NCBI RefSeq assembly: GCF_035083965.1
Contig: NC_089724.1
Span: 17,726,410-17,790,409, forward strand
Source: Branchiostoma lanceolatum
Taxonomy: Eukaryota; Chordata; Leptocardii; Amphioxiformes; Branchiostomatidae
Length of the DNA stretch: 64,000 bases
Reading direction: 5' to 3'
Of this stretch, positions 1 through 64,000 are shown one piece after another; positions within the stretch are counted from its first letter, which is position 1, and every line of letters begins with the position of its first letter. Position numbers and translations under genes: made by a program. The notes beneath the pieces are model-generated. The model was not told the DNA's origin, did no database searches, and saw nothing but the letters and a program-made list of their open reading frames with translations.

Positions 1-42
1 CGCTAACATAGCCTTCTCGTTCTTCCGCAGGTTGACCGCCAT
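1..42 (-). CDS. Possible first coding exon of an unidentified gene, cut by the window edge
   Basis: On the minus strand an ATG at 42 in a good Kozak/YY1-like context (CAAGATGGCGG) opens a frame of 14 codons (MAVNLRKNEKAMLA) that runs off the left edge without a stop. A CRE palindrome sits about 35 bases upstream. This is how many CpG-type animal first exons look. Fourteen residues are too few to assign a family, and I do not recognise the protein. It could also be chance. Confidence 0.4.
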   Translation of the reverse strand, partial: MAVNLRKNEKAMLA

Positions 43-130
43 CTTGGCCGAGTGTGTACTTGGGGTGGGACGTGGTGACGTCACCAGAACATGTGCACAT
101 GTGGCGGGTCGTCTGCTAGCAGCCGAATTT
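43..130 (-). promoter_or_regulatory. Candidate promoter with a palindromic CRE (TGACGTCA at 76-83)
   Basis: A perfect CREB/ATF palindrome at 76-83 lies just upstream of the minus-strand ATG at 42, in a GC-rich stretch. The RMND5/RNF103 promoter (50687-50694) carries the same octamer, so it may be a recurring core-promoter element in this genome. No TATA box is obvious. Confidence 0.45.
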
Positions 131-2067
131 TGGAAGTTTTCAGCAATTCAGTTGTTTCCTTCTTCCACTGTGTGTGAAAATTCCTCTTCTCCTCGAGAGT
201 TATCAACGACCCTACATTTGTCAAAGGTAGAGGTGAAAACCTGAAACGCCCTGGCGCGTTTCTGAAAAACACAGAGGAGGTTTTATTTGTTTACGGTCAG
301 GCCAGAAACTGAGAAAGCTTACTTTATAGATGACGCATGACGTTAGCTTTTTATCACAGATATTGCAGACCGCCTCCGTATTTAGAATAACTAACTCACT
401 GCTTTGTATAAACTATGGAAAAGCCACATGTGTTAAAGTATTTTTTAATTTACATTGTAACGAATTTTATTGCATATTGTCCAGTCAGCAGGGCTTGCCT
501 TTTATGATACAGTAGTAGCCCCCGGCTTGTTGGGTAGCCCTGGCTAACAAGTAACAGGGTCGGCGCCCGCACGAACACATCTTGGCTAACAAATAAAGGA
601 ACGTTACTCATGGGGCTTGCTAGCTACTTACTTAAGTACTTAAGAGCGTTAATTGCACTAAATCGATAGCGGAGAGTATAACGTTAACAGACTCTCCGCT
701 AGACTGTATTATCAGTGAAAGTAACTGACCGAGTCTGGACCACTGACAATGCTGAATGAGTTTTGTTGATGAGATGGTGGTAATTTACCATGTTGACGTC
801 CATGATCGTTCATGCTGATAAAATGAGTTTAAGAGATGATGATCAGGTGAGATGCAATTCACAACCACTAAGCACGGAGGCGCCGCTGCAACATGGAGAA
901 GTCGTGGGACCTACATATTATGTTAACGAATTCTTGCCATACCGTGTAACATGCAGTTACCATGTACAATTGTCGTGCAATAAAGTTCTTCATATATAAT
1001 GTGAAGTACGCGCTGGATGGACCCATGCAGATTCCTGTGTTCTGATAGCTGCTTGGCCCTGGTAGCCTCCTTAGCAGGCTTCATCACTTGGCCGTTTTTT
1101 GTTTGTAAAGTCTGACTTGTGGACTGTTAGAAAACCAGGAGCTGCCAGATTCAGAATAACACAATCCGAAACGGCACACAAGCTTGCCAAAATATCAAAT
1201 AACATGGCATTAAAGATAGCCCCCGGTATTATCCATTATAATCTATACCTTATTGAGTTATGCATAATCAGGTTGCAAACTCATACACAGTCAGGCAAAC
1301 TATTCAAATTGCACCTTGTAAGACCCTACCCTTTGGCAGAATGCTATTTGAACATTTACTCATTAAGTATGCAATGTTGTCTTAGTTATCACTTAGTTTA
1401 CCTGGAATTGCTGCAGAAAGTTTCAACAACCATCGGCAAGTTATCACTGCTGCTGTTGTTGTAACACTTTGTTCTTTTTCAGGTCTCTTTTTGGTAACAT
1501 GCATTGATCCAATGCCAAGCACATAAGGCCTTTGCAGCATAGATTTTAGTCCCTAATCCCGTACACATGTACTTCCCATTACAATTGCAAGAACTCTAGT
1601 TGGCTGCAAATACAATCAAGTTTTCGAACTCCAAGGTCAACATTAAAAGTAGCTTTAGAAATCTTTAAATCTTGCACCAGTCCATTCTTGCAATGCCAAC
1701 TTTTGTCTCTACAACACCTTACCATGTGGCAGAGGCAACGGGCAGCAGGACAAACCTTAATGAGGTGTGAAACCCCTGTCGGGGGGGGAAAAACTGACAT
1801 GTTGCACGGGCTGAGGGCAGCCTTCCCCTGCAGTCCTACTAGTACTAGGCTTGACGATAAATGATGATAGATTGTGAGAGGACCAGTCTAGACTTTCACA
1901 AGGGAGGCCAAATGTCAAATCAAGTCGTAATGCCTTAATTCAGGTCACAACCATTTTAGTCACAGTCACAAGCCCTACCATCATCAAAAGTATGTTTTGA
2001 AATTCTAGCAAAAGATTATCAATGCTGGATTATGATAACAAACAACACTAGCTTTGGGTAGAAAAGC
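131..2067. other. Intergenic stretch without recognised features
   Basis: Short open frames occur here on both strands, but none has coding character, splice-consistent neighbours or a recognisable domain. I see no RNA gene or clear repeat. Confidence 0.5.
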
Positions 2068-2073
2068 TTTATT
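2068..2073 (-). terminator. Poly(A) signal candidate (AATAAA on the minus strand)
   Basis: TTTATT on the plus strand reads AATAAA on the minus strand, 1.2 kb beyond the stop codon at 3295-3297 of the PH/PDZ scaffold gene. It is compatible with a 3'UTR of about 1.2 kb. Other A/T-rich signals may be used instead. Confidence 0.35.
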
Positions 2074-2218
2074 TTTGACAGGTACACAGTCATAGCAGAC
2101 AATATCTGATCTTATGGCCTTTTATCTTATCTACAACCAAAGATTGGGGTGAGAAGTAATCATGCAACATGTAGCATGATAATACATATTTACATATACA
2201 AATAGTCCTATCGTTGGG

Positions 2219-2362
2219 AAAATAGTAGAAATCAGCCGCGGTACTTCGCTATACAGGGTAGGTCCGCTATACAGTAAGGTTCCATCGGCAGATTGGACCC
2301 TCTCTCCGTAGCTAACTCCCTTGGCACACTATTCACTCTATTTGGCCAATTTCTACTATTTT
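2219..2362. repeat. Small MITE-like inverted repeat in the putative 3'UTR
   Basis: A 14-base perfect inverted repeat, AAAATAGTAGAAAT at 2219-2232 against ATTTCTACTATTTT at 2349-2362, encloses a GC-richer core of about 115 bases. This resembles a short nonautonomous DNA transposon. No convincing target duplication was found. It would lie in the 3'UTR of the PH/PDZ scaffold gene. Confidence 0.5.
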
Positions 2363-3294
2363 TGCAGCCATCCCGCGGAGCCTGATAGAGGCTAATATAC
2401 AAATGTCAGAAAGTAAAATATGACAAAATACGGGGAGATTAAATACAAGAATATGGTGCTTCCTTCTATTGTCAAAGCTTTATATAATACAAATATACAA
2501 ATGTAGATGCCTAAAATATAAGATCTCAACATCACTTCTTACAACTGCCTTCCTTTACACTTATAGAAACAATAACAGAATAGAACATATTAATGTTATG
2601 CAAGTGTTGTCCTGTTAAAGATTATCCAGTGAGAATAATTTTTTTGTCCACGAGAAGAAATCTTGACAGTTTTTAAATACTGTATGACATTTATATCTGT
2701 TGATCATTTAACTGTACATGGAGATCATTGGTTTATTGCTGGACACAAACTATCCATGTGTTATTGCTACAATTAGACTGAGACTTTTGTTTTTATGCTA
2801 AATATCTAGTACATGTGTGTACAAATAACAACATACAGTAGTTATAACCAATAGCTGGTCAGCACTTAGATGGCTACAGGTTCTTTACTAAAGGTACCAA
2901 CTTTATCATGTACATGCATGTGAACTGATACATTCCTTCAAAAAATGTTTAAAAGCCACATAATTTCTGTTTTGTCTACTTAATAAAATTCCATCTAAGA
3001 TACTTCAAGTTTAATATATGGCATTGACTGATGTGAACAATGAGCATTTCTGGTTATGCATTGAGAGGGACGACTCCTTTGGTATATAAAAAAACTTTTA
3101 ATAGTACTTTTCATGGAACAGTATAACATCAGCAAAATAGAACTACTACTAGTATTCCAACTGCTTATCCAGCCACAAAGCCCAAAATGTGTGCTCAGGT
3201 GGCAAAAATTGTTCAGCAATTGTTTATCTTACACAGCTGAACTGGCCAAGATTTTGTTGGGTTACGATCCGATTTTTACATCTGCAGACAAGAC

Positions 3295-6200
3295 CTACTT
3301 CCTGGTTGCCAGTGTGTCCACCTCATACTCCTTGTGGTTTCTATTAGTGGCTATTTTAAGTTCCTTGCGAAGCGTCTTGATGAAGTCTGATGGCTGTAGG
3401 ACAAACGTCACCTGCAGGCCACCTTCCCAGATACGCCTCTGAACCTCCTGTAGATGGAACAAAAAGTAACTATTAGTAATAGTAATTCCGACAGCTGCAG
3501 CACCTGCATCAGAATTCCACAGTTGTAGAGTGCTACACCTGCTAAACTGTCTCCAGCTGTGGCATTTATGTTAGTACCCTAAATCTTCAGCACCCTCATT
3601 TAAGCTGTGTCAGTGCTCCCCCTCCCCCATCTGCAGCAACTTACATCATTATGTACTATTATTGAAACTTGACATTTTAAAAAACTAAACTTGATCCTCA
3701 CCTTCTCATGCACTGCCAGGATGCTGACTGGGAGGTTGTTGATCTTGGTGATGGTCCAGTTGACCTGGTAGTTCTTCACACTGTACTTGGGTTTCAGACC
3801 CTGCTGTCCAGCCAGGCCATCTGGGTCCACAGCTATGATCTGGGCAGCAGGAAAACAGCACAATCAGAAATGACACAAACAACAAGTGTATCAGACAGAA
3901 CTGTACTTCGCTGTTGGTCACTGAATCTGTCACAGAAAGATGAATATCACACTATCATTACAACAGAACTTCAGGAGGCCCTAAAAATGCTGCTGATGAT
4001 GACACATACTATTCTACATGAATGTAAACATTTCCAAGGCTATCCTACCTGGTTTGTCTTGATGTCAATGCCAAGTTTCTCTCCATCTATGGTCCTCCTT
4101 AGAGTAACAACATTTGCATGCGGCAGCCGCTTGATATGGAAAATTATCTAGGGCAAAAATACAAAACAAAAAGGGTCACAAAACAGCTGAAGAGATCTAC
4201 AGGATGTTCAGGGACATAAATCTATGACTACCATACAGAACTACAAAATAGAAGTACAGCATGTGCAGGGGAATATTAACATAACACAGCTGAACCATAA
4301 CTTTGTGCCTTAAGTTACTGAATAGAGAAATATGAAGATATAACTGAGTTTTAGAAGTGACGATATGATTGACAAGACTGAGCAAAGAAGTGCCAAACCT
4401 GATCCTTCATGGCCGTCTGAATGGTTCTTTTGGCGTCGCCAGTAGTATTCACTCGCTGGTCGTTGATAGCATAGACGTTATCTCCCACATAGAAATACTG
4501 CTTCAGGGTCGGTGCCTCTTTCTCCTTCCAGCCAGCAATCCTAATGTCAACAACAATAAAATAAATTATGATAGGCTAACAGAATCAACCTCCCTTGCCC
4601 TAGAATAGAGTAAAATCTTTATACTGTGAAAGATTTTAAAAAACAATTAAAAGTAGACCTGCACACTTTATAACCAGTTAGATATATCAAGCAAATCTCT
4701 ATACACTACAACTTGACATAAAAAAATCAATTGGTGACAAACGTACCACACAGCACTGAAACATTCCACGAAGGCCAGTTTGTTGATGACCTCTTCTCTG
4801 CTGAGTTTGACCTTGATACCTGCACTGTCCATCTGCTGCCTAATAATCCTGCAGAAAATAACAGTTTTGTTTGACTGGAATGCTAGAGATAGAGATGACT
4901 TATTTGTGATTTGATCCAAAATGATCCATGGAAAAAAGAACTATAAGAGAAATAGTGCATATTTAGTCATCAGATTACCATACAGTAAGAGTCTTCAGTT
5001 ACTTTGAGTCATACAATGCTTTTATTCCAACACTTAGTCTAATGGCCTCACAACCTTAAAACCAATTCTGCTCAGGCCTGCAAACTGGACCAGCGTGTCT
5101 GACCAACAACAGATACACAAATGTACTTACTCTGCCTGCAGCTCAGATGGGGAGGGGGGCAGGCTGACTCTCGGTGGGAGGGGTGGGGGCTCAGTAGGAA
5201 GAGGTGGTGGTCTGCTGCTGCGCAGTAGGGGTAAAGTGTTGGCTCGTTTCTTTGTGATCGTGTCTTCAGGAGGCGCCTCCATTCCTGAAGAGCCAGACCT
5301 TGACCTGCTCAACTGTGCATGTGGGATGTGGGAGCAGTGAGATGGACTAGGGGGGCTGTGCTCATTGCAGGAAAACCTCCTTGGTGGCAAAGCTACAAAA
5401 ACAATCATGGAGAAACAGGCAATGAGGCCATTTCATTAGAAGACTCCTCTGCTTCCAATAAATCAACACTAATGATTTTCCATCAGAACCACATTCTTCT
5501 ATGCCAAAAGATGAAAGTGCAAAATCACCTGTAACAGAAGAACATGTACAGTAAAATATCACTTAATTACCAGGTGGCATGTCCCGCTGGGTTTCACCCT
5601 GCCTTCCTGGTGTAGATGACTGAGGGGCTGCCTGTGGCCTGGAGTAACTCTGTAACAGTTCTCTCTGCTGCTCCACAAAGGCAAAGGCATCCTCATGGCC
5701 CAGATTCTCCTGCTTCAGCATACAAGAGATAGTTCTCCTTTCATTGCTATCTGGAAGTAAATCAGCTGCAGCTGCTTCCATTGCTTTTGCTATTTCTGAC
5801 ACTTCGTCCCTGTCGTCCTCAGCTGGCTCACAGAGATGACCCAGAGACATTTCCCCACCACTGCTCAGAGGAGCTAAAACGTCATCTCTTCCCTGCTCCT
5901 TGTGAGAGCCTGGTGTTGAACTTCCTGTTTCTTGTGAAAACATGGGACATATGCCATAGTGACTATCAGCTGAGACCCTACCAGAGGGCAGGACATAAAG
6001 GTCCTCCTCCCCTGAGTTGTAGGGGTTTTCTTCGGCTGACCCTGACAAAGATGCAGGTGTGGTCACACGAGCAGTAACCGGATGCTCACCAGGCTGAGAG
6101 CCCATCTGTTCATAAGGGTCTTCCATCTCTGCCTCTTCTCTCTCCTCATCTCCAAATACTATATCTAGATGCTCACCAAGCTGATAGCCCATCTGTTCAT

Positions 6201-9200
6201 AAGTACCTTCCATCTCTCCCTCTTCTCTCTCCTCATCTCCAAATACTTCCTCATCATTATGGCCTGCCTGGGTCTCAAGAAATCCCTGCTGAGGTTCAGG
6301 TGGCATCATGACTGGAGCATATGACTGTCTCAGCGATGCCTTCCTTGTCTTCACGCTCCTATGCCACTGTTTCTCATCCAGAATCACGTGGATGTTTTCG
6401 TACAAGTCCAGATTTTCTCTTGCAGTTTCAACACTCACATAGACTATATGGTGGCGTAAGCAACAAGGCTGGCTGGGATTGACAAGGAGACGGTAGTTAG
6501 GCTCCTGCTCCTCAGTCTTTTCTCTGACAACTCCCTCCTGCAGCTGATGGATGAACTCAGGGTTGAAGTTGAAGGTGGGTGAGGACGACAGCGGTGACAT
6601 AGGTGTGTCTGGTGGAGTAAAGGGCGGGCTTGTGGGAGACCCCCCACGGGTATGCAGAATGGTGACTGGCTCTGAAGTTGCCTTGTCTTCATCATCAGGT
6701 GTCTGCTGTACATCTACAGTGGACTGGCTGGTAAGGGTTGAATCGAGGCATGTGGGACGTTGGCTGATCGGGGTTGGACTGTGACGTGCAGGTGGTTGGC
6801 TGGTCGGTATCGCAGATCGATAAACAGCGTACGTCACATCTGGGTTGGACTGACTGGAGATACTGGAACAGCGCGAGCAGCCAGAGGAGGAGCTGGAACT
6901 ATTTGGACGAGGACTGGGGGTCTGCAATCCTCTCTGGTTAGAAACATCTGGCTGAGGAGCAGAGAAACAAGAATCAGATAGTACAGTGGAATCTGGAGGG
7001 ACTTAACATTACAGGTATCACTGTCATATTGACATTCCAGACCTGTTCCATTCCCATTGTACTTCATTGCTGATCTTAAGATAGACATGTACATATTGAA
7101 TACAACACAGTGGATCTCGTATGAACCTTAGTCTGATGGTATGTCAGACCACCCAAAGGTAGAAGGCTGGAAGGCGATCCAACTCATGCAACGGCTGAGA
7201 CCGTGGGTGATGCAGCATCCACTGTATGGTAATCTATTATTGTAAATTATGATGTCTGTACTCTTGATCTTGACCTTGATCAGGTACTGGGCAACACTCT
7301 TGTGTCAATATAACGTTAGGGCACAACAAAATCCATGTAACCTTTACAACATTTCATTACTCCTTAGGTTTACACTGTATCAGTCTGTGAGCCTGCTGGT
7401 CAGTGGATAGTTGCAAGACTAGCAAGGTAGGGAGAGCCACCCAAGACTAAGTTCCGCCACCACAAATGTAGCAACATTACCCTTATTCAAATGTCAATAG
7501 TATTTAATAGTAGTTCTATGTGACACAAATAGAAGCCCATGTGACACCATAAAATACAGACTTCTCCAGTACACCATAAAAATGTTGGTCTACTATCAAC
7601 GTGGCAACTGACAGGTCCATTACCAATCTTTCAACATGTCAGTCAATTACCAATTTTTGACAACTTTCAAAATGTTTTCAAAGACTTGACAAAGCAATCT
7701 GCACCTGTGCTTCCCTCTCCCCTACTCCTGCAAAGGCGTTCTGGTTCTGCCCAGGTGCAGAGTGCAGGTAACGCTCAGGTGTTTTCTCTCGTGGCCGAGT
7801 TCCAAAATGTTGTGTAGTAGACCGTCCTCTATTCTGGAGGGCAAAACCCTGGTCACAATGGACGGGTATGTTAGAGTTAGAGGAGAAAAGGAAACAAAGA
7901 GCTGTACCTCAAGGAATATAAGAATCAAGGAGAGCAAGATGTCATTGCTTAACATATGAACGTGCAGCATAGTCTAAGACATTAATAGAATCAAGTTCAA
8001 CTAACAGTACAAGTTTCAGAAAACATATGTCATATTCAAGTTCCTCTTCAGACAATTACATGGTATCTTGATTTCAAAGTACATGTCATCAGTGGATAGT
8101 TATGAGTATCAAGGCCCCATCTCTGTCAAGGCCAGTAGGAGAAAAACCTATATATAGGTATATGTAGTACACATGCACTTCATTGTAGTAACATTGGACA
8201 GGTTAAGTTGGTGAAACTGGACTCTAACAAGCTCATTTTGGCTACTAAAAATGGTCATTATCACATGGTTTGGGCAATATTGAGAGCTACAGGCTCCTGG
8301 GTACGTAATTGACTTGAAGAAGATTATTAAGGAATCAAAGCTGTCCTCATATACATAGTAGACAGACTTATATTTAGCCAATATATCAAGGCATGTGGAT
8401 GTCTGGGCAACTTGATAATCTTCATACCGGTTGATTTAACAAGATGTATGTCTTTTGAACACGCACATTCTATCACCACAGGAAGATTGTAGCCAAAATG
8501 CACAGTTCTGATGAGTTGGTGGTGCAGAAGCTAAGGTCATATATAGATATGCATTAAGTCTAAGCTTTAATGTTGGCATAGACGATTTTGAAGCCTCTTG
8601 GGGTGGTGGAAAATGGTGCTAACTATTACTTCTAAATTTGCAGAAGAACTGGAAACGATAATCACAACAGTTTTACTGATAAGTGATTTGATTTCATTTG
8701 CCTCAGGAAACAAACAGGTTGTTTTGACCTGGAAGTTAGCTGCTGACTCCAGTATAAATGTGACTGTCTGCCGCTGAGGCTTGGCAGCCCCTCCACGTTT
8801 TTACTGCCTCCCTGAGGCAGAAGTCACAACACGCAGAACCCCGCTGCCCTTACCCTATTTCATAACAAGCCCTGACTATAAACAAACGGAGCCCACACGC
8901 TACTGTATGTAGGATTCATCAGTGGTTTTCTGATCAAAGCCAGGCTGCTGCTCTTCAGGGGGCAAGACTTGGACTGGGGGAGGAATGCCAGTCATATTTG
9001 GCAGTTAACACTTTGAACTTGGGGACTCTCCCAGAATTTCAATAGGACCCATTGGAACAATAACCTCTGTAACATAGAGATGGAGATGGTATGTCAGTAT
9101 TCAGGACAAGCTTCTCTCCTTCCAGCTTCCTGCCCTTAAACTGCTCGTATCTCTGAATAGCACCTGATCAAACCTGACCAGTGTTATAACATCTGTGAAC

Positions 9201-12200
9201 TCTGGCCTAAAGGAAGAAGATATCAAAGGTGAGGAAGATTTTAAGACTACATTAAGTAGACTGATAGCAGGTTTCTGTTCCAAGTTTCTTTTTATACTAT
9301 GCCTTAATAACAAGTCTCTACTTTTGTGCTTTGACCTTGATGTGAACTAGGTGTACTATGCTTATATGTATGTGTTGATCCTGAAGTAGAGTATTGATAA
9401 GTTTGTGTTCACCTTGATGTATCCGAGTTCCTCCAGATGCTGCTGTAGCAGGTCAAACCAACTCTCCATGTCCTCCCTAGGAACGGCAGAACATCATCAT
9501 CATCATCAGACTCTCATCATAACAGGCAAAATGTACTTTAGCAACAAAAAAATCTCATGACCTCTCCTCCCTCCAACCACATCTTCCAAGACAACGATAG
9601 AAAATTCCATACAAACTTTCCATCCAACATGATATTGTAGTCCTTGTATGTAACACTCCCCTTATCATGATGTAGTACCTAAAATACTTAAAATGGTGTC
9701 ACACTTCCAAACCCAAAGTTGCTGCTTGTCTTACTTTGTCTCACAGATCAGGAAGAAATCCCTCCCCTCCGAGCTGGTTACAGAGAAGATGTTCTCAGAC
9801 TTGTGCCTGCTGATGATGTCTGCAACCTTCCTGTCCTTTTTGTCACACAGTTTGATGATTTCTTCGTAAAAGTCCACTTTTCCAAACTTGATGATTCCTT
9901 TTGGTTCGTCCTTTCTGGAACTTTCCTTGTCCTTATAGTACTCAAGTTCCAGTTGTTCCTGGGGGGTGATCCTTAGAATAACCCAGCGCCATTCCCAGGC
10001 CTGGAGGGGTAGGAGACAAAATACACGGGTCATAACAGGGTTACTGCAGGCTCTGTTGGGGGATAATCATCACTGAAAGGGTAAGGATGGCATGTTCAGG
10101 TTTAAGTACATGTATGTGCAGCTTTGGTCTAGACTTGAGCCTTAACAGTTACAACCTGAACAAGCACGTTCACATTGAGCAAAATTTGATTCTCTTTGGC
10201 ACTGGCAGAAACTTTTGTGAAAAGAACACAACAATAATACAAAGGCAAAAAAAACGATGCTGGCCAATCACATCATAGCAATTTCTTCAAGTGCCATGCA
10301 CCATGTGACTTTTTACATACTGTAACAGCAGCCACCCCGTGCCATGAGTTTAACGGATCCTTCCTTGCTCAAGATATGAAATGTCTAAGACTCAGTTTTG
10401 GTGACAATTGAGAGCAGGAACAGAGCCCCAATGACCTTTAAGTGTTGGACACTACAGTAACCCCCAGACTACATGTATCTCATGTCATCTCGTCGTCAAT
10501 CATACATGTATATAATATGCTCCTACCTGTATGATAAATTCAAGTTGAAAAAATCTTAAACTTGTAAATACAGTCACCACATTAACAAGATTCTATTAGC
10601 ACTGTTTTCATGTTGTTATCTGGAAAGTGCAACTTCCAAGAAACTGCTGGTTGGTCCCACAGGCAGTTAAAACAGCTTGAACCACCTGCTGTGCTGACAA
10701 AGGCGTGCTTCGAAAAAAGGGCTGATGAAAGAAAGTTACTTTGGATACTTTGAATACATTTGTGATTTATTTACTCCATTACCTTCAAAATCAAATGGTT
10801 TCTTTTCCTCAAACTCCACAATCCTGCCTTTTTTTCCTAATGGCATCCGAGTCATCCACATTGGGTATAACAGCATCAGCCTCACATAAAGTTGTCTCAC
10901 ATGAAGTTGCGTAACTAGTGTAATCTATATCTTAACAATCTGTTAAAAACAGGCCTGGCAAATCTGAAGCTATAAAATGGCACTCCTTTAAAACCTTTGA
11001 CATCGTAACGGTTCTTACTCTTGCCAACTTTGCATGACCATCGTGATTCAGGCCCCGCAAAGAATTTTTACGACTTCCTAGACCAGGCAATATATATGTA
11101 TACTGTACTTTCAACTGTCGACATTAAGTTCTGATAAAAACCCTGCTGGTGACCAGACCTCTGGTCCAATTTGCAACACAGAAGCAGTTGCCTGGTGGGC
11201 AGTAAGAATTCAATCAAAGCAGACAGCAAAAATGCAGTAAACATTGCCTCAACAAGTGGAACAAGTCAATGACAGGGCTAAAAAATTCCTGGTATTTAAA
11301 AGTAAAGCCAAGACCAAAGAACAACAACAACTTTTACGAAAACCTATTGACATCTAACTGACTGGGAGAGGCACCCATGACATCATTAACCACCTGTGAT
11401 GGTAGATACTGAAAGCTGAAACCTCAATACTAAACTTGTTTTTCTTTGACCTTATAAGATGACCTTCATGCAAGGACAGACAAAAAAACAGTGTTAAAAG
11501 GCTAGTTAAAACAGCTTAAGGCTACTAGTTGCCATTTCTGTCGACTCATGGTCTTGATTCTGGATGATGCCAAGGATAAGAAGATTTTGACAAGAGCTTT
11601 TTATGTTCTACACAATATTACCACACTGTGTTGTGATAGTATCACGTCCATATCTGCTATTGAAGTCGCTAATGACAACAGTCCCCTTGAATTTTGAGGG
11701 AAACAAAACAGATTGGAAATTTTCTCAGCTGGAAGCAGCAGAAAGCTGAAACTACCCCAGTTCCAGAGTCTGACAGGTGGGGACTAACAATCACCTCACT
11801 TGATAAGGGGAATTCCCACTTTGGCAGCTTTGGACATGTTTTGATTGCAGTCTTAAAACCACATGTTTGAGATACCAATGATAACATTACTCCCCAGACC
11901 TTGAAGACCAGCGAATCTTAGTCTTGTAGCCTTATCAGGGAACAACTGGTATTACCATACCAAATCCTTCACTGGAAACCATCAAAAAAACAAATTCCTT
12001 TCCTAAGGTTTCATTACAGGTAGATTTGAGATAATTGGACGCAATCACGCTAGTGATGTTTGTCTGCCTAAGACTGAAACTCGATCGAAGCAGCTAAATC
12101 CCATTAATTCTAACAGCACAAACTTCCCATGTAGAAAACCTGACTCAGGTTAACCACAATGGTTCAGCTTTATTTGAATGGGTGTTGAATAGCCGGCATG

Positions 12201-14470
12201 TCCCCATCAGTTTTGATCTATATAAATAGGGCTTTTTGATCCGGCTTTTCAAGGATGGATTTTGATAATTTTTTCCAGGAATTAGAGGGAAGAGTTAGCG
12301 GGCTTTTCCAAGTTACTATCAACGTTGGGAAGGTCAGCAAGGAAAGCCAGCTCAAAAAGCCCTATTCATATACATCAGAACTGATGGCCATGGGAAAATG
12401 CTGCTTTTCCTGATGTCACAAAATTTAACGGTGCACACCCCAGTACTTCCACCACCGGGATCCGAGGTAGTGCGCGACAAAAAAGTGACGAAAGGGTTTC
12501 CAGGGGCAGGGTTTGAGTTCACATTTCTCATAACGTGCTTCGAACTGATATTAGATACTAGCATGGCTGAAAAGCGTCTGAATAGGTGTGTTTTTGGTGA
12601 AAATTGCACTAGGTCTTCCTCTTAATGACAACATCAGTCGTTACTGCTGCAAGATTTGTTCTTATCCTACGCGAAAATACCAAATTTTGCACATCATTTT
12701 TGATGTGAAAGTTATGACTTTTTCTTATAATTTACCCAAATTAGACAGGTTGGAGAAACAGAACTCAGTTGATCTTGTGGCGGAATGGATAGGCTTTCAC
12801 CCCATACACAGTTGATTTACTTCAGAATAATTCCCTGGAAGAGACAGTACCTAGACTTGATGGTGCGCAGGCTCCAATTGAAACCCCAAATAAACTGGGG
12901 TGTGCTCCCTTAATCTGTCAGCGGCTTTCAAAGGTTGGGAGAGCCCTGAGGTATGACGGAATGATCATTGATGTAAGACAAGTGAGAACTTGGCTTTATG
13001 GTACATTTAGCATAGAATAGTCAGCTTAAGTTTAGCTCCCCTTTCAGCCTGCCTATTTTTTTCTATTGGAAAACTGTTTGCTTTGATTACATCACACTGA
13101 CTCAACTTCTTACGCAACATGACTACCATTAGCATCAATATTATCTTTCAATTAACTTACCTTACCTTAGTTCCTCCCACAACATCAATTAACTGCTGCA
13201 TCAAAAATTATTACATAGTGTTTCTTAAATGAAAAAACTATTATAACAAATTATACCTGATTGTGCACATATGCATTTATCTAATAGTACATGTAAAAGA
13301 TGTTTTTGTATGTTTATGTATGGCAACTTTTTCATATTAGTAAATTGTGTAGATCTAACTCAGGAATGGGAAAGCATATTTCGTTTGTATTGCATACCCG
13401 GTAAACCGCATCAAGGCGTAACACACCAGGTTTGTACTGAAAAGTACAAGCTGCATATCCGGACAGATTTTTATATGATCCAGTCACACCGGGAAGGACC
13501 CCTACTCTTTTCGATAAGTGTGTTGGGTTCTTTTACGTGCTTGAGTTGTGGCTCTCCTCAAACACGGGACCTCCATTTAACGTCCTATCCGAGGGACATC
13601 CCTTACAGAAGCTAGGTACTCATTTTCACCTGAGTGAAGTGGGGGAAGTCATGTTAAGTGCCTTTCCCAAGGGCACAATGTCAACAGGACAAATCAGGGA
13701 ACCCCGGAATCGAACCCAGTACCTCTGGGTTCTAGGGCCAAACACCCTGCCATTACGCCATCGCGACACCACCAATTATTACTGTCATCAAGATGTTCAA
13801 GATGCTTCTAAGAAATTGCTCCCATTAGACAAGACCCACACATAGCCCATTAATAAAAGTGACTCATTTCATAAGAAACAATATTACTAACCTTAAAGGG
13901 GCTGGCCCACTTGTCCAATGGGGGTGATTTCTTCAGCCAGCCTTCCTTCACTACCGTCCCGTTTCGCTCCTCCGATGACCCCATGGCTCGCTGCCACGCC
14001 TCCGCCACTGAGTAGTCTGAGAGAACAAGAAAAAGAGTTGAGAGAAATAGAACCACCTGGAACACCTACTGCTATACCTGCTGCACTTGTGACTATACTT
14101 TCTGCACCTGTAATCAGCCTCCAGTCCTACAAGTGCATGTCTATCTCCTGCACCTGCTTCCCTTTCCACATGCAAATTTACCTGCTGCACCTGCTATCCT
14201 TTCTACTGTTCCTGCAACCCCATCTGCTGCACCTGCCAGACTGCCTGCTGCACCTGCAATACTGCCTGCTACACCTGCAATACTGCCTGCTGCACCTGCA
14301 ATACTGCCTGCTACACCTGCAATACTGCCTGCTACACCTGTATCCACATCTTTCACACCTGAATCCTGCCCACATGCAGCTTTGCTTGATGAACCTGAAG
14401 CCATACCTGTCCCGTCTGCAACACTGCTGCCTGTGAGACGCAATTGTTCATCACTGTCTGGGCCTGCCAT
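3295..14470 (-). CDS. PH - YxxM/YxN - proline-rich - tandem PDZ adaptor protein (about 1006 aa)
   Basis: Exons in transcript order: 14470-14182, 14016-13892, 10000-9735, 9476-9413, 6951-5571, 5392-5131, 4848-4747, 4540-4399, 4147-4049, 3839-3702, 3447-3295. All introns are GT-AG, every junction keeps phase, and the total is 3021 bases (1006 aa plus stop). Domains seen: a 7-residue-repeat N-terminus (residues ~46-97); a PH domain (~116-248, beginning GTVVKEGWLKK and ending with the EDMESWFDLL helix); a Ser/Pro-rich, acidic segment with YENI at 432, YEQM at 499 and 528 and YVLP at 567; SH3-type proline motifs (~769-783); and two PDZ domains (~797-886 with VGDNVYAIND, and ~891-975 with KLGIDI). 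By family knowledge, YxxM binds p85 PI3K SH2 and YxN binds GRB2. It is therefore probably a membrane-recruited signalling scaffold, like Gab/DOS or PLEKHS1. The PDZ pair is unlike either as I know them, so I give no symbol. The start is uncertain: an acceptor-like site at 14509 would allow a further 5' coding exon, and an internal ATG also lies before the PH domain. Confidence 0.85.
6073..6246 (-). repeat. In-frame 87-bp tandem duplication inside the PH/PDZ scaffold gene
   Basis: Two adjacent 29-codon units (6246-6160 and 6159-6073; residues ~484-541) each run from VFGDEEREE through YEQMG to GEH. The duplication doubles an acidic YxxM motif of the PI3K-binding type. The copies differ at about a third of residues outside the core, so it is not brand new. 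Confidence 0.85.
12204..12387. mobile_element. 184-bp MITE with 36-bp terminal inverted repeats
   Basis: The left terminus (12204-12239, starting CCATCAGTTTTGATC) and the reverse complement of the right terminus (12352-12387, starting CCATCAGTTCTGATG) match at 33 of 36 positions. The core is about 110 bases and noncoding. The element lies in the long intron between PH-domain exons 2 and 3 of the scaffold gene. I could not define a target duplication, so no superfamily is assigned. Confidence 0.75.
12430..12610 (+). repeat. Dispersed repeat, copy 1 (inverted partner at 34681-34853)
   Basis: This ~180-base stretch, from the GGTGCACACC motif through TTTGAGTTCACATTTCTCA to the ATGGCTGAAAAGCGT motif, is closely similar to the reverse complement of a segment in OAT intron 4. 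Two copies 22 kb apart imply an interspersed element. The ATGGCTGAAAAG motif opens a short shared frame of about 15-25 codons, too short to classify. Confidence 0.7.
13387..13775 (-). mobile_element. tRNA-derived SINE in a scaffold-gene intron
   Basis: Read on the minus strand, the element starts with a tRNA-like head holding a Pol III A box (TGGCGTAATGG at 13760-13750) and a consensus B box (GGTTCGATTCC at 13716-13706) at normal spacing. A tRNA-unrelated body of about 300 bases follows. The body includes a GGCACTTAACATGACTT-type segment that I associate with invertebrate SINEs, though I cannot name the family. The boundaries are approximate. Open frames across this region are incidental. Confidence 0.75.
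14182..14338 (-). repeat. Coding minisatellite, 21-bp unit (7-residue GVAGSIA type)
   Basis: The first coding exon of the scaffold ends in about seven 21-bp units encoding variants of GVAGSIA/GAAGSIA. Each unit contains CAGGT in the same phase as the real donor (GCAG then GTAAAT at 14181-14176). The exon end therefore appears to have grown out of the array. The unit is a multiple of three, so copy-number change preserves frame. Confidence 0.8.
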
Positions 14471-14508
14471 GATACAGCTCTCCAGTCCAAACTTCCTCCT
14501 CTGGTCCA

Positions 14509-15628
14509 CTAAACCGTTACACACACAAAAAACTCTTAGTCTTAGCAAAAGCAGAACTCTTTGGTTGATTTGGCACACTTTAATCTCTAAAGGAGAACCA
14601 ACTAATGAGGACATCCTGTGTCAGAACTTCTAAGAACTGGAAGTCCTGGTGACATGTTGCTTAAACTGAGGAATTGATTGTTAGTGGACAATGCAGGTGC
14701 ACAATGTGGTGATGGATGGACTAGTATGATAGCTTCTTCAGTGGTTGTGGAAAAAAATTATTTATGAATGCAAAAGCATGAATACTTCGTAATTAGGACA
14801 TACATCTAATGGTAGTCAGAAAATGCACACTCATACAGAGGAACAGCCTAGATGTCATCAGCTGTGATATATCACCACACTAAGAAAGATTTTCTTTGTA
14901 GAGTTATTCAATAATCACACTACCTGTATGGTAGCAGTTATCATAAGTCAACACTTTTTAGTTTGTGTTCTGTAAGCAGTAAGGACAATTTCAACTCACT
15001 CTGATATCTAACAGGTTCCTGTACTCTATATGAAAATCACATGAAAATTGTACAAAAAAACTGCATATCATAATTGTTTTATTTTTCTTCCCTTTGATAG
15101 AAAATACTTCCTCCTTGATATTGTAAATCAACAGCAGGGGGCAAGGTAAAGCACTTTTAAATAAGACTATCTAATAGTGTGGTCAGGCCTGATGGATTAC
15201 TGTAACAACAAAGCTGTCAAAAGCATTGCCTCAAAACTTTTGCTTGTTTTAAACTATTGTGGCATAAAACACTTAAGCAGTACCCAATGATTAGAAAAAA
15301 AGCTGAAGATTCCAGCATGCTCAGGACAGAGTCATATATCCTACTGTAAAATTGATGCTAATAAGCAACAGTCACTAAAAAGTCAGTAATAAATCATTAA
15401 CAAGGACCAGTTTATTAGCAACAAACTGTGCGTAATGAGAAATTCTATTAAGTTTAAGACCAGGAAGAGTCTGAAGGAAAATATCCTAAAGCACTCAAAG
15501 CTTGCCAAGAGCTCAGCTGGGGTCCAATATGAAATACAACCAGTCAGGAAGTTTGACTTTATCTTTTACAGTAACTGTTATTGAGTCAACATGCTACCCA
15601 TGATGCAAGATAACAGTTCCAACTGTGT
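14509..15628. other. Noncoding stretch upstream of the scaffold gene's first recognised exon
   Basis: AT-rich sequence with no coding signal, RNA gene or repeat structure that I can identify. If the promoter is at 27 kb this is intronic. Confidence 0.45.
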
Positions 15629-16623
15629 CAGGCCTCGAAATTAACATTGTCCCAATGTCCCGATGGTTTGGTGATTATTTCACTACCAACAGGGAGATAA
15701 GAGCCAGAACCAACCAGCAACAAGTGTCTGCAACAATATGCAAACAGCATCTGAGCTGGCTTGGTCATGCTACAAGGCTCGCGCCTGACAGACTGGCAAA
15801 CCACAGGCCCCGGCCCCGGCATTTCGATATCTGCTAGGAACTCCTCGAGTTATGGAGCCTTTCTATATTTGCTTGGCAGATGCCTTTCTGATTTCTAAGT
15901 GCGTTTTGAACAAATGTTATGGCAGAACTAAGAGTGCTACGTTGGTACTTTCCTTTCAGTAAAGTAAGATCAATCCAGACACCTTCGCCATGGCAATGAT
16001 TTTTAATTGCCACACTTATTTTTGTTTTGTTTTTTCCATACTGCTAAATCCATTTTAAGCAAGCCACAAGTTGTATTTCTGGGAGATACCGTTCTTGTCA
16101 ATATTCAAGATCATGCACGATTCTTGCCCATACTTGCTTAGTAAATATTCATGAGCACGCACGGCACGAGTTATAGATTGTGAGTTTTTCGTCCTTGCTT
16201 TGTTGCGCAATGATGACGGAGGGATTGAAGAGTAACTAAATGTCCTGTAGCTTTTGTACCATATTAGCACATTAACCCTGCACACACTATAATTGAAGTA
16301 TGTCTTTGTCAGTGAAAAGATTGTTGTGTTATTTTTTTTTTTTTTCTTGTAGTGTGAAAGTTTACATAATGTCATGCATTTCATTTTGCATGTATCGCAG
16401 TATGTATTTGCATGTGATGGTACATGTCATGCTGTTTTTTTGACAATTATAGTAAACAACTTTTTGACATATGACACGTTTTACTGTAACGAAATAAAGA
16501 GTTCAAGTTGTCAGCTTTGTCATTGCTGTGGGAAAATAGGCTGGGACAGTCCATCCTCACTTCGGAAATTTATCTTCGGGACAATTCAGGGACAATAGGG
16601 AAAAAAGTTAATTTCGAGGCCTG
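15629..16623. mobile_element. 995-bp nonautonomous DNA transposon with 17-bp perfect TIRs
   Basis: CAGGCCTCGAAATTAAC at 15629-15645 is the exact reverse complement of the sequence ending at 16623. Weaker similarity continues inward through repeated TTGTCCC blocks on both sides. The CAGG start is typical of hAT-type termini. Flanking 8-mers (AACTGTGT and TAGATCTA) do not match, so no target duplication supports the superfamily call. The interior holds no transposase, only a LINE-like remnant. Confidence 0.7.
15693..15810 (+). pseudogene. Short reverse-transcriptase C-terminal remnant (LINE-like)
   Basis: The frame contains TNQQQVSATICKQHLSWLGH followed by an R-rich segment. This is like the end of non-LTR retrotransposon ORF2 proteins, where a Trp-Leu-Gly-His motif follows a basic helix. 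Only about 40 codons remain and it sits inside the 995-bp TIR element. The match is by eye and weak. Confidence 0.4.
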
Positions 16624-19600
16624 TAGATCTAATAACATGTGCAAGAAAAAAAAGGTCAATTCCATCAAATATCTACACCCGTGTCAAACGTTATTGTGGT
16701 GCGCTTTGTGTGTATAAATGTATACACACAAACCACATGCTCCTAGTAGTACACAAATGATAACAAATTCACATACGACAGTGGTTGCCATTTTGGACTT
16801 TGAACAAATCACATTATTCTGATTTACTTGTCTTGAACAAACATTTGCTGGGCAAAGCTGGGCATACCTTCCTCAAAGTTTGCTGACTCATGTTCTGCTT
16901 GGATGACAATCCAATTAGAGGGAGTGTGAATGTTATGGTGGGAGTATACAGGCCAGGGGGTAGGGCTGGCAGAAACTTCACACAACCTACCCAGCTCCTT
17001 CAAGCTCCACATGTGTAGAGGGAGACCAAATCTAATACTTCAATAGTTTAGATCTAATGCATCTAGATACTCCAGATGATAGTATTGAAAATGTAGCAAT
17101 TGCATTGTCACACAGGTACATTATCAGGTAAAATACCTCCTAACAGGAGGGAATAAACAGACGAAAAACTGTAAGTCAGGTTTTTACTAAAACAGTCAAG
17201 CTCACAGGACTGATAGGTCCCAGACACACAATGGTAAAGCCTCACCTGTATGTCCTTTACTCTCTATTGCACAGTTCAGATGCAGACATCACAAATACAA
17301 CCAACTGCACCTGTTCAGCTGGTTCTCTCAGGCGCACCGTCACCCACTATGTCAACCTACGTGCGGTCAGTCACAGTTTAAGCAGAAACTTACTTCCTCC
17401 TGCGTGCTGATTGGTTGATACGGTACAACAAGTGCAAACGACACCTGTTGGGATTTTCCCAGGTCCACTGTGTGCATCCAGGTAATTCATTCATAAACAT
17501 CCCCTTTATTTAACTTCCTCCTCTGGGAGGAAAATTGGGCCGTGGACAAATCTACATTCCTGACAGTAAAACTGCTTACAAAAAGGTGGGAAATCCCCAT
17601 GTTACAAAAAAGTCCCAAATAGGTATGGAAAATTACAAAGGTCAGCATGCTTTCAATTCATACACCTTACAAAGATATGCCTTCGTTTGTAAAACCTGAT
17701 CAACCAGTTTCCTGGGACTTTCCCATATGTGTCAAACAACAAGATTTATAATTTGGAGGTGAAGCATCATAGATTTTTTTCCATGTTCTAAAACTTAGTA
17801 AAAGTATACACTCAGGTGTAATCAAGTGTAACCACTAATGAACTTTGAACAAGCAGCATTCATTTTGACCTATTCAACCTTGCAAATATTGTTTTGTCAA
17901 GGTCAGTTGCACCTTTCTTTGTTTATGTGTGCTTGTGCATATCCAGTTCTGCTTGAGTGACAATACATTATTGTGCTAGAATGTGTGTTACAAGGTATGT
18001 ACAAAAGACCAGCACTGGTGATATGTTTTTGATTGGTGGGAGGAAACAGAGTTCAGAGGCAGGTAGAAACAACATGTCAGCAAACTTTGTCTTGTAAGAC
18101 AGTTGCACGTAACTATGACCAGCCTGTGCCAATACTCATAAGACAAGGCTTATAATGTCTAATTGAACAGTGGGCTACCACAGAGCTTCTGGCTGTGGTT
18201 CATATTACAGTCTGGCTTTGTGGTTCTTTGAATAAAATCAAAGACGACTGAGACACCCCCAGCTGGTCATGGCAAATTTAACTGTCTGGTCAGAATATGC
18301 TTTTTATCTTGGTTAGGAGCCAGAAATATTTCCCTATGCAATAGAGCACATTCAGGAAATACATTTGGACATGGGTTATACCACCCCGTGAGATGGTCAC
18401 TCTCCTACATACACACCTCCACTATCAATCCTGTGGCTTCCCTAGGCTACAATTAAGTCACATCCCTACACCCTCTTCACTGTGACCCCTATCCCCCTCT
18501 ATATCAGAACCTCAGCCTAGCAGCCTCCTAGCCTAGCTGGCTCCTACATATCGTAAGGTTGACTGCAAGCCAAACTATGCATTCAATAGCAGATCTGCCT
18601 TTATCCAAGACACATGATCATTCAAAGCTTTGCCTTTCATTCATTCACATGCAAGGTCCCATATGGTCCTCACTACTACAATTACAAGGAGGCCCCCTCT
18701 CCATCAAGATCATCCCAATGCTTAAGAGGTGACCTAGACCCAAGGGCACATTCCTGATTAAGACATCATCAGAACAGTGGTCACAGGCCTATAACCCATA
18801 CATCCCATCTTAAAATCTTGGCAGCGTCAGCAAAAACAGCAAACCATTGGGACAGAACTGGGTTATAGAAATAAAGCTCCACCACAGCTCCATCAAAAGT
18901 CCACCCACCTTGCCCTTTATGATTAAGACATCATCCAAACAAGGTCACCGACCTTAACCCATCTGATATTAAATTCTCCTCAAAAGCAGACAGAGGTCAG
19001 CAAAACATTGGATTAGAAGAATAAACCAATCACACTACAGCTACATCAAACCTCCTCTCACCTAGTCCAATCATGTGATGCTGTTATAAACTTCAGGCCT
19101 GGTCACACCAATATTTACATATTGAAAACATACTGTTTTCAAGTAGTGAAATCAAGTCACCATAGCATCAGTAATGTTAGTGCATTTTCATTCCTTTTCA
19201 CTTCAGATCAGATAAAAGCAAGACTGACAGATGTGCAGTGCATAAGAAGAAAAATTTGACAAATGATAATACCCTGTGATTGCATGCACTAACCCACCCT
19301 ACTAAAGGTCAGAGCTTCAGTAATTAGCATGTCTATAGCCTGCATTTTCCTTCTACTAGAGTCAGTGACCGATTATAAAGTCTGGTTCTAATTGGCCCTG
19401 ACGTTGGAAAGGGTAACGTCCTGCCACATGTCCGAGAAACCAATCCTTTAAGCAAATATCATTCAAAAGATTGAGCCACATTTGGCTGCCAATGCTGGCA
19501 AGATGCTAGGAATCGTACTGCTTCACTTCAAGTTTTGTAAATGTTCTATTTGACCTTCATGAGATTGGACAAAGTTTGTGAAGGTCGTTCACTCATCCCT

Positions 19601-21413
19601 GCATCAGCGTCAACTGTCACGTCTCCACTTGGTAAAGGAGCCCAGTCATCGTAACCTTTGCTGTTCAAGATCAACAGCGTAGCCCTTTTATATATATCCA
19701 GGTGAAGAATTTGACCTTGAACTTTGATGCTATGTTACAGATTATCCTGTGAAGGGATGAGGTAAGTGAAGGTTGTTTGGATAGGACTATCAGGACGGTG
19801 ATGAAATTGTTGCCAATCTTACAGCCTGTAACCAAATCTAGGTGAAAAGTTCTTGCAGCTGACGATCTTCCTCAACTCTATCATGAAGCCCAGCCAGGGA
19901 AATAGTCCCTTAACAGCCCAGGATTACCTATGGTTCCTGGACGACCCAGGGAAACCCACTGTCTCTCAAAGCCAGGAAAACTCAGTCTTGGAACAGTCCA
20001 CAGACACCAACAGTCTCTCAATGACCCAGGGAATGACCAAGGAAACCAATCCTCAACAGCATAAGATATGCTGAAGACATCCTCAAATTGAACAGGTACT
20101 CTTTGAGCCTTCAAGCGTGTTCCTCAAGTCAAGACTACAATTTTTTGCCAGGTATTTTGAGAAACACCCTTTAGATATCACAAACATGACTAAAGAAAAT
20201 CAAAACTATCATTTTTCCAACTGCAATTAATTGGTACGGTGTACCAAATGACTTTCATGAAATTGTTATACAATACCACACAAGTTAAAGAGATTGACAA
20301 AACCTCCTGGGCTATCATATCAATGATGAACTCTTGTCTTATTTCTGTACAAATGAACTTTCAAGATGATTTAAGAAAGTCAAAACTAATGTTCTTTAAA
20401 AAAAAAAAGACCTACCTCTCATATTGTCACAAGATGTTTCCTTTAAGAATCCTCAATCCGTAAGATCTCTCATGATATGGTCCAAGTAGTTTACTGAGAA
20501 GCCGTTCCTAGCACCATTAGGAACCACTGACCGACTGTCCCTCTCCTCTACTGGCCAACTTCCACACAACTGCAGGCTTGCCAGGAATGCAGAAACTTTA
20601 TAGTTTCCCTCCCAGCTGGACCCCATGCCGAGAAAAACAGCCTGCCAGTTCCTGGCATGTCTGGGGGAATTATGGGCCAGGTGACCTTCAGTTCTCTGAA
20701 GGCTCCTGGGTAATCATAGGGAGTCACGATGCTGGGAAGGGGGCTGACACCTTACATCACAATCAGGGGGTAGTTGACCATGGGGGTGGAATGGGGGATG
20801 GAGCTATGGAGAATGGAAAAGGAAGTTGGCAGTTTCTGGCATTGGTACGTGTGGGAATTATTGGATGGATTCCATGGTCTGAGCATTCTGAGCTTCTGAC
20901 AAGGAATCATAGTTCAATGATAGAGAGTGATATCGGATCCACAGTAGTTGTGGCAGAGTCAGCTGATGGGAGAGAGGGAGTAAAGACACATACACAGGTG
21001 TAACCCTGAAAGGAGCATATGACAGGGATATGGGCACTGTGAGCCATTGAGAGTTAAAGAAACCACAGAACATACGTGTGGCACTGGGGGTCTGATAGGA
21101 AGTCATGACCACGTTCCAAGGGGCATCTTGCATTGGGTTGTTAACAATGGAGAAAACATGGCAGAATGGAAGGGGCTATAGAAGAGCTCCCCCAGGGACC
21201 CAGCAAGTCACCTCTCCTGCTGCTGGTCACAGAATATGCCTTCTACAATGACTGTGATGTGGAGAATTGAGTTGACTCCATCACAAAAGAACAAACTTCA
21301 CACAAACATTAGCTCAGTCGCCATGCCAGGATGCCAACAGTTATTACCTGCTTGACTGGACCCTACCTGAGTGTTTTCTTGGGAAACATATCTGCACACA
21401 GCTTCATTGGCAA

Positions 21414-21550
21414 CTGTTCCAGTGGACAACACCTGGACAGGCAGCTGCCAGGCCAGACAGCACCAGCATACTGTACTCATCTTGGCAGCTGTCTGGCCAG
21501 ACAGCACCTGCACACTCAGCTTGGCAGCTGTCAGACCAGATAGCACCTGC
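21414..21550. repeat. Tandem repeat, unit about 39-60 bp, with GGCAGCTGTC-type core
   Basis: Three degenerate copies share GGCAGCTG(T/C)C, GGCCAGACAGCACC and a CAnACT tail. Overlapping open frames on both strands come from the repeat and do not indicate a gene. Confidence 0.6.
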
Positions 21551-24500
21551 ATACTTACCTAGGCCCAGGTGTTTTCACACATGTTTCCAAGTGTTTTAAT
21601 TAGCCTGGCAGTACCAGACATAGAAGCAGAAATTACCAAGTAGCCTGGATACCAGACCCCAAACCTATAAAATGTATATCATGTGGGGATTTGTTAGCAC
21701 TGTATCTATAATTGCCCGGGTCTTTTCAACAGCATGGAAGTTCCCATTCTCTGCCTTTGTCTGGACTCCTCACAGGTGGCATTCCCCAGTTAAAACATGT
21801 GCGATTATGATTTAATCAGACAGGAGGAAATTATCATATATGCATGCCAACATGAGGAGGAAGTTCTAGTAACACAGTAAAGTGGTTTTTCAGGATGCAA
21901 CCTTTGGAGTGAGCCAAATACACATGTTCATACAAAGGCTAGGAATTTCTTAACTTCCTCCTGGGGGTAAGGTTCTGACACTTATATCAGAACCCTACAA
22001 TTATAGAAACAGAGATCATGGGTATGGGCAACTGAAATTTACAAAGTTTTTTGTAGATATATTACTCAAACCATCTACTAAGCAGCCTCTTATCGATCCC
22101 ATGATTCTGAACTTAAAATTTGAATACGTTCAGGTTTACTTTATTTCATGGTTCTCCCCCTAGAGCTACATCATGGAAACAGCCAGCAAATCAAGTTACG
22201 ACGTCTTGAGTTTCCCCTAAGGTTATCTTCAATCCCCTTCCTGTTACCTGGTGTAAATTTGCTGATAGGTGAGAGTGAGTCAGACAGCTGGATTTGGTCA
22301 GGAACATTGCCTGAGGCAACAGGCATTAGGGCTGACTCTAGAGAACCGGTGAGGTTATGGATCAAATCACACAAACAGATTCTTTTCAAACAACATTGTG
22401 TCATACAGTATTAGTATAATCTCAATAACAAACTTTTGAAATTCAACAAAAAACAACTATTTATGATTTGAGAAGGCGATTACAGGCACGACCCCTGTAA
22501 CAGTTTATGTGTGAATTTTAATCAGGTCAAATAACATCGGTCATGAAAACTCAATGTGAAATTCTGATAATTATGAATGAAGTATTAAAATGTGATAAAG
22601 CTATTGCCTAAGCCATTAGTTGGCAATGGAGCGTTGCAATGTACTTGATGTTTCTAAATATGACTGTAGAGTAGGGAGAGTGGACTATATTTAATTGTTA
22701 AAGGGAATTTTTAAAGATGGTGACTGACAGTCAATAAGAAAATTTTTTAGACAATATCTCTTATAAGTCTCATACCAAACAGACAGTGAAACCCTACAGG
22801 TATATTGATTTGCCAGTGCTAGTACCAAGTACAATTACTAGGTGACACATATCGTGATGGCCTGCAGGACATCTGCGACAGATTAAAATTATCTCGTCCG
22901 ATCACATGCTTCTCACATGGCCACTATAAATAAAACCTACGTTTTTACCTCAGGGCAGTTCTGACCAGGTGAGCCCAAAGAACACGTGTAAGAAATCTAA
23001 CTTGACATTCGCCATATGATGGGACTCAGAAGGGCATGAAAACAGATCATTGCAATGATAACCAGACTGATGCTTTGCTTCAGGACCTGTTTTCAATCGT
23101 GTGATGTACCAAGCTGTTTGTCCGGTGCAGACTTGGGCTGACAAACATGACCAAGTTAACTGAGAAGTGATGAACTAGTTAAAGATGTGTTGGTTCCAAA
23201 GTCCAGGCTAAACAACAGAACTGCACATTCCATATGTAGAAGTCTAGGCTTCAAAAAGAGATATGGAGGCTTCAAAAATGATTGACAGCTGTCAGAAATT
23301 AGAAAAGTATGACATGTTCTACTTACATATTTTACTTTATGTTTTATGACATGTTAACTCTGTCTTAAATTTCCTTGATCAATCAACTTTGAGAAATTAC
23401 TATATTGAAGTTTTCTCAGTGAAATTCCTGCCAATATTTACCTTCTTCTAGTACCTTCTTTGTAATAGGAGTTTGCTATATTCCCCAACATTTCCCTTGG
23501 TCAGCACAACTAACATTAACCAGGTCAGGAGGACTGGCTCCAGGTTACTACAGGAGGAAGACTGGACAGGAAAGGCCATGTCAGAAAGTTTTACTGGGAC
23601 TAAAGTTCGGAACACAAACAAAATGCCAGGAATGTGGCTGTCAGCAGCCTGGTACTCTAACTGGCAGATTACAAACTTGTTTTTAAATCAGGTGACAAAA
23701 TGTGGAGACAGGAGACTTAGGAGATTGCCTTGTTTACCACTACAAGACCTGCTGAGGCAGAATTTTGTCTTGCTTGTTTATCACAATAGAACCTGTTACG
23801 TTTGTCCCCATTCCCAGAAATGCAGCGGCTAATGCTGGGATAAATTTGGGTTCCTCTATCAAAGTCTATCACAGAAAACTGCTGCTCCCAGCAATCAGTC
23901 TGCTTTACTATGTAACCTCAATATGTTTATTACAGTGTTTTCCATCAGTACCACGTTGATTTATGAGCAGAATATAGTGACAAGTTTTGAAAATGAATAT
24001 GAATAGCTTTTCATGACTTTTTGTTGGTGGGTAGGCCTTGAAAAAAGAAATAAATGATCAAAGCTTGGGATAAATCTGGATCCACATCAATAGGCCCCAG
24101 GAATAAGTGCAATGGTGTTGACAGCTGTTTAATCTGAATGCTAAGGTGCCTTCTTCATACTCAATTTTGGAGTTTGGGATTTTTTAAAGTTATTCATACT
24201 GTAGCTCACTTAGACGGCAAGACTTCAGCTGCACTGATACTAAAGATCAACAGGTTGTGGCAATTTGGTGTTCGGCACGCGAGCAGGCGATAACACTTGT
24301 CACAAGACACCTCATACTGAACACCAGCAGCTGATAACAGTTGTCTCCAGACACCTCCCGTCACTCCTCCAACTGCTTCTGACGCAATCCCCTTTCACTT
24401 TTCCCTTCCATTTCCAAGGCAACAGGCGTGTCAGCTAGCATATCTTTCAACATCTGACCAATGTCAAGGCCAGGACTGATCCAGTCTGGTTTCTGTCAGG

Positions 24501-25601
24501 AGCAAGCTTAGGCAGGAAATAAAGGTGATTATAGCCACACGCTGTATAGCACAGGCATAATTGTAGCCTCGAGCTTTGCCAACAGCAACTTGGCAGCAGC
24601 TGTTAAATGATACTGCATGTGATCACATGACTATTTAAGTGCACATACCAGGAGCTGAAATTCAATCTTGTAAGCTAAAGGTCTAGGTTAATCAAAGGCT
24701 TGTCATAGAGTAGTGCCTGAAAATTTGAAAAATGTCCTGAAATTTAAAATACTTTTTAAAAACATGGACCAGTGGTGAGCCTAGATGTTGCCAGCCAAAA
24801 ACCATTAGAACATCACTATGTTGTATGATATTTATTTGGTTGGGGAAGGAGCTAGCAACTCCTCCATGTAACTATTGTAAGCTTGTTAGACTAGGGGAAA
24901 ATGGTCTTTCATTATGCTTCAGCTGATAGTGTCCCTTTTGGACACAACAAACATCATGGGTCCTGTTATGTGACTAGCCCAGGAAAAGACTGCATTGATC
25001 AGGCCTATCCTTTCAGAATTACAGTATGGACAGTGGAGGTATGGGGGTTCAGGCCCAAATGACCAATACTTTCAACACTTAGGATCAGATTGCAACCTGT
25101 CTGCAGTACTTTTTTTAGACACCAGGGGGGGATTCTGCATAATACCGGTAGTACCTCGTATTGCCTCAACTTTAAAGTAACTAGTACAGTAATCGTCTAG
25201 CAGATGACAAAGCAAAAAGATGTTCCAGCACCATATTAGTCTCTTAGACTTTATTCATTTACCAGCATATCAAATAAGTAACTGACTTACAGCAAGTGAC
25301 TGATATTCTGATTTAGGTCATACCTGGGCCGCAAAAGCTTTTGATGTGGGTGTTCCGCATCGAGTGATAATTTTCCGTATCACACGGGGTTCTACTTTTA
25401 CTCACACGGGCTTCCATAGAATATTTAGAATGTATTTCGAGTGTGACTGCCGATTGCGCTGCTGTTGAAAATTTGAACACCAGATTCAGAGAATGGAATC
25501 GATGTTGTTACAATTTTTTTTGTTCAAGGACACAAAACCCTCTCAACTTCAGGTGCATTTCGCATTGAAATGTGTTTTTTTTTCGGGTGGGTATGACATA
25601 A

Positions 25602-25691
25602 ATAGAATACAACACGGTGTATTCCGCATCACCCTCGGTCCCAGCCCTCTCGCGGGTCACATCGCCCTCCAGCCTTCATGTTGTATTCTAT
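25602..25691. repeat. 90-bp inverted repeat (13-bp arms ATAGAATACAACA)
   Basis: ATAGAATACAACA at 25602-25614 is exactly inverted at 25679-25691 around a GC-rich core. A related TTCCGCATC motif occurs at ~25355, so this may be part of a larger degraded element starting near 25.33 kb. Confidence 0.5.
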
Positions 25692-26939
25692 ATACATGTA
25701 CATTAGACTGCTAATACTTCCTACCTCAACTTAACTCACACAAAGAAGTTCGAAAAGCTCCTTGATTTATACCAAGAATTCTAAATCTCTGTCCAAATTA
25801 CTAAAATCCCAGAAAATCCCAGAATTATAGGAACCACTGTGTACAACTGGAACAACATTGAAAAAAAAACGTGTACCTTCACTATTAGGTAGAAAACCCA
25901 TCTTCCACTGACAACCTGGAATAGTCTATGTTACCTGTTGTTCACCTGTTACACCTGCCAATAGGGTAAAATTAGAGACCCTCCACTCACCATGTAAATA
26001 GTTCCCACTTGGTCGGGTTTCTGAGCGGAGAACTTGGAACAGTCGATCCATCTGTACTGCCTCATCTACCCTAGGTCTCTGTATAGTAATGTAAGCCTCG
26101 TAAGTTACCTCAATCCTGGAATAGAGCCCTTGAAATGTCAGGTCTGGCTAGATTGGCCCAAGGACATTTGTCCTTGATTGGCCCTTCTACACATGCAGCT
26201 TTCCAATACATACAAAAATTTGCATGACAATTAATGGGTTAAACAAATAATGATGCCAAAACATTCGATACACCAAGGAGGTTAAATAGATACCCAAATC
26301 ACAGCCCTTTGATGTTTGAAGCCTCCAGAATCAGGAAGTGCCACAATGTTAAAATAGGGAAGTAGTCTCCTGACACATGCAGTGTTTACAACTTCAACTC
26401 ATCAAACTTTTTCTTGAAATGGATTTTTCGACCTAACAAAAAATAGATTTGATTGCTTTCATTCTGAGCAAAATTCAAACTGCTTTTTAGAGAAGCCTTT
26501 GAAAGATTGTTAGTGTCCCACTTTCTTTTTGAAAGAACAAAATACACATGTATTTGTAACCAGGTTGACTACACCACCTGAAAAGTAAGTCTTAGGATCT
26601 AATTACAAATGTTACAATAGTGAATGGTGCCTAAATATATTTTCGCATTACCAAAGATTCATTCTTATGGCCTGGGCAAAATCACAAATTGTTGATATTT
26701 TGAGAAACATTTGAAAGTATTCTAGCTTAACGTTATTTCTTAAACTAAAGATTCTTCAGTAACGCGTGTTGCCAACAAATGCAGCAATTTTCCCTATCTA
26801 CATATAAGCAAATTATGTCAAGCAATAAAATCATAAATGACACAAAAATGTAAACTTTCAATCAATAGTGGTGCAATTATCTAGCTGTCTTACCGCGCTG
26901 AAGCTCCTGTCCTTCCTTGTTCATAAGAAGCGGAAGTTC

Positions 26940-27350
26940 AGGTGTTCTGCTTTGCTGAGGTCATTACGAACGGCACTTTGGGGAATTCCTCCCGTGGGAC
27001 GGGGTTGGTTGGGCGGGAAAGTCCCCGTCTTCAGGTCAGCTGACAATCATCGCCGTGTGTTTCACAGGTGTGACAAACAAACGGCTAGATCACGGCAGGG
27101 GCTACTGCCTAGCGGTTTACCACAAACAGTTCCAACCGTCTCCCGGCCCCTTCTCTTTACCCCCCTCCCCCTCTCGAGCTCTCTCGACCCCGCCCCGCCC
27201 CGGCCCGTCCCCCGCCCAGCCTCCGCCAGTACGCCATGCCGGTCCGACCACCACTGCGCTGAACGCAGCGGCGGCGACCGGTGTAAAGCACGAGCCATCA
27301 TCTACAGACTGGGACGACAAATCATACCAACGTGGAAGATCTGAACTCAT
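26940..27350. promoter_or_regulatory. GC-rich island with Sp1 boxes and a perfect kappaB site; candidate promoter
   Basis: A CpG- and C-rich block stands out from the AT-rich surroundings. It contains the palindromic NF-kappaB site GGGGAATTCC (26980-26989), a second kappaB-like GGGAAAGTCC, and GC boxes (CCCCGCCCC near 27190). The nearest gene it could serve is the minus-strand scaffold gene, but the 12-kb gap makes that inference weak. ORFs on both strands here have no domain signal. Confidence 0.45.
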
Positions 27351-27399
27351 CTGTGTCCATTTTCCGTGTTAGATAACTGTGTACTTGTCATCGAAAGTT

Positions 27400-28075
27400 G
27401 TTTGGTTTAGAAAGTTGTTGAGATTTCTTCAACGTCATGGAAAAGTGTGTACTTGGATGGGTTCAACTAATGAGTGATATTTGGGGGAAAGGTAGAGAGA
27501 TTTAACCAATATTCCGTTTCAAACTATAATTTATCTACAATGAATATGTTTTATTTAAAATTAGAATAGAAACTAAACTATTGTATACTGAATAGACAGC
27601 AAAATGAGATACGGTGTAAACAAGTCGTGCTTGTTTAAACTAGAACGCCCCTATCAAGTTTAGAATATTCCATGACCTTTCACCTTTTCGCAAAGTGAAG
27701 GGACAACGTGAGAAGATTCTGCAAAAAGCAATCTTTGCAGTTACGGCAGATTTTTCTCCTTAAAAGACCAACACAGTGCGTAAGGTAAGATTAGAGTTAT
27801 ATTTTGATAATGTGTGGTTGGTTGGACAGATTGTTTTAACAATCAAAACTGAACCGATCTAAAACAGACAACTCAGCACACTGGAGGGGGGTGGGACTTA
27901 TTGTGTTAAAACATTTAAGCACGCAATAAACCCTTAAGGCAAGACCGGGGGCGTCTGTATGTAAAGTTGTGTGGGTTACCAATAGGTAAACAAGAGACAA
28001 CTCCACACAGGCATTGGAGAAGGGTGGGAACAAATTGTTTGTGAGGTAAGTTCAGTTTTAGTACTTCAGTTCATC
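27400..28075. other. Intergenic, nothing recognised
   Basis: AT-rich sequence with a partial direct repeat around 27.85-28.05 kb (GAC-AACTC-CACAC-GG type). No coding or RNA features are seen. Confidence 0.45.
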
Positions 28076-28083
28076 CTCAGTGA

Positions 28084-28210
28084 TAGCCTGAGTACCATCC
28101 TCCGTAGTGACCGCTGGCCATGGCTCAATGCTTTTCGCTTGCTAAGGTTAGCAAGCAAAAAGCATTGAGCCAGCGGTCACCACTGAGGATGGTACTAGTA
28201 CTCAGGCTAC
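28084..28210. mobile_element. 127-bp snap-back MITE with an 8-bp target-site duplication
   Basis: The whole element is a near-perfect palindrome with arms of about 60 bases, starting TAGCCTGAGTACCATCC. It is flanked by identical 8-mers CTCAGTGA at 28076-28083 and 28211-28218. An 8-bp duplication is the hallmark of hAT-type (and P/Merlin-type) insertions. There is no coding capacity; it must be mobilised in trans. Confidence 0.85.
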
Positions 28211-28221
28211 CTCAGTGAGTG

Positions 28222-28440
28222 TCACCATAAGGAATGTATGTCCCTGTCGAGCATGACAGAGCGAAGTTCATCAGCCTGAAGTCCTACCTCCCTCTCAATT
28301 ACCCTCTTATGTGTGGAAGAAGGATGGCCACGTCTACGACTCTCATCTAGTTTCCAGAGGTGAACCACGACAGCCATTTCCGTGTGGCACATAATTATTA
28401 CATGTCCCGCCAGTGACATCCTATGGTTGCGGATGACTGT
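28222..28440 (-). pseudogene. LINE reverse-transcriptase C-terminal remnant, minus strand
   Basis: About 70 codons on the minus strand show the pattern of the extreme C-terminus of LINE ORF2 proteins: a basic IRNHRMSLAGHV segment, then LDESRRRGHPSSTHKR, then an acidic helix ending in an Asp-Arg-x-x-(W) type motif. No upstream RT or endonuclease domain is present, so this is a 5'-truncated copy. It abuts a second, oppositely oriented LINE remnant. Confidence 0.6.
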
Positions 28441-28497
28441 AGAAATCTGTGGTTGATCACCATGAAGTTGGCTATTTGTTATAATATATAATATTAA

Positions 28498-28798
28498 ATG
28501 CACAATGACCTGCAGTGGCCCCTTCTCTCTGGAAGGAGGAGGAACGCCCGCCTCACCTTTTTCTATAAGCTAGTAAATAACTACATCAATATCAACACAG
28601 ATAGTCTACTGAAACTAGCTAAGGGGCGCACCCGGGGGAGCCACACGCTCAAATTTCAACCACTATGCCCGGACAGACTCTTACAAACATTCATTCTTCC
28701 CCCGCACCATCCCCGAGTGGAACGCCCTGCCTGGCGCGGTTGTTACGGCTCCCACCGTTGAGTCATACCGCGCCAGGCTGGAGGCCTACCCTCCTTAG
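28498..28798 (+). pseudogene. LINE (CR1/L2/Jockey-like) ORF2 C-terminus, frameshifted
   Basis: The first frame gives LQWPLLSGRRRNARLTFFYK and then TRGSH. From about 28648 a neighbouring frame continues with YARTDSYKHSFFPRTIPEWN and stops at 28796-28798. The pairing of an R-rich helix with FFPRTIxEWN is characteristic of the end of CR1/L2/Jockey-type reverse transcriptases. It is broken by at least one frameshift and 5'-truncated, so it is inactive. Confidence 0.7.
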
Positions 28799-28859
28799 CC
28801 TGGGACCTCCTCCCCCCCTACTTTGCCCCTCGTGGGGTTATCTGGGGGTCAAATAAGTT

Positions 28860-30540
28860 GAAGTTGAAGATTAAAAATATATGGCTCCTCCATGAAGTGT
28901 CCAGGGATGATGAAGCAAGCGGGTATACTAGTAGTTCCCATCAAGCTGTTTACACAATGTTTTCGTTTAAGTCCAAGAATCAGCAGTGTAGAGTAGAATC
29001 TATTCAATTTCAACACATGCTTTAAGTTTAAAAGCTTTGTTGACTTTTGTTAGGGTATTGGAGGCACCACATGCTTGACCAATTTGTAATCAGGAGATCA
29101 AGAATTAAAAAAGTATCTGAGCACAGTATCTGACTCTTGCATCATTGCATGATTACAGACTAGGATCTGTGTCTATGTGTACATGTAGATCAACAACATG
29201 ACAACTTTCCTGATTATTAAATATATTTTGAATCATTCCTGAATGATTTCCTAACTCAAAATGTGAGCAAGGCTATATCTTTGACCAAAAATGGCAAAGT
29301 AAATAGAGTCCCATAATAATTACTCTAGTTATCATGTCTACTAAGCAAACCACAACACGGGTAAAACATAACCTCCTCAGAGCTAATTAATCACTGTGGT
29401 TTGGAGCCCAAATAAAAATGATGCAAGACCCAGGCAATGTAAACAGATTTGGCACAGTTCCAATATACACTTTAGCGGCCAGTGTTTGATTGTCTGGCCA
29501 TTGTGTTAAAGAGACTCTGTATTATAAGTAATGTATTAGTCTGTGATTTATGTCATGTCTTCTGTGTTGGGTCAGGCGGACCTTGGATAGGCTGAGGTGT
29601 GTTGGTGGTGGGTTCAACCTAGTAAGTAACAACAGGTGGGGGTTTGGCTGGGTCAGACCTGCAATAAAGTGTTGATGGGTTACAGGTGATTGTGGCCTGG
29701 GTGACAATACCGGTAATATATATCGGTAATATATATGCTGACACGTTTGTTTATTGCACCTTTATAGATTAGTATACAATTAGTACAGTATCAAAGCACA
29801 CCTGACTATGATAACACAAAGTCCTCTGCTCACAACAAAATGTCTTAAAACATCGAATTTTGTAGCCATCATTAATGTTTAACTGCTTTTATCCATGATT
29901 ACATTCTTTACCTGGAAACCTTGTTTGTCATGTTGCTTGTAACCGTACAGTGCAGCATCTGTACATTGTGGAGAAGTATAGATATGAATGCCTTCTACCG
30001 GATGCCTTCCGTTGTACGAAGACGGAAAACACTGTTATGATAGCTGGGAAACTACATGTACCTCCAGAAAACATCTGGAAGGTGGATTTTGAATGAAGTC
30101 AGCCAAAGGAAATATTCTAACCAGACTGTACTGTAGTGTAGGTCCCTTTTTAATTCCTGTGTTTTTATGATTTTGTCCAGAGAACTTTTAGTTAGAATTG
30201 AAATACTCAGAACCATGAAGAAGGCAGATGTGTACTTTAGGAGGAAATTGCAGGTTTTCAGCATGAGGAAATTCTAATTACCCTGACTCCATGAAGGTAA
30301 TACAGTAATTGATCATGATAACCAGAAATAATACCACATCTGTCCTACCTCATACACATTAGTCATATTAATGATGTGAGGGAGGGATATCTACATTATA
30401 AGGTAACTAGAGTTCCACGACCTCATACCTTCGCCAAATGATTTTAACCTTTATGACTGATGTATTAGGAGTGTTTCTCATCAATTATAAATCATACCAG
30501 TTGATTGTCTTAAAATATAACATGTCCAAAGTATGAGCTT
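28860..30540. other. Intergenic, nothing recognised
   Basis: AT-rich DNA. A duplicated TATCGGTAATATATAT block occurs near 29.72 kb. No genes are seen. Confidence 0.45.
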
Positions 30541-30579
30541 AACAAATTATGAGCTCAACAAAGAAGGTTATGCTGATAT

Positions 30580-31575
30580 TTTTCATTAATTATGCAAATG
30601 AGGCCCTTATTAGCATAATTTGATTCAACGATTTTTACATTCACATAACGTCCCGATGCCAAAAAAAAAGATTGAATGTATGAAATTGCCGTCATTTGCC
30701 AGTGTGGAATTAGAGATGTTACTCATTAAGTATGCAAATTAGCCCACATTAGCATATTTTCTATCTATAAACATTTCTCTCTTCCTCAGTTACAATTTGA
30801 ATAGTCATATCATGGAACAAAGTGGATTTTTAAAGTTGCCTCATTAATTATGCAAATTAGAATCTGATTTGCATAATTATTGTCCAATCATACTAAGCAT
30901 CACACAAGCTATCTACATACCAAAAATAATGACCATCCATCAAGCCCATCTTGTTATAGTATTTCCTCATTAATTATGCAAATGAGGTCTTCATTTGCAT
31001 AGTTCATATCAATTAATATTTCTCTCTTCCTCAGTTACATATGTCACATGTTTCAGAGTCCTATCATGGAATTTGGCGGATGTATAAACTTTCCTCATTA
31101 ATTATGCAAATTATATACTGATTTGCATAAGAGGTGTCTAATCATGTACATCATCACTCAAGCTATCTACCTACCAAAAATCATTACCATCCATCAAGCC
31201 CTTCTTGAGTTATTCCCTTTCAAAGTCAGACGCAAAACCCGCTTCTGCAGTTCCAAAAAAGCCGCTAGGGGGCCCAAACCCACACCACTTACTCTCTGTC
31301 CAAAGATCTATCTACCACTCAAAAATAACTTCCATAGCATGTCCAGAACACGAGATATCAAACCAGGAAGTTCCGCTGCAGTACCGTAAGAAGCCGCTGG
31401 GGGGCCCAAAATCTAATCGTTTTAAGGTCTCATCAAAACCTACCAACATACCAAATACCAAGACAATCCATCAAGGCGTTCTTGAGTTATTCTGTGCCAC
31501 TACAAACAGACAAACAGACAAACAGACAAACAAACGCTACCCTCTGCATAACCTTCTCGGCAAAGGTAATTAGGG
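30580..31575. repeat. Dispersed repeat with ~127-bp-spaced octamer palindromes and a CAGACAAA tail
   Basis: The motif (CC)TCATTAATTATGCAAAT recurs near 30582, 30721, 30839, 30965 and 31093, the later copies spaced 118-128 bases. An inverted ATTTGCAT follows at several copies. A longer 245-bp periodicity is seen in the CTCTCTTCCTCAGTTAC segment. From 31.2 kb the repeat changes to blocks with CCGCTAGGGGGCCC and ends with a CAGACAAA microsatellite. It looks like a nonautonomous interspersed element related by its monomer to the arrays at 41.7 and 63.2 kb. Confidence 0.65.
31498..31536. repeat. Microsatellite (ACAAACAG)n
   Basis: About four and a half copies of an 8-bp unit at the 3' end of the dispersed repeat. 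A shorter relative (CAGACAAACAAACAGACA) lies in OAT intron 4 near 35.0 kb. Confidence 0.8.
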
Positions 31576-31884
31576 GGGCTTGTACATATTGGATTCCTGT
31601 GGAAATTTTGGCCCTTTTGCTCCCAGCTCGTGACTGGAAACAGTGTAGGTATTCATGCAGATTAATTGGTATTCCATGCACACAACTCACTCTCCATTAC
31701 TGATGCCGCTCACATAGTCACACTCTGACAGTCTGCGTTTGAATAAGGCCATTTATTTGTAGTCAGCAGATATATAGGAATTGTATCATTACTGTATATC
31801 GATGTCTGTAGTATAAAATGTAATGGATTTTCAGGCTGTATTAGACTATCAAATAATAAGCAAAGTGACACTTTAGATGTTGTA

Positions 31885-32126
31885 CTTTAACCCAGCCAAC
31901 CCATGTTGGGATATTGTCACTTGACATAGGTAATACATACTGGGTTATTGTACTCTGAAACTTGTAACCCATGATGTGATGTTGTATGCTGACCCTGGTG
32001 ACCCCTACAGTGACATTGTATACACGTACTTTGACACAGATGACCCATGCTGGGATGTTGTGCCTTCACCCAGGTGACTCATTTTAGGATATTGTCCTTT
32101 GACCCAGGTGAACCATGCTGTCCAGA
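31885..32126 (+). repeat. ~34-bp minisatellite ending in the OAT start codon
   Basis: Seven degenerate units of the form (TTTGACCCAG)GTGACCCATG plus CTGGGATATTGT run up to the OAT start. The final unit supplies the acceptor-like TTTGACCCAG and the sequence ACCATGCTG, which is the OAT initiator. One earlier unit (near 32047) has the same ACCCATGCTG. Confidence 0.75.
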
Positions 32127-35100
32127 GTAGTCCTGAAGTTTCGCGCAGTACAGCCTGTGGCTGCAAGGTTCGCCAGCACAGCTGCAGAGCCGCGGTACGG
32201 GGCAAAATCTGAGGATATCTTCAAACGGGAGGACCAATACGGAGCACACAACTACCACCCTCTTCCTGTGGCACTGAGCAAGGCCAAGGGTAGGTGGTAC
32301 CAGACCTGCAGTCTAGTCTGGGCATTCGCAACTGTTGTTTTATCATGTGACATCTTTGAATGAAAAATTCAATTTCTGCAATGAATGACTGGTTAAACAC
32401 AGTAAACTGATCGGTTGATTGATTGATTGATTGGTTGATTGATTCATTGATTCATTGATTCATTGAAAAATCATAGAAATATCACAAAACCAATGTATGT
32501 TATCTCTTGTACAGCAATAGATTCAGATATATATAAACATCATAATTTCAATATTTCAACAAAGACAGACATAATATAACTTTCAAGATCATTTACAAAG
32601 ATCATTGATTTATTGGTCACAGGTTAATTGCTTTTTTTCTCTCTTGAAATTTGTTATCCATTCTGAAATGTCTAATGTGAATACTATCCTCTCTAGGTGT
32701 ATTTGTTTGGGATGTGGAGGGGAAGCGATACTATGACTTCCTCAGTGCTTACAGCGCAGTCAACCAAGGTCACTGTCATCCCAAGATCATCCAGGCGCTG
32801 AAGGACCAGTCTGACAAGCTGACTTTGACCTCCCGAGCATTCTACAACGATGCCCTTGGGGAGTATGAGGAGTATGTGACCAAACTGTTTGGGTATGACA
32901 AGGTTCTACCCATGAACACAGGTAGGTTTATAGTTGCTGCTGTAGCTGTTAATGTTGTTTTACTTAGTAGTAGCAGAAGATATTGTTGTTGTTGTTGGGG
33001 TTCCTGTTTTCTCTGCTTTTAAAGTTTAAGTGAGCAAAACAATGATATGTCGCAAATATCTCATAAGGGTTTGAAGTCAGTAGTGTAGGTTTCCCTTGGC
33101 ATAGATGGGGTTGATACAATTTAAGTATATATTTGTAGTCAAAGGGGGACATGGATGTACATGTATAACTGATGCCTCAACTTCCTGTGGGGCTTAAAAC
33201 TTGGATTATGTATGCAGGTGTGGAAGGTGGGGAGACCGCCTGCAAGCTGGCCAGAAAGTGGGCTTACACTGTCAAGGGTGTGCCTGACAACCAGGCTAAA
33301 GTAGTCTTCGCCAACGGGAACTTCTGGGGGCGGACGTTGGCAGCCATTTCCAGCTCTACTGACCCTGACAGCTTTGCTGGGTTTGGTCCATACATGCCTG
33401 GGTTTGACCTTATTCCATACAACGACCTTGGAGCGCTGGAGGTGAGAAAGGCCTTATTATGATGGGTCTCATACAGATTTACATTCATACACTTTAATAT
33501 ACATAATGTTTGAGCGCATCTTCCTTTCTGTAGATTTTGAGCTCAAAATTATGTACAAAAAATTTAAACATAAACTGGTTGGCTACTCAGATAAAGCTAA
33601 AACTATTAAGGGTCTTAACTAATTTCAAAAAGTTGAAATAAGTTTTGGGAAACCAAAGGGTAGGCATTAAGCTGATGTGGAAAGCATTTGAAAGAAGACA
33701 GAACAGAGGAACACAAATGACCATAAGAATGAAACATTCTGGACGCTGAGTGGGCAACGAAATGGTTTCTTTTCCTCCTTGGCCTCACGGTAATATTAGA
33801 TACATTGACATATACGCCAGGCTTGTTGCTTTTTTAAAACTCTACAAGCTAAAGTTGCGTATAAACTTGATAAGCTTTGATTGTGTTGTTACCATGGTTT
33901 GTTGATTATATGTTGCAGAAAGCTGTGAGTGACCCAAACGTGTGTGCGTTTATGGTGGAGCCCATCCAAGGAGAGGCTGGTGTAATCGTGCCGCATGAGG
34001 GATACCTGAGGGGAGTCCGTGAGCTCTGCACCAAACATAATGTAAGTAGTGCAGGGGATGACGAAACATGAAGGTCTAGTATCTCTATGAAATGCTTTTG
34101 GTTTTTGTAAATTTCTTGTTTTGTTCACTACATGTAATGTGAATTTCTCACTGATTCTGTCAAAAGCTTATTTCATTTGTCATTCGGCAACAGACATGCA
34201 TATGGGGGCACCCCCTAGTTTATTTTGGGTCTCAAGTCGAGTTTGTACACCCTCAAGTCTAGCGACTGTCTCTTCCAGGAAATACTTCTGAGGCAAAACA
34301 ACCATGAATGGGAATGAAGGATATCCCTCTAGCTACAAGAAAACCTGAGTTTCGGTTTCTTCAACCTCTGTAAGTTTAGTAAATATAAGAGGGAACAAGT
34401 ATTTTTCCTTAAAAAATGTGGCGCAAAATTTGGCATTTTCCCGTGGAACTAAACACATCACAAAATTTTTTGACAAGAAAATGACTGTTAGTGTCAGAAA
34501 GAGAAACCTCCAAGGTATAATCAAGCCCATTATAAAGAAAATCCTACCACTGAGATTTTCACAATAACCCGACGCGCGAGGTAATGCAACACGGCCAAAA
34601 GAACGCAACAAAGGTCAATCTGGGTCAAAGGGGCAGTTTACTTTTAACGCGTATGGATATCCGGAAGTAAGGCTCGGATTGAAGCGCAATTTCCACCCAA
34701 AACACACCAATTCATACGCTTTTCAGCCATGTTAGTATTTTATGTCAGTTCGAAGCACATTTTGAGAAATGTGAACTCAAACCCAGACCATCGAAACCCT
34801 TTCGTCACGGACTTTCACGGACCCCTGTGGCGGAAGAACTGGTGTGTGCACCGATATACAGTAGCAGGAAATTGAAGACAGGAAATGAGTAACCTGTTCT
34901 GGGACCTTTCTGGAACATTTGGCCTAACTTCCTGTCAGTGTCCTCCATGTGCCTATAGCTAGTATGTGGAAACCAGCCACTCTGTTAATTCAAACAATTA
35001 CAGACAAACAAACAGACACACTGAAAACAAAACCTCAGAACAGGGAGGTAAAAGGGCTACTTGACAGATCAAAAGTTGTGTATGTCATCAGAGTATTATG

Positions 35101-36426
35101 TATGGACCTTACAGCTCTATCTCTCCCCGTCCAGGTCCTGTGGATTGCAGATGAGGTGCAGACAGGACTGTGCAGAACTGGTCGCCGTCTGTGTGTGGAT
35201 CATGAAAACGTCCGTCCTGACCTTGTTGTGTTGGGCAAGGCACTGTCTGGTGGGGTCCTGCCTGTGAGTACACAGGCTTTATAAATGCAATACAGTCATT
35301 TGGATGAGAATTACCTAAACTGTGACCTATTGGAGATGTTATTAATGCTGTATATATACTACCATGATGTTTTATACAGTATTTGTCATTGTTATTGTTG
35401 TTGAGATGTAGCAGACAGCTAGTCGTATGTGAGTTCAGGTCTGTGGTCATTTGCCACACTAGTCAGTTTGTGTAAGTGTCTTGTGTGCTCATGTTCACTG
35501 CCTGTTTGTAGGTGTCCTTTGCACTCATGTTTCCTGCCTGTTTGTAGGTGTCCTGTGTACTTGCTGATGACGAGGTGATGTTGACCATCAAGCCAGGCGA
35601 GCATGGCTCTACCTACGGAGGGAACCCGCTGGCCTGCAAGGTGGCCATTGCTGCCCTGGAGGTGAGCTTAGACATCCATACAATTTAAAAGAAACCTGTT
35701 GTAATAAGCTGCACATTCAAATGTGTTGTATCACGGTTGTAGCTCATATCAATCATGTTAAATGTTGGAATTTTGGATAAGGCTGTAGCCTGTACATTGC
35801 AGTAAGATACTGTATACTGCGGTGATAAGCAGTATAAATCTTAGTCAGATTTATTTGTGTATGTGCTGTGTTGTTTGATAGGATATACATATACCTATTA
35901 TGGGAAATGCTGGTAACACGTGATTGATATTATGTTAGGTACTTGAGGAGGAGAACCTGTCAGAGCGTTCGGAGCACCTCGGCCAGATCCTGCGCGCCGA
36001 GCTCAGCAAACTGCCCAGTGACATCGTCACTCTGGTGCGAGGAAAGGGGCTGCTGAACGCCATCGTGATCAAGGACACTCCAGGTGAGTTACCGTATGCA
36101 AAAAGCTGATATGCAAGGTTAGCAAAACCTAAGATAAGCTTTCAGGAACTGAAGTATCTTGTATTTGCTCAAATCTTGGCTTTTATGTGTCAATAATGAT
36201 CATGGCAATGTCATTGCATTGCCACTGTTGACACCATGATTTCAACACTTCTGTTGCAGAGTTTGATGCGTGGAAGGTGTGTCTCCGTCTCCGTGACAAC
36301 GGTCTCCTGGCAAAGCCCACCCACGGTGACATCATTCGTTTTGCGCCACCCCTTGTTATCACTGAGGACCAGTTGAAGGAATGCATCGGCATCATCTCAG
36401 ATACCATCATCTCCTTCCGTCAGTAA
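32115..36426 (+). CDS. OAT: Ornithine aminotransferase, mitochondrial
   Basis: Coding exons: 32115-32289, 32697-32921, 33218-33441, 33919-34041, 35135-35263, 35548-35661, 35939-36083, 36260-36426. All junctions are GT-AG and in phase, giving 433 aa (human about 439). OAT is a fold-type I PLP enzyme that converts ornithine and 2-oxoglutarate to glutamate-5-semialdehyde and glutamate in the mitochondrial matrix. Seen here: a basic, Ser/Arg-rich leader ([20 protein letters not shown]) fitting a mitochondrial presequence; [57 protein letters not shown]; the PLP aspartate region IADEVQTG (D255, Q258); the PLP lysine in LGKALSGG (K284); [10 protein letters not shown]; and [11 protein letters not shown]. 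The start lies directly behind a minisatellite with an acceptor-like site, so an upstream noncoding exon is likely. The gene looks intact. Confidence 0.97.
32413..32466. repeat. (ATTG/ATTC)n microsatellite in OAT intron 1
   Basis: GATT tetranucleotide run with TTGATT and TTCATT variants. Confidence 0.85.
34681..34853 (-). repeat. Dispersed repeat, copy 2 (inverted relative to 12430-12610)
   Basis: The reverse complement matches copy 1 through shared blocks GTGACGAAAGGGTTTC, TTTGAGTTCACATTTCTCA, GTGCTTCGAACTGA and ATGGCTGAAAAGCGT. It lies within OAT intron 4. Confidence 0.7.
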
Positions 36427-36787
36427 ATGAATGCCTGCATTGACCATCCAGCTGATAGAAAGGAACAACAAGATTGACCATCCAGCAGACAGAAAGGAAC
36501 AACAAGATAACTTCTCAAAGAAAAGGGTTATTTCTCAAAATGAACTGATGTATCATGAGGTTGTGAAGTATCTGTATTGTTACTTGTGCCCTTAAACAGA
36601 TAATAGCAAGTTAGTTCATTGTCAAAGATGGATGAAACACAAAAGAACAATTGCAAAGATGGATAATTTGTCAAAATTGCAATGATCGTGGATAATGATT
36701 GACATGAAGAGGTACTCTTAATACATCTTCTCTACTGTATTACTAAAAGAATGTTAAAGGTATTACTGAGGGAATCTCTCACTCATT

Positions 36788-37589
36788 ATGTTTAGCCATA
36801 CCTAGTATGGCTCAACATATTGTTTTTGTTCACGTTCTTCTTCTCCTGCCATATCTTCAAATGGAATCTACTCCGTCATTTTTGGGCCAAACGGCCTGGA
36901 ATTTGGCATGTAGGTAAAGATGGCAAATACCCTTAGGTGATTTTTTAATTTTGTTGAAACAGGCATTAAAATCATTTTTATGGAGTTTTTTTGGGGCATT
37001 TTTAGACAATTTTTATATTTTGGGCTCCTGTGCGCTGGTATTGCAAGCAAGTGACCTGAAATTCGGTACAAGGGTGGCTTGAACATGTCCCTACAGGACT
37101 TCAATCACAATTCTGGTGTACATCACTTCAGAATGCTTCATTTTGGGGACTTTTGGGCCCATTTTCAGACCAAAAACAGGCCAAAAGTGGTATCCCCGTT
37201 CCATGTTCTATTTGCTGCTGGCCAAGGAATCCATGTTCTATCTAAGGATCCCCGCGTTCCATTTGCTACTGGCCAAAGAACGCGTGTTCTATTTAGGTCA
37301 CCTGAGGTCATATTGCAGGAACACACGCAAGCCTTTGCAGTAAGAAGCTCTTGGGGTCTCGCAGAACTTGTAGAGAGAATTTTTTTTTGCACGGGTGATT
37401 TTGGAACAGTCAATTTATGCATCGGGAGGGAGATTGGCGAAGTATGATGCTCTCGCAAATGTTGCCTTTCTACATGCAGTTAATATTTCGATTTGCCCAG
37501 GCATTATTTTGGGACAGCCCACTTCTTGCATGGGGAGGAGTATGGCTAAACATGCTGTATTTGCTCAGGGCAAATGACGGCCTTTCTAG
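36788..37589 (+). mobile_element. Helitron-like nonautonomous element, copy A
   Basis: The 5' end is a hairpin (ATGTTTAGCCATAC at 36788-36801, GTATGGCTCAACAT at 36805-36818) followed by ATTGTTTTTG and a CTTCTTCTCC stretch. The 3' end has GTATGGCTAAACAT (37540-37553), a perfect complement of the 5' left arm. A small hairpin TTTGC..GCAAA (37560-37574), 11 bases, then CTAG (37586-37589) followed by T complete it. A 3' hairpin about 11 bases before CTRR is the Helitron terminus rule. It lies between OAT and C11orf54. No helicase is encoded; the open frames inside are not conserved in the other copies. Confidence 0.7.
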
Positions 37590-38950
37590 TTAGGATGGTG
37601 TTTCTTATGAACATACCCAACACAGTACTTGAGTTACTTTTCATTAACCTGGATGCACTATTGTTGCGAGGATTCCTGCTAACATGCAAAAATTAGTGGG
37701 ACTGAAGATAGAATGAATCTAAATCCTATAAGCTCTGTTTGTTATAAGATATAAACAACTGTTGATAATGATAAAATCATTATCATCTGCAAAGTTGTTA
37801 CCATTACATAGATACTCACTGTGCATAGATAATCACTGTGAACTACAGATTGTATCTGTTGCAATACACTATCCTTCTTTAGCCTGTGTTACACAATGTC
37901 TTGCTGTTAGGGACAACTAGGAGCATGATTTTGACAAAGCTAACAGTTACATCTTCCTTCTGCTACAGTAAACCATCTGTTTGTCGGGGGTGTTGGGCTA
38001 GTAGATCAGGAATTTGATGGGGTTTTTGGTGGAATACGAGACTGGATGTCTAAGATGGCACTGAAAAACAATAACACATAGTTATACTGTATTACCAAAA
38101 AGAAATGTAACCTGTCTAATCATTGTACGGTGAGTAATGGTTGGTGAACCCATGAAATAGACGTGGCGTACAGTGTAATTTGTGATGCACCATATGACTA
38201 TACACATAGCAGATTTATGTTCCCAAGTTGAGTTTGATCTTGTATTTGGTCTTCAGTAGACTAGTATGTCCTTTGAGCAATTTACACTAACATACATGTA
38301 TTTCTTAATTCCAAATTGAAGATACATGTACAGTACATGTACATTGTATTGCAGAAAACAAATTTTGTAGCAGCGCTGTTAAAGTTCTTATGTTTCCTAA
38401 TGTAATCAATTATATAGCAATCACAGTGTTAGTTTATCAGGTGTTAATTGATGAATATCAACAAAAATGTAAGAAAATTAAGGTGTTTATTGTTTACCAA
38501 AAAATGTAAAGAACTGATGTGCCAGAACTGTTAATAACTTTGATGTAACTGGAGATACAAACATAAAAGAATAAAGCAGTCCATGAGGAGACTCTTGGTG
38601 TGCCAGATCTGTAGTTTGGTGAGAGTGCCAGGTCTGTAGTGTTGGAAGTGAGTATAGCGAGTCCCTGAAGTATGTGCATTCTTGATCACTGCATCTGTTT
38701 CATATCTCCCCCTAGCATATTGCCACAAAATAACATTGCCAGCTCTGTATGGCATGATCAGCACCATGACCACAACCAGTTCTTGTTAATCATCCAGTTA
38801 CACTATAAACAGACTGTTGTAATGTTAGATTTGGTATGTTTTACTCTTCCATTTTTACAATTTTCAGCAAGCTTGTTTCTCGTACAATTTAGTCATTTGG
38901 ATCATGGTTGAACAAAATGTTTTGCCAGAGCACAAAACTTGACTAATGTG
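37590..38950. other. Intergenic between OAT and C11orf54
   Basis: No coding or RNA features are recognised. A TACATGTACAGTACATGTACA near-palindromic run occurs near 38.33 kb. Confidence 0.45.
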
Positions 38951-38952
38951 GC

Positions 38953-38964
38953 TACTCGCGAGTA
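38953..38964. promoter_or_regulatory. TACTCGCGAGTA palindrome upstream of C11orf54
   Basis: A perfect 12-bp palindrome about 60 bases upstream of the C11orf54 ATG. It resembles the CGCG-box (TCTCGCGAGA) of housekeeping promoters in animals, with changed outer bases. The position suits a core-promoter role; this is inference. Confidence 0.45.
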
Positions 38965-39025
38965 TTTCTAAAAACACCCCTCAAATGGCGTGTGGCATAA
39001 CCCAAGGTTCAAAGGTTAGACCATC

Positions 39026-42000
39026 ATGGCGGAGCGTGAGATGGCTGTGGAGAGGAAGGAGGCTTTCGTGCCGCCGCTGGACGAGCTTGCCGCAGGTTTG
39101 GCACGGTTTTTTGTGTGCAGTTACTCAGGAATAAGCAAGGATCACCATCGAATCAACTCTCACTGAAATCATGATCCCAGTACTGTCTGGCCGCTAGTGA
39201 CAGCTCACCCATGCAAAGTCCAAAGCCGAAAGTTCTCGGGGGCGTGGTTTTTAAACTCTAACAGGACCTCATGATCTAGTTCTATCGATCCATCCACGAT
39301 CGTGTCTACATAATGAATTCTGCTTTTTCCTGGACAACCCACAGTTCTGCAGGCTGGCCTGAGCTCCAACTTCCTGGATGCCAAAGTCAAGGTTGTGGAC
39401 TGTCCTGACCTGACACAGCCACCCTTCACACTAGCAGCACCAGGTACCAGTGTTATTTACATGTGTCAGGGTAGGGATTAGGATCGACAGAAATTTATTG
39501 GCGATCTACCGGTAACGTTAGAGGTTTTGATGTATATCTCTATCCTGTCCTAACACAGCCATTCTTTACAACAGTAGCTCCAATTTGTCGTGTCTTGGTG
39601 TTGTAGTGTTGTTGTTTTGCTGCCTACAGGACTATGTGGCAGTCCCCGGGTGGCTGATGTTGGAGGAGTGCCATACCTCGTCCCCAGCCCTCAGCTGGAC
39701 AAGGTGGGTTACTTTGGCATCAGCTTACAGTGGTACATGATGATGCAAGTACATTGTAAAGAGTGGTCCATGATCAAAAAGTTTCTCTCAGTGATCTATT
39801 AACCTTCTCCCAACTGCCTAACTTTGTAGTGTGCTAAAGGTTGAACCTGTAACATATACAGTGGTACAATATAAGATCTGTCCTCATTATGACGGTGAAA
39901 TATTGTGATGATACAATAAGCTAAACTAGATTGAGATTTTTTTCTTGTCGATGAAGGTTAGATATACAGGTAATAAGATATTCCAAATAGCAGTTACTCA
40001 AGCAATTGGATATGATTTTGTTTTCTCTCTATGTGCAGAAGTATAACCTGGAGCAGGTGGCAGGACAGGTGGATCTCCCAGGTGCATTTGTCCTGGGGGC
40101 TGGTGCAGGTGCTGCACATGTGGTCGGAGTCAACTGTGAGGTAAATATATACATGTTACACTTTTAGCGATTTTTCTTTGAAGAATTGGTAGGGTTTAAG
40201 CTCATGGCGACTTGAGTAGATTTTGTTCAAACACCTGATGGGTTTACCATGCTAGCTGATGACTAAATAGTCTGCAGACTTTTTTCCGAAAGTCTTTTGG
40301 ACGGATTTTATGGATCTGTGATGACAAAAGGTGTATTCTCCAGGTTTAAAAGTGTTAAAAATTATAGAATGAAAATTGATAGAAATGTGTCATTGATAAC
40401 ACCCAAGCACTGACAAACATTTGCATAACTCCAGTTTTTGACAAGTTCACACTGTTGTTGTCTCACATCATGAGATATGGTTGAAGGCTTTAGGTGATTT
40501 TTTTAACCTCTCTCATAGTAAAAAAAAAATGGATGACCTTTCAGATAAGCCCGTAATTTGAGCTGAGTTCCATACATATTCTTTGTGGTCAGATGATGCC
40601 CAACATCAGGACCATGGGCGGGGCCCACAGCAGGAACAACCAGACTAGAGTTTCACGTGTCAACACAGAGGTGAGTTACATCTGTTCCAATAATAGCACA
40701 TGAAAGTCAGTTTTGCAAGTCTGTGTGTGGACATGAAAATATCCATCAAATTCTTAAGCCACTTCATAAACTGTTACAACACTTCTAGAGGGCTGTGCAG
40801 ATATAACTTGACAGTTTTAGTAAGAGCCGCAGTAACGAAACTGAATGCTTAAGCTTATGCAAGGTCAAATCCTCAACAGACCCCAGCACCTATTCATCAA
40901 GTGCCCATATTGAGGGCTCTGCCTATGGATTTGTGTCTATGGGTTTTTTGTGTTGTTGTTTACTGTGTTGCTGTTGACTAAGTCATTTAATTTGCTGTTG
41001 TTTAGGATGGGACGTGTATACTGGAGCACTATGAGGATACCTACCAGTGCCGTGAGTTCTGCCTGCTGGCTAACCTGTTCTTCAGCGAGGGCAAACCTGG
41101 CAAGGTTAGAGGTCACAGGAGTTCTGAACAAAACCCTGTTTTGATATTTTCCCAAAGAATACTGAGAATTGTTGTCTTCCATTTTTATGTTTCGCCAACG
41201 AAACATATTGTTTTTGTCAGGTTTCTTCTTCTTCTCCTTCTTCTTCTCCTGTCAAATCTTCAAATCGCTTCTTCTCGGTCGTCCGTCGACCAAATTAGCT
41301 GAAATTTGGTATGGAGGTAGAGTTTGTGTATACCCCTAGACCCTTTTAAATTTTTTTTCATATAAGTTTTTAAAATTATTTTATCGAGGTTTTTTGGTCA
41401 TTTTCTGACAAAAGTCGCACATTATGGCCTCCAGTGCCGTGGTGTTGAAACCTAAGGACCTGAAATTTGGTTGAGTTGTGCATTGGATATTTACCCAAAG
41501 GACCCCATAATTTTTTTTGGTATACACTACTTCAAAATGAATTATTTTGCAATTTTTTGATGGAATTTTTGGTTATTTTCTCACAACTAGGTCATCTTGT
41601 AACATAAGCCCTCCTACACTTCCCCTGTCTGGGAGTTAAAACCAAGCAGATGTCAGGGGGTACCACTACTAATGGTATTACAGAAAGTTATATGTACCTT
41701 ATGTTACATGGTACGGATGTTATATTTGAGATGTAGGTACCTATAGGAAAGGTGAATACACCTGACAATTAATTATGCTAATGAGGACCTAATTTGTATA
41801 ATGTATGCATAAAGTTGTATGTCCCTTACCGTAAAAGCTGCGGATGTCATCTTTGAGATGTAGGTACCTTTAGGAAAGGCGAACACACCTGGCCATAAAT
41901 CATGCTAATGAGGACCTAATTTGTATAATCGATGCATAAAGTTGTATGTCCCTTACCGTCAAAGCTGCGGATGTCATCTTTGAGATGTAGGTACCTTTAG

Positions 42001-43723
42001 GAAAGGCGAACACACCTGGCCATAAATTATGCTAATGAGGACCTCATTTGCATGATTTATGCGTAAACTTGTTATTTCCTTACCGGAAAAGCTGCAGATG
42101 CCAGATTTGAGATGTACGTACCGTTAGCAAAGGTGATCACACCTGGCCATGAATTATGCTAATGATGACCTCATTTGCATAAATCATGCATAAACTTGTA
42201 TTTCCCTTACTGTGAAAGCTGCGGATGTCATCTTTAAGATGTAGGTACCATTAGGAAAGGTGAATGCACCTGGCCAAAAATTATGCTAATGAGGACCTCC
42301 TTTGCATAATTCATGCAGAAACTTGTATTTCCCTTACCGTACAAGCTGCAGATGTCATATTTGAGATGTAGGTAGCTTTAGGAAAGGTGCACACGCCTGG
42401 CCATGACATATGCTACTGAGGACCTCACTTGCATAATTTATGCATGATGTTGTATTCCCCTTACTGTAAAAGCTGATGTCATCTTGAACATGTAGGTACA
42501 TGTAGGAAAGGTGAAAGCACCTGCACATAACTTATGCTCATGAGGACCTCATTTGCATAAATTATGCAGAAACTTGGATTTGCCCAGGAGTTATTTTGGG
42601 ACAGCCCACTTCTTGCATGAGGACTATGGGCGAAACATCCTGAATTTGCTCTCAAAGCAAATGACGGCCAGTCTAGTTTGTTATTGGATTTCCTGTCATT
42701 GACTATGCTAATGTTTTGTGTCTTTGTTCAGGTGCTAGAGGTCAAAGCCAAAGTCCGTACTGGACAGGAGAACTTTGTCAGCTGCTTGCGGAAGACCCTG
42801 GAGCAACAGTACGGAGACAGGCCTGTCGCTCTGGGTGGCACCTTCCTACTGGAGAAAGGTCAAGCCAAGATCCATATCATGGTGAGATTTATGATCATGT
42901 TTCAGGTGACAGCATCACACAGCAGGAAAATAGCTCGCCCTGAAACATTTTTGGCAGCAATACAGCCTGCGTACTTTCAATCACTGCACATTTTTTCTGT
43001 GGGCAGGTCACTGTGCCCATCCAATGCAACTGGGTAGATTTGTAGGTGAAATATATGCTCAACTATCTGGCAATTTTAAAATTTGTGCCCTTCTGGGTGT
43101 GTTCTGATGATTGACAGTGTGATGCCAACTTTAGAGATGGATCAAAGAAGACATATTTGATGGTGACGTGGTTTCCAGTTTCAGGTATTTAGAGCTTTTC
43201 TTCATTTTTTCCCCTCCAGCCTGGGTTCTCCAAGACACCCTTGCAATCTGACCAGGACGTCAACAACTGGCTGAACTTTTTTGAGATGGGTGGACCTCTG
43301 ATCAACCTTAGTGTGTTTGTATCCAGGGACCCTGTAAGTACATATAGTACCCTAACCAGTAGTTTTATCAAAATCAGTGTGATTCGAATAAGTATGAGGT
43401 GAACCATCATGATATTACTTTTATTTATTTATCTATTCATTATGTTTCTCCAACACAGTGGAAGGTATGGTTAACAGCTGTTCCATGTCTAAGGTCACCT
43501 TTTCAAGGCCGCCATTATGCTAAGCTTACTTTGTTTACCCCCCATGTAGGGCCTGGACCTGCGAGTGGAACACACCCACTGTTTCTCCCACCATGGGGAG
43601 GGGGGCCACTACCACTACGACACCACGCCTGAAGAGGTGGAGTACAGAGGCTACTTCCTCCCTGCTGAGTACATCTACCGTGTGGACCGCCCGAAGGTCT
43701 CCCACATGATCGGCAGGGACTGA
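39026..43723 (+). CDS. C11orf54: C11orf54/PTD012-type zinc-dependent ester hydrolase (DUF1907)
   Basis: Coding exons: 39026-39095, 39345-39443, 39630-39703, 40039-40140, 40593-40670, 41006-41104, 42732-42881, 43220-43333, 43550-43723. All are GT-AG and in phase, giving 319 aa against about 315 in human. Recognisable family blocks: LSSNFLDAKVKVVDCPDLTQ, GGVPYLVPSP, GAFVLGAGAGAAHVVGVNCE, FLLEKGQAKIHIM, WLNFFEMGGPL and HTHCFSHHGEGGHYHYDTTP. Known for PTD012: a single-domain DUF1907 fold with zinc held by three histidines and ester hydrolase activity in vitro. The matching residues here are probably H270, H272 and H282. The physiological substrate is unsettled. The start ATG has a strong context (ATCATGGCGG). 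Intron 6 is swollen by a Helitron-like element and would otherwise be about 136 bases. Confidence 0.95.
41186..42676 (+). mobile_element. Helitron-like nonautonomous element, copy B, in C11orf54 intron 6
   Basis: The 5' hairpin TATGTTTCG / CGAAACATA (41186-41207) is followed by ATTGTTTTTG and CTTCTT blocks. GGCGAAACAT (42629-42638) exactly complements ATGTTTCGCC at 41187-41196. The 3' hairpin TTTGCT..AGCAAA (42645-42661), 11 bases and CTAG (42673-42676) then T match copy A's terminus. The interior carries a 127-bp-unit array absent from copy A. It is in the same orientation as the host gene. Confidence 0.72.
41690..42570 (+). repeat. 127-bp tandem array (about 7 units) inside Helitron-like copy B
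   Basis: The landmark ATGCTAATGAGG recurs at 41775, 41902, 42029, 42156, 42283, 42410 and ~42534: exactly 127 bases for the first five steps, then 124. Each unit has the near-palindrome ATTATGCTAATGAGG / CCTCATTTGCATAAT and the blocks CCCTTACCGTAAAAGCTGC, GAGATGTAGGTACC and CACACCTGGCCATAA. Confidence 0.9.
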
Positions 43724-43851
43724 ACTTCTCAGAGCACATTTCCAGACAACGACCAATCAAGATTTATCCATGCTCTCTGGGCAGTTTTATCATGAAATTA
43801 TATCTCATCATTGATGACTGACAATTTATTTTTCTTACATATCAAAGATAA

Positions 43852-43857
43852 AATAAA
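43852..43857 (+). terminator. Poly(A) signal of C11orf54 (AATAAA)
   Basis: AATAAA lies about 130 bases after the C11orf54 stop codon and is followed by a T/G-rich stretch (TGTGTTGTGTCTT). It is a good 3'-end candidate. Confidence 0.7.
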
Positions 43858-43869
43858 AAGACTTTGTGG

Positions 43870-45030
43870 CTTTTAACGTGTTGTGTCTTCTGGTATGATT
43901 TGACTTAAGGTTAGGTCACATGATCATCAGCACAGAAACTTGTGGGCTGTTTATTACGTGGTGATTGCTAAACGACCATTGAGCGACTAAAATTGGATTT
44001 GTGTGACCCTTGATTCTATTATTGGAATATGATGCAAGATGTAAAAGTCTGGTTTAGAATACAAGAAAACAAACAAAATGCAAAAAGATCCATTCTTGAT
44101 CTATGAAATTTGTTGAGCAACCTGTCAAATGTTTGATTGCTAAGCAATCAGTCTCTTGTGGAAAGGAGGTGTTGGTTTAACCTGAATAAGGAATTTGGTG
44201 TACAAGTTTACATGTGGCCATTCATCAAACTATTCTGTCTTTCTGGAGCTCAATAGAAGACAAATGACAGTTTCTGCAGTAGGTAGAGAGATTTAATCAC
44301 AAGTGAAGGGAGTCTCTCAAGTCTCAATAGTTCATCCTGCTTCTCTATATAATTACAGTAACTCGGTAATCTGCTACCATTAGATGTTACTCCTTGCTAT
44401 ATAAATCCAACTCATTGTGGTGAGACCAGTACAGCTTACTTCATACCTTACACATGTAACTCAATGCCATGTTTATACAAGCCACCAATGGGGTTCAACT
44501 TTCTACCCTGTGAAATGCTCCTTTAAGCAATTTTCATGACAGTGCAATCCTACAATATCATCTGCAGCAATCCTACAAGATTTCACATTAAGTACATACA
44601 TCTACCTTTTTGACATCTTTTAGAGAGGCTAGCTGCTTCACAAGTAATGCAAGACAAGACTGCGTATACCATGGGAGTCTAGTAAAGTTTTCACTTGATG
44701 TTTTAAATGTTTGAAAGTCAATTTTACCACGCTTTTTACCCTGGTTGTTGACATTGCTACATGCATCCGGATTTTCCTTTGTTTGATCCAAGTTCAAATT
44801 GTAGTCCATGGAGTTACAAGTTGGTTGTGTAAAAAATAGACTTGTCCCTGCCAAATTACCAGGAGGTGAGTTAAGAGGAGGTAGCAGAGGAGGCGGATGC
44901 TTCAGTAAGACACAATTTCTCTGAATTATTGGTACATTCACAGCCTATGACTTAAATAATGTTATATATAGGTTGGACTCTGTAGTCTATATATTTGCTG
45001 TACAGTATGTACATATCACGGTGAGACAGC
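43870..45030. other. Convergent intergenic space between C11orf54 and RMND5
   Basis: Holds the 3'UTR of RMND5 (minus strand) and perhaps the C11orf54 3' end. A weak minus-strand frame at 44.59-44.94 kb has no domain signal and I leave it unannotated. Confidence 0.45.
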
Positions 45031-48000
45031 TTAGAACTGGACTGGACGGGCGTCGACTGCATTCTGCTCCATGGGACAGTACGGACACTTCACCCTGGAG
45101 GGAGATCAAAGTATCTGTTAGGTTTAGGCACAACCACTTCTCAAGAAAATGTGGCTTCACTAGAACAGTAATAACATTCATATGGTTTCACCAGTAAAAT
45201 CCCACAGCAAAACCCACCACAATAGCTGTAATAAGCTGAACCACCTACTTGTTATTCGTGTTCAGCTTATTAAGAGCATCTCTGGAGATCACATGACCAC
45301 AGACCAATCGTACAGGAGGGTTTGTCTCTGTGGTCTGCTGTCGGAGGATCGGGCAGGCGAAGATGGAGTGGTAACGCGTCTCCCCGCCAAGGTCAATCTC
45401 AATCTACAGGTCAGTACAACAGAGAGCACCTGTTGTTACTCCACAGCAATAGGTGCAACAAAGCATCATTGCATGATGCAGATTCATCAATTTTAATTCC
45501 ATGGCTTGAAGGCACTCTTAGCTTCTTCAGAAGCTACTCCCCATTACCAAAAGAAGGCAAATGACAAATGAATGGCAGTTATCTATGTTACATTATTATT
45601 TTTATCTAAGGATATCTTTACATCATATCTGGTATTGTTACATGATTTAAGTAAAGAACATAGATTTTGCACTTTAAATGTTGTAGTCTTGCATTTACAA
45701 TGTCCCCAGAAACTTTCCTTGGCAAATGCATTGTGCAAAACCAAACAGCATCAAAATATTTTTAAAGACATGAACATTGTTCCTCAAAACTGTGACGTTC
45801 CTCTTCAACTGTGCTTTACTTACAGGCAGCTCGTCCTTCTGGTTCCACACATTGGTGCACTGTCGCTGCTTCATGACGTGGTTAATATTCAGTAGAGATG
45901 GAAGTGAGATACAGCCTGCTGCAAATCTGTAGTATGTGACAACACAAGAGTTACCATGAAAGAATATAGCTCCGTAGAGTACATGGTATAAGCAGTGAGT
46001 TGTGCTATACTAAGATGGTTCCATGGGCACATTGCACAAAACCTATACTACATTAAGGCTACATTGTATAAGGCGACATAATACATAGGGAGACGGGCTC
46101 GCACTAGACTACATACATCCTGTAGGGAAAGGTCTAACACTAGCAAGAGGGATTCACAGAGTTCATTCTATAGAGGAGGACTTTTTCTAATTTTATGAGA
46201 GAGGAAGCCTAAAGCGTGTATCTCACTGGACTGTGTGCCGGTTTGCTTTCACTATAACATAAGAATGCTTGGCACAATTAGATTTAGTCTTGTGAAATAC
46301 CCACTTTAGATTGTATATGAAGACCATGTTGTATATAAAGGGGGAACTTACGCCACACTGAGCGGACTCTCCACAGACAGGCCGAGCAGCTGGCAGGCGT
46401 CACGTGTGAAGACATCACAGATATCCAGCCAGTGGATGGGGTCCAGCAGGTGGAGGTAGGGGGAGTTGTGAACACCCTGTTGTACATACAGCAGGCTGCC
46501 CATCAACGTCTGGATCTCTGGGGGTACAGAAATGTAAAAATAAGCACAAACAACAACAACAACCTCATAACAACAAAAAGTCTGATGAACACAGGCAACA
46601 GTAAAAACAAGCACATTTTGTTATCTCTCTCTTAAAGCTGCATCATTTTACATTAGTGGTTGATGGTTATACATGACGTGGTGCTGTAAAGTGAGAAACT
46701 TGTGAAGTCTATTCGCTTTTTTTTTCTAAATAGCTGGAGTGTTCGCCGAGTTGAAATAGATATGCATACACATCCATCAGCTACTAGCCTAGTTTGAAAA
46801 ATGTGTTTCTCGGAAATAGAGCTCTTTAGATCTTCATCTAGCCATCAATTGCTGTTAACATCATCCATTATGGTGTCCAACATGACAGTTAAAAATAGCT
46901 ACTTTTACACCACAGATGTTTCCACATCATTTATTCCCCCAACACACATAAATAATCGCAACAAACCTTTTGCATGGCGATATGCAAAGGGCTCAAAATT
47001 CCTCGAGTAGAGTAGTGCCTCCATCTGTCTAGCAGGGCCCCCTTTCAGCAATTCAATAAAGTGCAGCCTGTGCAGTTTGAACTCCAATGCACTGCTCTGC
47101 TGCTGCAGCCGTTCACGATTCCGCTTTGCCCACCTAAGGAAAAGAGAAACAGCTTTCATTAGAACTTCTATTCTGATAATTTTTTTCAAAGGAATCAGAA
47201 CTCCTATTCTAATGGTTTTTGTCAAAAGAATAGAAATGACTATTCTTATGATTTTTGGCAATGAGCACAATGGAGAGTGCAAAAATCAAGCAAAATCTGT
47301 GGGGCAACACAAGAAAAGAATTCCTACATGCTGATAATTTTCTACCAGCTTATGCTGTTTATGACCATGACTATATCAAAATGTTACACTAATGTAGGAT
47401 AGAACTGCTTACTCTAAGGCAGGAAAGAGGTTGTGCTGTTTCAGGGCCTCCAGAATCCTGTTCAGCTCAAAAAACGGCTCCTTCTGGGCCTCATCAATCT
47501 GCAGCCTGGCATCCTGCAAGAGAATAGTAGTACAATGGGATTAGTGAAGATACAACAATGGTAATGGACAATTCATAATGGCAGCAACAGTGAGAACAGA
47601 ACATGGTAACACAGAACCATGACAATACACATCAGGATATGTTTCACCTGGATCAGCTGCTCGCCGATGTCCAACATGCCCTGGCGGAAGAAGTGCTCGC
47701 AGATAACCTCGTTCAGCAGCGATCGTTTCTCCTCACCGACAAACGCACCTTCTACCGAACAGGCACTGATGTCCTGGATAAAGTTCTGTAGAAAAAGGAA
47801 GCAATAATCACTCATACTTGTATCTGTAATATACACTACTGTTTGTCATGAGAGTTGGATGCATACACACAAAAACCACATAGAAACTAAAACAGTCCTG
47901 ACCCTGTCAATAGCTTTGCCCACTTTGGACACGGAGCTGTGAAGGTCCTTGTGGTCATTGGACAGGCGCTGGCAGGTGTCCTTCACTTTCTTCAGACACT

Positions 48001-50229
48001 GGTTCAGCACCAGTGACTGGGTGGCCGTCACATCCGAGTCATCGTTACCTGTCAGCATATCAGCAAGAAACAGCATTGTAATTTAAAAGGGCTAAATCGC
48101 TAATACTAGTAGCCTAACACAAGCATGTACAAGCAGGGGCTGACTACCAGCTATCCAGGGGCAGGGCAGGATGATATCTGTTTCTGTATAGCTGGTAAAA
48201 TTCCTATTTCTGACGCAACACACTTTTACACACCAGCTTCACAGGCATGCAGAACAGCAGTAGCTAGTTATATTATACTGAATGACCTAGAAGAGAAAAA
48301 TGTACTAGTACCTTTGTTTCGCATACTTGAATAGGTGCTTGTTTCAAAGGAATCCTAGACAACTCGCCCCAAGTCCAACTCGCCCCAACTATTTACTACC
48401 AACTCGCCCCAAATTAGGGCTTATCAAACCTGGCTTTATACCGGTTTTACATCCATAAATCCTGCTTCTAAATATTACTTTACATGTCAATAAACCTTGT
48501 GACTCTAATTTAACATTTGTTTTCTTTTGCTGGGCACGTATTTAGCAACGAACTCGGGATTCGCTGGCGAGCCCGGTCAGCACGTCGGCCCGCCGTGTCA
48601 CCGTGTACGGCCGCTAGCTCTAGTCTCAAGCATGGCGACCCGAAATACTGTTGCTTACCTTAGTGCTAGGAAACTTCAAGTTAGCTTCTTGGAGCATGTA
48701 CTTGAAGAATAATTTGAGTCAGCAGTCATCAGCCATGCTTGAGATTACAGCGAGCGATCGCGAGCGGGCGCAGGTCCTGGTGAACCAGGCGGGCCGACAT
48801 GCAGCATGGCCCGCCGGCGCCCTCGGCATCAATCGGCGTTAAATGCCGAACAGAGAAGAGAATGTTAAGATATTGAGTAACGAAGCTTTGTCAGCATGTT
48901 AAATAATATTTAGAAGCCAGAGATATGCATATAAAACCAAGTTTCATAAGCCCTAAACTGGGGCGAGTTGGTCGTAAATAGTTGGGGCGAGTTGGACGGT
49001 AACAGGTCTTTTCGCCCCCTGACCCGTTCGTCCCCTGGTCCTTTCGTCCTCATCATGGACATTTCGTCCTCCCATTTAACAACATTTAAACCCTAAATGA
49101 CTAGTTATTTTATCACGTATTATTCAGATTCATTTAGATATTACTTTAAAAGCATTTTCCGGCAGCTAAACTCTAAGCCGGCGAAGTACTTGCCGTTTCC
49201 AGACGAGTCATACTTCGATCGCGGTACACTTCCAGTCGGTCTTGGGCAGCGTTTTTCAAAATACAGTCCCATACAGTCAATTTCCTTGTCAAAATTTCAT
49301 TTCAGTCAGCTCATTTACTCACACAAACTCCGTAAAAGGCGCCCACGAGCGATTTGCAACATGCGTAAACATCCAAGATGGCGGGCGCGGCGGCGGCGAC
49401 ATGATGATGTCCCTCGCCGCTCGCCCGTCACTTTAGTCATGTTTATAGTGTCGGTTTTCCAACGTGAAAGACTTGAGAAAGCAACACTGAAGGTTTTTTG
49501 AGATGTTATGATGAAAATTGAGTACTTTGTAATTGTGAGACAAGCGTCATCCTAGAACGAAATGTCCATGACGGGGACGAAAGGACCCGGGGACGAACGG
49601 GTCAGGGGGCGAAAAGTCTTGTAACCAGTTGGACTTGGGGCGAGTTGACCTGTTACCGGGTTTCAAAGCTACATGTATTTTTACATAATGAAATTCTTAT
49701 ATTCATCATGAACTGAAAGAAATTGAGAACCTGACATCTGCGAAGTGATAAATCAAATTCCAAGTTTTGTCTGTCCGTGACACGTTTCTCACATAAAGTA
49801 GTCTTCAAAACAACAACCAAAACATCATCAAGGATGATAAACAAAAAAATATAGACCATACGTGAGAGCTTTGGAACCAAAGAAACGTAACAGAAAGGTA
49901 ATAATGATTACACTGCTGCCTGATATACGGCCAGTTTCACTTTCAAAATTATCCGAATATTAGGCAACAAAAAACAACACCTGTTTCTTGGATTCTCAAC
50001 CAACGATTTCTTTGTTCTGTCATCACCCGGGCCCCCTCCCTCTTCCTGTGAGTTCAAAACAACTTTTCCCCACAATAGCCGTCCCAAACTCACCTTCTGA
50101 TAGCTCCTTCCTAATGTTGGATATATGCTCTACTAGGTCCTGTAAGGTCCTGCTGCTATGATCACCCACAGCCGCAAATTTAGACAAAACTTTGTCCACT
50201 TCTCTTTCGACATTTACGCAGGAGTCCAT
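45031..50229 (-). CDS. RMND5: RMND5 (GID2-type) E3 ubiquitin ligase subunit of the CTLH complex
   Basis: Exons in transcript order: 50229-50094, 48048-47903, 47785-47648, 47513-47413, 47133-46967, 46517-46352, 45926-45824, 45403-45249, 45094-45031. All are GT-AG and in phase, giving 391 aa, the length I recall for human RMND5A. RMND5 pairs with MAEA as the catalytic RING dimer of the CTLH/GID ligase. Seen: an N-terminal coiled region ([20 protein letters not shown]); a LisH-like segment (~115-140, [20 protein letters not shown]); CTLH/CRA (~145-300, [33 protein letters not shown]); then [16 protein letters not shown] and the noncanonical Gid-type RING ([10 protein letters not shown]336, VCGH C354/H356, KCPYC C374/C377). 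Vertebrates have A and B paralogues; this single gene need not be orthologous to only one. Intron 1 contains two nested transposons. It is head-to-head with RNF103. Confidence 0.96.
48350..49659. mobile_element. Outer long-TIR (foldback-like) transposon in RMND5 intron 1
   Basis: GGGGCGAGTTGG-type blocks at the left (48360-48415, inverted) and right (48955-48997 continuing at 49635-49650) ends form long inverted repeats. The similarity continues inward for 200-300 bases, so the element is nearly a full palindrome with a CpG-rich centre near 48.6 kb. GTTTCAAAG at 48341-48349 and again at 49660-49668 is an 8-9-bp target duplication. No transposase is visible. Its right arm is interrupted by a second transposon. 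Confidence 0.8.
48998..49626. mobile_element. Nested 629-bp TIR transposon inserted in the outer element's right arm
   Basis: Ends GGTAACAGGTCTTTTCGCC (left) and GGTTACAAGACTTTTCGCC (right, reverse complement) match for about 35 of 38 bases and continue as CCCCTGACCCGTTCGTCCCC. It is flanked by AGTTGGAC at 48990-48997 and 49627-49634, an exact 8-bp duplication. Removing the element plus one duplicate restores a right arm matching the outer element's left arm. Its GC-rich core (49370-49430) includes CCAAGATGGCGG. Confidence 0.85.
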
Positions 50230-50757
50230 TTTGGATAGCTTTCTTATCAGACTAGTTCATTTCGCCTAAAGGAGTTCATTATTCAGTAGACGATACAGAC
50301 AACTGAATGGACATATAATAATACTGAAGTTAATAAAGGTTAAATGTTAGTATGAAAGTAGAAAAAGTAAGTATTTCCAGTGGTTAATTGGTATTTTAAT
50401 TTCTCCTATGACAAACCAAACCACCCCTCCTTTTGTGGCAGTAAAACGGTCCATACTGAAGGCTTCTGGGAAATGTTGTTGCAATTTCTGGGCTGAACCA
50501 TACAGGGTCGCGGGGTGGAGTAAGCAGAAGAAAAACAAGTCTGAAAATACACGCAACCATTAGCCAGGAAAATTTGACAGAAGAAACGCAAATATTAAAA
50601 GAATAGATGTGTATAACTCTTGGACCGAAACACAGACAGGGAAGTATACATTTTTGTTCCCAGTCCCGATTGACGTGTTGTCTTAATGACGTCACAGTTC
50701 GTGACCTTTTCGCGCCATCTTAGCTATTTCGTCAACAGCTGAGTTGGCTGGTGGGAG
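50230..50757. promoter_or_regulatory. Bidirectional promoter region of RMND5 and RNF103
   Basis: The stretch between the RMND5 ATG and the inferred first noncoding RNF103 exon holds a palindromic CRE (TGACGTCA, 50687-50694), an E2F-type TTTTCGCGCC (50707-50716) and a YY1-type GCCATCTT (50714-50721). A donor (GGGAG then GTAACT at 50758) closes a likely RNF103 5'UTR exon of a few dozen bases. No TATA box is seen. Motif calls are by eye. Confidence 0.6.
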
Positions 50758-51420
50758 GTAACTATGTTTGTTTTCTCCTGATTTATTTTCGGATTCTCGG
50801 ATAAGTTTGACTCCTATACTCGTTATGATGCTTAAACATCACAACTATAGCTTTGCCTTGTGTTTTAAGTTTCTAGATCGGTCCCCTTCGCAGGATATTT
50901 TTCGAGAAACTTTTTCCTGCTGGAATGCTATGATCGATTGGAAGTTATAAGTATAACTGGGCGATGTGAAAGATTTAAAGTGCAGTAAGGCGTTTGATTT
51001 GACGTCAAAGTCTTTTAACCAATGTCAAAACCAGATTAACAGCAAACTGCTATGTATGCATATCCCTAGCGGTCTCTTCACTTATTCAGGACTGTATGAT
51101 GATAATATGGCGTACCGTCAAGCAATTAGGATCTACTATTTGGTAATATAGACTGATAGATGAAATGACTTCCACCCCCAGAAAATTGTTAATACATAGG
51201 GCCTCATTTTTCTTTTCCCCACGAAATACCTATGTGTTACAACACCATAAAGATTAAGTCTGTAGGGTCTTAAGAAATTGTGCAAACTGTCCCAAGGGAC
51301 TCATATATTTGGCAGTGTTGACAGCTGCAGGTCAGGCTTGACAGCTGCAGTTCTGACAGCTGTACCCTTCTATGACAACTCCTGGCTGCCGGTTTACCTT
51401 CCATCTGTTACTGCCCACCT

Positions 51421-51916
51421 GCAGGTTTGTAGGCATGATCGGAGGTGGTACAGCTGATTTATCTTACATCTGTTCCTGCCCACCTGCAGGTTTGTAGCTG
51501 TGATCGGACGTGGTACAGCTGATTTATCTTACATCTGTTCCTGCCCACCTGCAGGTTTGTAGGCATGATCAGAGGTGGTACAGCTGATTTATGTTACATC
51601 TGTTCCTGCCCACCTGCAGGTTTGTAGGCATGATCAGAGGTGGTACAGCTGATTTACCTTACATCTGTTCCTGCCCACATGCAGGTTTGTAGCTGTGATC
51701 GGACGTGGTACAGCTGATTTATCTTACATCTGTTCCTGCCCACCTGCAGGTTTGTAGGCATGATCAGAGGTGGTACAGCTGATTTATCTTACATCTGTTC
51801 CTGCCCACCTGCAGGTTTGTAGGCATGATCAGAGGTGGTACAGCTGATTTATGTTACATCTGTTCCTGCCCACCTGCAGGTTTGTAGCTGTGATCGGAGG
51901 TGGTACAGCTGCAGCC
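51421..51916 (+). repeat. 65-bp minisatellite of repeated 3' splice sites before the RNF103 start
   Basis: GCAGGTTTGTAG recurs at 51421, 51486, 51551, 51616, 51681, 51746, 51811 and 51876, exactly 65 bases apart. Each unit carries CAGCTGATTTAT, then TCTGTTCCTGCCCACCTGCAG, a pyrimidine tract with AG. Each is therefore a full acceptor. The eighth unit runs into the first coding exon of RNF103, whose ATG is at 51917. Confidence 0.9.
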
Positions 51917-54900
51917 ATGCTAGTGCGGCTGCTGCTGCTGCTGGTGTACCTGTGTCTGCTGATGGTGGCTGTGCGGCTCCTGGAGGCAGCCACCTGGTTT
52001 GAGGCTGGTTTCCTGGCCGGACAGGTGAGTAGACTGGCTTGCGTTGAGGACATTTGTATCAGAAAGGATTGGAAATCTTTAAGGCTGCTCTCAAGCCAAA
52101 TGTTAAGCTTTATTTCACATATGCAGCTGTATATGCAGCTTTGTTGTACCCTGTTTAATAATCTTTAAGAGCTGTTGTCATCATAAAAGGACTTGCTAGT
52201 TAGATAGCATGGTTTGTATGAACCAAAATACCATTCTCAGTTATAGTTGTTACTTCCCTGTTTGTTTGTTTTTTGGTTTGTAAGATGCTGAAGTTACAGT
52301 TCAAATCTGAAAGCAAAACATGAAACATGATGGTCATTATTCTGCTAGGTGCTGGATCCACTGTCCATCAGTGTGCGGAGGTTGAAAATGATACTGGACT
52401 CCCGAGGTGTCAGTTATAAAGGCGTGTTGGAGAAGAGAGAACTGACAGACTTGGTGGAAAACTCAGGTGAGAGACTACTAATGGGGAAGAACTAAGGAGA
52501 TGATTAAAAAAGATAACTTAGGTGAGAGACCATTATTGGGAGAATAAATCAAGTGAGAGGCTGTTTGTGAGGAGAATGTGGAGTACAGAAAATTGCTTAA
52601 AGAGCTTAGAACTCCGATCGTAAAACGGAACTTATTGCTACCAAGCATCCTCATTCAATAGTTTTAGACAACACTTACAGTTAGATGTGCAAGCAAGGGT
52701 TAGGTGTGACAAGTCATTCAGTGTAGTATAATCAGGTGCTGTTGAGCCGCGTGCCCACGAAACTGGTGTGTTATGCCAATGGGCAGTTATACTGGCTATA
52801 CAGATACAGAAGAAAATAAAAATCTGATGAGGGCAGCTGTTTTGAAGAATCAAGATTAGAGACAGGCCAGTGGGACAAAACTTTGATAGGAGACTGCTAC
52901 AAATGATATATCCAACTTTTGCCTGCAGGTGAGCCAAAGGAAGGTGAGGTTTTGCTGGCTGCTGAGGAAGAAGATACAAAACCAACCAGCACCAACTTTA
53001 CAGGAGGGCCCCACTTCTATGAGGAGGTTGAAGACACCAAGGACAGTGTTTGGCTGGTTCAGGTAAGAATGGACTTCACTGCAATTTTACAATCTTAAGA
53101 TTTATTTCAAAATGCCCTTTGAGATAACAAGAATATCTGAACTACATGTATTTTCATGATTTTGCAAACTCGAAACTTTGCAAACTCGAAACTAACATGC
53201 AAAGTGGTTTAGGAGATCCTGACAGCACCAATAGTTGCTGAGGGCCAGACTTCCATAGAAGACACCATCATTGTGGACCAGAGAACTGACCAGATTTCTC
53301 CTGTCCACAGGTTATACCTGAAGACCACATTCCCTTATTAGGGCCCCAACAGTGGAAGAGTCTGGTCAGGAAAGTCTCACGGTTTGGAATACGAACAGGA
53401 ACCTTCAAATGCCACCTGGACAGGAAGTAAGTCTTAGAAACATGTACAAAACATTGCATTCTCAGTCACTGATGAAGATAGTGGATACTATCTGAAACAT
53501 CTTACTCTTTAGAGAACCTATCCTGTTGCTTGATTTATTTTCTATTACTTAATGCTCCACCTGGATGCCCAACCTTCATCAACCAAACGTTTAATTATTT
53601 TTTTTCTTTTTAATGACAGGAATTATTTACACATATTCTGTAAATTTGGTTGTTGACTCTGCTGCTAGTATGATCTGAGGTACAGAATACTGTGTGGTCA
53701 AGATCTACTCAATAGTAAGAATTTCATCTACAGTGGCTTAATGGGATTGCAGCTGCCAGTTTAACCCTTCATGAGCCAAGTCCAAATCAGCCTAGGAGGG
53801 TTAAGACAGTACAGTGAGTCTTTTTATTCAGTGACAGTACAATAACTTCATTTTTTTCTGTCCCATGCAGACTGTGTTGGAGGAAAGGCTGGGACCGACC
53901 TAGCCTGGCCCTTGCCCTCCCTCGGGGTCACCAGGCCAAAGGTCACATCTCTGTGCGAGTCTTCAACACCCCCAGCAAGGAGCAGACCATTCTAGACTGG
54001 ATCAACCAACATCTGTCGTCTCGAACCCACTCAGTTCTGTCCCCACACCAGTTACAGACGGACTGGCTAATGAAGAACCAGACACATCCAGTTCAAGTGG
54101 TCTTCTTCTCCCGACTGAAACAACCCCCCATGTTCTACTCTGCCCTGAGTGTCAAGTTCACTGGCAGGGTCAAGTTTGGCTACATGAGGTTGAACAAAAC
54201 CCGCAGCGGTCTGGACATATCAGGGAGAGAAAAGATTCCTGGCATCCTGGTCATCACTCCAGAAAGGAGGTACTGGTACGGGACAGGCAAGGGAGAGTTG
54301 CTGAACTTGCAGTCTATGCAGACGTACCTAAGGACTATGCAACCCGAGGTGAACGACATCTTCCTGGTGTGTTTGGTGTTGGCGAACCTGATGGCGGTGC
54401 TGGAATTGTTCCTGTGCAGAGGACAGGTGGGGGTGGGGGTACTGAGGCTGCTGTGGGCAGTGGGTAAATACAACTGTATGCTGCTGATGGTGTGTCTACC
54501 TGTGGTCGGGCTGTTCCAGCTGCCCTGTATGGAGGGTGTGGTTCAGGCAGGACTCATGGCTCTCCGCAACATCAGCAGCTCTGCTCTAGTGGCCCAGGCA
54601 CGGCAAGACTGGCTCCTCTACTCCTCTCACAAACCATTCCTCGCGGGAACTTTCCTACTGTACAGCATGGTTGTCGGAATCATAGCATCTAAATGGAAGC
54701 CTGAGGAGGAACTGGCCGAAACAACACCGACTGAACAGGCAGGGACCAATGGATGGTGGAGCTCATTCATGAACTACTTGTTTCAACCAATCAGCACTTT
54801 CAATCACACCCGTCCACCAAACCTCATTGGACTAGAGGACGGGCTTGATTACCTGATAGAACGGCTGGCTGTTCCGGACCTGTGGCTCCACCCTGTCATT

Positions 54901-55599
54901 CCCACCGACTATGTACGAAATTTGCCCGTCTGGCTGTACAAGGGAAGAATGCCCCTTGTGAGGAAGGTTTGCTCCAAATGTTGTGGCTGGGGGGGTTCTG
55001 CAGATCAAGCTGCTATGGTAATGAAGTTGCCTACTGGTCACTCTGAGTCCTCCAACCGTGTCATGAATTTGCCTCCCTCCCCAGGCCGCACAGGCCATAG
55101 ACCCCCCTCTCCAGGCCGTCACCCATCACAAGTCCACAAGTGTAACAAGACCCCTTCCACAGATGATACCCCCTTAAATTATACAGATGGTTCTGATTTG
55201 GCAAAATGTACCTGTGGGGAAAGGTCAAACGATGCACCTGGTCACTGTAATGTGTACAGTCACAATGTGAAAGTTCCATCCAAACATAACAACACCCCCT
55301 CGAGCCCTGACCCACCACCTGTTATGCCCACCACCAACCTGGACAAACCTTGTACCTGTGGAAACCCCCAACAGACCCCTGCTGCCTCAGGCTTCCCCCT
55401 GGGGATCCTCCACTGTGAGGACTGTGCCATCTGTCTGGAGGAGTATGAAGTCGGCTGCTCCCTGCTGGGCCTGCCCTGTGGACACAGCTTCCATGAGAGG
55501 TGCATCATGATGTGGCTGTCTGCAGGGAACCATTGCTGCCCCGTGTGCCGCTGGCCAGCCTTCAAGTTTAAACCTGCACTCCATCTCCACTCTGAATAA
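51917..55599 (+). CDS. RNF103: RNF103-type membrane RING-H2 E3 ubiquitin ligase
   Basis: Coding exons: 51917-52024, 52349-52466, 52929-53062, 53311-53426, 53871-55599. All are GT-AG and in phase, giving 734 aa (human about 685). Known role: an ER-membrane E3 ligase (KF-1) acting in ER-associated degradation. Seen: an N-terminal hydrophobic anchor (LVRLLLLLVYLCLLMVAVRL); family blocks TSTNFTGGPHFYEEVEDTKD, KVSRFGIRTGTF and ALSVKFTGRVKF; LQPEVND-like QPEVNDIF opening a membrane region (~322-432, about three hydrophobic segments); LERLAVPDLWLHP-like IERLAVPDLWLHPVIPTDYV; a Pro/Ser/Cys-rich variable linker (~525-670); and a C-terminal RING-H2 with C677, C680, C695, H697, H700, C703, C715 and C718 all present. 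The start follows a minisatellite of splice acceptors. An in-frame upstream ATG at 51851 lies in repeat sequence and is less likely. The linker accounts for the extra length over the vertebrate protein. Confidence 0.95.
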
Positions 55600-55647
55600 C
55601 CTCACATTTTCCTTTTAGTGTAAATTTTAGCTCTATTTCCACTCCAC

Positions 55648-55705
55648 AATAAACCCATGTCAGGCTTCAAGTGTTAACCTTAGCTCCATCTCCACTCAGA
55701 ATAAA
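55648..55705 (+). terminator. RNF103 poly(A) signals (AATAAA at 55648 and 55700)
   Basis: Two AATAAA hexamers, 52 bases apart, sit in a partly duplicated segment (TAGCTC.ATtTCCACTC...AATAAACCCATGTCA) 49 and 101 bases after the stop. Either could direct 3' processing. Confidence 0.6.
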
Positions 55706-56867
55706 CCCATGTCACCTATGAAGTGTAAAGCTGTGCTCCTACACCATTTGTAATAATTCTTAGTAAGGTTTCAAATGTAAAGCTGCACTCCAACTTAAGT
55801 CTTGCTACAAAACATTTATACCTGCTGGCGTTAGGAGCCACTAATGTCCATGCTTCAGTCTTTACTGATGTAGTCTGCTGAATCATGGCTGTATGTGTAA
55901 CTCCTTGGTCTTGATATGATTTGAGTGAATATGGGGGGTATGTGTACATTTAGAATGCAGGTATTGTATCACTTCTGCCGAATAGTACAACTGATAGCCA
56001 TTGAGACCTTATGTGAGTTAATCATTTGAGTTTTCAAACATACTACTAGAGACAGCCACTAATACATATGATATGGTATTTGATATTATTTGTCCTCTCC
56101 CAAAATGTCATATCTTTGCACTTTAGAATATCAAATTCAAGTTGAATTAGGAAAGTGTGTGCTACAGAAGTTACTCAATTTCTCTTATGTCAGAACAGTT
56201 ACAGATTCAGATTTAAGCCAAACTTAAAGTTTGAAGAATCACCTGTACTGCAAATAAGAAGCTGGAAGCAGTTGTAAGCTGTTGCATCACCATCTTCACC
56301 CTTAACAGTATATTTTAGCTTTGTAAAATCAAGAAGAAGAAAAAAATAGTGATACACAAGGGTGTCATTTACTCATTACAGACATGTCAAGACAGTCTTG
56401 GGATAAAGTCATGGCTACACAATACATTGGAACAAATTGCCATGTAGACACGAGGCCATTAAAGAAATGGTACAAGCAAAACAGAAGTGTGGTTTGTCAT
56501 CATTTATTTCATACCTATTCTTGGATTAAAGAAATTGACCTAATAGATATATTATGAGTTGGTCCTTAGAGCAACCAGATTTAAGTAATTTGCTAAAGGG
56601 ACCTCTATACTTTCCAAACAAGCAACATATACCACATATCAGTAGGGTTTTATGAAGACATGGGGTAAGCTTCAGAGATCCCACCAAGTTGTTTAGGTGG
56701 TATGATGTCATATGTTTATAAAGGACTAACATTTGGAAATTTTTATAATATTTTTACTTTCTGTTGAGTCACAAAACATTTGATGTTTTACATTTACAAC
56801 TTAATCATTCTCATTGTTCATTGTTTTTAAGAAATACATGTTTTGAATACATATCCATGATTTTTCG

Positions 56868-57095
56868 ATGGTTCACAACACTACATCCCATGGAACTGTT
56901 TTCACATACGTTGGAAATATGTTTGTATGTGCACAACATTATCCCATGAATTGTACTCACACATCACAATACCCCATTGAACTGTATTCACAAACAACAT
57001 TTTCATCCCATGATTTGTGTTCACAAACAAAAATGTATCCTTTGGAAATGCATCTACACACAGCTCTGCATCCCATGGGACTGCCTTCATACACG
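56868..57095. repeat. Degenerate ~37-bp minisatellite (CATCCCATGGAACTG core)
   Basis: About six units share ATCCCATG(G/A)A(A/T)(C/T)TGT.TTCACA plus a variable AACA tract. Frames crossing it are incidental. Confidence 0.65.
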
Positions 57096-57789
57096 TCACT
57101 GGGTACCAGTAATGTTAGGCTAGATTGAAGCACACTATTCTATTTTAACAAAGTTGTAACTTCCCAGAAATGTTTACTGCTCTGACAAAAAAAAACATTC
57201 ATATTTTCTTATCAGAAAACAACACAGGTACAGCCATAAGTACTCTAATCCTGTCTATTACACCAGAGCTTATACACACCTATCTGGAACTTGCACCACC
57301 TTGAAATAATAAATTAGTTGTAACAATACATCTTAGCTGACAACCAAGACAATCTGCACTGTGATAGCATTTGTAATTTTGCCATGGCACACAATTGTTA
57401 TATGTTCTCTGATGACAAGTATATAGCAACTGTCCAGATTAATGTTATTTATATTTGCCCTTTTATTGCTATTGGAATGTCACAGTAGACCATCAAAGCC
57501 CCTCTAACTTTCAATGTTGCAAATAATGGAAGACCCCTACTCAGCCAAGGGGCCAATCATGCCAGTTCAGCTCCAGCTGATAACCTCGTCAACACACAGA
57601 CAATATTGCAAATACACAGCAAAAATAGGGTTAAGTGACACTCATGTAAATATACAGCCAATGACAGCGCTTGATACTTACCTTGACTATATACGTGTAC
57701 AGCCAAACACAAGGATTGGCATGGCTTTTTTAAATGCACCATCAATCACAAGGCTTGTTACAAGCCATGTACATCTAGCCTGCTTAATA

Positions 57790-57818
57790 GCATATACATA
57801 TACATATACATATACATC
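57790..57818. repeat. (CATATA)n microsatellite
   Basis: About five perfect hexanucleotide units. Confidence 0.85.
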
Positions 57819-58298
57819 CAATCAAATAGTCATGATCCCTATAGATATACAGACAAATAATAATCCTTCAGAAGGCCTAAAGAGACAGAAAGTTAACAAT
57901 TTCTGCAAAGTTAAACCCCAAAACAAAATATACATAGCATTATAGAGCGTCTACACACACAGGTGTGGAAGACCATTCATGATTGTTCTGAAAGTTGAAG
58001 AGGTTAAACTCCCCATTCAACTTGCATAGCTTTCTTTTATGAGAGGGAAGCACTTTTCCTCTATAGCAGTAATTATCACAAATAAAGTTAACTTAAAAAT
58101 CCACGGTAAGTTTGTTCCTTGGAAAATTTATCTCTTTGTACATTCTGTTGATCTTGAAAATGACACTACTGATGACCTTACAGGCTTCTGTCTATGGCCT
58201 TTGGCCTCACACATATCTGAACATGACCTTTGGCCTTACAAGCTACTAGACATGGCCTTTGGCCTTTCAAGTTGCTAGATACATGTATGACCTTTGTT

Positions 58299-61200
58299 CT
58301 ACATGCAGGCAGTTGCCTGGGCATCTGGTATAACGAAGAAGCCAAAAGTGAGAGGCGGCATGAGCAGTGTGGTGTTAGATGGCAGCTTCTGTGGCCCCAG
58401 CTCTGGGAGGGTGCGGTCATCCACCATCACCAGCTTCCTGCCATTCAGCTCCACATGCCTGACAAACAGACAAGGTCTATTATAGTTTCAAATTTTCAAA
58501 ATCATCCAGACTGCCATATACAACACACAAAGTTTCTTGATCTTTCTAAATAAAGATTTTCTGCAAGTCTTATATTCTAGTAGATGGTGGATCAAGTCAC
58601 CTGGATGTCAGGCCCTCCTCTCCATGGGGGGTCAGTAAATACTTGTCAACCTTCTTGAAGGCCAGGTGTCCACCCAGTCTGACTGCGGCGCGGTGGTCCT
58701 GATGCAGGTTCAGCACATACAGTGTCACAGACCCGTTCTGGTACCGCTGGGGACTGAAGGGGAACACATGTCAAGATAGGAAAAGCAGCTGTTAGTATTG
58801 ACACCATATGATAGCTGAGGCAGCAGTATCAGGGAGAATACTAGTACCATTCAGCCCCAGGGACAGCCACATCAGGTTGAACACCATTCAGCACCAGGGA
58901 CAGCAGTGTTAGTGTGAATGTCATTCAGCACCAAGGACAGCAACCTTAGTGTGAATATTATTCGGGGACAGGGATAGCAGTGTCAGTGTGAATGTCATTC
59001 AGCATCAAGGACAGTAGCGTTAGTGTGGATACCATTCAGCCTGGGGACAGCAGTGGTAGTGAGAATGTCATTCAGCACCAGGGACAGCAGCACCAATGAA
59101 TGTCATTCAACACTATGGACAGCTGTGTCAGGATAAATACCATGCATCACTAGTGCAACTGTGAAAAAACATGGTTCAGTTATTGCAATGTGTAAAACAT
59201 ACCTGTTGGGGTTGGTGCAGTGTGCATAGACCCGGATTCTGGCAGATTTTCTGTCCATCTCCCCTGCTGTCCGCTGCTCTTCTGAGCTATTTGTGACCCT
59301 GACCTCTGACCCATCTGTGACCTGGACTTTCAGCACCCTGCTGCCGACCAGTTGTTTGTACAGCAATGACAACCAGTAATCCTGCCAAGGAACAGTTGAT
59401 TGTACAAGTTGGTTGTGCAGGAGATTTCAATGACTGTTAGGAATTCACCTTCTTACAAGCATAAACTCATCGTTTTCAGTTACAGTACTTACTTTTTCCA
59501 TACTTACTGTCAAGGTGTTAATCTTTTTTTAAAATTTTGACAATGTTTGATGATATTGACAGAATTCATACATACAGGCAGTGGGTCCAGGTCCTTGCTA
59601 ATCAGGGCATAGTTCGCTTCAAACAGACTCTGTCTCATGACCACGTCCAGAGAGAGCTGGGCTGCCAGACCCAACTTATCCAGCCACCTGAACAAATGTA
59701 CATCACCATTGTCACTTGTAAACAAACAAACATGTCAAACATTTAAAAAAATGATATACTATATTCGTCTCCTTAGTTGAAACTTACATCAAACCACACC
59801 TTCATTGCTCTATTGCCCCCCTCCCCCTCCTTCTAAAGGTACCGCCACTTACATGAAACCGGCCACAAAGCTGTCGGACAGTTCTGGTGCCCCCCCTCCC
59901 CATGCAGAGCTGGTCTCCCCCAGCCACACAGGCAGACTCGGCGCCGTCATGTTCACAACTCTGTTGATGGTTGTAATCTGTCGGGCAAGCATGTCCAGCA
60001 GGGTCGGGTCGGTGAAGTTGTCCAGGACAGCTGTGCTGCCATCAATGTAATACCTGACAGGAACACACAAGGTAGGAGCAAGTAAGAAGTCATGATCTTA
60101 ACTGCTCTGTAAGCTTCTAAGGTCCCTTATGACTCTGGGTATCACATCTGGGAGGAAATCATTCTGAACATTATACTAGTATGTAGAGAATACCTGATAA
60201 GTACACATAATACTCACTGATGCCAAGTGACAGCATCCAGGACACTAGCTGCTACTTGAAGAAATCTGTCAGACAAAAACAGTCATAACATAACAAATAA
60301 CTACAGACAACAGACAACAGGACACAGCAGTTACTGGTAGTTTAACATTTCTAACCTTCTCCCTTTTGGCTAACCCATTAACAATATAGAATTGGCAGCC
60401 AAACTGCTACTTGAGTGCGCTAAAATGGTGATGTACATGACAAATACATGAAGTTCAGAATCAGAACCAAACGCAATTACAGCTGCCAGCAGATGTAAGG
60501 TACACAGAGTAAATGCAATTAGTTTATGCATGACTTTCTGCCGCACACCTTTGCAGGAAGCGAAGTGTTTTGTTCTTAAGTCCGGTTGTGTCTGGTCCTG
60601 CCAGGATGCTGTTCTTGAAGGCTGGACTGGAGGACAGGAGGCTCCTGAGCTTGCGGAAGTCATAGCCGAGGGTGGTGGCATTCACTGTCCGGTTTGACAG
60701 CTTCTGCAGATGGTTGGGTTCTAACAAGGAGAGAGACATGTAACTGTTACCACAATACATTTTTACACAGTCAACAGAGGAGATTACAGTATTCAACAGC
60801 AGTACTAGACATGCTGTCAACACAGGAAATTGCAATCAAACTGTCAATAAAGGTTCCAGTGCGTGACTTAACTGTACAAATACGCATTAATGATGTAGGA
60901 GACTGCCATGTGCAACCTTACTGCACAATCATGTTGGGAGATTATGGTGCATCTGGGAGTAAGTAAGCAGTTTTATGACCAGAAGGCTAACATTTTAGAG
61001 TTTTCTACAAGGTCAAGCCTACATCCCCCTGTCTTCTTGGCTCTAACCCACCATTTCCCAGCTCCCAGTTGACCTTGAAGCCCCTGGCTGCCGTGTAGTT
61101 GAGCAGAAGCTGTGCGTTTGATGAGTCCCACAGTGACCCATTCCGCAGCAGCACATTCAGACCAAAGATGAAGTCGTATCCCACACACCTCGTAAAGGAG

Positions 61201-62810
61201 TTCAGGTGGTCCCATTCCACTTCTGTAGTAATAACACAGTTCAGGGGTGTTACTGTAAACCCTATACTTAAAGAGAATGTGTGAGTTCGTCAATGTTACA
61301 ACTTAGGCCATAGCAAGTAAATTTTATGGATGACAGCATGTACATTGATTTTTTAACAAGAATTTTAAAGACTTTTTTTTAATCCTCTGGCAACATACAG
61401 AAAATAGGAAAAAATGTCGCAAACATCTGTCAGTTCTCTCACAAAAAACGGCCTAGATGCCGTTAATAGGCATTTGCACATGTAGGAATCAGGTAAAAAA
61501 TCCATACAAATGTGCGGCACAATCATTGTGCTTGCAAGCTATAGGAATATTGCTCCTTGTCACTAATTTACAGGAAGACACAGTACATTCCCCATGCACT
61601 TTTGCCTGTGCGCATTACATTTGAAGCCTACAGAGGATGTTATCCATACAATTTACTTGCTGTGGCCTTACAATGTTTCAATGTAGTAACATTTTTATGT
61701 AGTATGACCCTGCAGTATAATTTACATCCATGGGTGTATATTTGACAAGCAATATACAATAATTACGGTGCCTACCTGACATTGTAAAATTTTTGAAAAC
61801 CTTCCCCTCCGTTGCATTTGCTCCAATTCCCAGGCCTTCCCACTTCGTGCTCTCATTTCTGTTGAGTGTACAAATGTCTAACTCTGGACCGCTGGCAAGT
61901 TTGGAGATATCTTCCTCAGTCGGTTGGAAGATGAGGAAATCCTCTGCTGTGCCACCCAGACGGAGAAAGGCAGGGGCAAGACCAGCTGCCAGAGTCTGGA
62001 ACCGCTCGGATCTACAGCAGGGGGAAATTATGACATGATACTATTGATATACATGTGTAATCGTTTAGTTATAGGATTCGTAAAGGGCTCAGGGACAGGA
62101 GAATGCAATAGCCTATGGCAGAGTCAGGGCTATGGAGTATGGGACAGCGGGACAGTGGAATTCAGTAGCCAGAGGCAGAGTCAGGGCTATGGGGCAGCGG
62201 GACAGTGGAATTCAGTAGCCAGAGGCAGAGTCAGGGCTATGGGACAGCGGGACAGTGGAATTCAGTAGCCAGAGTCAGGGCTATGGGACAGCGGGACAGT
62301 GGAAGGCAATAGCCAATGGCAGAGTCAGGGACAGTGGCACTTCTAATATGGCAGTCAGGGCTATGGGACAGTATGAGACTGTTATTACTGATACACATTG
62401 GTAGGGTCTGCACTCAGGCAGTAGCTTTTCAGATGACCGTGTTAGATCAGTTCTTCATCTACCTTAGCTGTGACAAGTCATAAATGTTACTATGAGTGTT
62501 TCTTTGCGCCTACCGCCTACCTTAGGAGAGGCAGCAAAGTACCGTGCTGGATCAGGTTGGGTCCCAGCGCCAGGGACAAGAACCGCCTGTCTACCTCACG
62601 CAGTGAACTGTCTGTCAAAATCTCAACCTTGGCCTGTGACTTTTCCAGACTCTTGTTGCCATAGTAACTCTTGTTGCCATGATAACCCGAGGCACTATCA
62701 CAGACTGCCGTTACAAGCAGTATGAGAAGAGCCAACGTCATAGAAACACGTGGATTTTGGTACAACCGGAAGATCTTTTTCCAGACATCATACCGTGACC
62801 ATATGAACAT
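58299..62810 (-). CDS. HPSE: Heparanase (endo-beta-D-glucuronidase, GH79)
   Basis: Exons in transcript order: 62810-62521, 62011-61776, 61222-61052, 60720-60549, 60265-60218, 60053-59853, 59687-59576, 59381-59203, 58753-58601, 58458-58299. All are GT-AG and in phase, giving 573 aa. Heparanase cleaves heparan sulfate in the matrix and lysosomes. Seen: a hydrophobic leader ([14 protein letters not shown]); [34 protein letters not shown]; the acid/base glutamate in ELGNEPN (E233); AVTWHQYY; the nucleophile in [14 protein letters not shown] (E352); [44 protein letters not shown] and a C-terminal GFFVIPDAQ. Many NxS/T sites fit a secreted glycoprotein. HPSE2 lacks the GETS nucleophile as I recall, so this is HPSE-like. 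Start uncertain: the ATG at 62810 has the better context, but 62741 begins directly at the signal peptide. Introns carry minisatellites. Confidence 0.93.
58840..59115. repeat. ~40-bp minisatellite in a heparanase intron
   Basis: Roughly seven degenerate units of GTCATTCAGCACCAGGGACA plus GCAGTGTTAGTGTGAAT lie in the intron between exons 8 and 9. Confidence 0.75.
62085..62355. repeat. 50-bp minisatellite in heparanase intron 1
   Basis: GACAGTGGAA recurs at 62151, 62201, 62251 and 62295 with CAGAGTCAGGGCTATGGGAC in each unit. Period is 50 bases, one unit 44. This is the sort of array that varies between alleles. Confidence 0.85.
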
Positions 62811-63058
62811 GTTGCTAACACGTTAGTAAACTGAAGCAAAACGTTAGGTAGAGTGAAGTCCGAGACAAGTGGAGGCCGTGATTATAACAGTATACGCAAC
62901 AAGCTCATGATATTAGCCCGTTCACAGTTCAACCTTACGTCAGACCTGTTTTGAACTTTCAACTTTAACCCGTATAGAGACCTAAGATGACCCTTTCTCG
63001 TGAAGCGGCTCGACCAAGTAGCCTCCGTTGCAGTCCTTTTCCCCGCAGCTTTTTTTTT

Positions 63059-64000
63059 ATATTCCCCTTCCAGTGGGAAGGGGGATATATTGTTTTTGCT
63101 GGCCTGTTCTTCTTCTTCTTCTGCCAAAAACCAGGCCAAGTAGATGTGTGGTGGTAGGTCTACTGATGGTATTGCAGTAAGTTACATGTACCTTATGTTA
63201 CATGGTACGGATGTTATATTTGAGATGTAGGTACCAATAGATTATGCTAATGAGGGCTTATTTGCATAATGTATGCATAAACTTGTATTTCTGTTGCCGT
63301 AAAAGCTGCAGATGTCATACTTGAGATGTAGGTACCTTTAGGAAAGGTGAGCACACCTGGCCATAAATTATGCTAATGAGGACCTCATTTGCATGATTTA
63401 TGCATAAACTTGAATTTTCCTTACCGTAAAAGCTACGGATGTCAGCTTTGAGATGTAGGTACCTTTAAGAGAGGTCAACACACCTGGCCATGAATTACGC
63501 TAATGAGGACCTCATTTGCATAATTAATGCAGAAACTTGTATTTTCCCTACCGTAAAAGGTACGGATGTCACATTTGAGTTGTGGGTACCATTAGGAAAG
63601 GTGAACACACCTGGCCATAAATTATGCTAATGCAGACCTCATTTGCATAATTTAGGCATAAACTTGTATTTCCCTTACCATGAAAGCTACGGATGTCAGC
63701 TTTGAGATGTAGGTACCTTTAAGACAGGTCAACACACCTGACCATGAATTATGCTAACGAGGACCTCATTTGCATAATTTATGCAGAAACTTGTATTTTC
63801 CCTACCGTAAAAGCTATGGATGTCATATTTGAGTTGTAGGTACCTTTAGGACAGGTGAATACATCTGGCCATAAATTATGCTAATGAGGTCCTCATTTCC
63901 ATAATTTACGCATAAACTTGTATTCCCCATACCATGAAAGCTACGGATGTCACATTTGAAATGAAGGTACCTTTAGGAAAGGCGAAAACACCTGGCCATA
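63059..64000 (+). mobile_element. Helitron-like element, copy C, running off the right edge, with a 127-bp array
   Basis: A 13-bp-arm hairpin (ATATTCCCCTTCC 63059-63071, GGAAGGGGGATAT 63076-63088, one G-T pair) precedes ATTGTTTTTG and CTTCTTCTTC, as in copies A and B. It then joins the same tandem monomer: landmarks at 63244, 63370, 63497, 63624, 63751 and 63878, spacing 126-127. The 3' end is outside the window. It lies upstream of heparanase. Confidence 0.72.

Follow-up and report, generated by a model that had tools for sequence, protein, structure and literature searches.

Complementary terminal arms in related HINE-like elements of a Branchiostoma lanceolatum genomic window

Terminal structure and identity of the elements

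Analysis of a 64,000-nt stretch of the Branchiostoma lanceolatum genome (the window) revealed two complete elements, A and B, and the 5' part of a third, C. In both complete elements, the first bases form a local 5' hairpin and also have an exact complement near the 3' end of the same element. We consider it very likely that the elements, with C as a probable member, belong to the non-autonomous rolling-circle transposons of the Helitron2/Helentron kind (HINEs) and depend for their movement on a RepHel protein encoded at another locus. A and B were assigned to this known kind because the same or a similar end layout is in print for Helitron2, Helentron/HINE, Cg_HINE, and FoHeli; they look like an ordinary example of the Helentron/Helitron2 class and not like a new kind of element. 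The Helitron-like identity proposed in the original prediction was thus upheld: that blind reading of the raw sequence had recovered the published Helitron2/HINE end layout.

Copy A is an 802-bp HINE-like element of the non-autonomous Helentron/Helitron2 type, which occupies positions 36788–37589 of the forward strand; its 5' border is uncertain by the flanking T's. The left arm (5'-ATIR, or 5' subTIR), ATGTTTAGCCATAC, which was used in the arm complement test, lies at 36788–36801 and is followed at 36805–36818 by the local right arm, with one mismatch at position 6. The resulting 5' hairpin is 31 nt long. The post-hairpin conserved block ATTGTTTTTG and a TTC-rich, microsatellite-like stretch come next (36819–36848). 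At the other end, a conserved 3' block, GGGACAGCCCACTTCTTGCA (37511–37530), precedes the distal partner (3'-ATIR, or 3' subTIR), which is an exact 14-nt complement of the left arm located at 37540–37553, 36 nt from the 3' end. The hairpin ATTTGC-TCAGG-GCAAAT (37559–37575) follows. The one long open frame that was scanned inside A gave no Pfam match.

Copy B (41187–42676, forward strand, 1490 bp) belongs to the same family as A and lies within an intron of a DUF1907/PTD012-type gene. Its 5' hairpin of 20 nt (41187–41206) has an 8-bp stem, with the left arm ATGTTTCGCC at 41187–41196. The central part is a tandem array of 6.9 copies of a 127-bp unit (41714–42581). The conserved block GGGACAGCCCACTTCTTGCA is found at 42598–42617, the exact 10-nt complement of the left arm at 42629–42638, 38 nt from the 3' end, and the hairpin ATTTGCT-CTCAA-AGCAAAT at 42644–42662. 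Copy C (63059–64000, forward strand) is cut by the end of the window, and its 3' end lies beyond; the visible part comprises a 5' hairpin of 13 pairs (63059–63088), the ATTGTTTTTG block from 63089, and, from 63237, an array with 6.0 copies of the 127-bp unit. A third, different hairpin had been predicted for C, and this was what we observed.

The order of parts at the 3' end was the same in A and B, namely the distal arm, a small hairpin, and CTAG. The left flanks end in TT (A), TTTTT (B), and TTTTTTTTT (C), and the right flanks begin with TT (A) and TTT (B). With the borders of A and B as drawn, no target duplication past the flanking T's was seen by eye. The ends were compared with two sets of criteria. 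A canonical Helitron (Helitron1) has a 5' TC, a 3' CTRR, insertion between A and T, and no 5' hairpin; with the borders as drawn, A and B have a 5' hairpin, lack the 5' TC, and are flanked by T on both sides, although their 3' CTAG does fit CTRR. Elements of the Helitron2/Helentron-HINE kind have a 5'-ATIR or subTIR 0–4 bp from the 5' end and an inverted copy of it near the 3' end. In both complete copies, the complementarity starts from base 1 of the element as drawn (14 nt in A, 10 nt in B). The remark that classic Helitrons do not have such ends was right, yet the sister groups Helitron2 and Helentron/HINE do have them.

Several observations count against the assignment. Helitron2 and Helentron are defined by their RepHel protein. 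The window contains 100 stop-to-stop frames of 85 aa or longer, and in the 30 longest of them no RepHel domain was detected at an E-value of up to 0.01. An autonomous partner would be classified by this protein, as a Helentron if the RepHel carries an endonuclease domain and as a Helitron2 if it does not. In addition, the ATIRs of B are unmatched past 10 bases, and the local hairpin of A contains a mismatch.

The elements might also be read as cut-and-paste transposons of the MITE type whose inverted repeats are subterminal, a class to which DINE-1-like elements were formerly assigned. They are short, have no detected coding domain, and carry inverted repeats near both ends. However, the repeats are positioned asymmetrically: the 3' one lies 36–38 nt inside, and a hairpin separates it from the end. 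Inspection of the flanks by eye revealed no duplication apart from the T's. Moreover, MITE labels of such elements were called incorrect by Thomas and Pritham (2014; PMC4067079). We regard the MITE-like origin as highly improbable and retain the assignment to the Helitron2/Helentron kind.

Significance of the arm complementarity

The two exact complements claimed in the original prediction were both confirmed, and their significance was estimated by shuffling the last 70 bases of each element. The 14-nt match of A was reached in none of 5000 shuffles, and the 10-nt match of B in 14 of 5000, a figure that ignores the near-identical relative position of the distal arm in A. When the arms were exchanged between the copies (A left against B right, and B left against A right), the longest exact match was only 6 nt. 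A 5' hairpin was present in the first 40 nt of all three copies, and for each of them 0 of 200 shuffles gave an equally good or better fold. Both complete copies also have a hairpin downstream of the 3'-ATIR, before the 3' end.

Both strands of the window were then scanned for the combination of a local hairpin, a 10-nt distal complement 300–4000 nt away, and a small hairpin after it. The scan returned two matches on the forward strand, A and B, and none on the reverse strand, whereas 30 one-strand shuffles averaged 0.13 matches and never exceeded one; the thresholds had been picked with A and B in view. Omission of the 3' hairpin gave eight matches per strand against a shuffle mean of 2.4 and a maximum of 6, and this weaker scan thus says little.

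These figures bear on the simplest explanation, according to which A and B are unrelated insertions and the complementarity of their ends is accidental. The 10-nt match of B was reached by some shuffles when taken alone, and the combination of a hairpin and a distal complement recurs eight times per strand when the 3' hairpin is left out. On the other hand, the match of A was not reproduced by shuffling, sequence similarity on both sides unites A and B in one family, and their distal arms occupy nearly the same relative place. An accidental origin is hardly credible, the least probable of the explanations considered here, and the case in which A and B were unrelated insertions is excluded by their alignment, which is given below.

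Kinship of the copies and covariation of the arms

BLASTN alignment of A and B yielded 106 columns with 84% identity at the 3' end and 329 columns with 68% identity on the 5' side, in agreement with the conserved blocks predicted at both ends. On the basis of this shared 5' and 3' sequence, A and B were placed in one family. B and C have in common the 127-bp tandem unit and short 5' stretches, and the similarity of A to C is limited to 40 alignment columns (75%, E-value 0.002).

Nine of the first ten bases of the left arms are identical in A and B; the statement that the very 5' hairpin differs between the two copies was thus too strong. The difference falls at position 7, where the left, local, and distal arms read A/T/T in A and C/G/G in B. 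The distal arms are homologous between the copies and, read as complements, correspond to ATGTTTAGCC-ATAC in A and ATGTTTCGCCCATAG in B. Past base 10, the left and distal arms of A still agree, whereas in B the left arm continues with AACG and the distal arm, read as the complement, with CATAG. In this region, the distal arm of B resembles the ATAC of A. Within A, the local arm is mismatched at position 6, and the distal match is perfect. The covariation therefore amounts to a single position, in two copies, at which the three segments change together. The predicted covariation of the hairpin with its distal partner holds at that position, but as a general statement it was overstated, given the mismatch of the arms of B past base 10.

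The original prediction had also raised the possibility of mutual copying of the ends. In this explanation, one end would be converted by the other in a joined-end or multimeric intermediate, so that new arms would appear at both ends together. In each copy, the left, local, and distal arms agree at position 7, and there they differ between A and B, which is what such a process would leave. Nevertheless, a recent conversion should give identity, and in B the left and distal arms are mismatched from base 11 onwards. The distal arms of A and B are also homologous to each other, and slow compensatory change explains the data. End copying is thus not needed and seems very doubtful to us, if somewhat less so than the MITE-like reading. 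Divergence accompanied by selection for pairing fits the homologous arms of A and B.

Possible switch of pairing at the joined ends

The arrangement of the arms suggests how they might act. In the resident element, the 5' left arm (5'-ATIR) would pair with its neighbour as the 5' hairpin. On arrival at the 3' end, or upon joining of the ends, the left arm would pair with the 3'-ATIR instead, which would open the 5' hairpin. In the new stem, the joint CTAG|ATG and the 3' hairpin would lie at the top, an arrangement that would mark the end of the copy. If the pairing and not the letters were under selection, the arms could drift between subfamilies with their complementarity kept. For A and B we infer mobility, a circular intermediate, and the local-to-distal switch.

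A simulated strand consisting of the last 56 and the first 40 bases of each element, with the intermediate assumed, was folded. The lowest-energy fold of the joined ends was the distal pairing, with -20.3 kcal/mol in A and -20.2 kcal/mol in B, compared with -16.4 (A) and -16.9 kcal/mol (B) for the sum of both ends folded alone. In this fold, the joint CTAG|ATG tops the new stem; in B it lies one base pair inside the stem. The energies modelled for the joined ends agree with the published switch model. In that model, as set out for Helitron2, pairing between the ATIRs was suggested to destroy the 5' hairpin and thereby set the endpoint of replication (Bao and Jurka, 2013; PMC3627910). The other suggestion of the original prediction, alternation of the left arm between a local and a distal partner, is already contained in this model.

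A stricter version, in which the two arms of each subfamily form a lock-and-key pair of their own and the 5' arm pairs solely with the 3' arm of that subfamily, appears unlikely. If it were true, turnover of the arms would isolate subfamilies from each other's ends, and one RepHel would still serve the common core. The role of the joined-end stem would then resemble that of the origin stem in rolling-circle replicons, where it is the pairing and not the sequence that is read.

The pairing model leads to an expectation for copy C: GGAAGGGGAATAT or a close match should lie about 36–38 nt before its 3' end. The gain from the window consists of two complete copies whose arms are related yet different, which alone changes little. 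A genome-wide set of copies would allow a covariation test of the switch model, compared with the one position and two copies available here.

Search for further copies and other features of the window

Further copies were sought with the conserved parts of the elements. The conserved 3' block had no matches in viral_contigs. In genome_contigs, it matched four bacterial records, none of which continues like the element by eye; in one of them (L003), TGACGGC occurs further along, and the rest of the element is absent. By our own arithmetic, about seven chance matches are expected for 18 fixed bases in 257 Gb on both strands. The 5' block was found in 27 contigs of viral_contigs, with a clean hairpin before the block in none of the 27; the best arms were one of 10 nt with two mismatches (L006) and one of 13 nt with three (L030). 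The 3' tip occurred in a single contig of viral_contigs, with flanks that by eye are unlike the element. Within the window, positions 30687–30698 of the reverse strand were considered as an extra 3' remnant and rejected, as the 12 bases contain one mismatch and the flanks are unlike the block by eye.

The gene that contains B was recognized by its exons. The exon at 41006–41104 matches residues 138–170 of PTD012 (1xcr; E-value 8.9e-5), and the exon from 42732 matches residues 172–220 (E-value 2.4e-16); the frame of the latter also matches Pfam DUF1907. The intron between them, with splice sites assigned by eye, covers 41105–42731 (1627 bp), of which B makes up 1490 bp. Three other frames matched a RING finger (53818–55596), a CTLH domain (46908–47285, reverse strand), and a class-III aminotransferase (34928–35281), and by the look of them these are host gene exons.

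A second, different HINE-like candidate element was noticed on the reverse strand at 31556–30563. It begins with GAAGGTTATGC (31556–31546), which has an exact 11-nt complement at 30573–30563, and contains a GTTTGTCT microsatellite and inner repeats spaced about 126–128 bp apart, a layout that resembles the oyster Cg_HINE. This candidate failed the structural scan of the window. The motif TTATGC...TTTGCATAA is common to the 127-bp units of B (41714–42581) and to the repeats of this second element at 30578–31146; the repeats with this motif form family D3 and show 61–82% identity to the D3 reference copy. Another tandem array, at 51393–51911, consists of eight copies of a 65-bp unit with 92% matches or, alternatively, of a 195-bp unit with 96%.

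Comparison with known systems

The end layout of A and B was compared with the parts of published descriptions that deal with such elements. In Helitron2, as in A and B, the 5'-ATIR is located at the very end and folds with its neighbour into a 5' hairpin, and the 3'-ATIR lies upstream of the 3' hairpin (PMC3627910). The same description reports compensatory mutations in this layout between the related elements Helitron-1N1_CQu and Helitron-1N2_CQu. It also places Chlamydomonas elements after a run of T's, and A and B are likewise flanked by T's. Unlike A and B, Helitron2 has a RepHel protein, which was not seen here in the 30 longest of the 100 window frames, and its 3'-ATIR is given there as lying approximately 20–30 nt from the end. 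The distances of 36 nt (A) and 38 nt (B) fall outside that range; they are also below (A) or at the lower edge (B) of the 38–60 nt given for the subTIR of mite HINEs (PMC4067079). Both discrepancies count against the assignment. However, the 3'-ATIR distance bears on the branch and not on the kind, since the Helitron2 range is approximate and the HINE range is 38–60.

The likeness to Helentrons and HINEs includes palindromic subTIRs of 12–15 bp, a 3' palindrome, T's on both sides, the lack of coding capacity, and, in some copies, tandem repeats (Thomas and Pritham, 2014; PMC4067079). HINE insertion is described there as taking place among T's without modification of the target site. The rule stated in that source for naming HINE families requires subTIR identity over 11 bp or more; A and B have a common core sequence and no such 11-bp subTIR, their left arms having 9 of 10 bases in common. 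Without 11 identical bases, A and B would by this rule be two families of one superfamily.

FoHeli elements of Fusarium resemble A and B in their ATIRs, the 5' hairpin, and a 3' inverted repeat about 20–50 bp inside, and differ in being autonomous with a RepHel and in their insertion site and termini; amplicons with joined ends were reported for FoHeli1 (PMC5148889). The Cg_HINE/Pearl-type elements of bivalves are described as having a 5' subTIR, an adjacent complementary inverted repeat, a microsatellite, and a central satellite-like array, and the oyster Cg_HINE ends in a 3' subTIR and a palindrome (PMC7492417). These parts also make up copy B and follow one another there in that order. According to the same description, the microsatellite of the bivalve elements mostly has 4-nt units, GTCY-like in several elements, compared with the TTC-rich stretch here, and the central unit is 140–180 bp on average, compared with 127 bp.

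In DINE-1 of Drosophila, the microsatellite is GTCY-rich, unlike that of A and B (Yang and Barbash, 2008; PMC2374699). In the types compared in that work, as in A and B, the subTIR sequence varies among related types and the layout is kept, with three subTIR types within D. willistoni. The sequence of the 3' stem varies as well, and its structure is retained. Differing arm sequences among related elements, as observed in A and B, are thus already known from the DINE-1 types described there.
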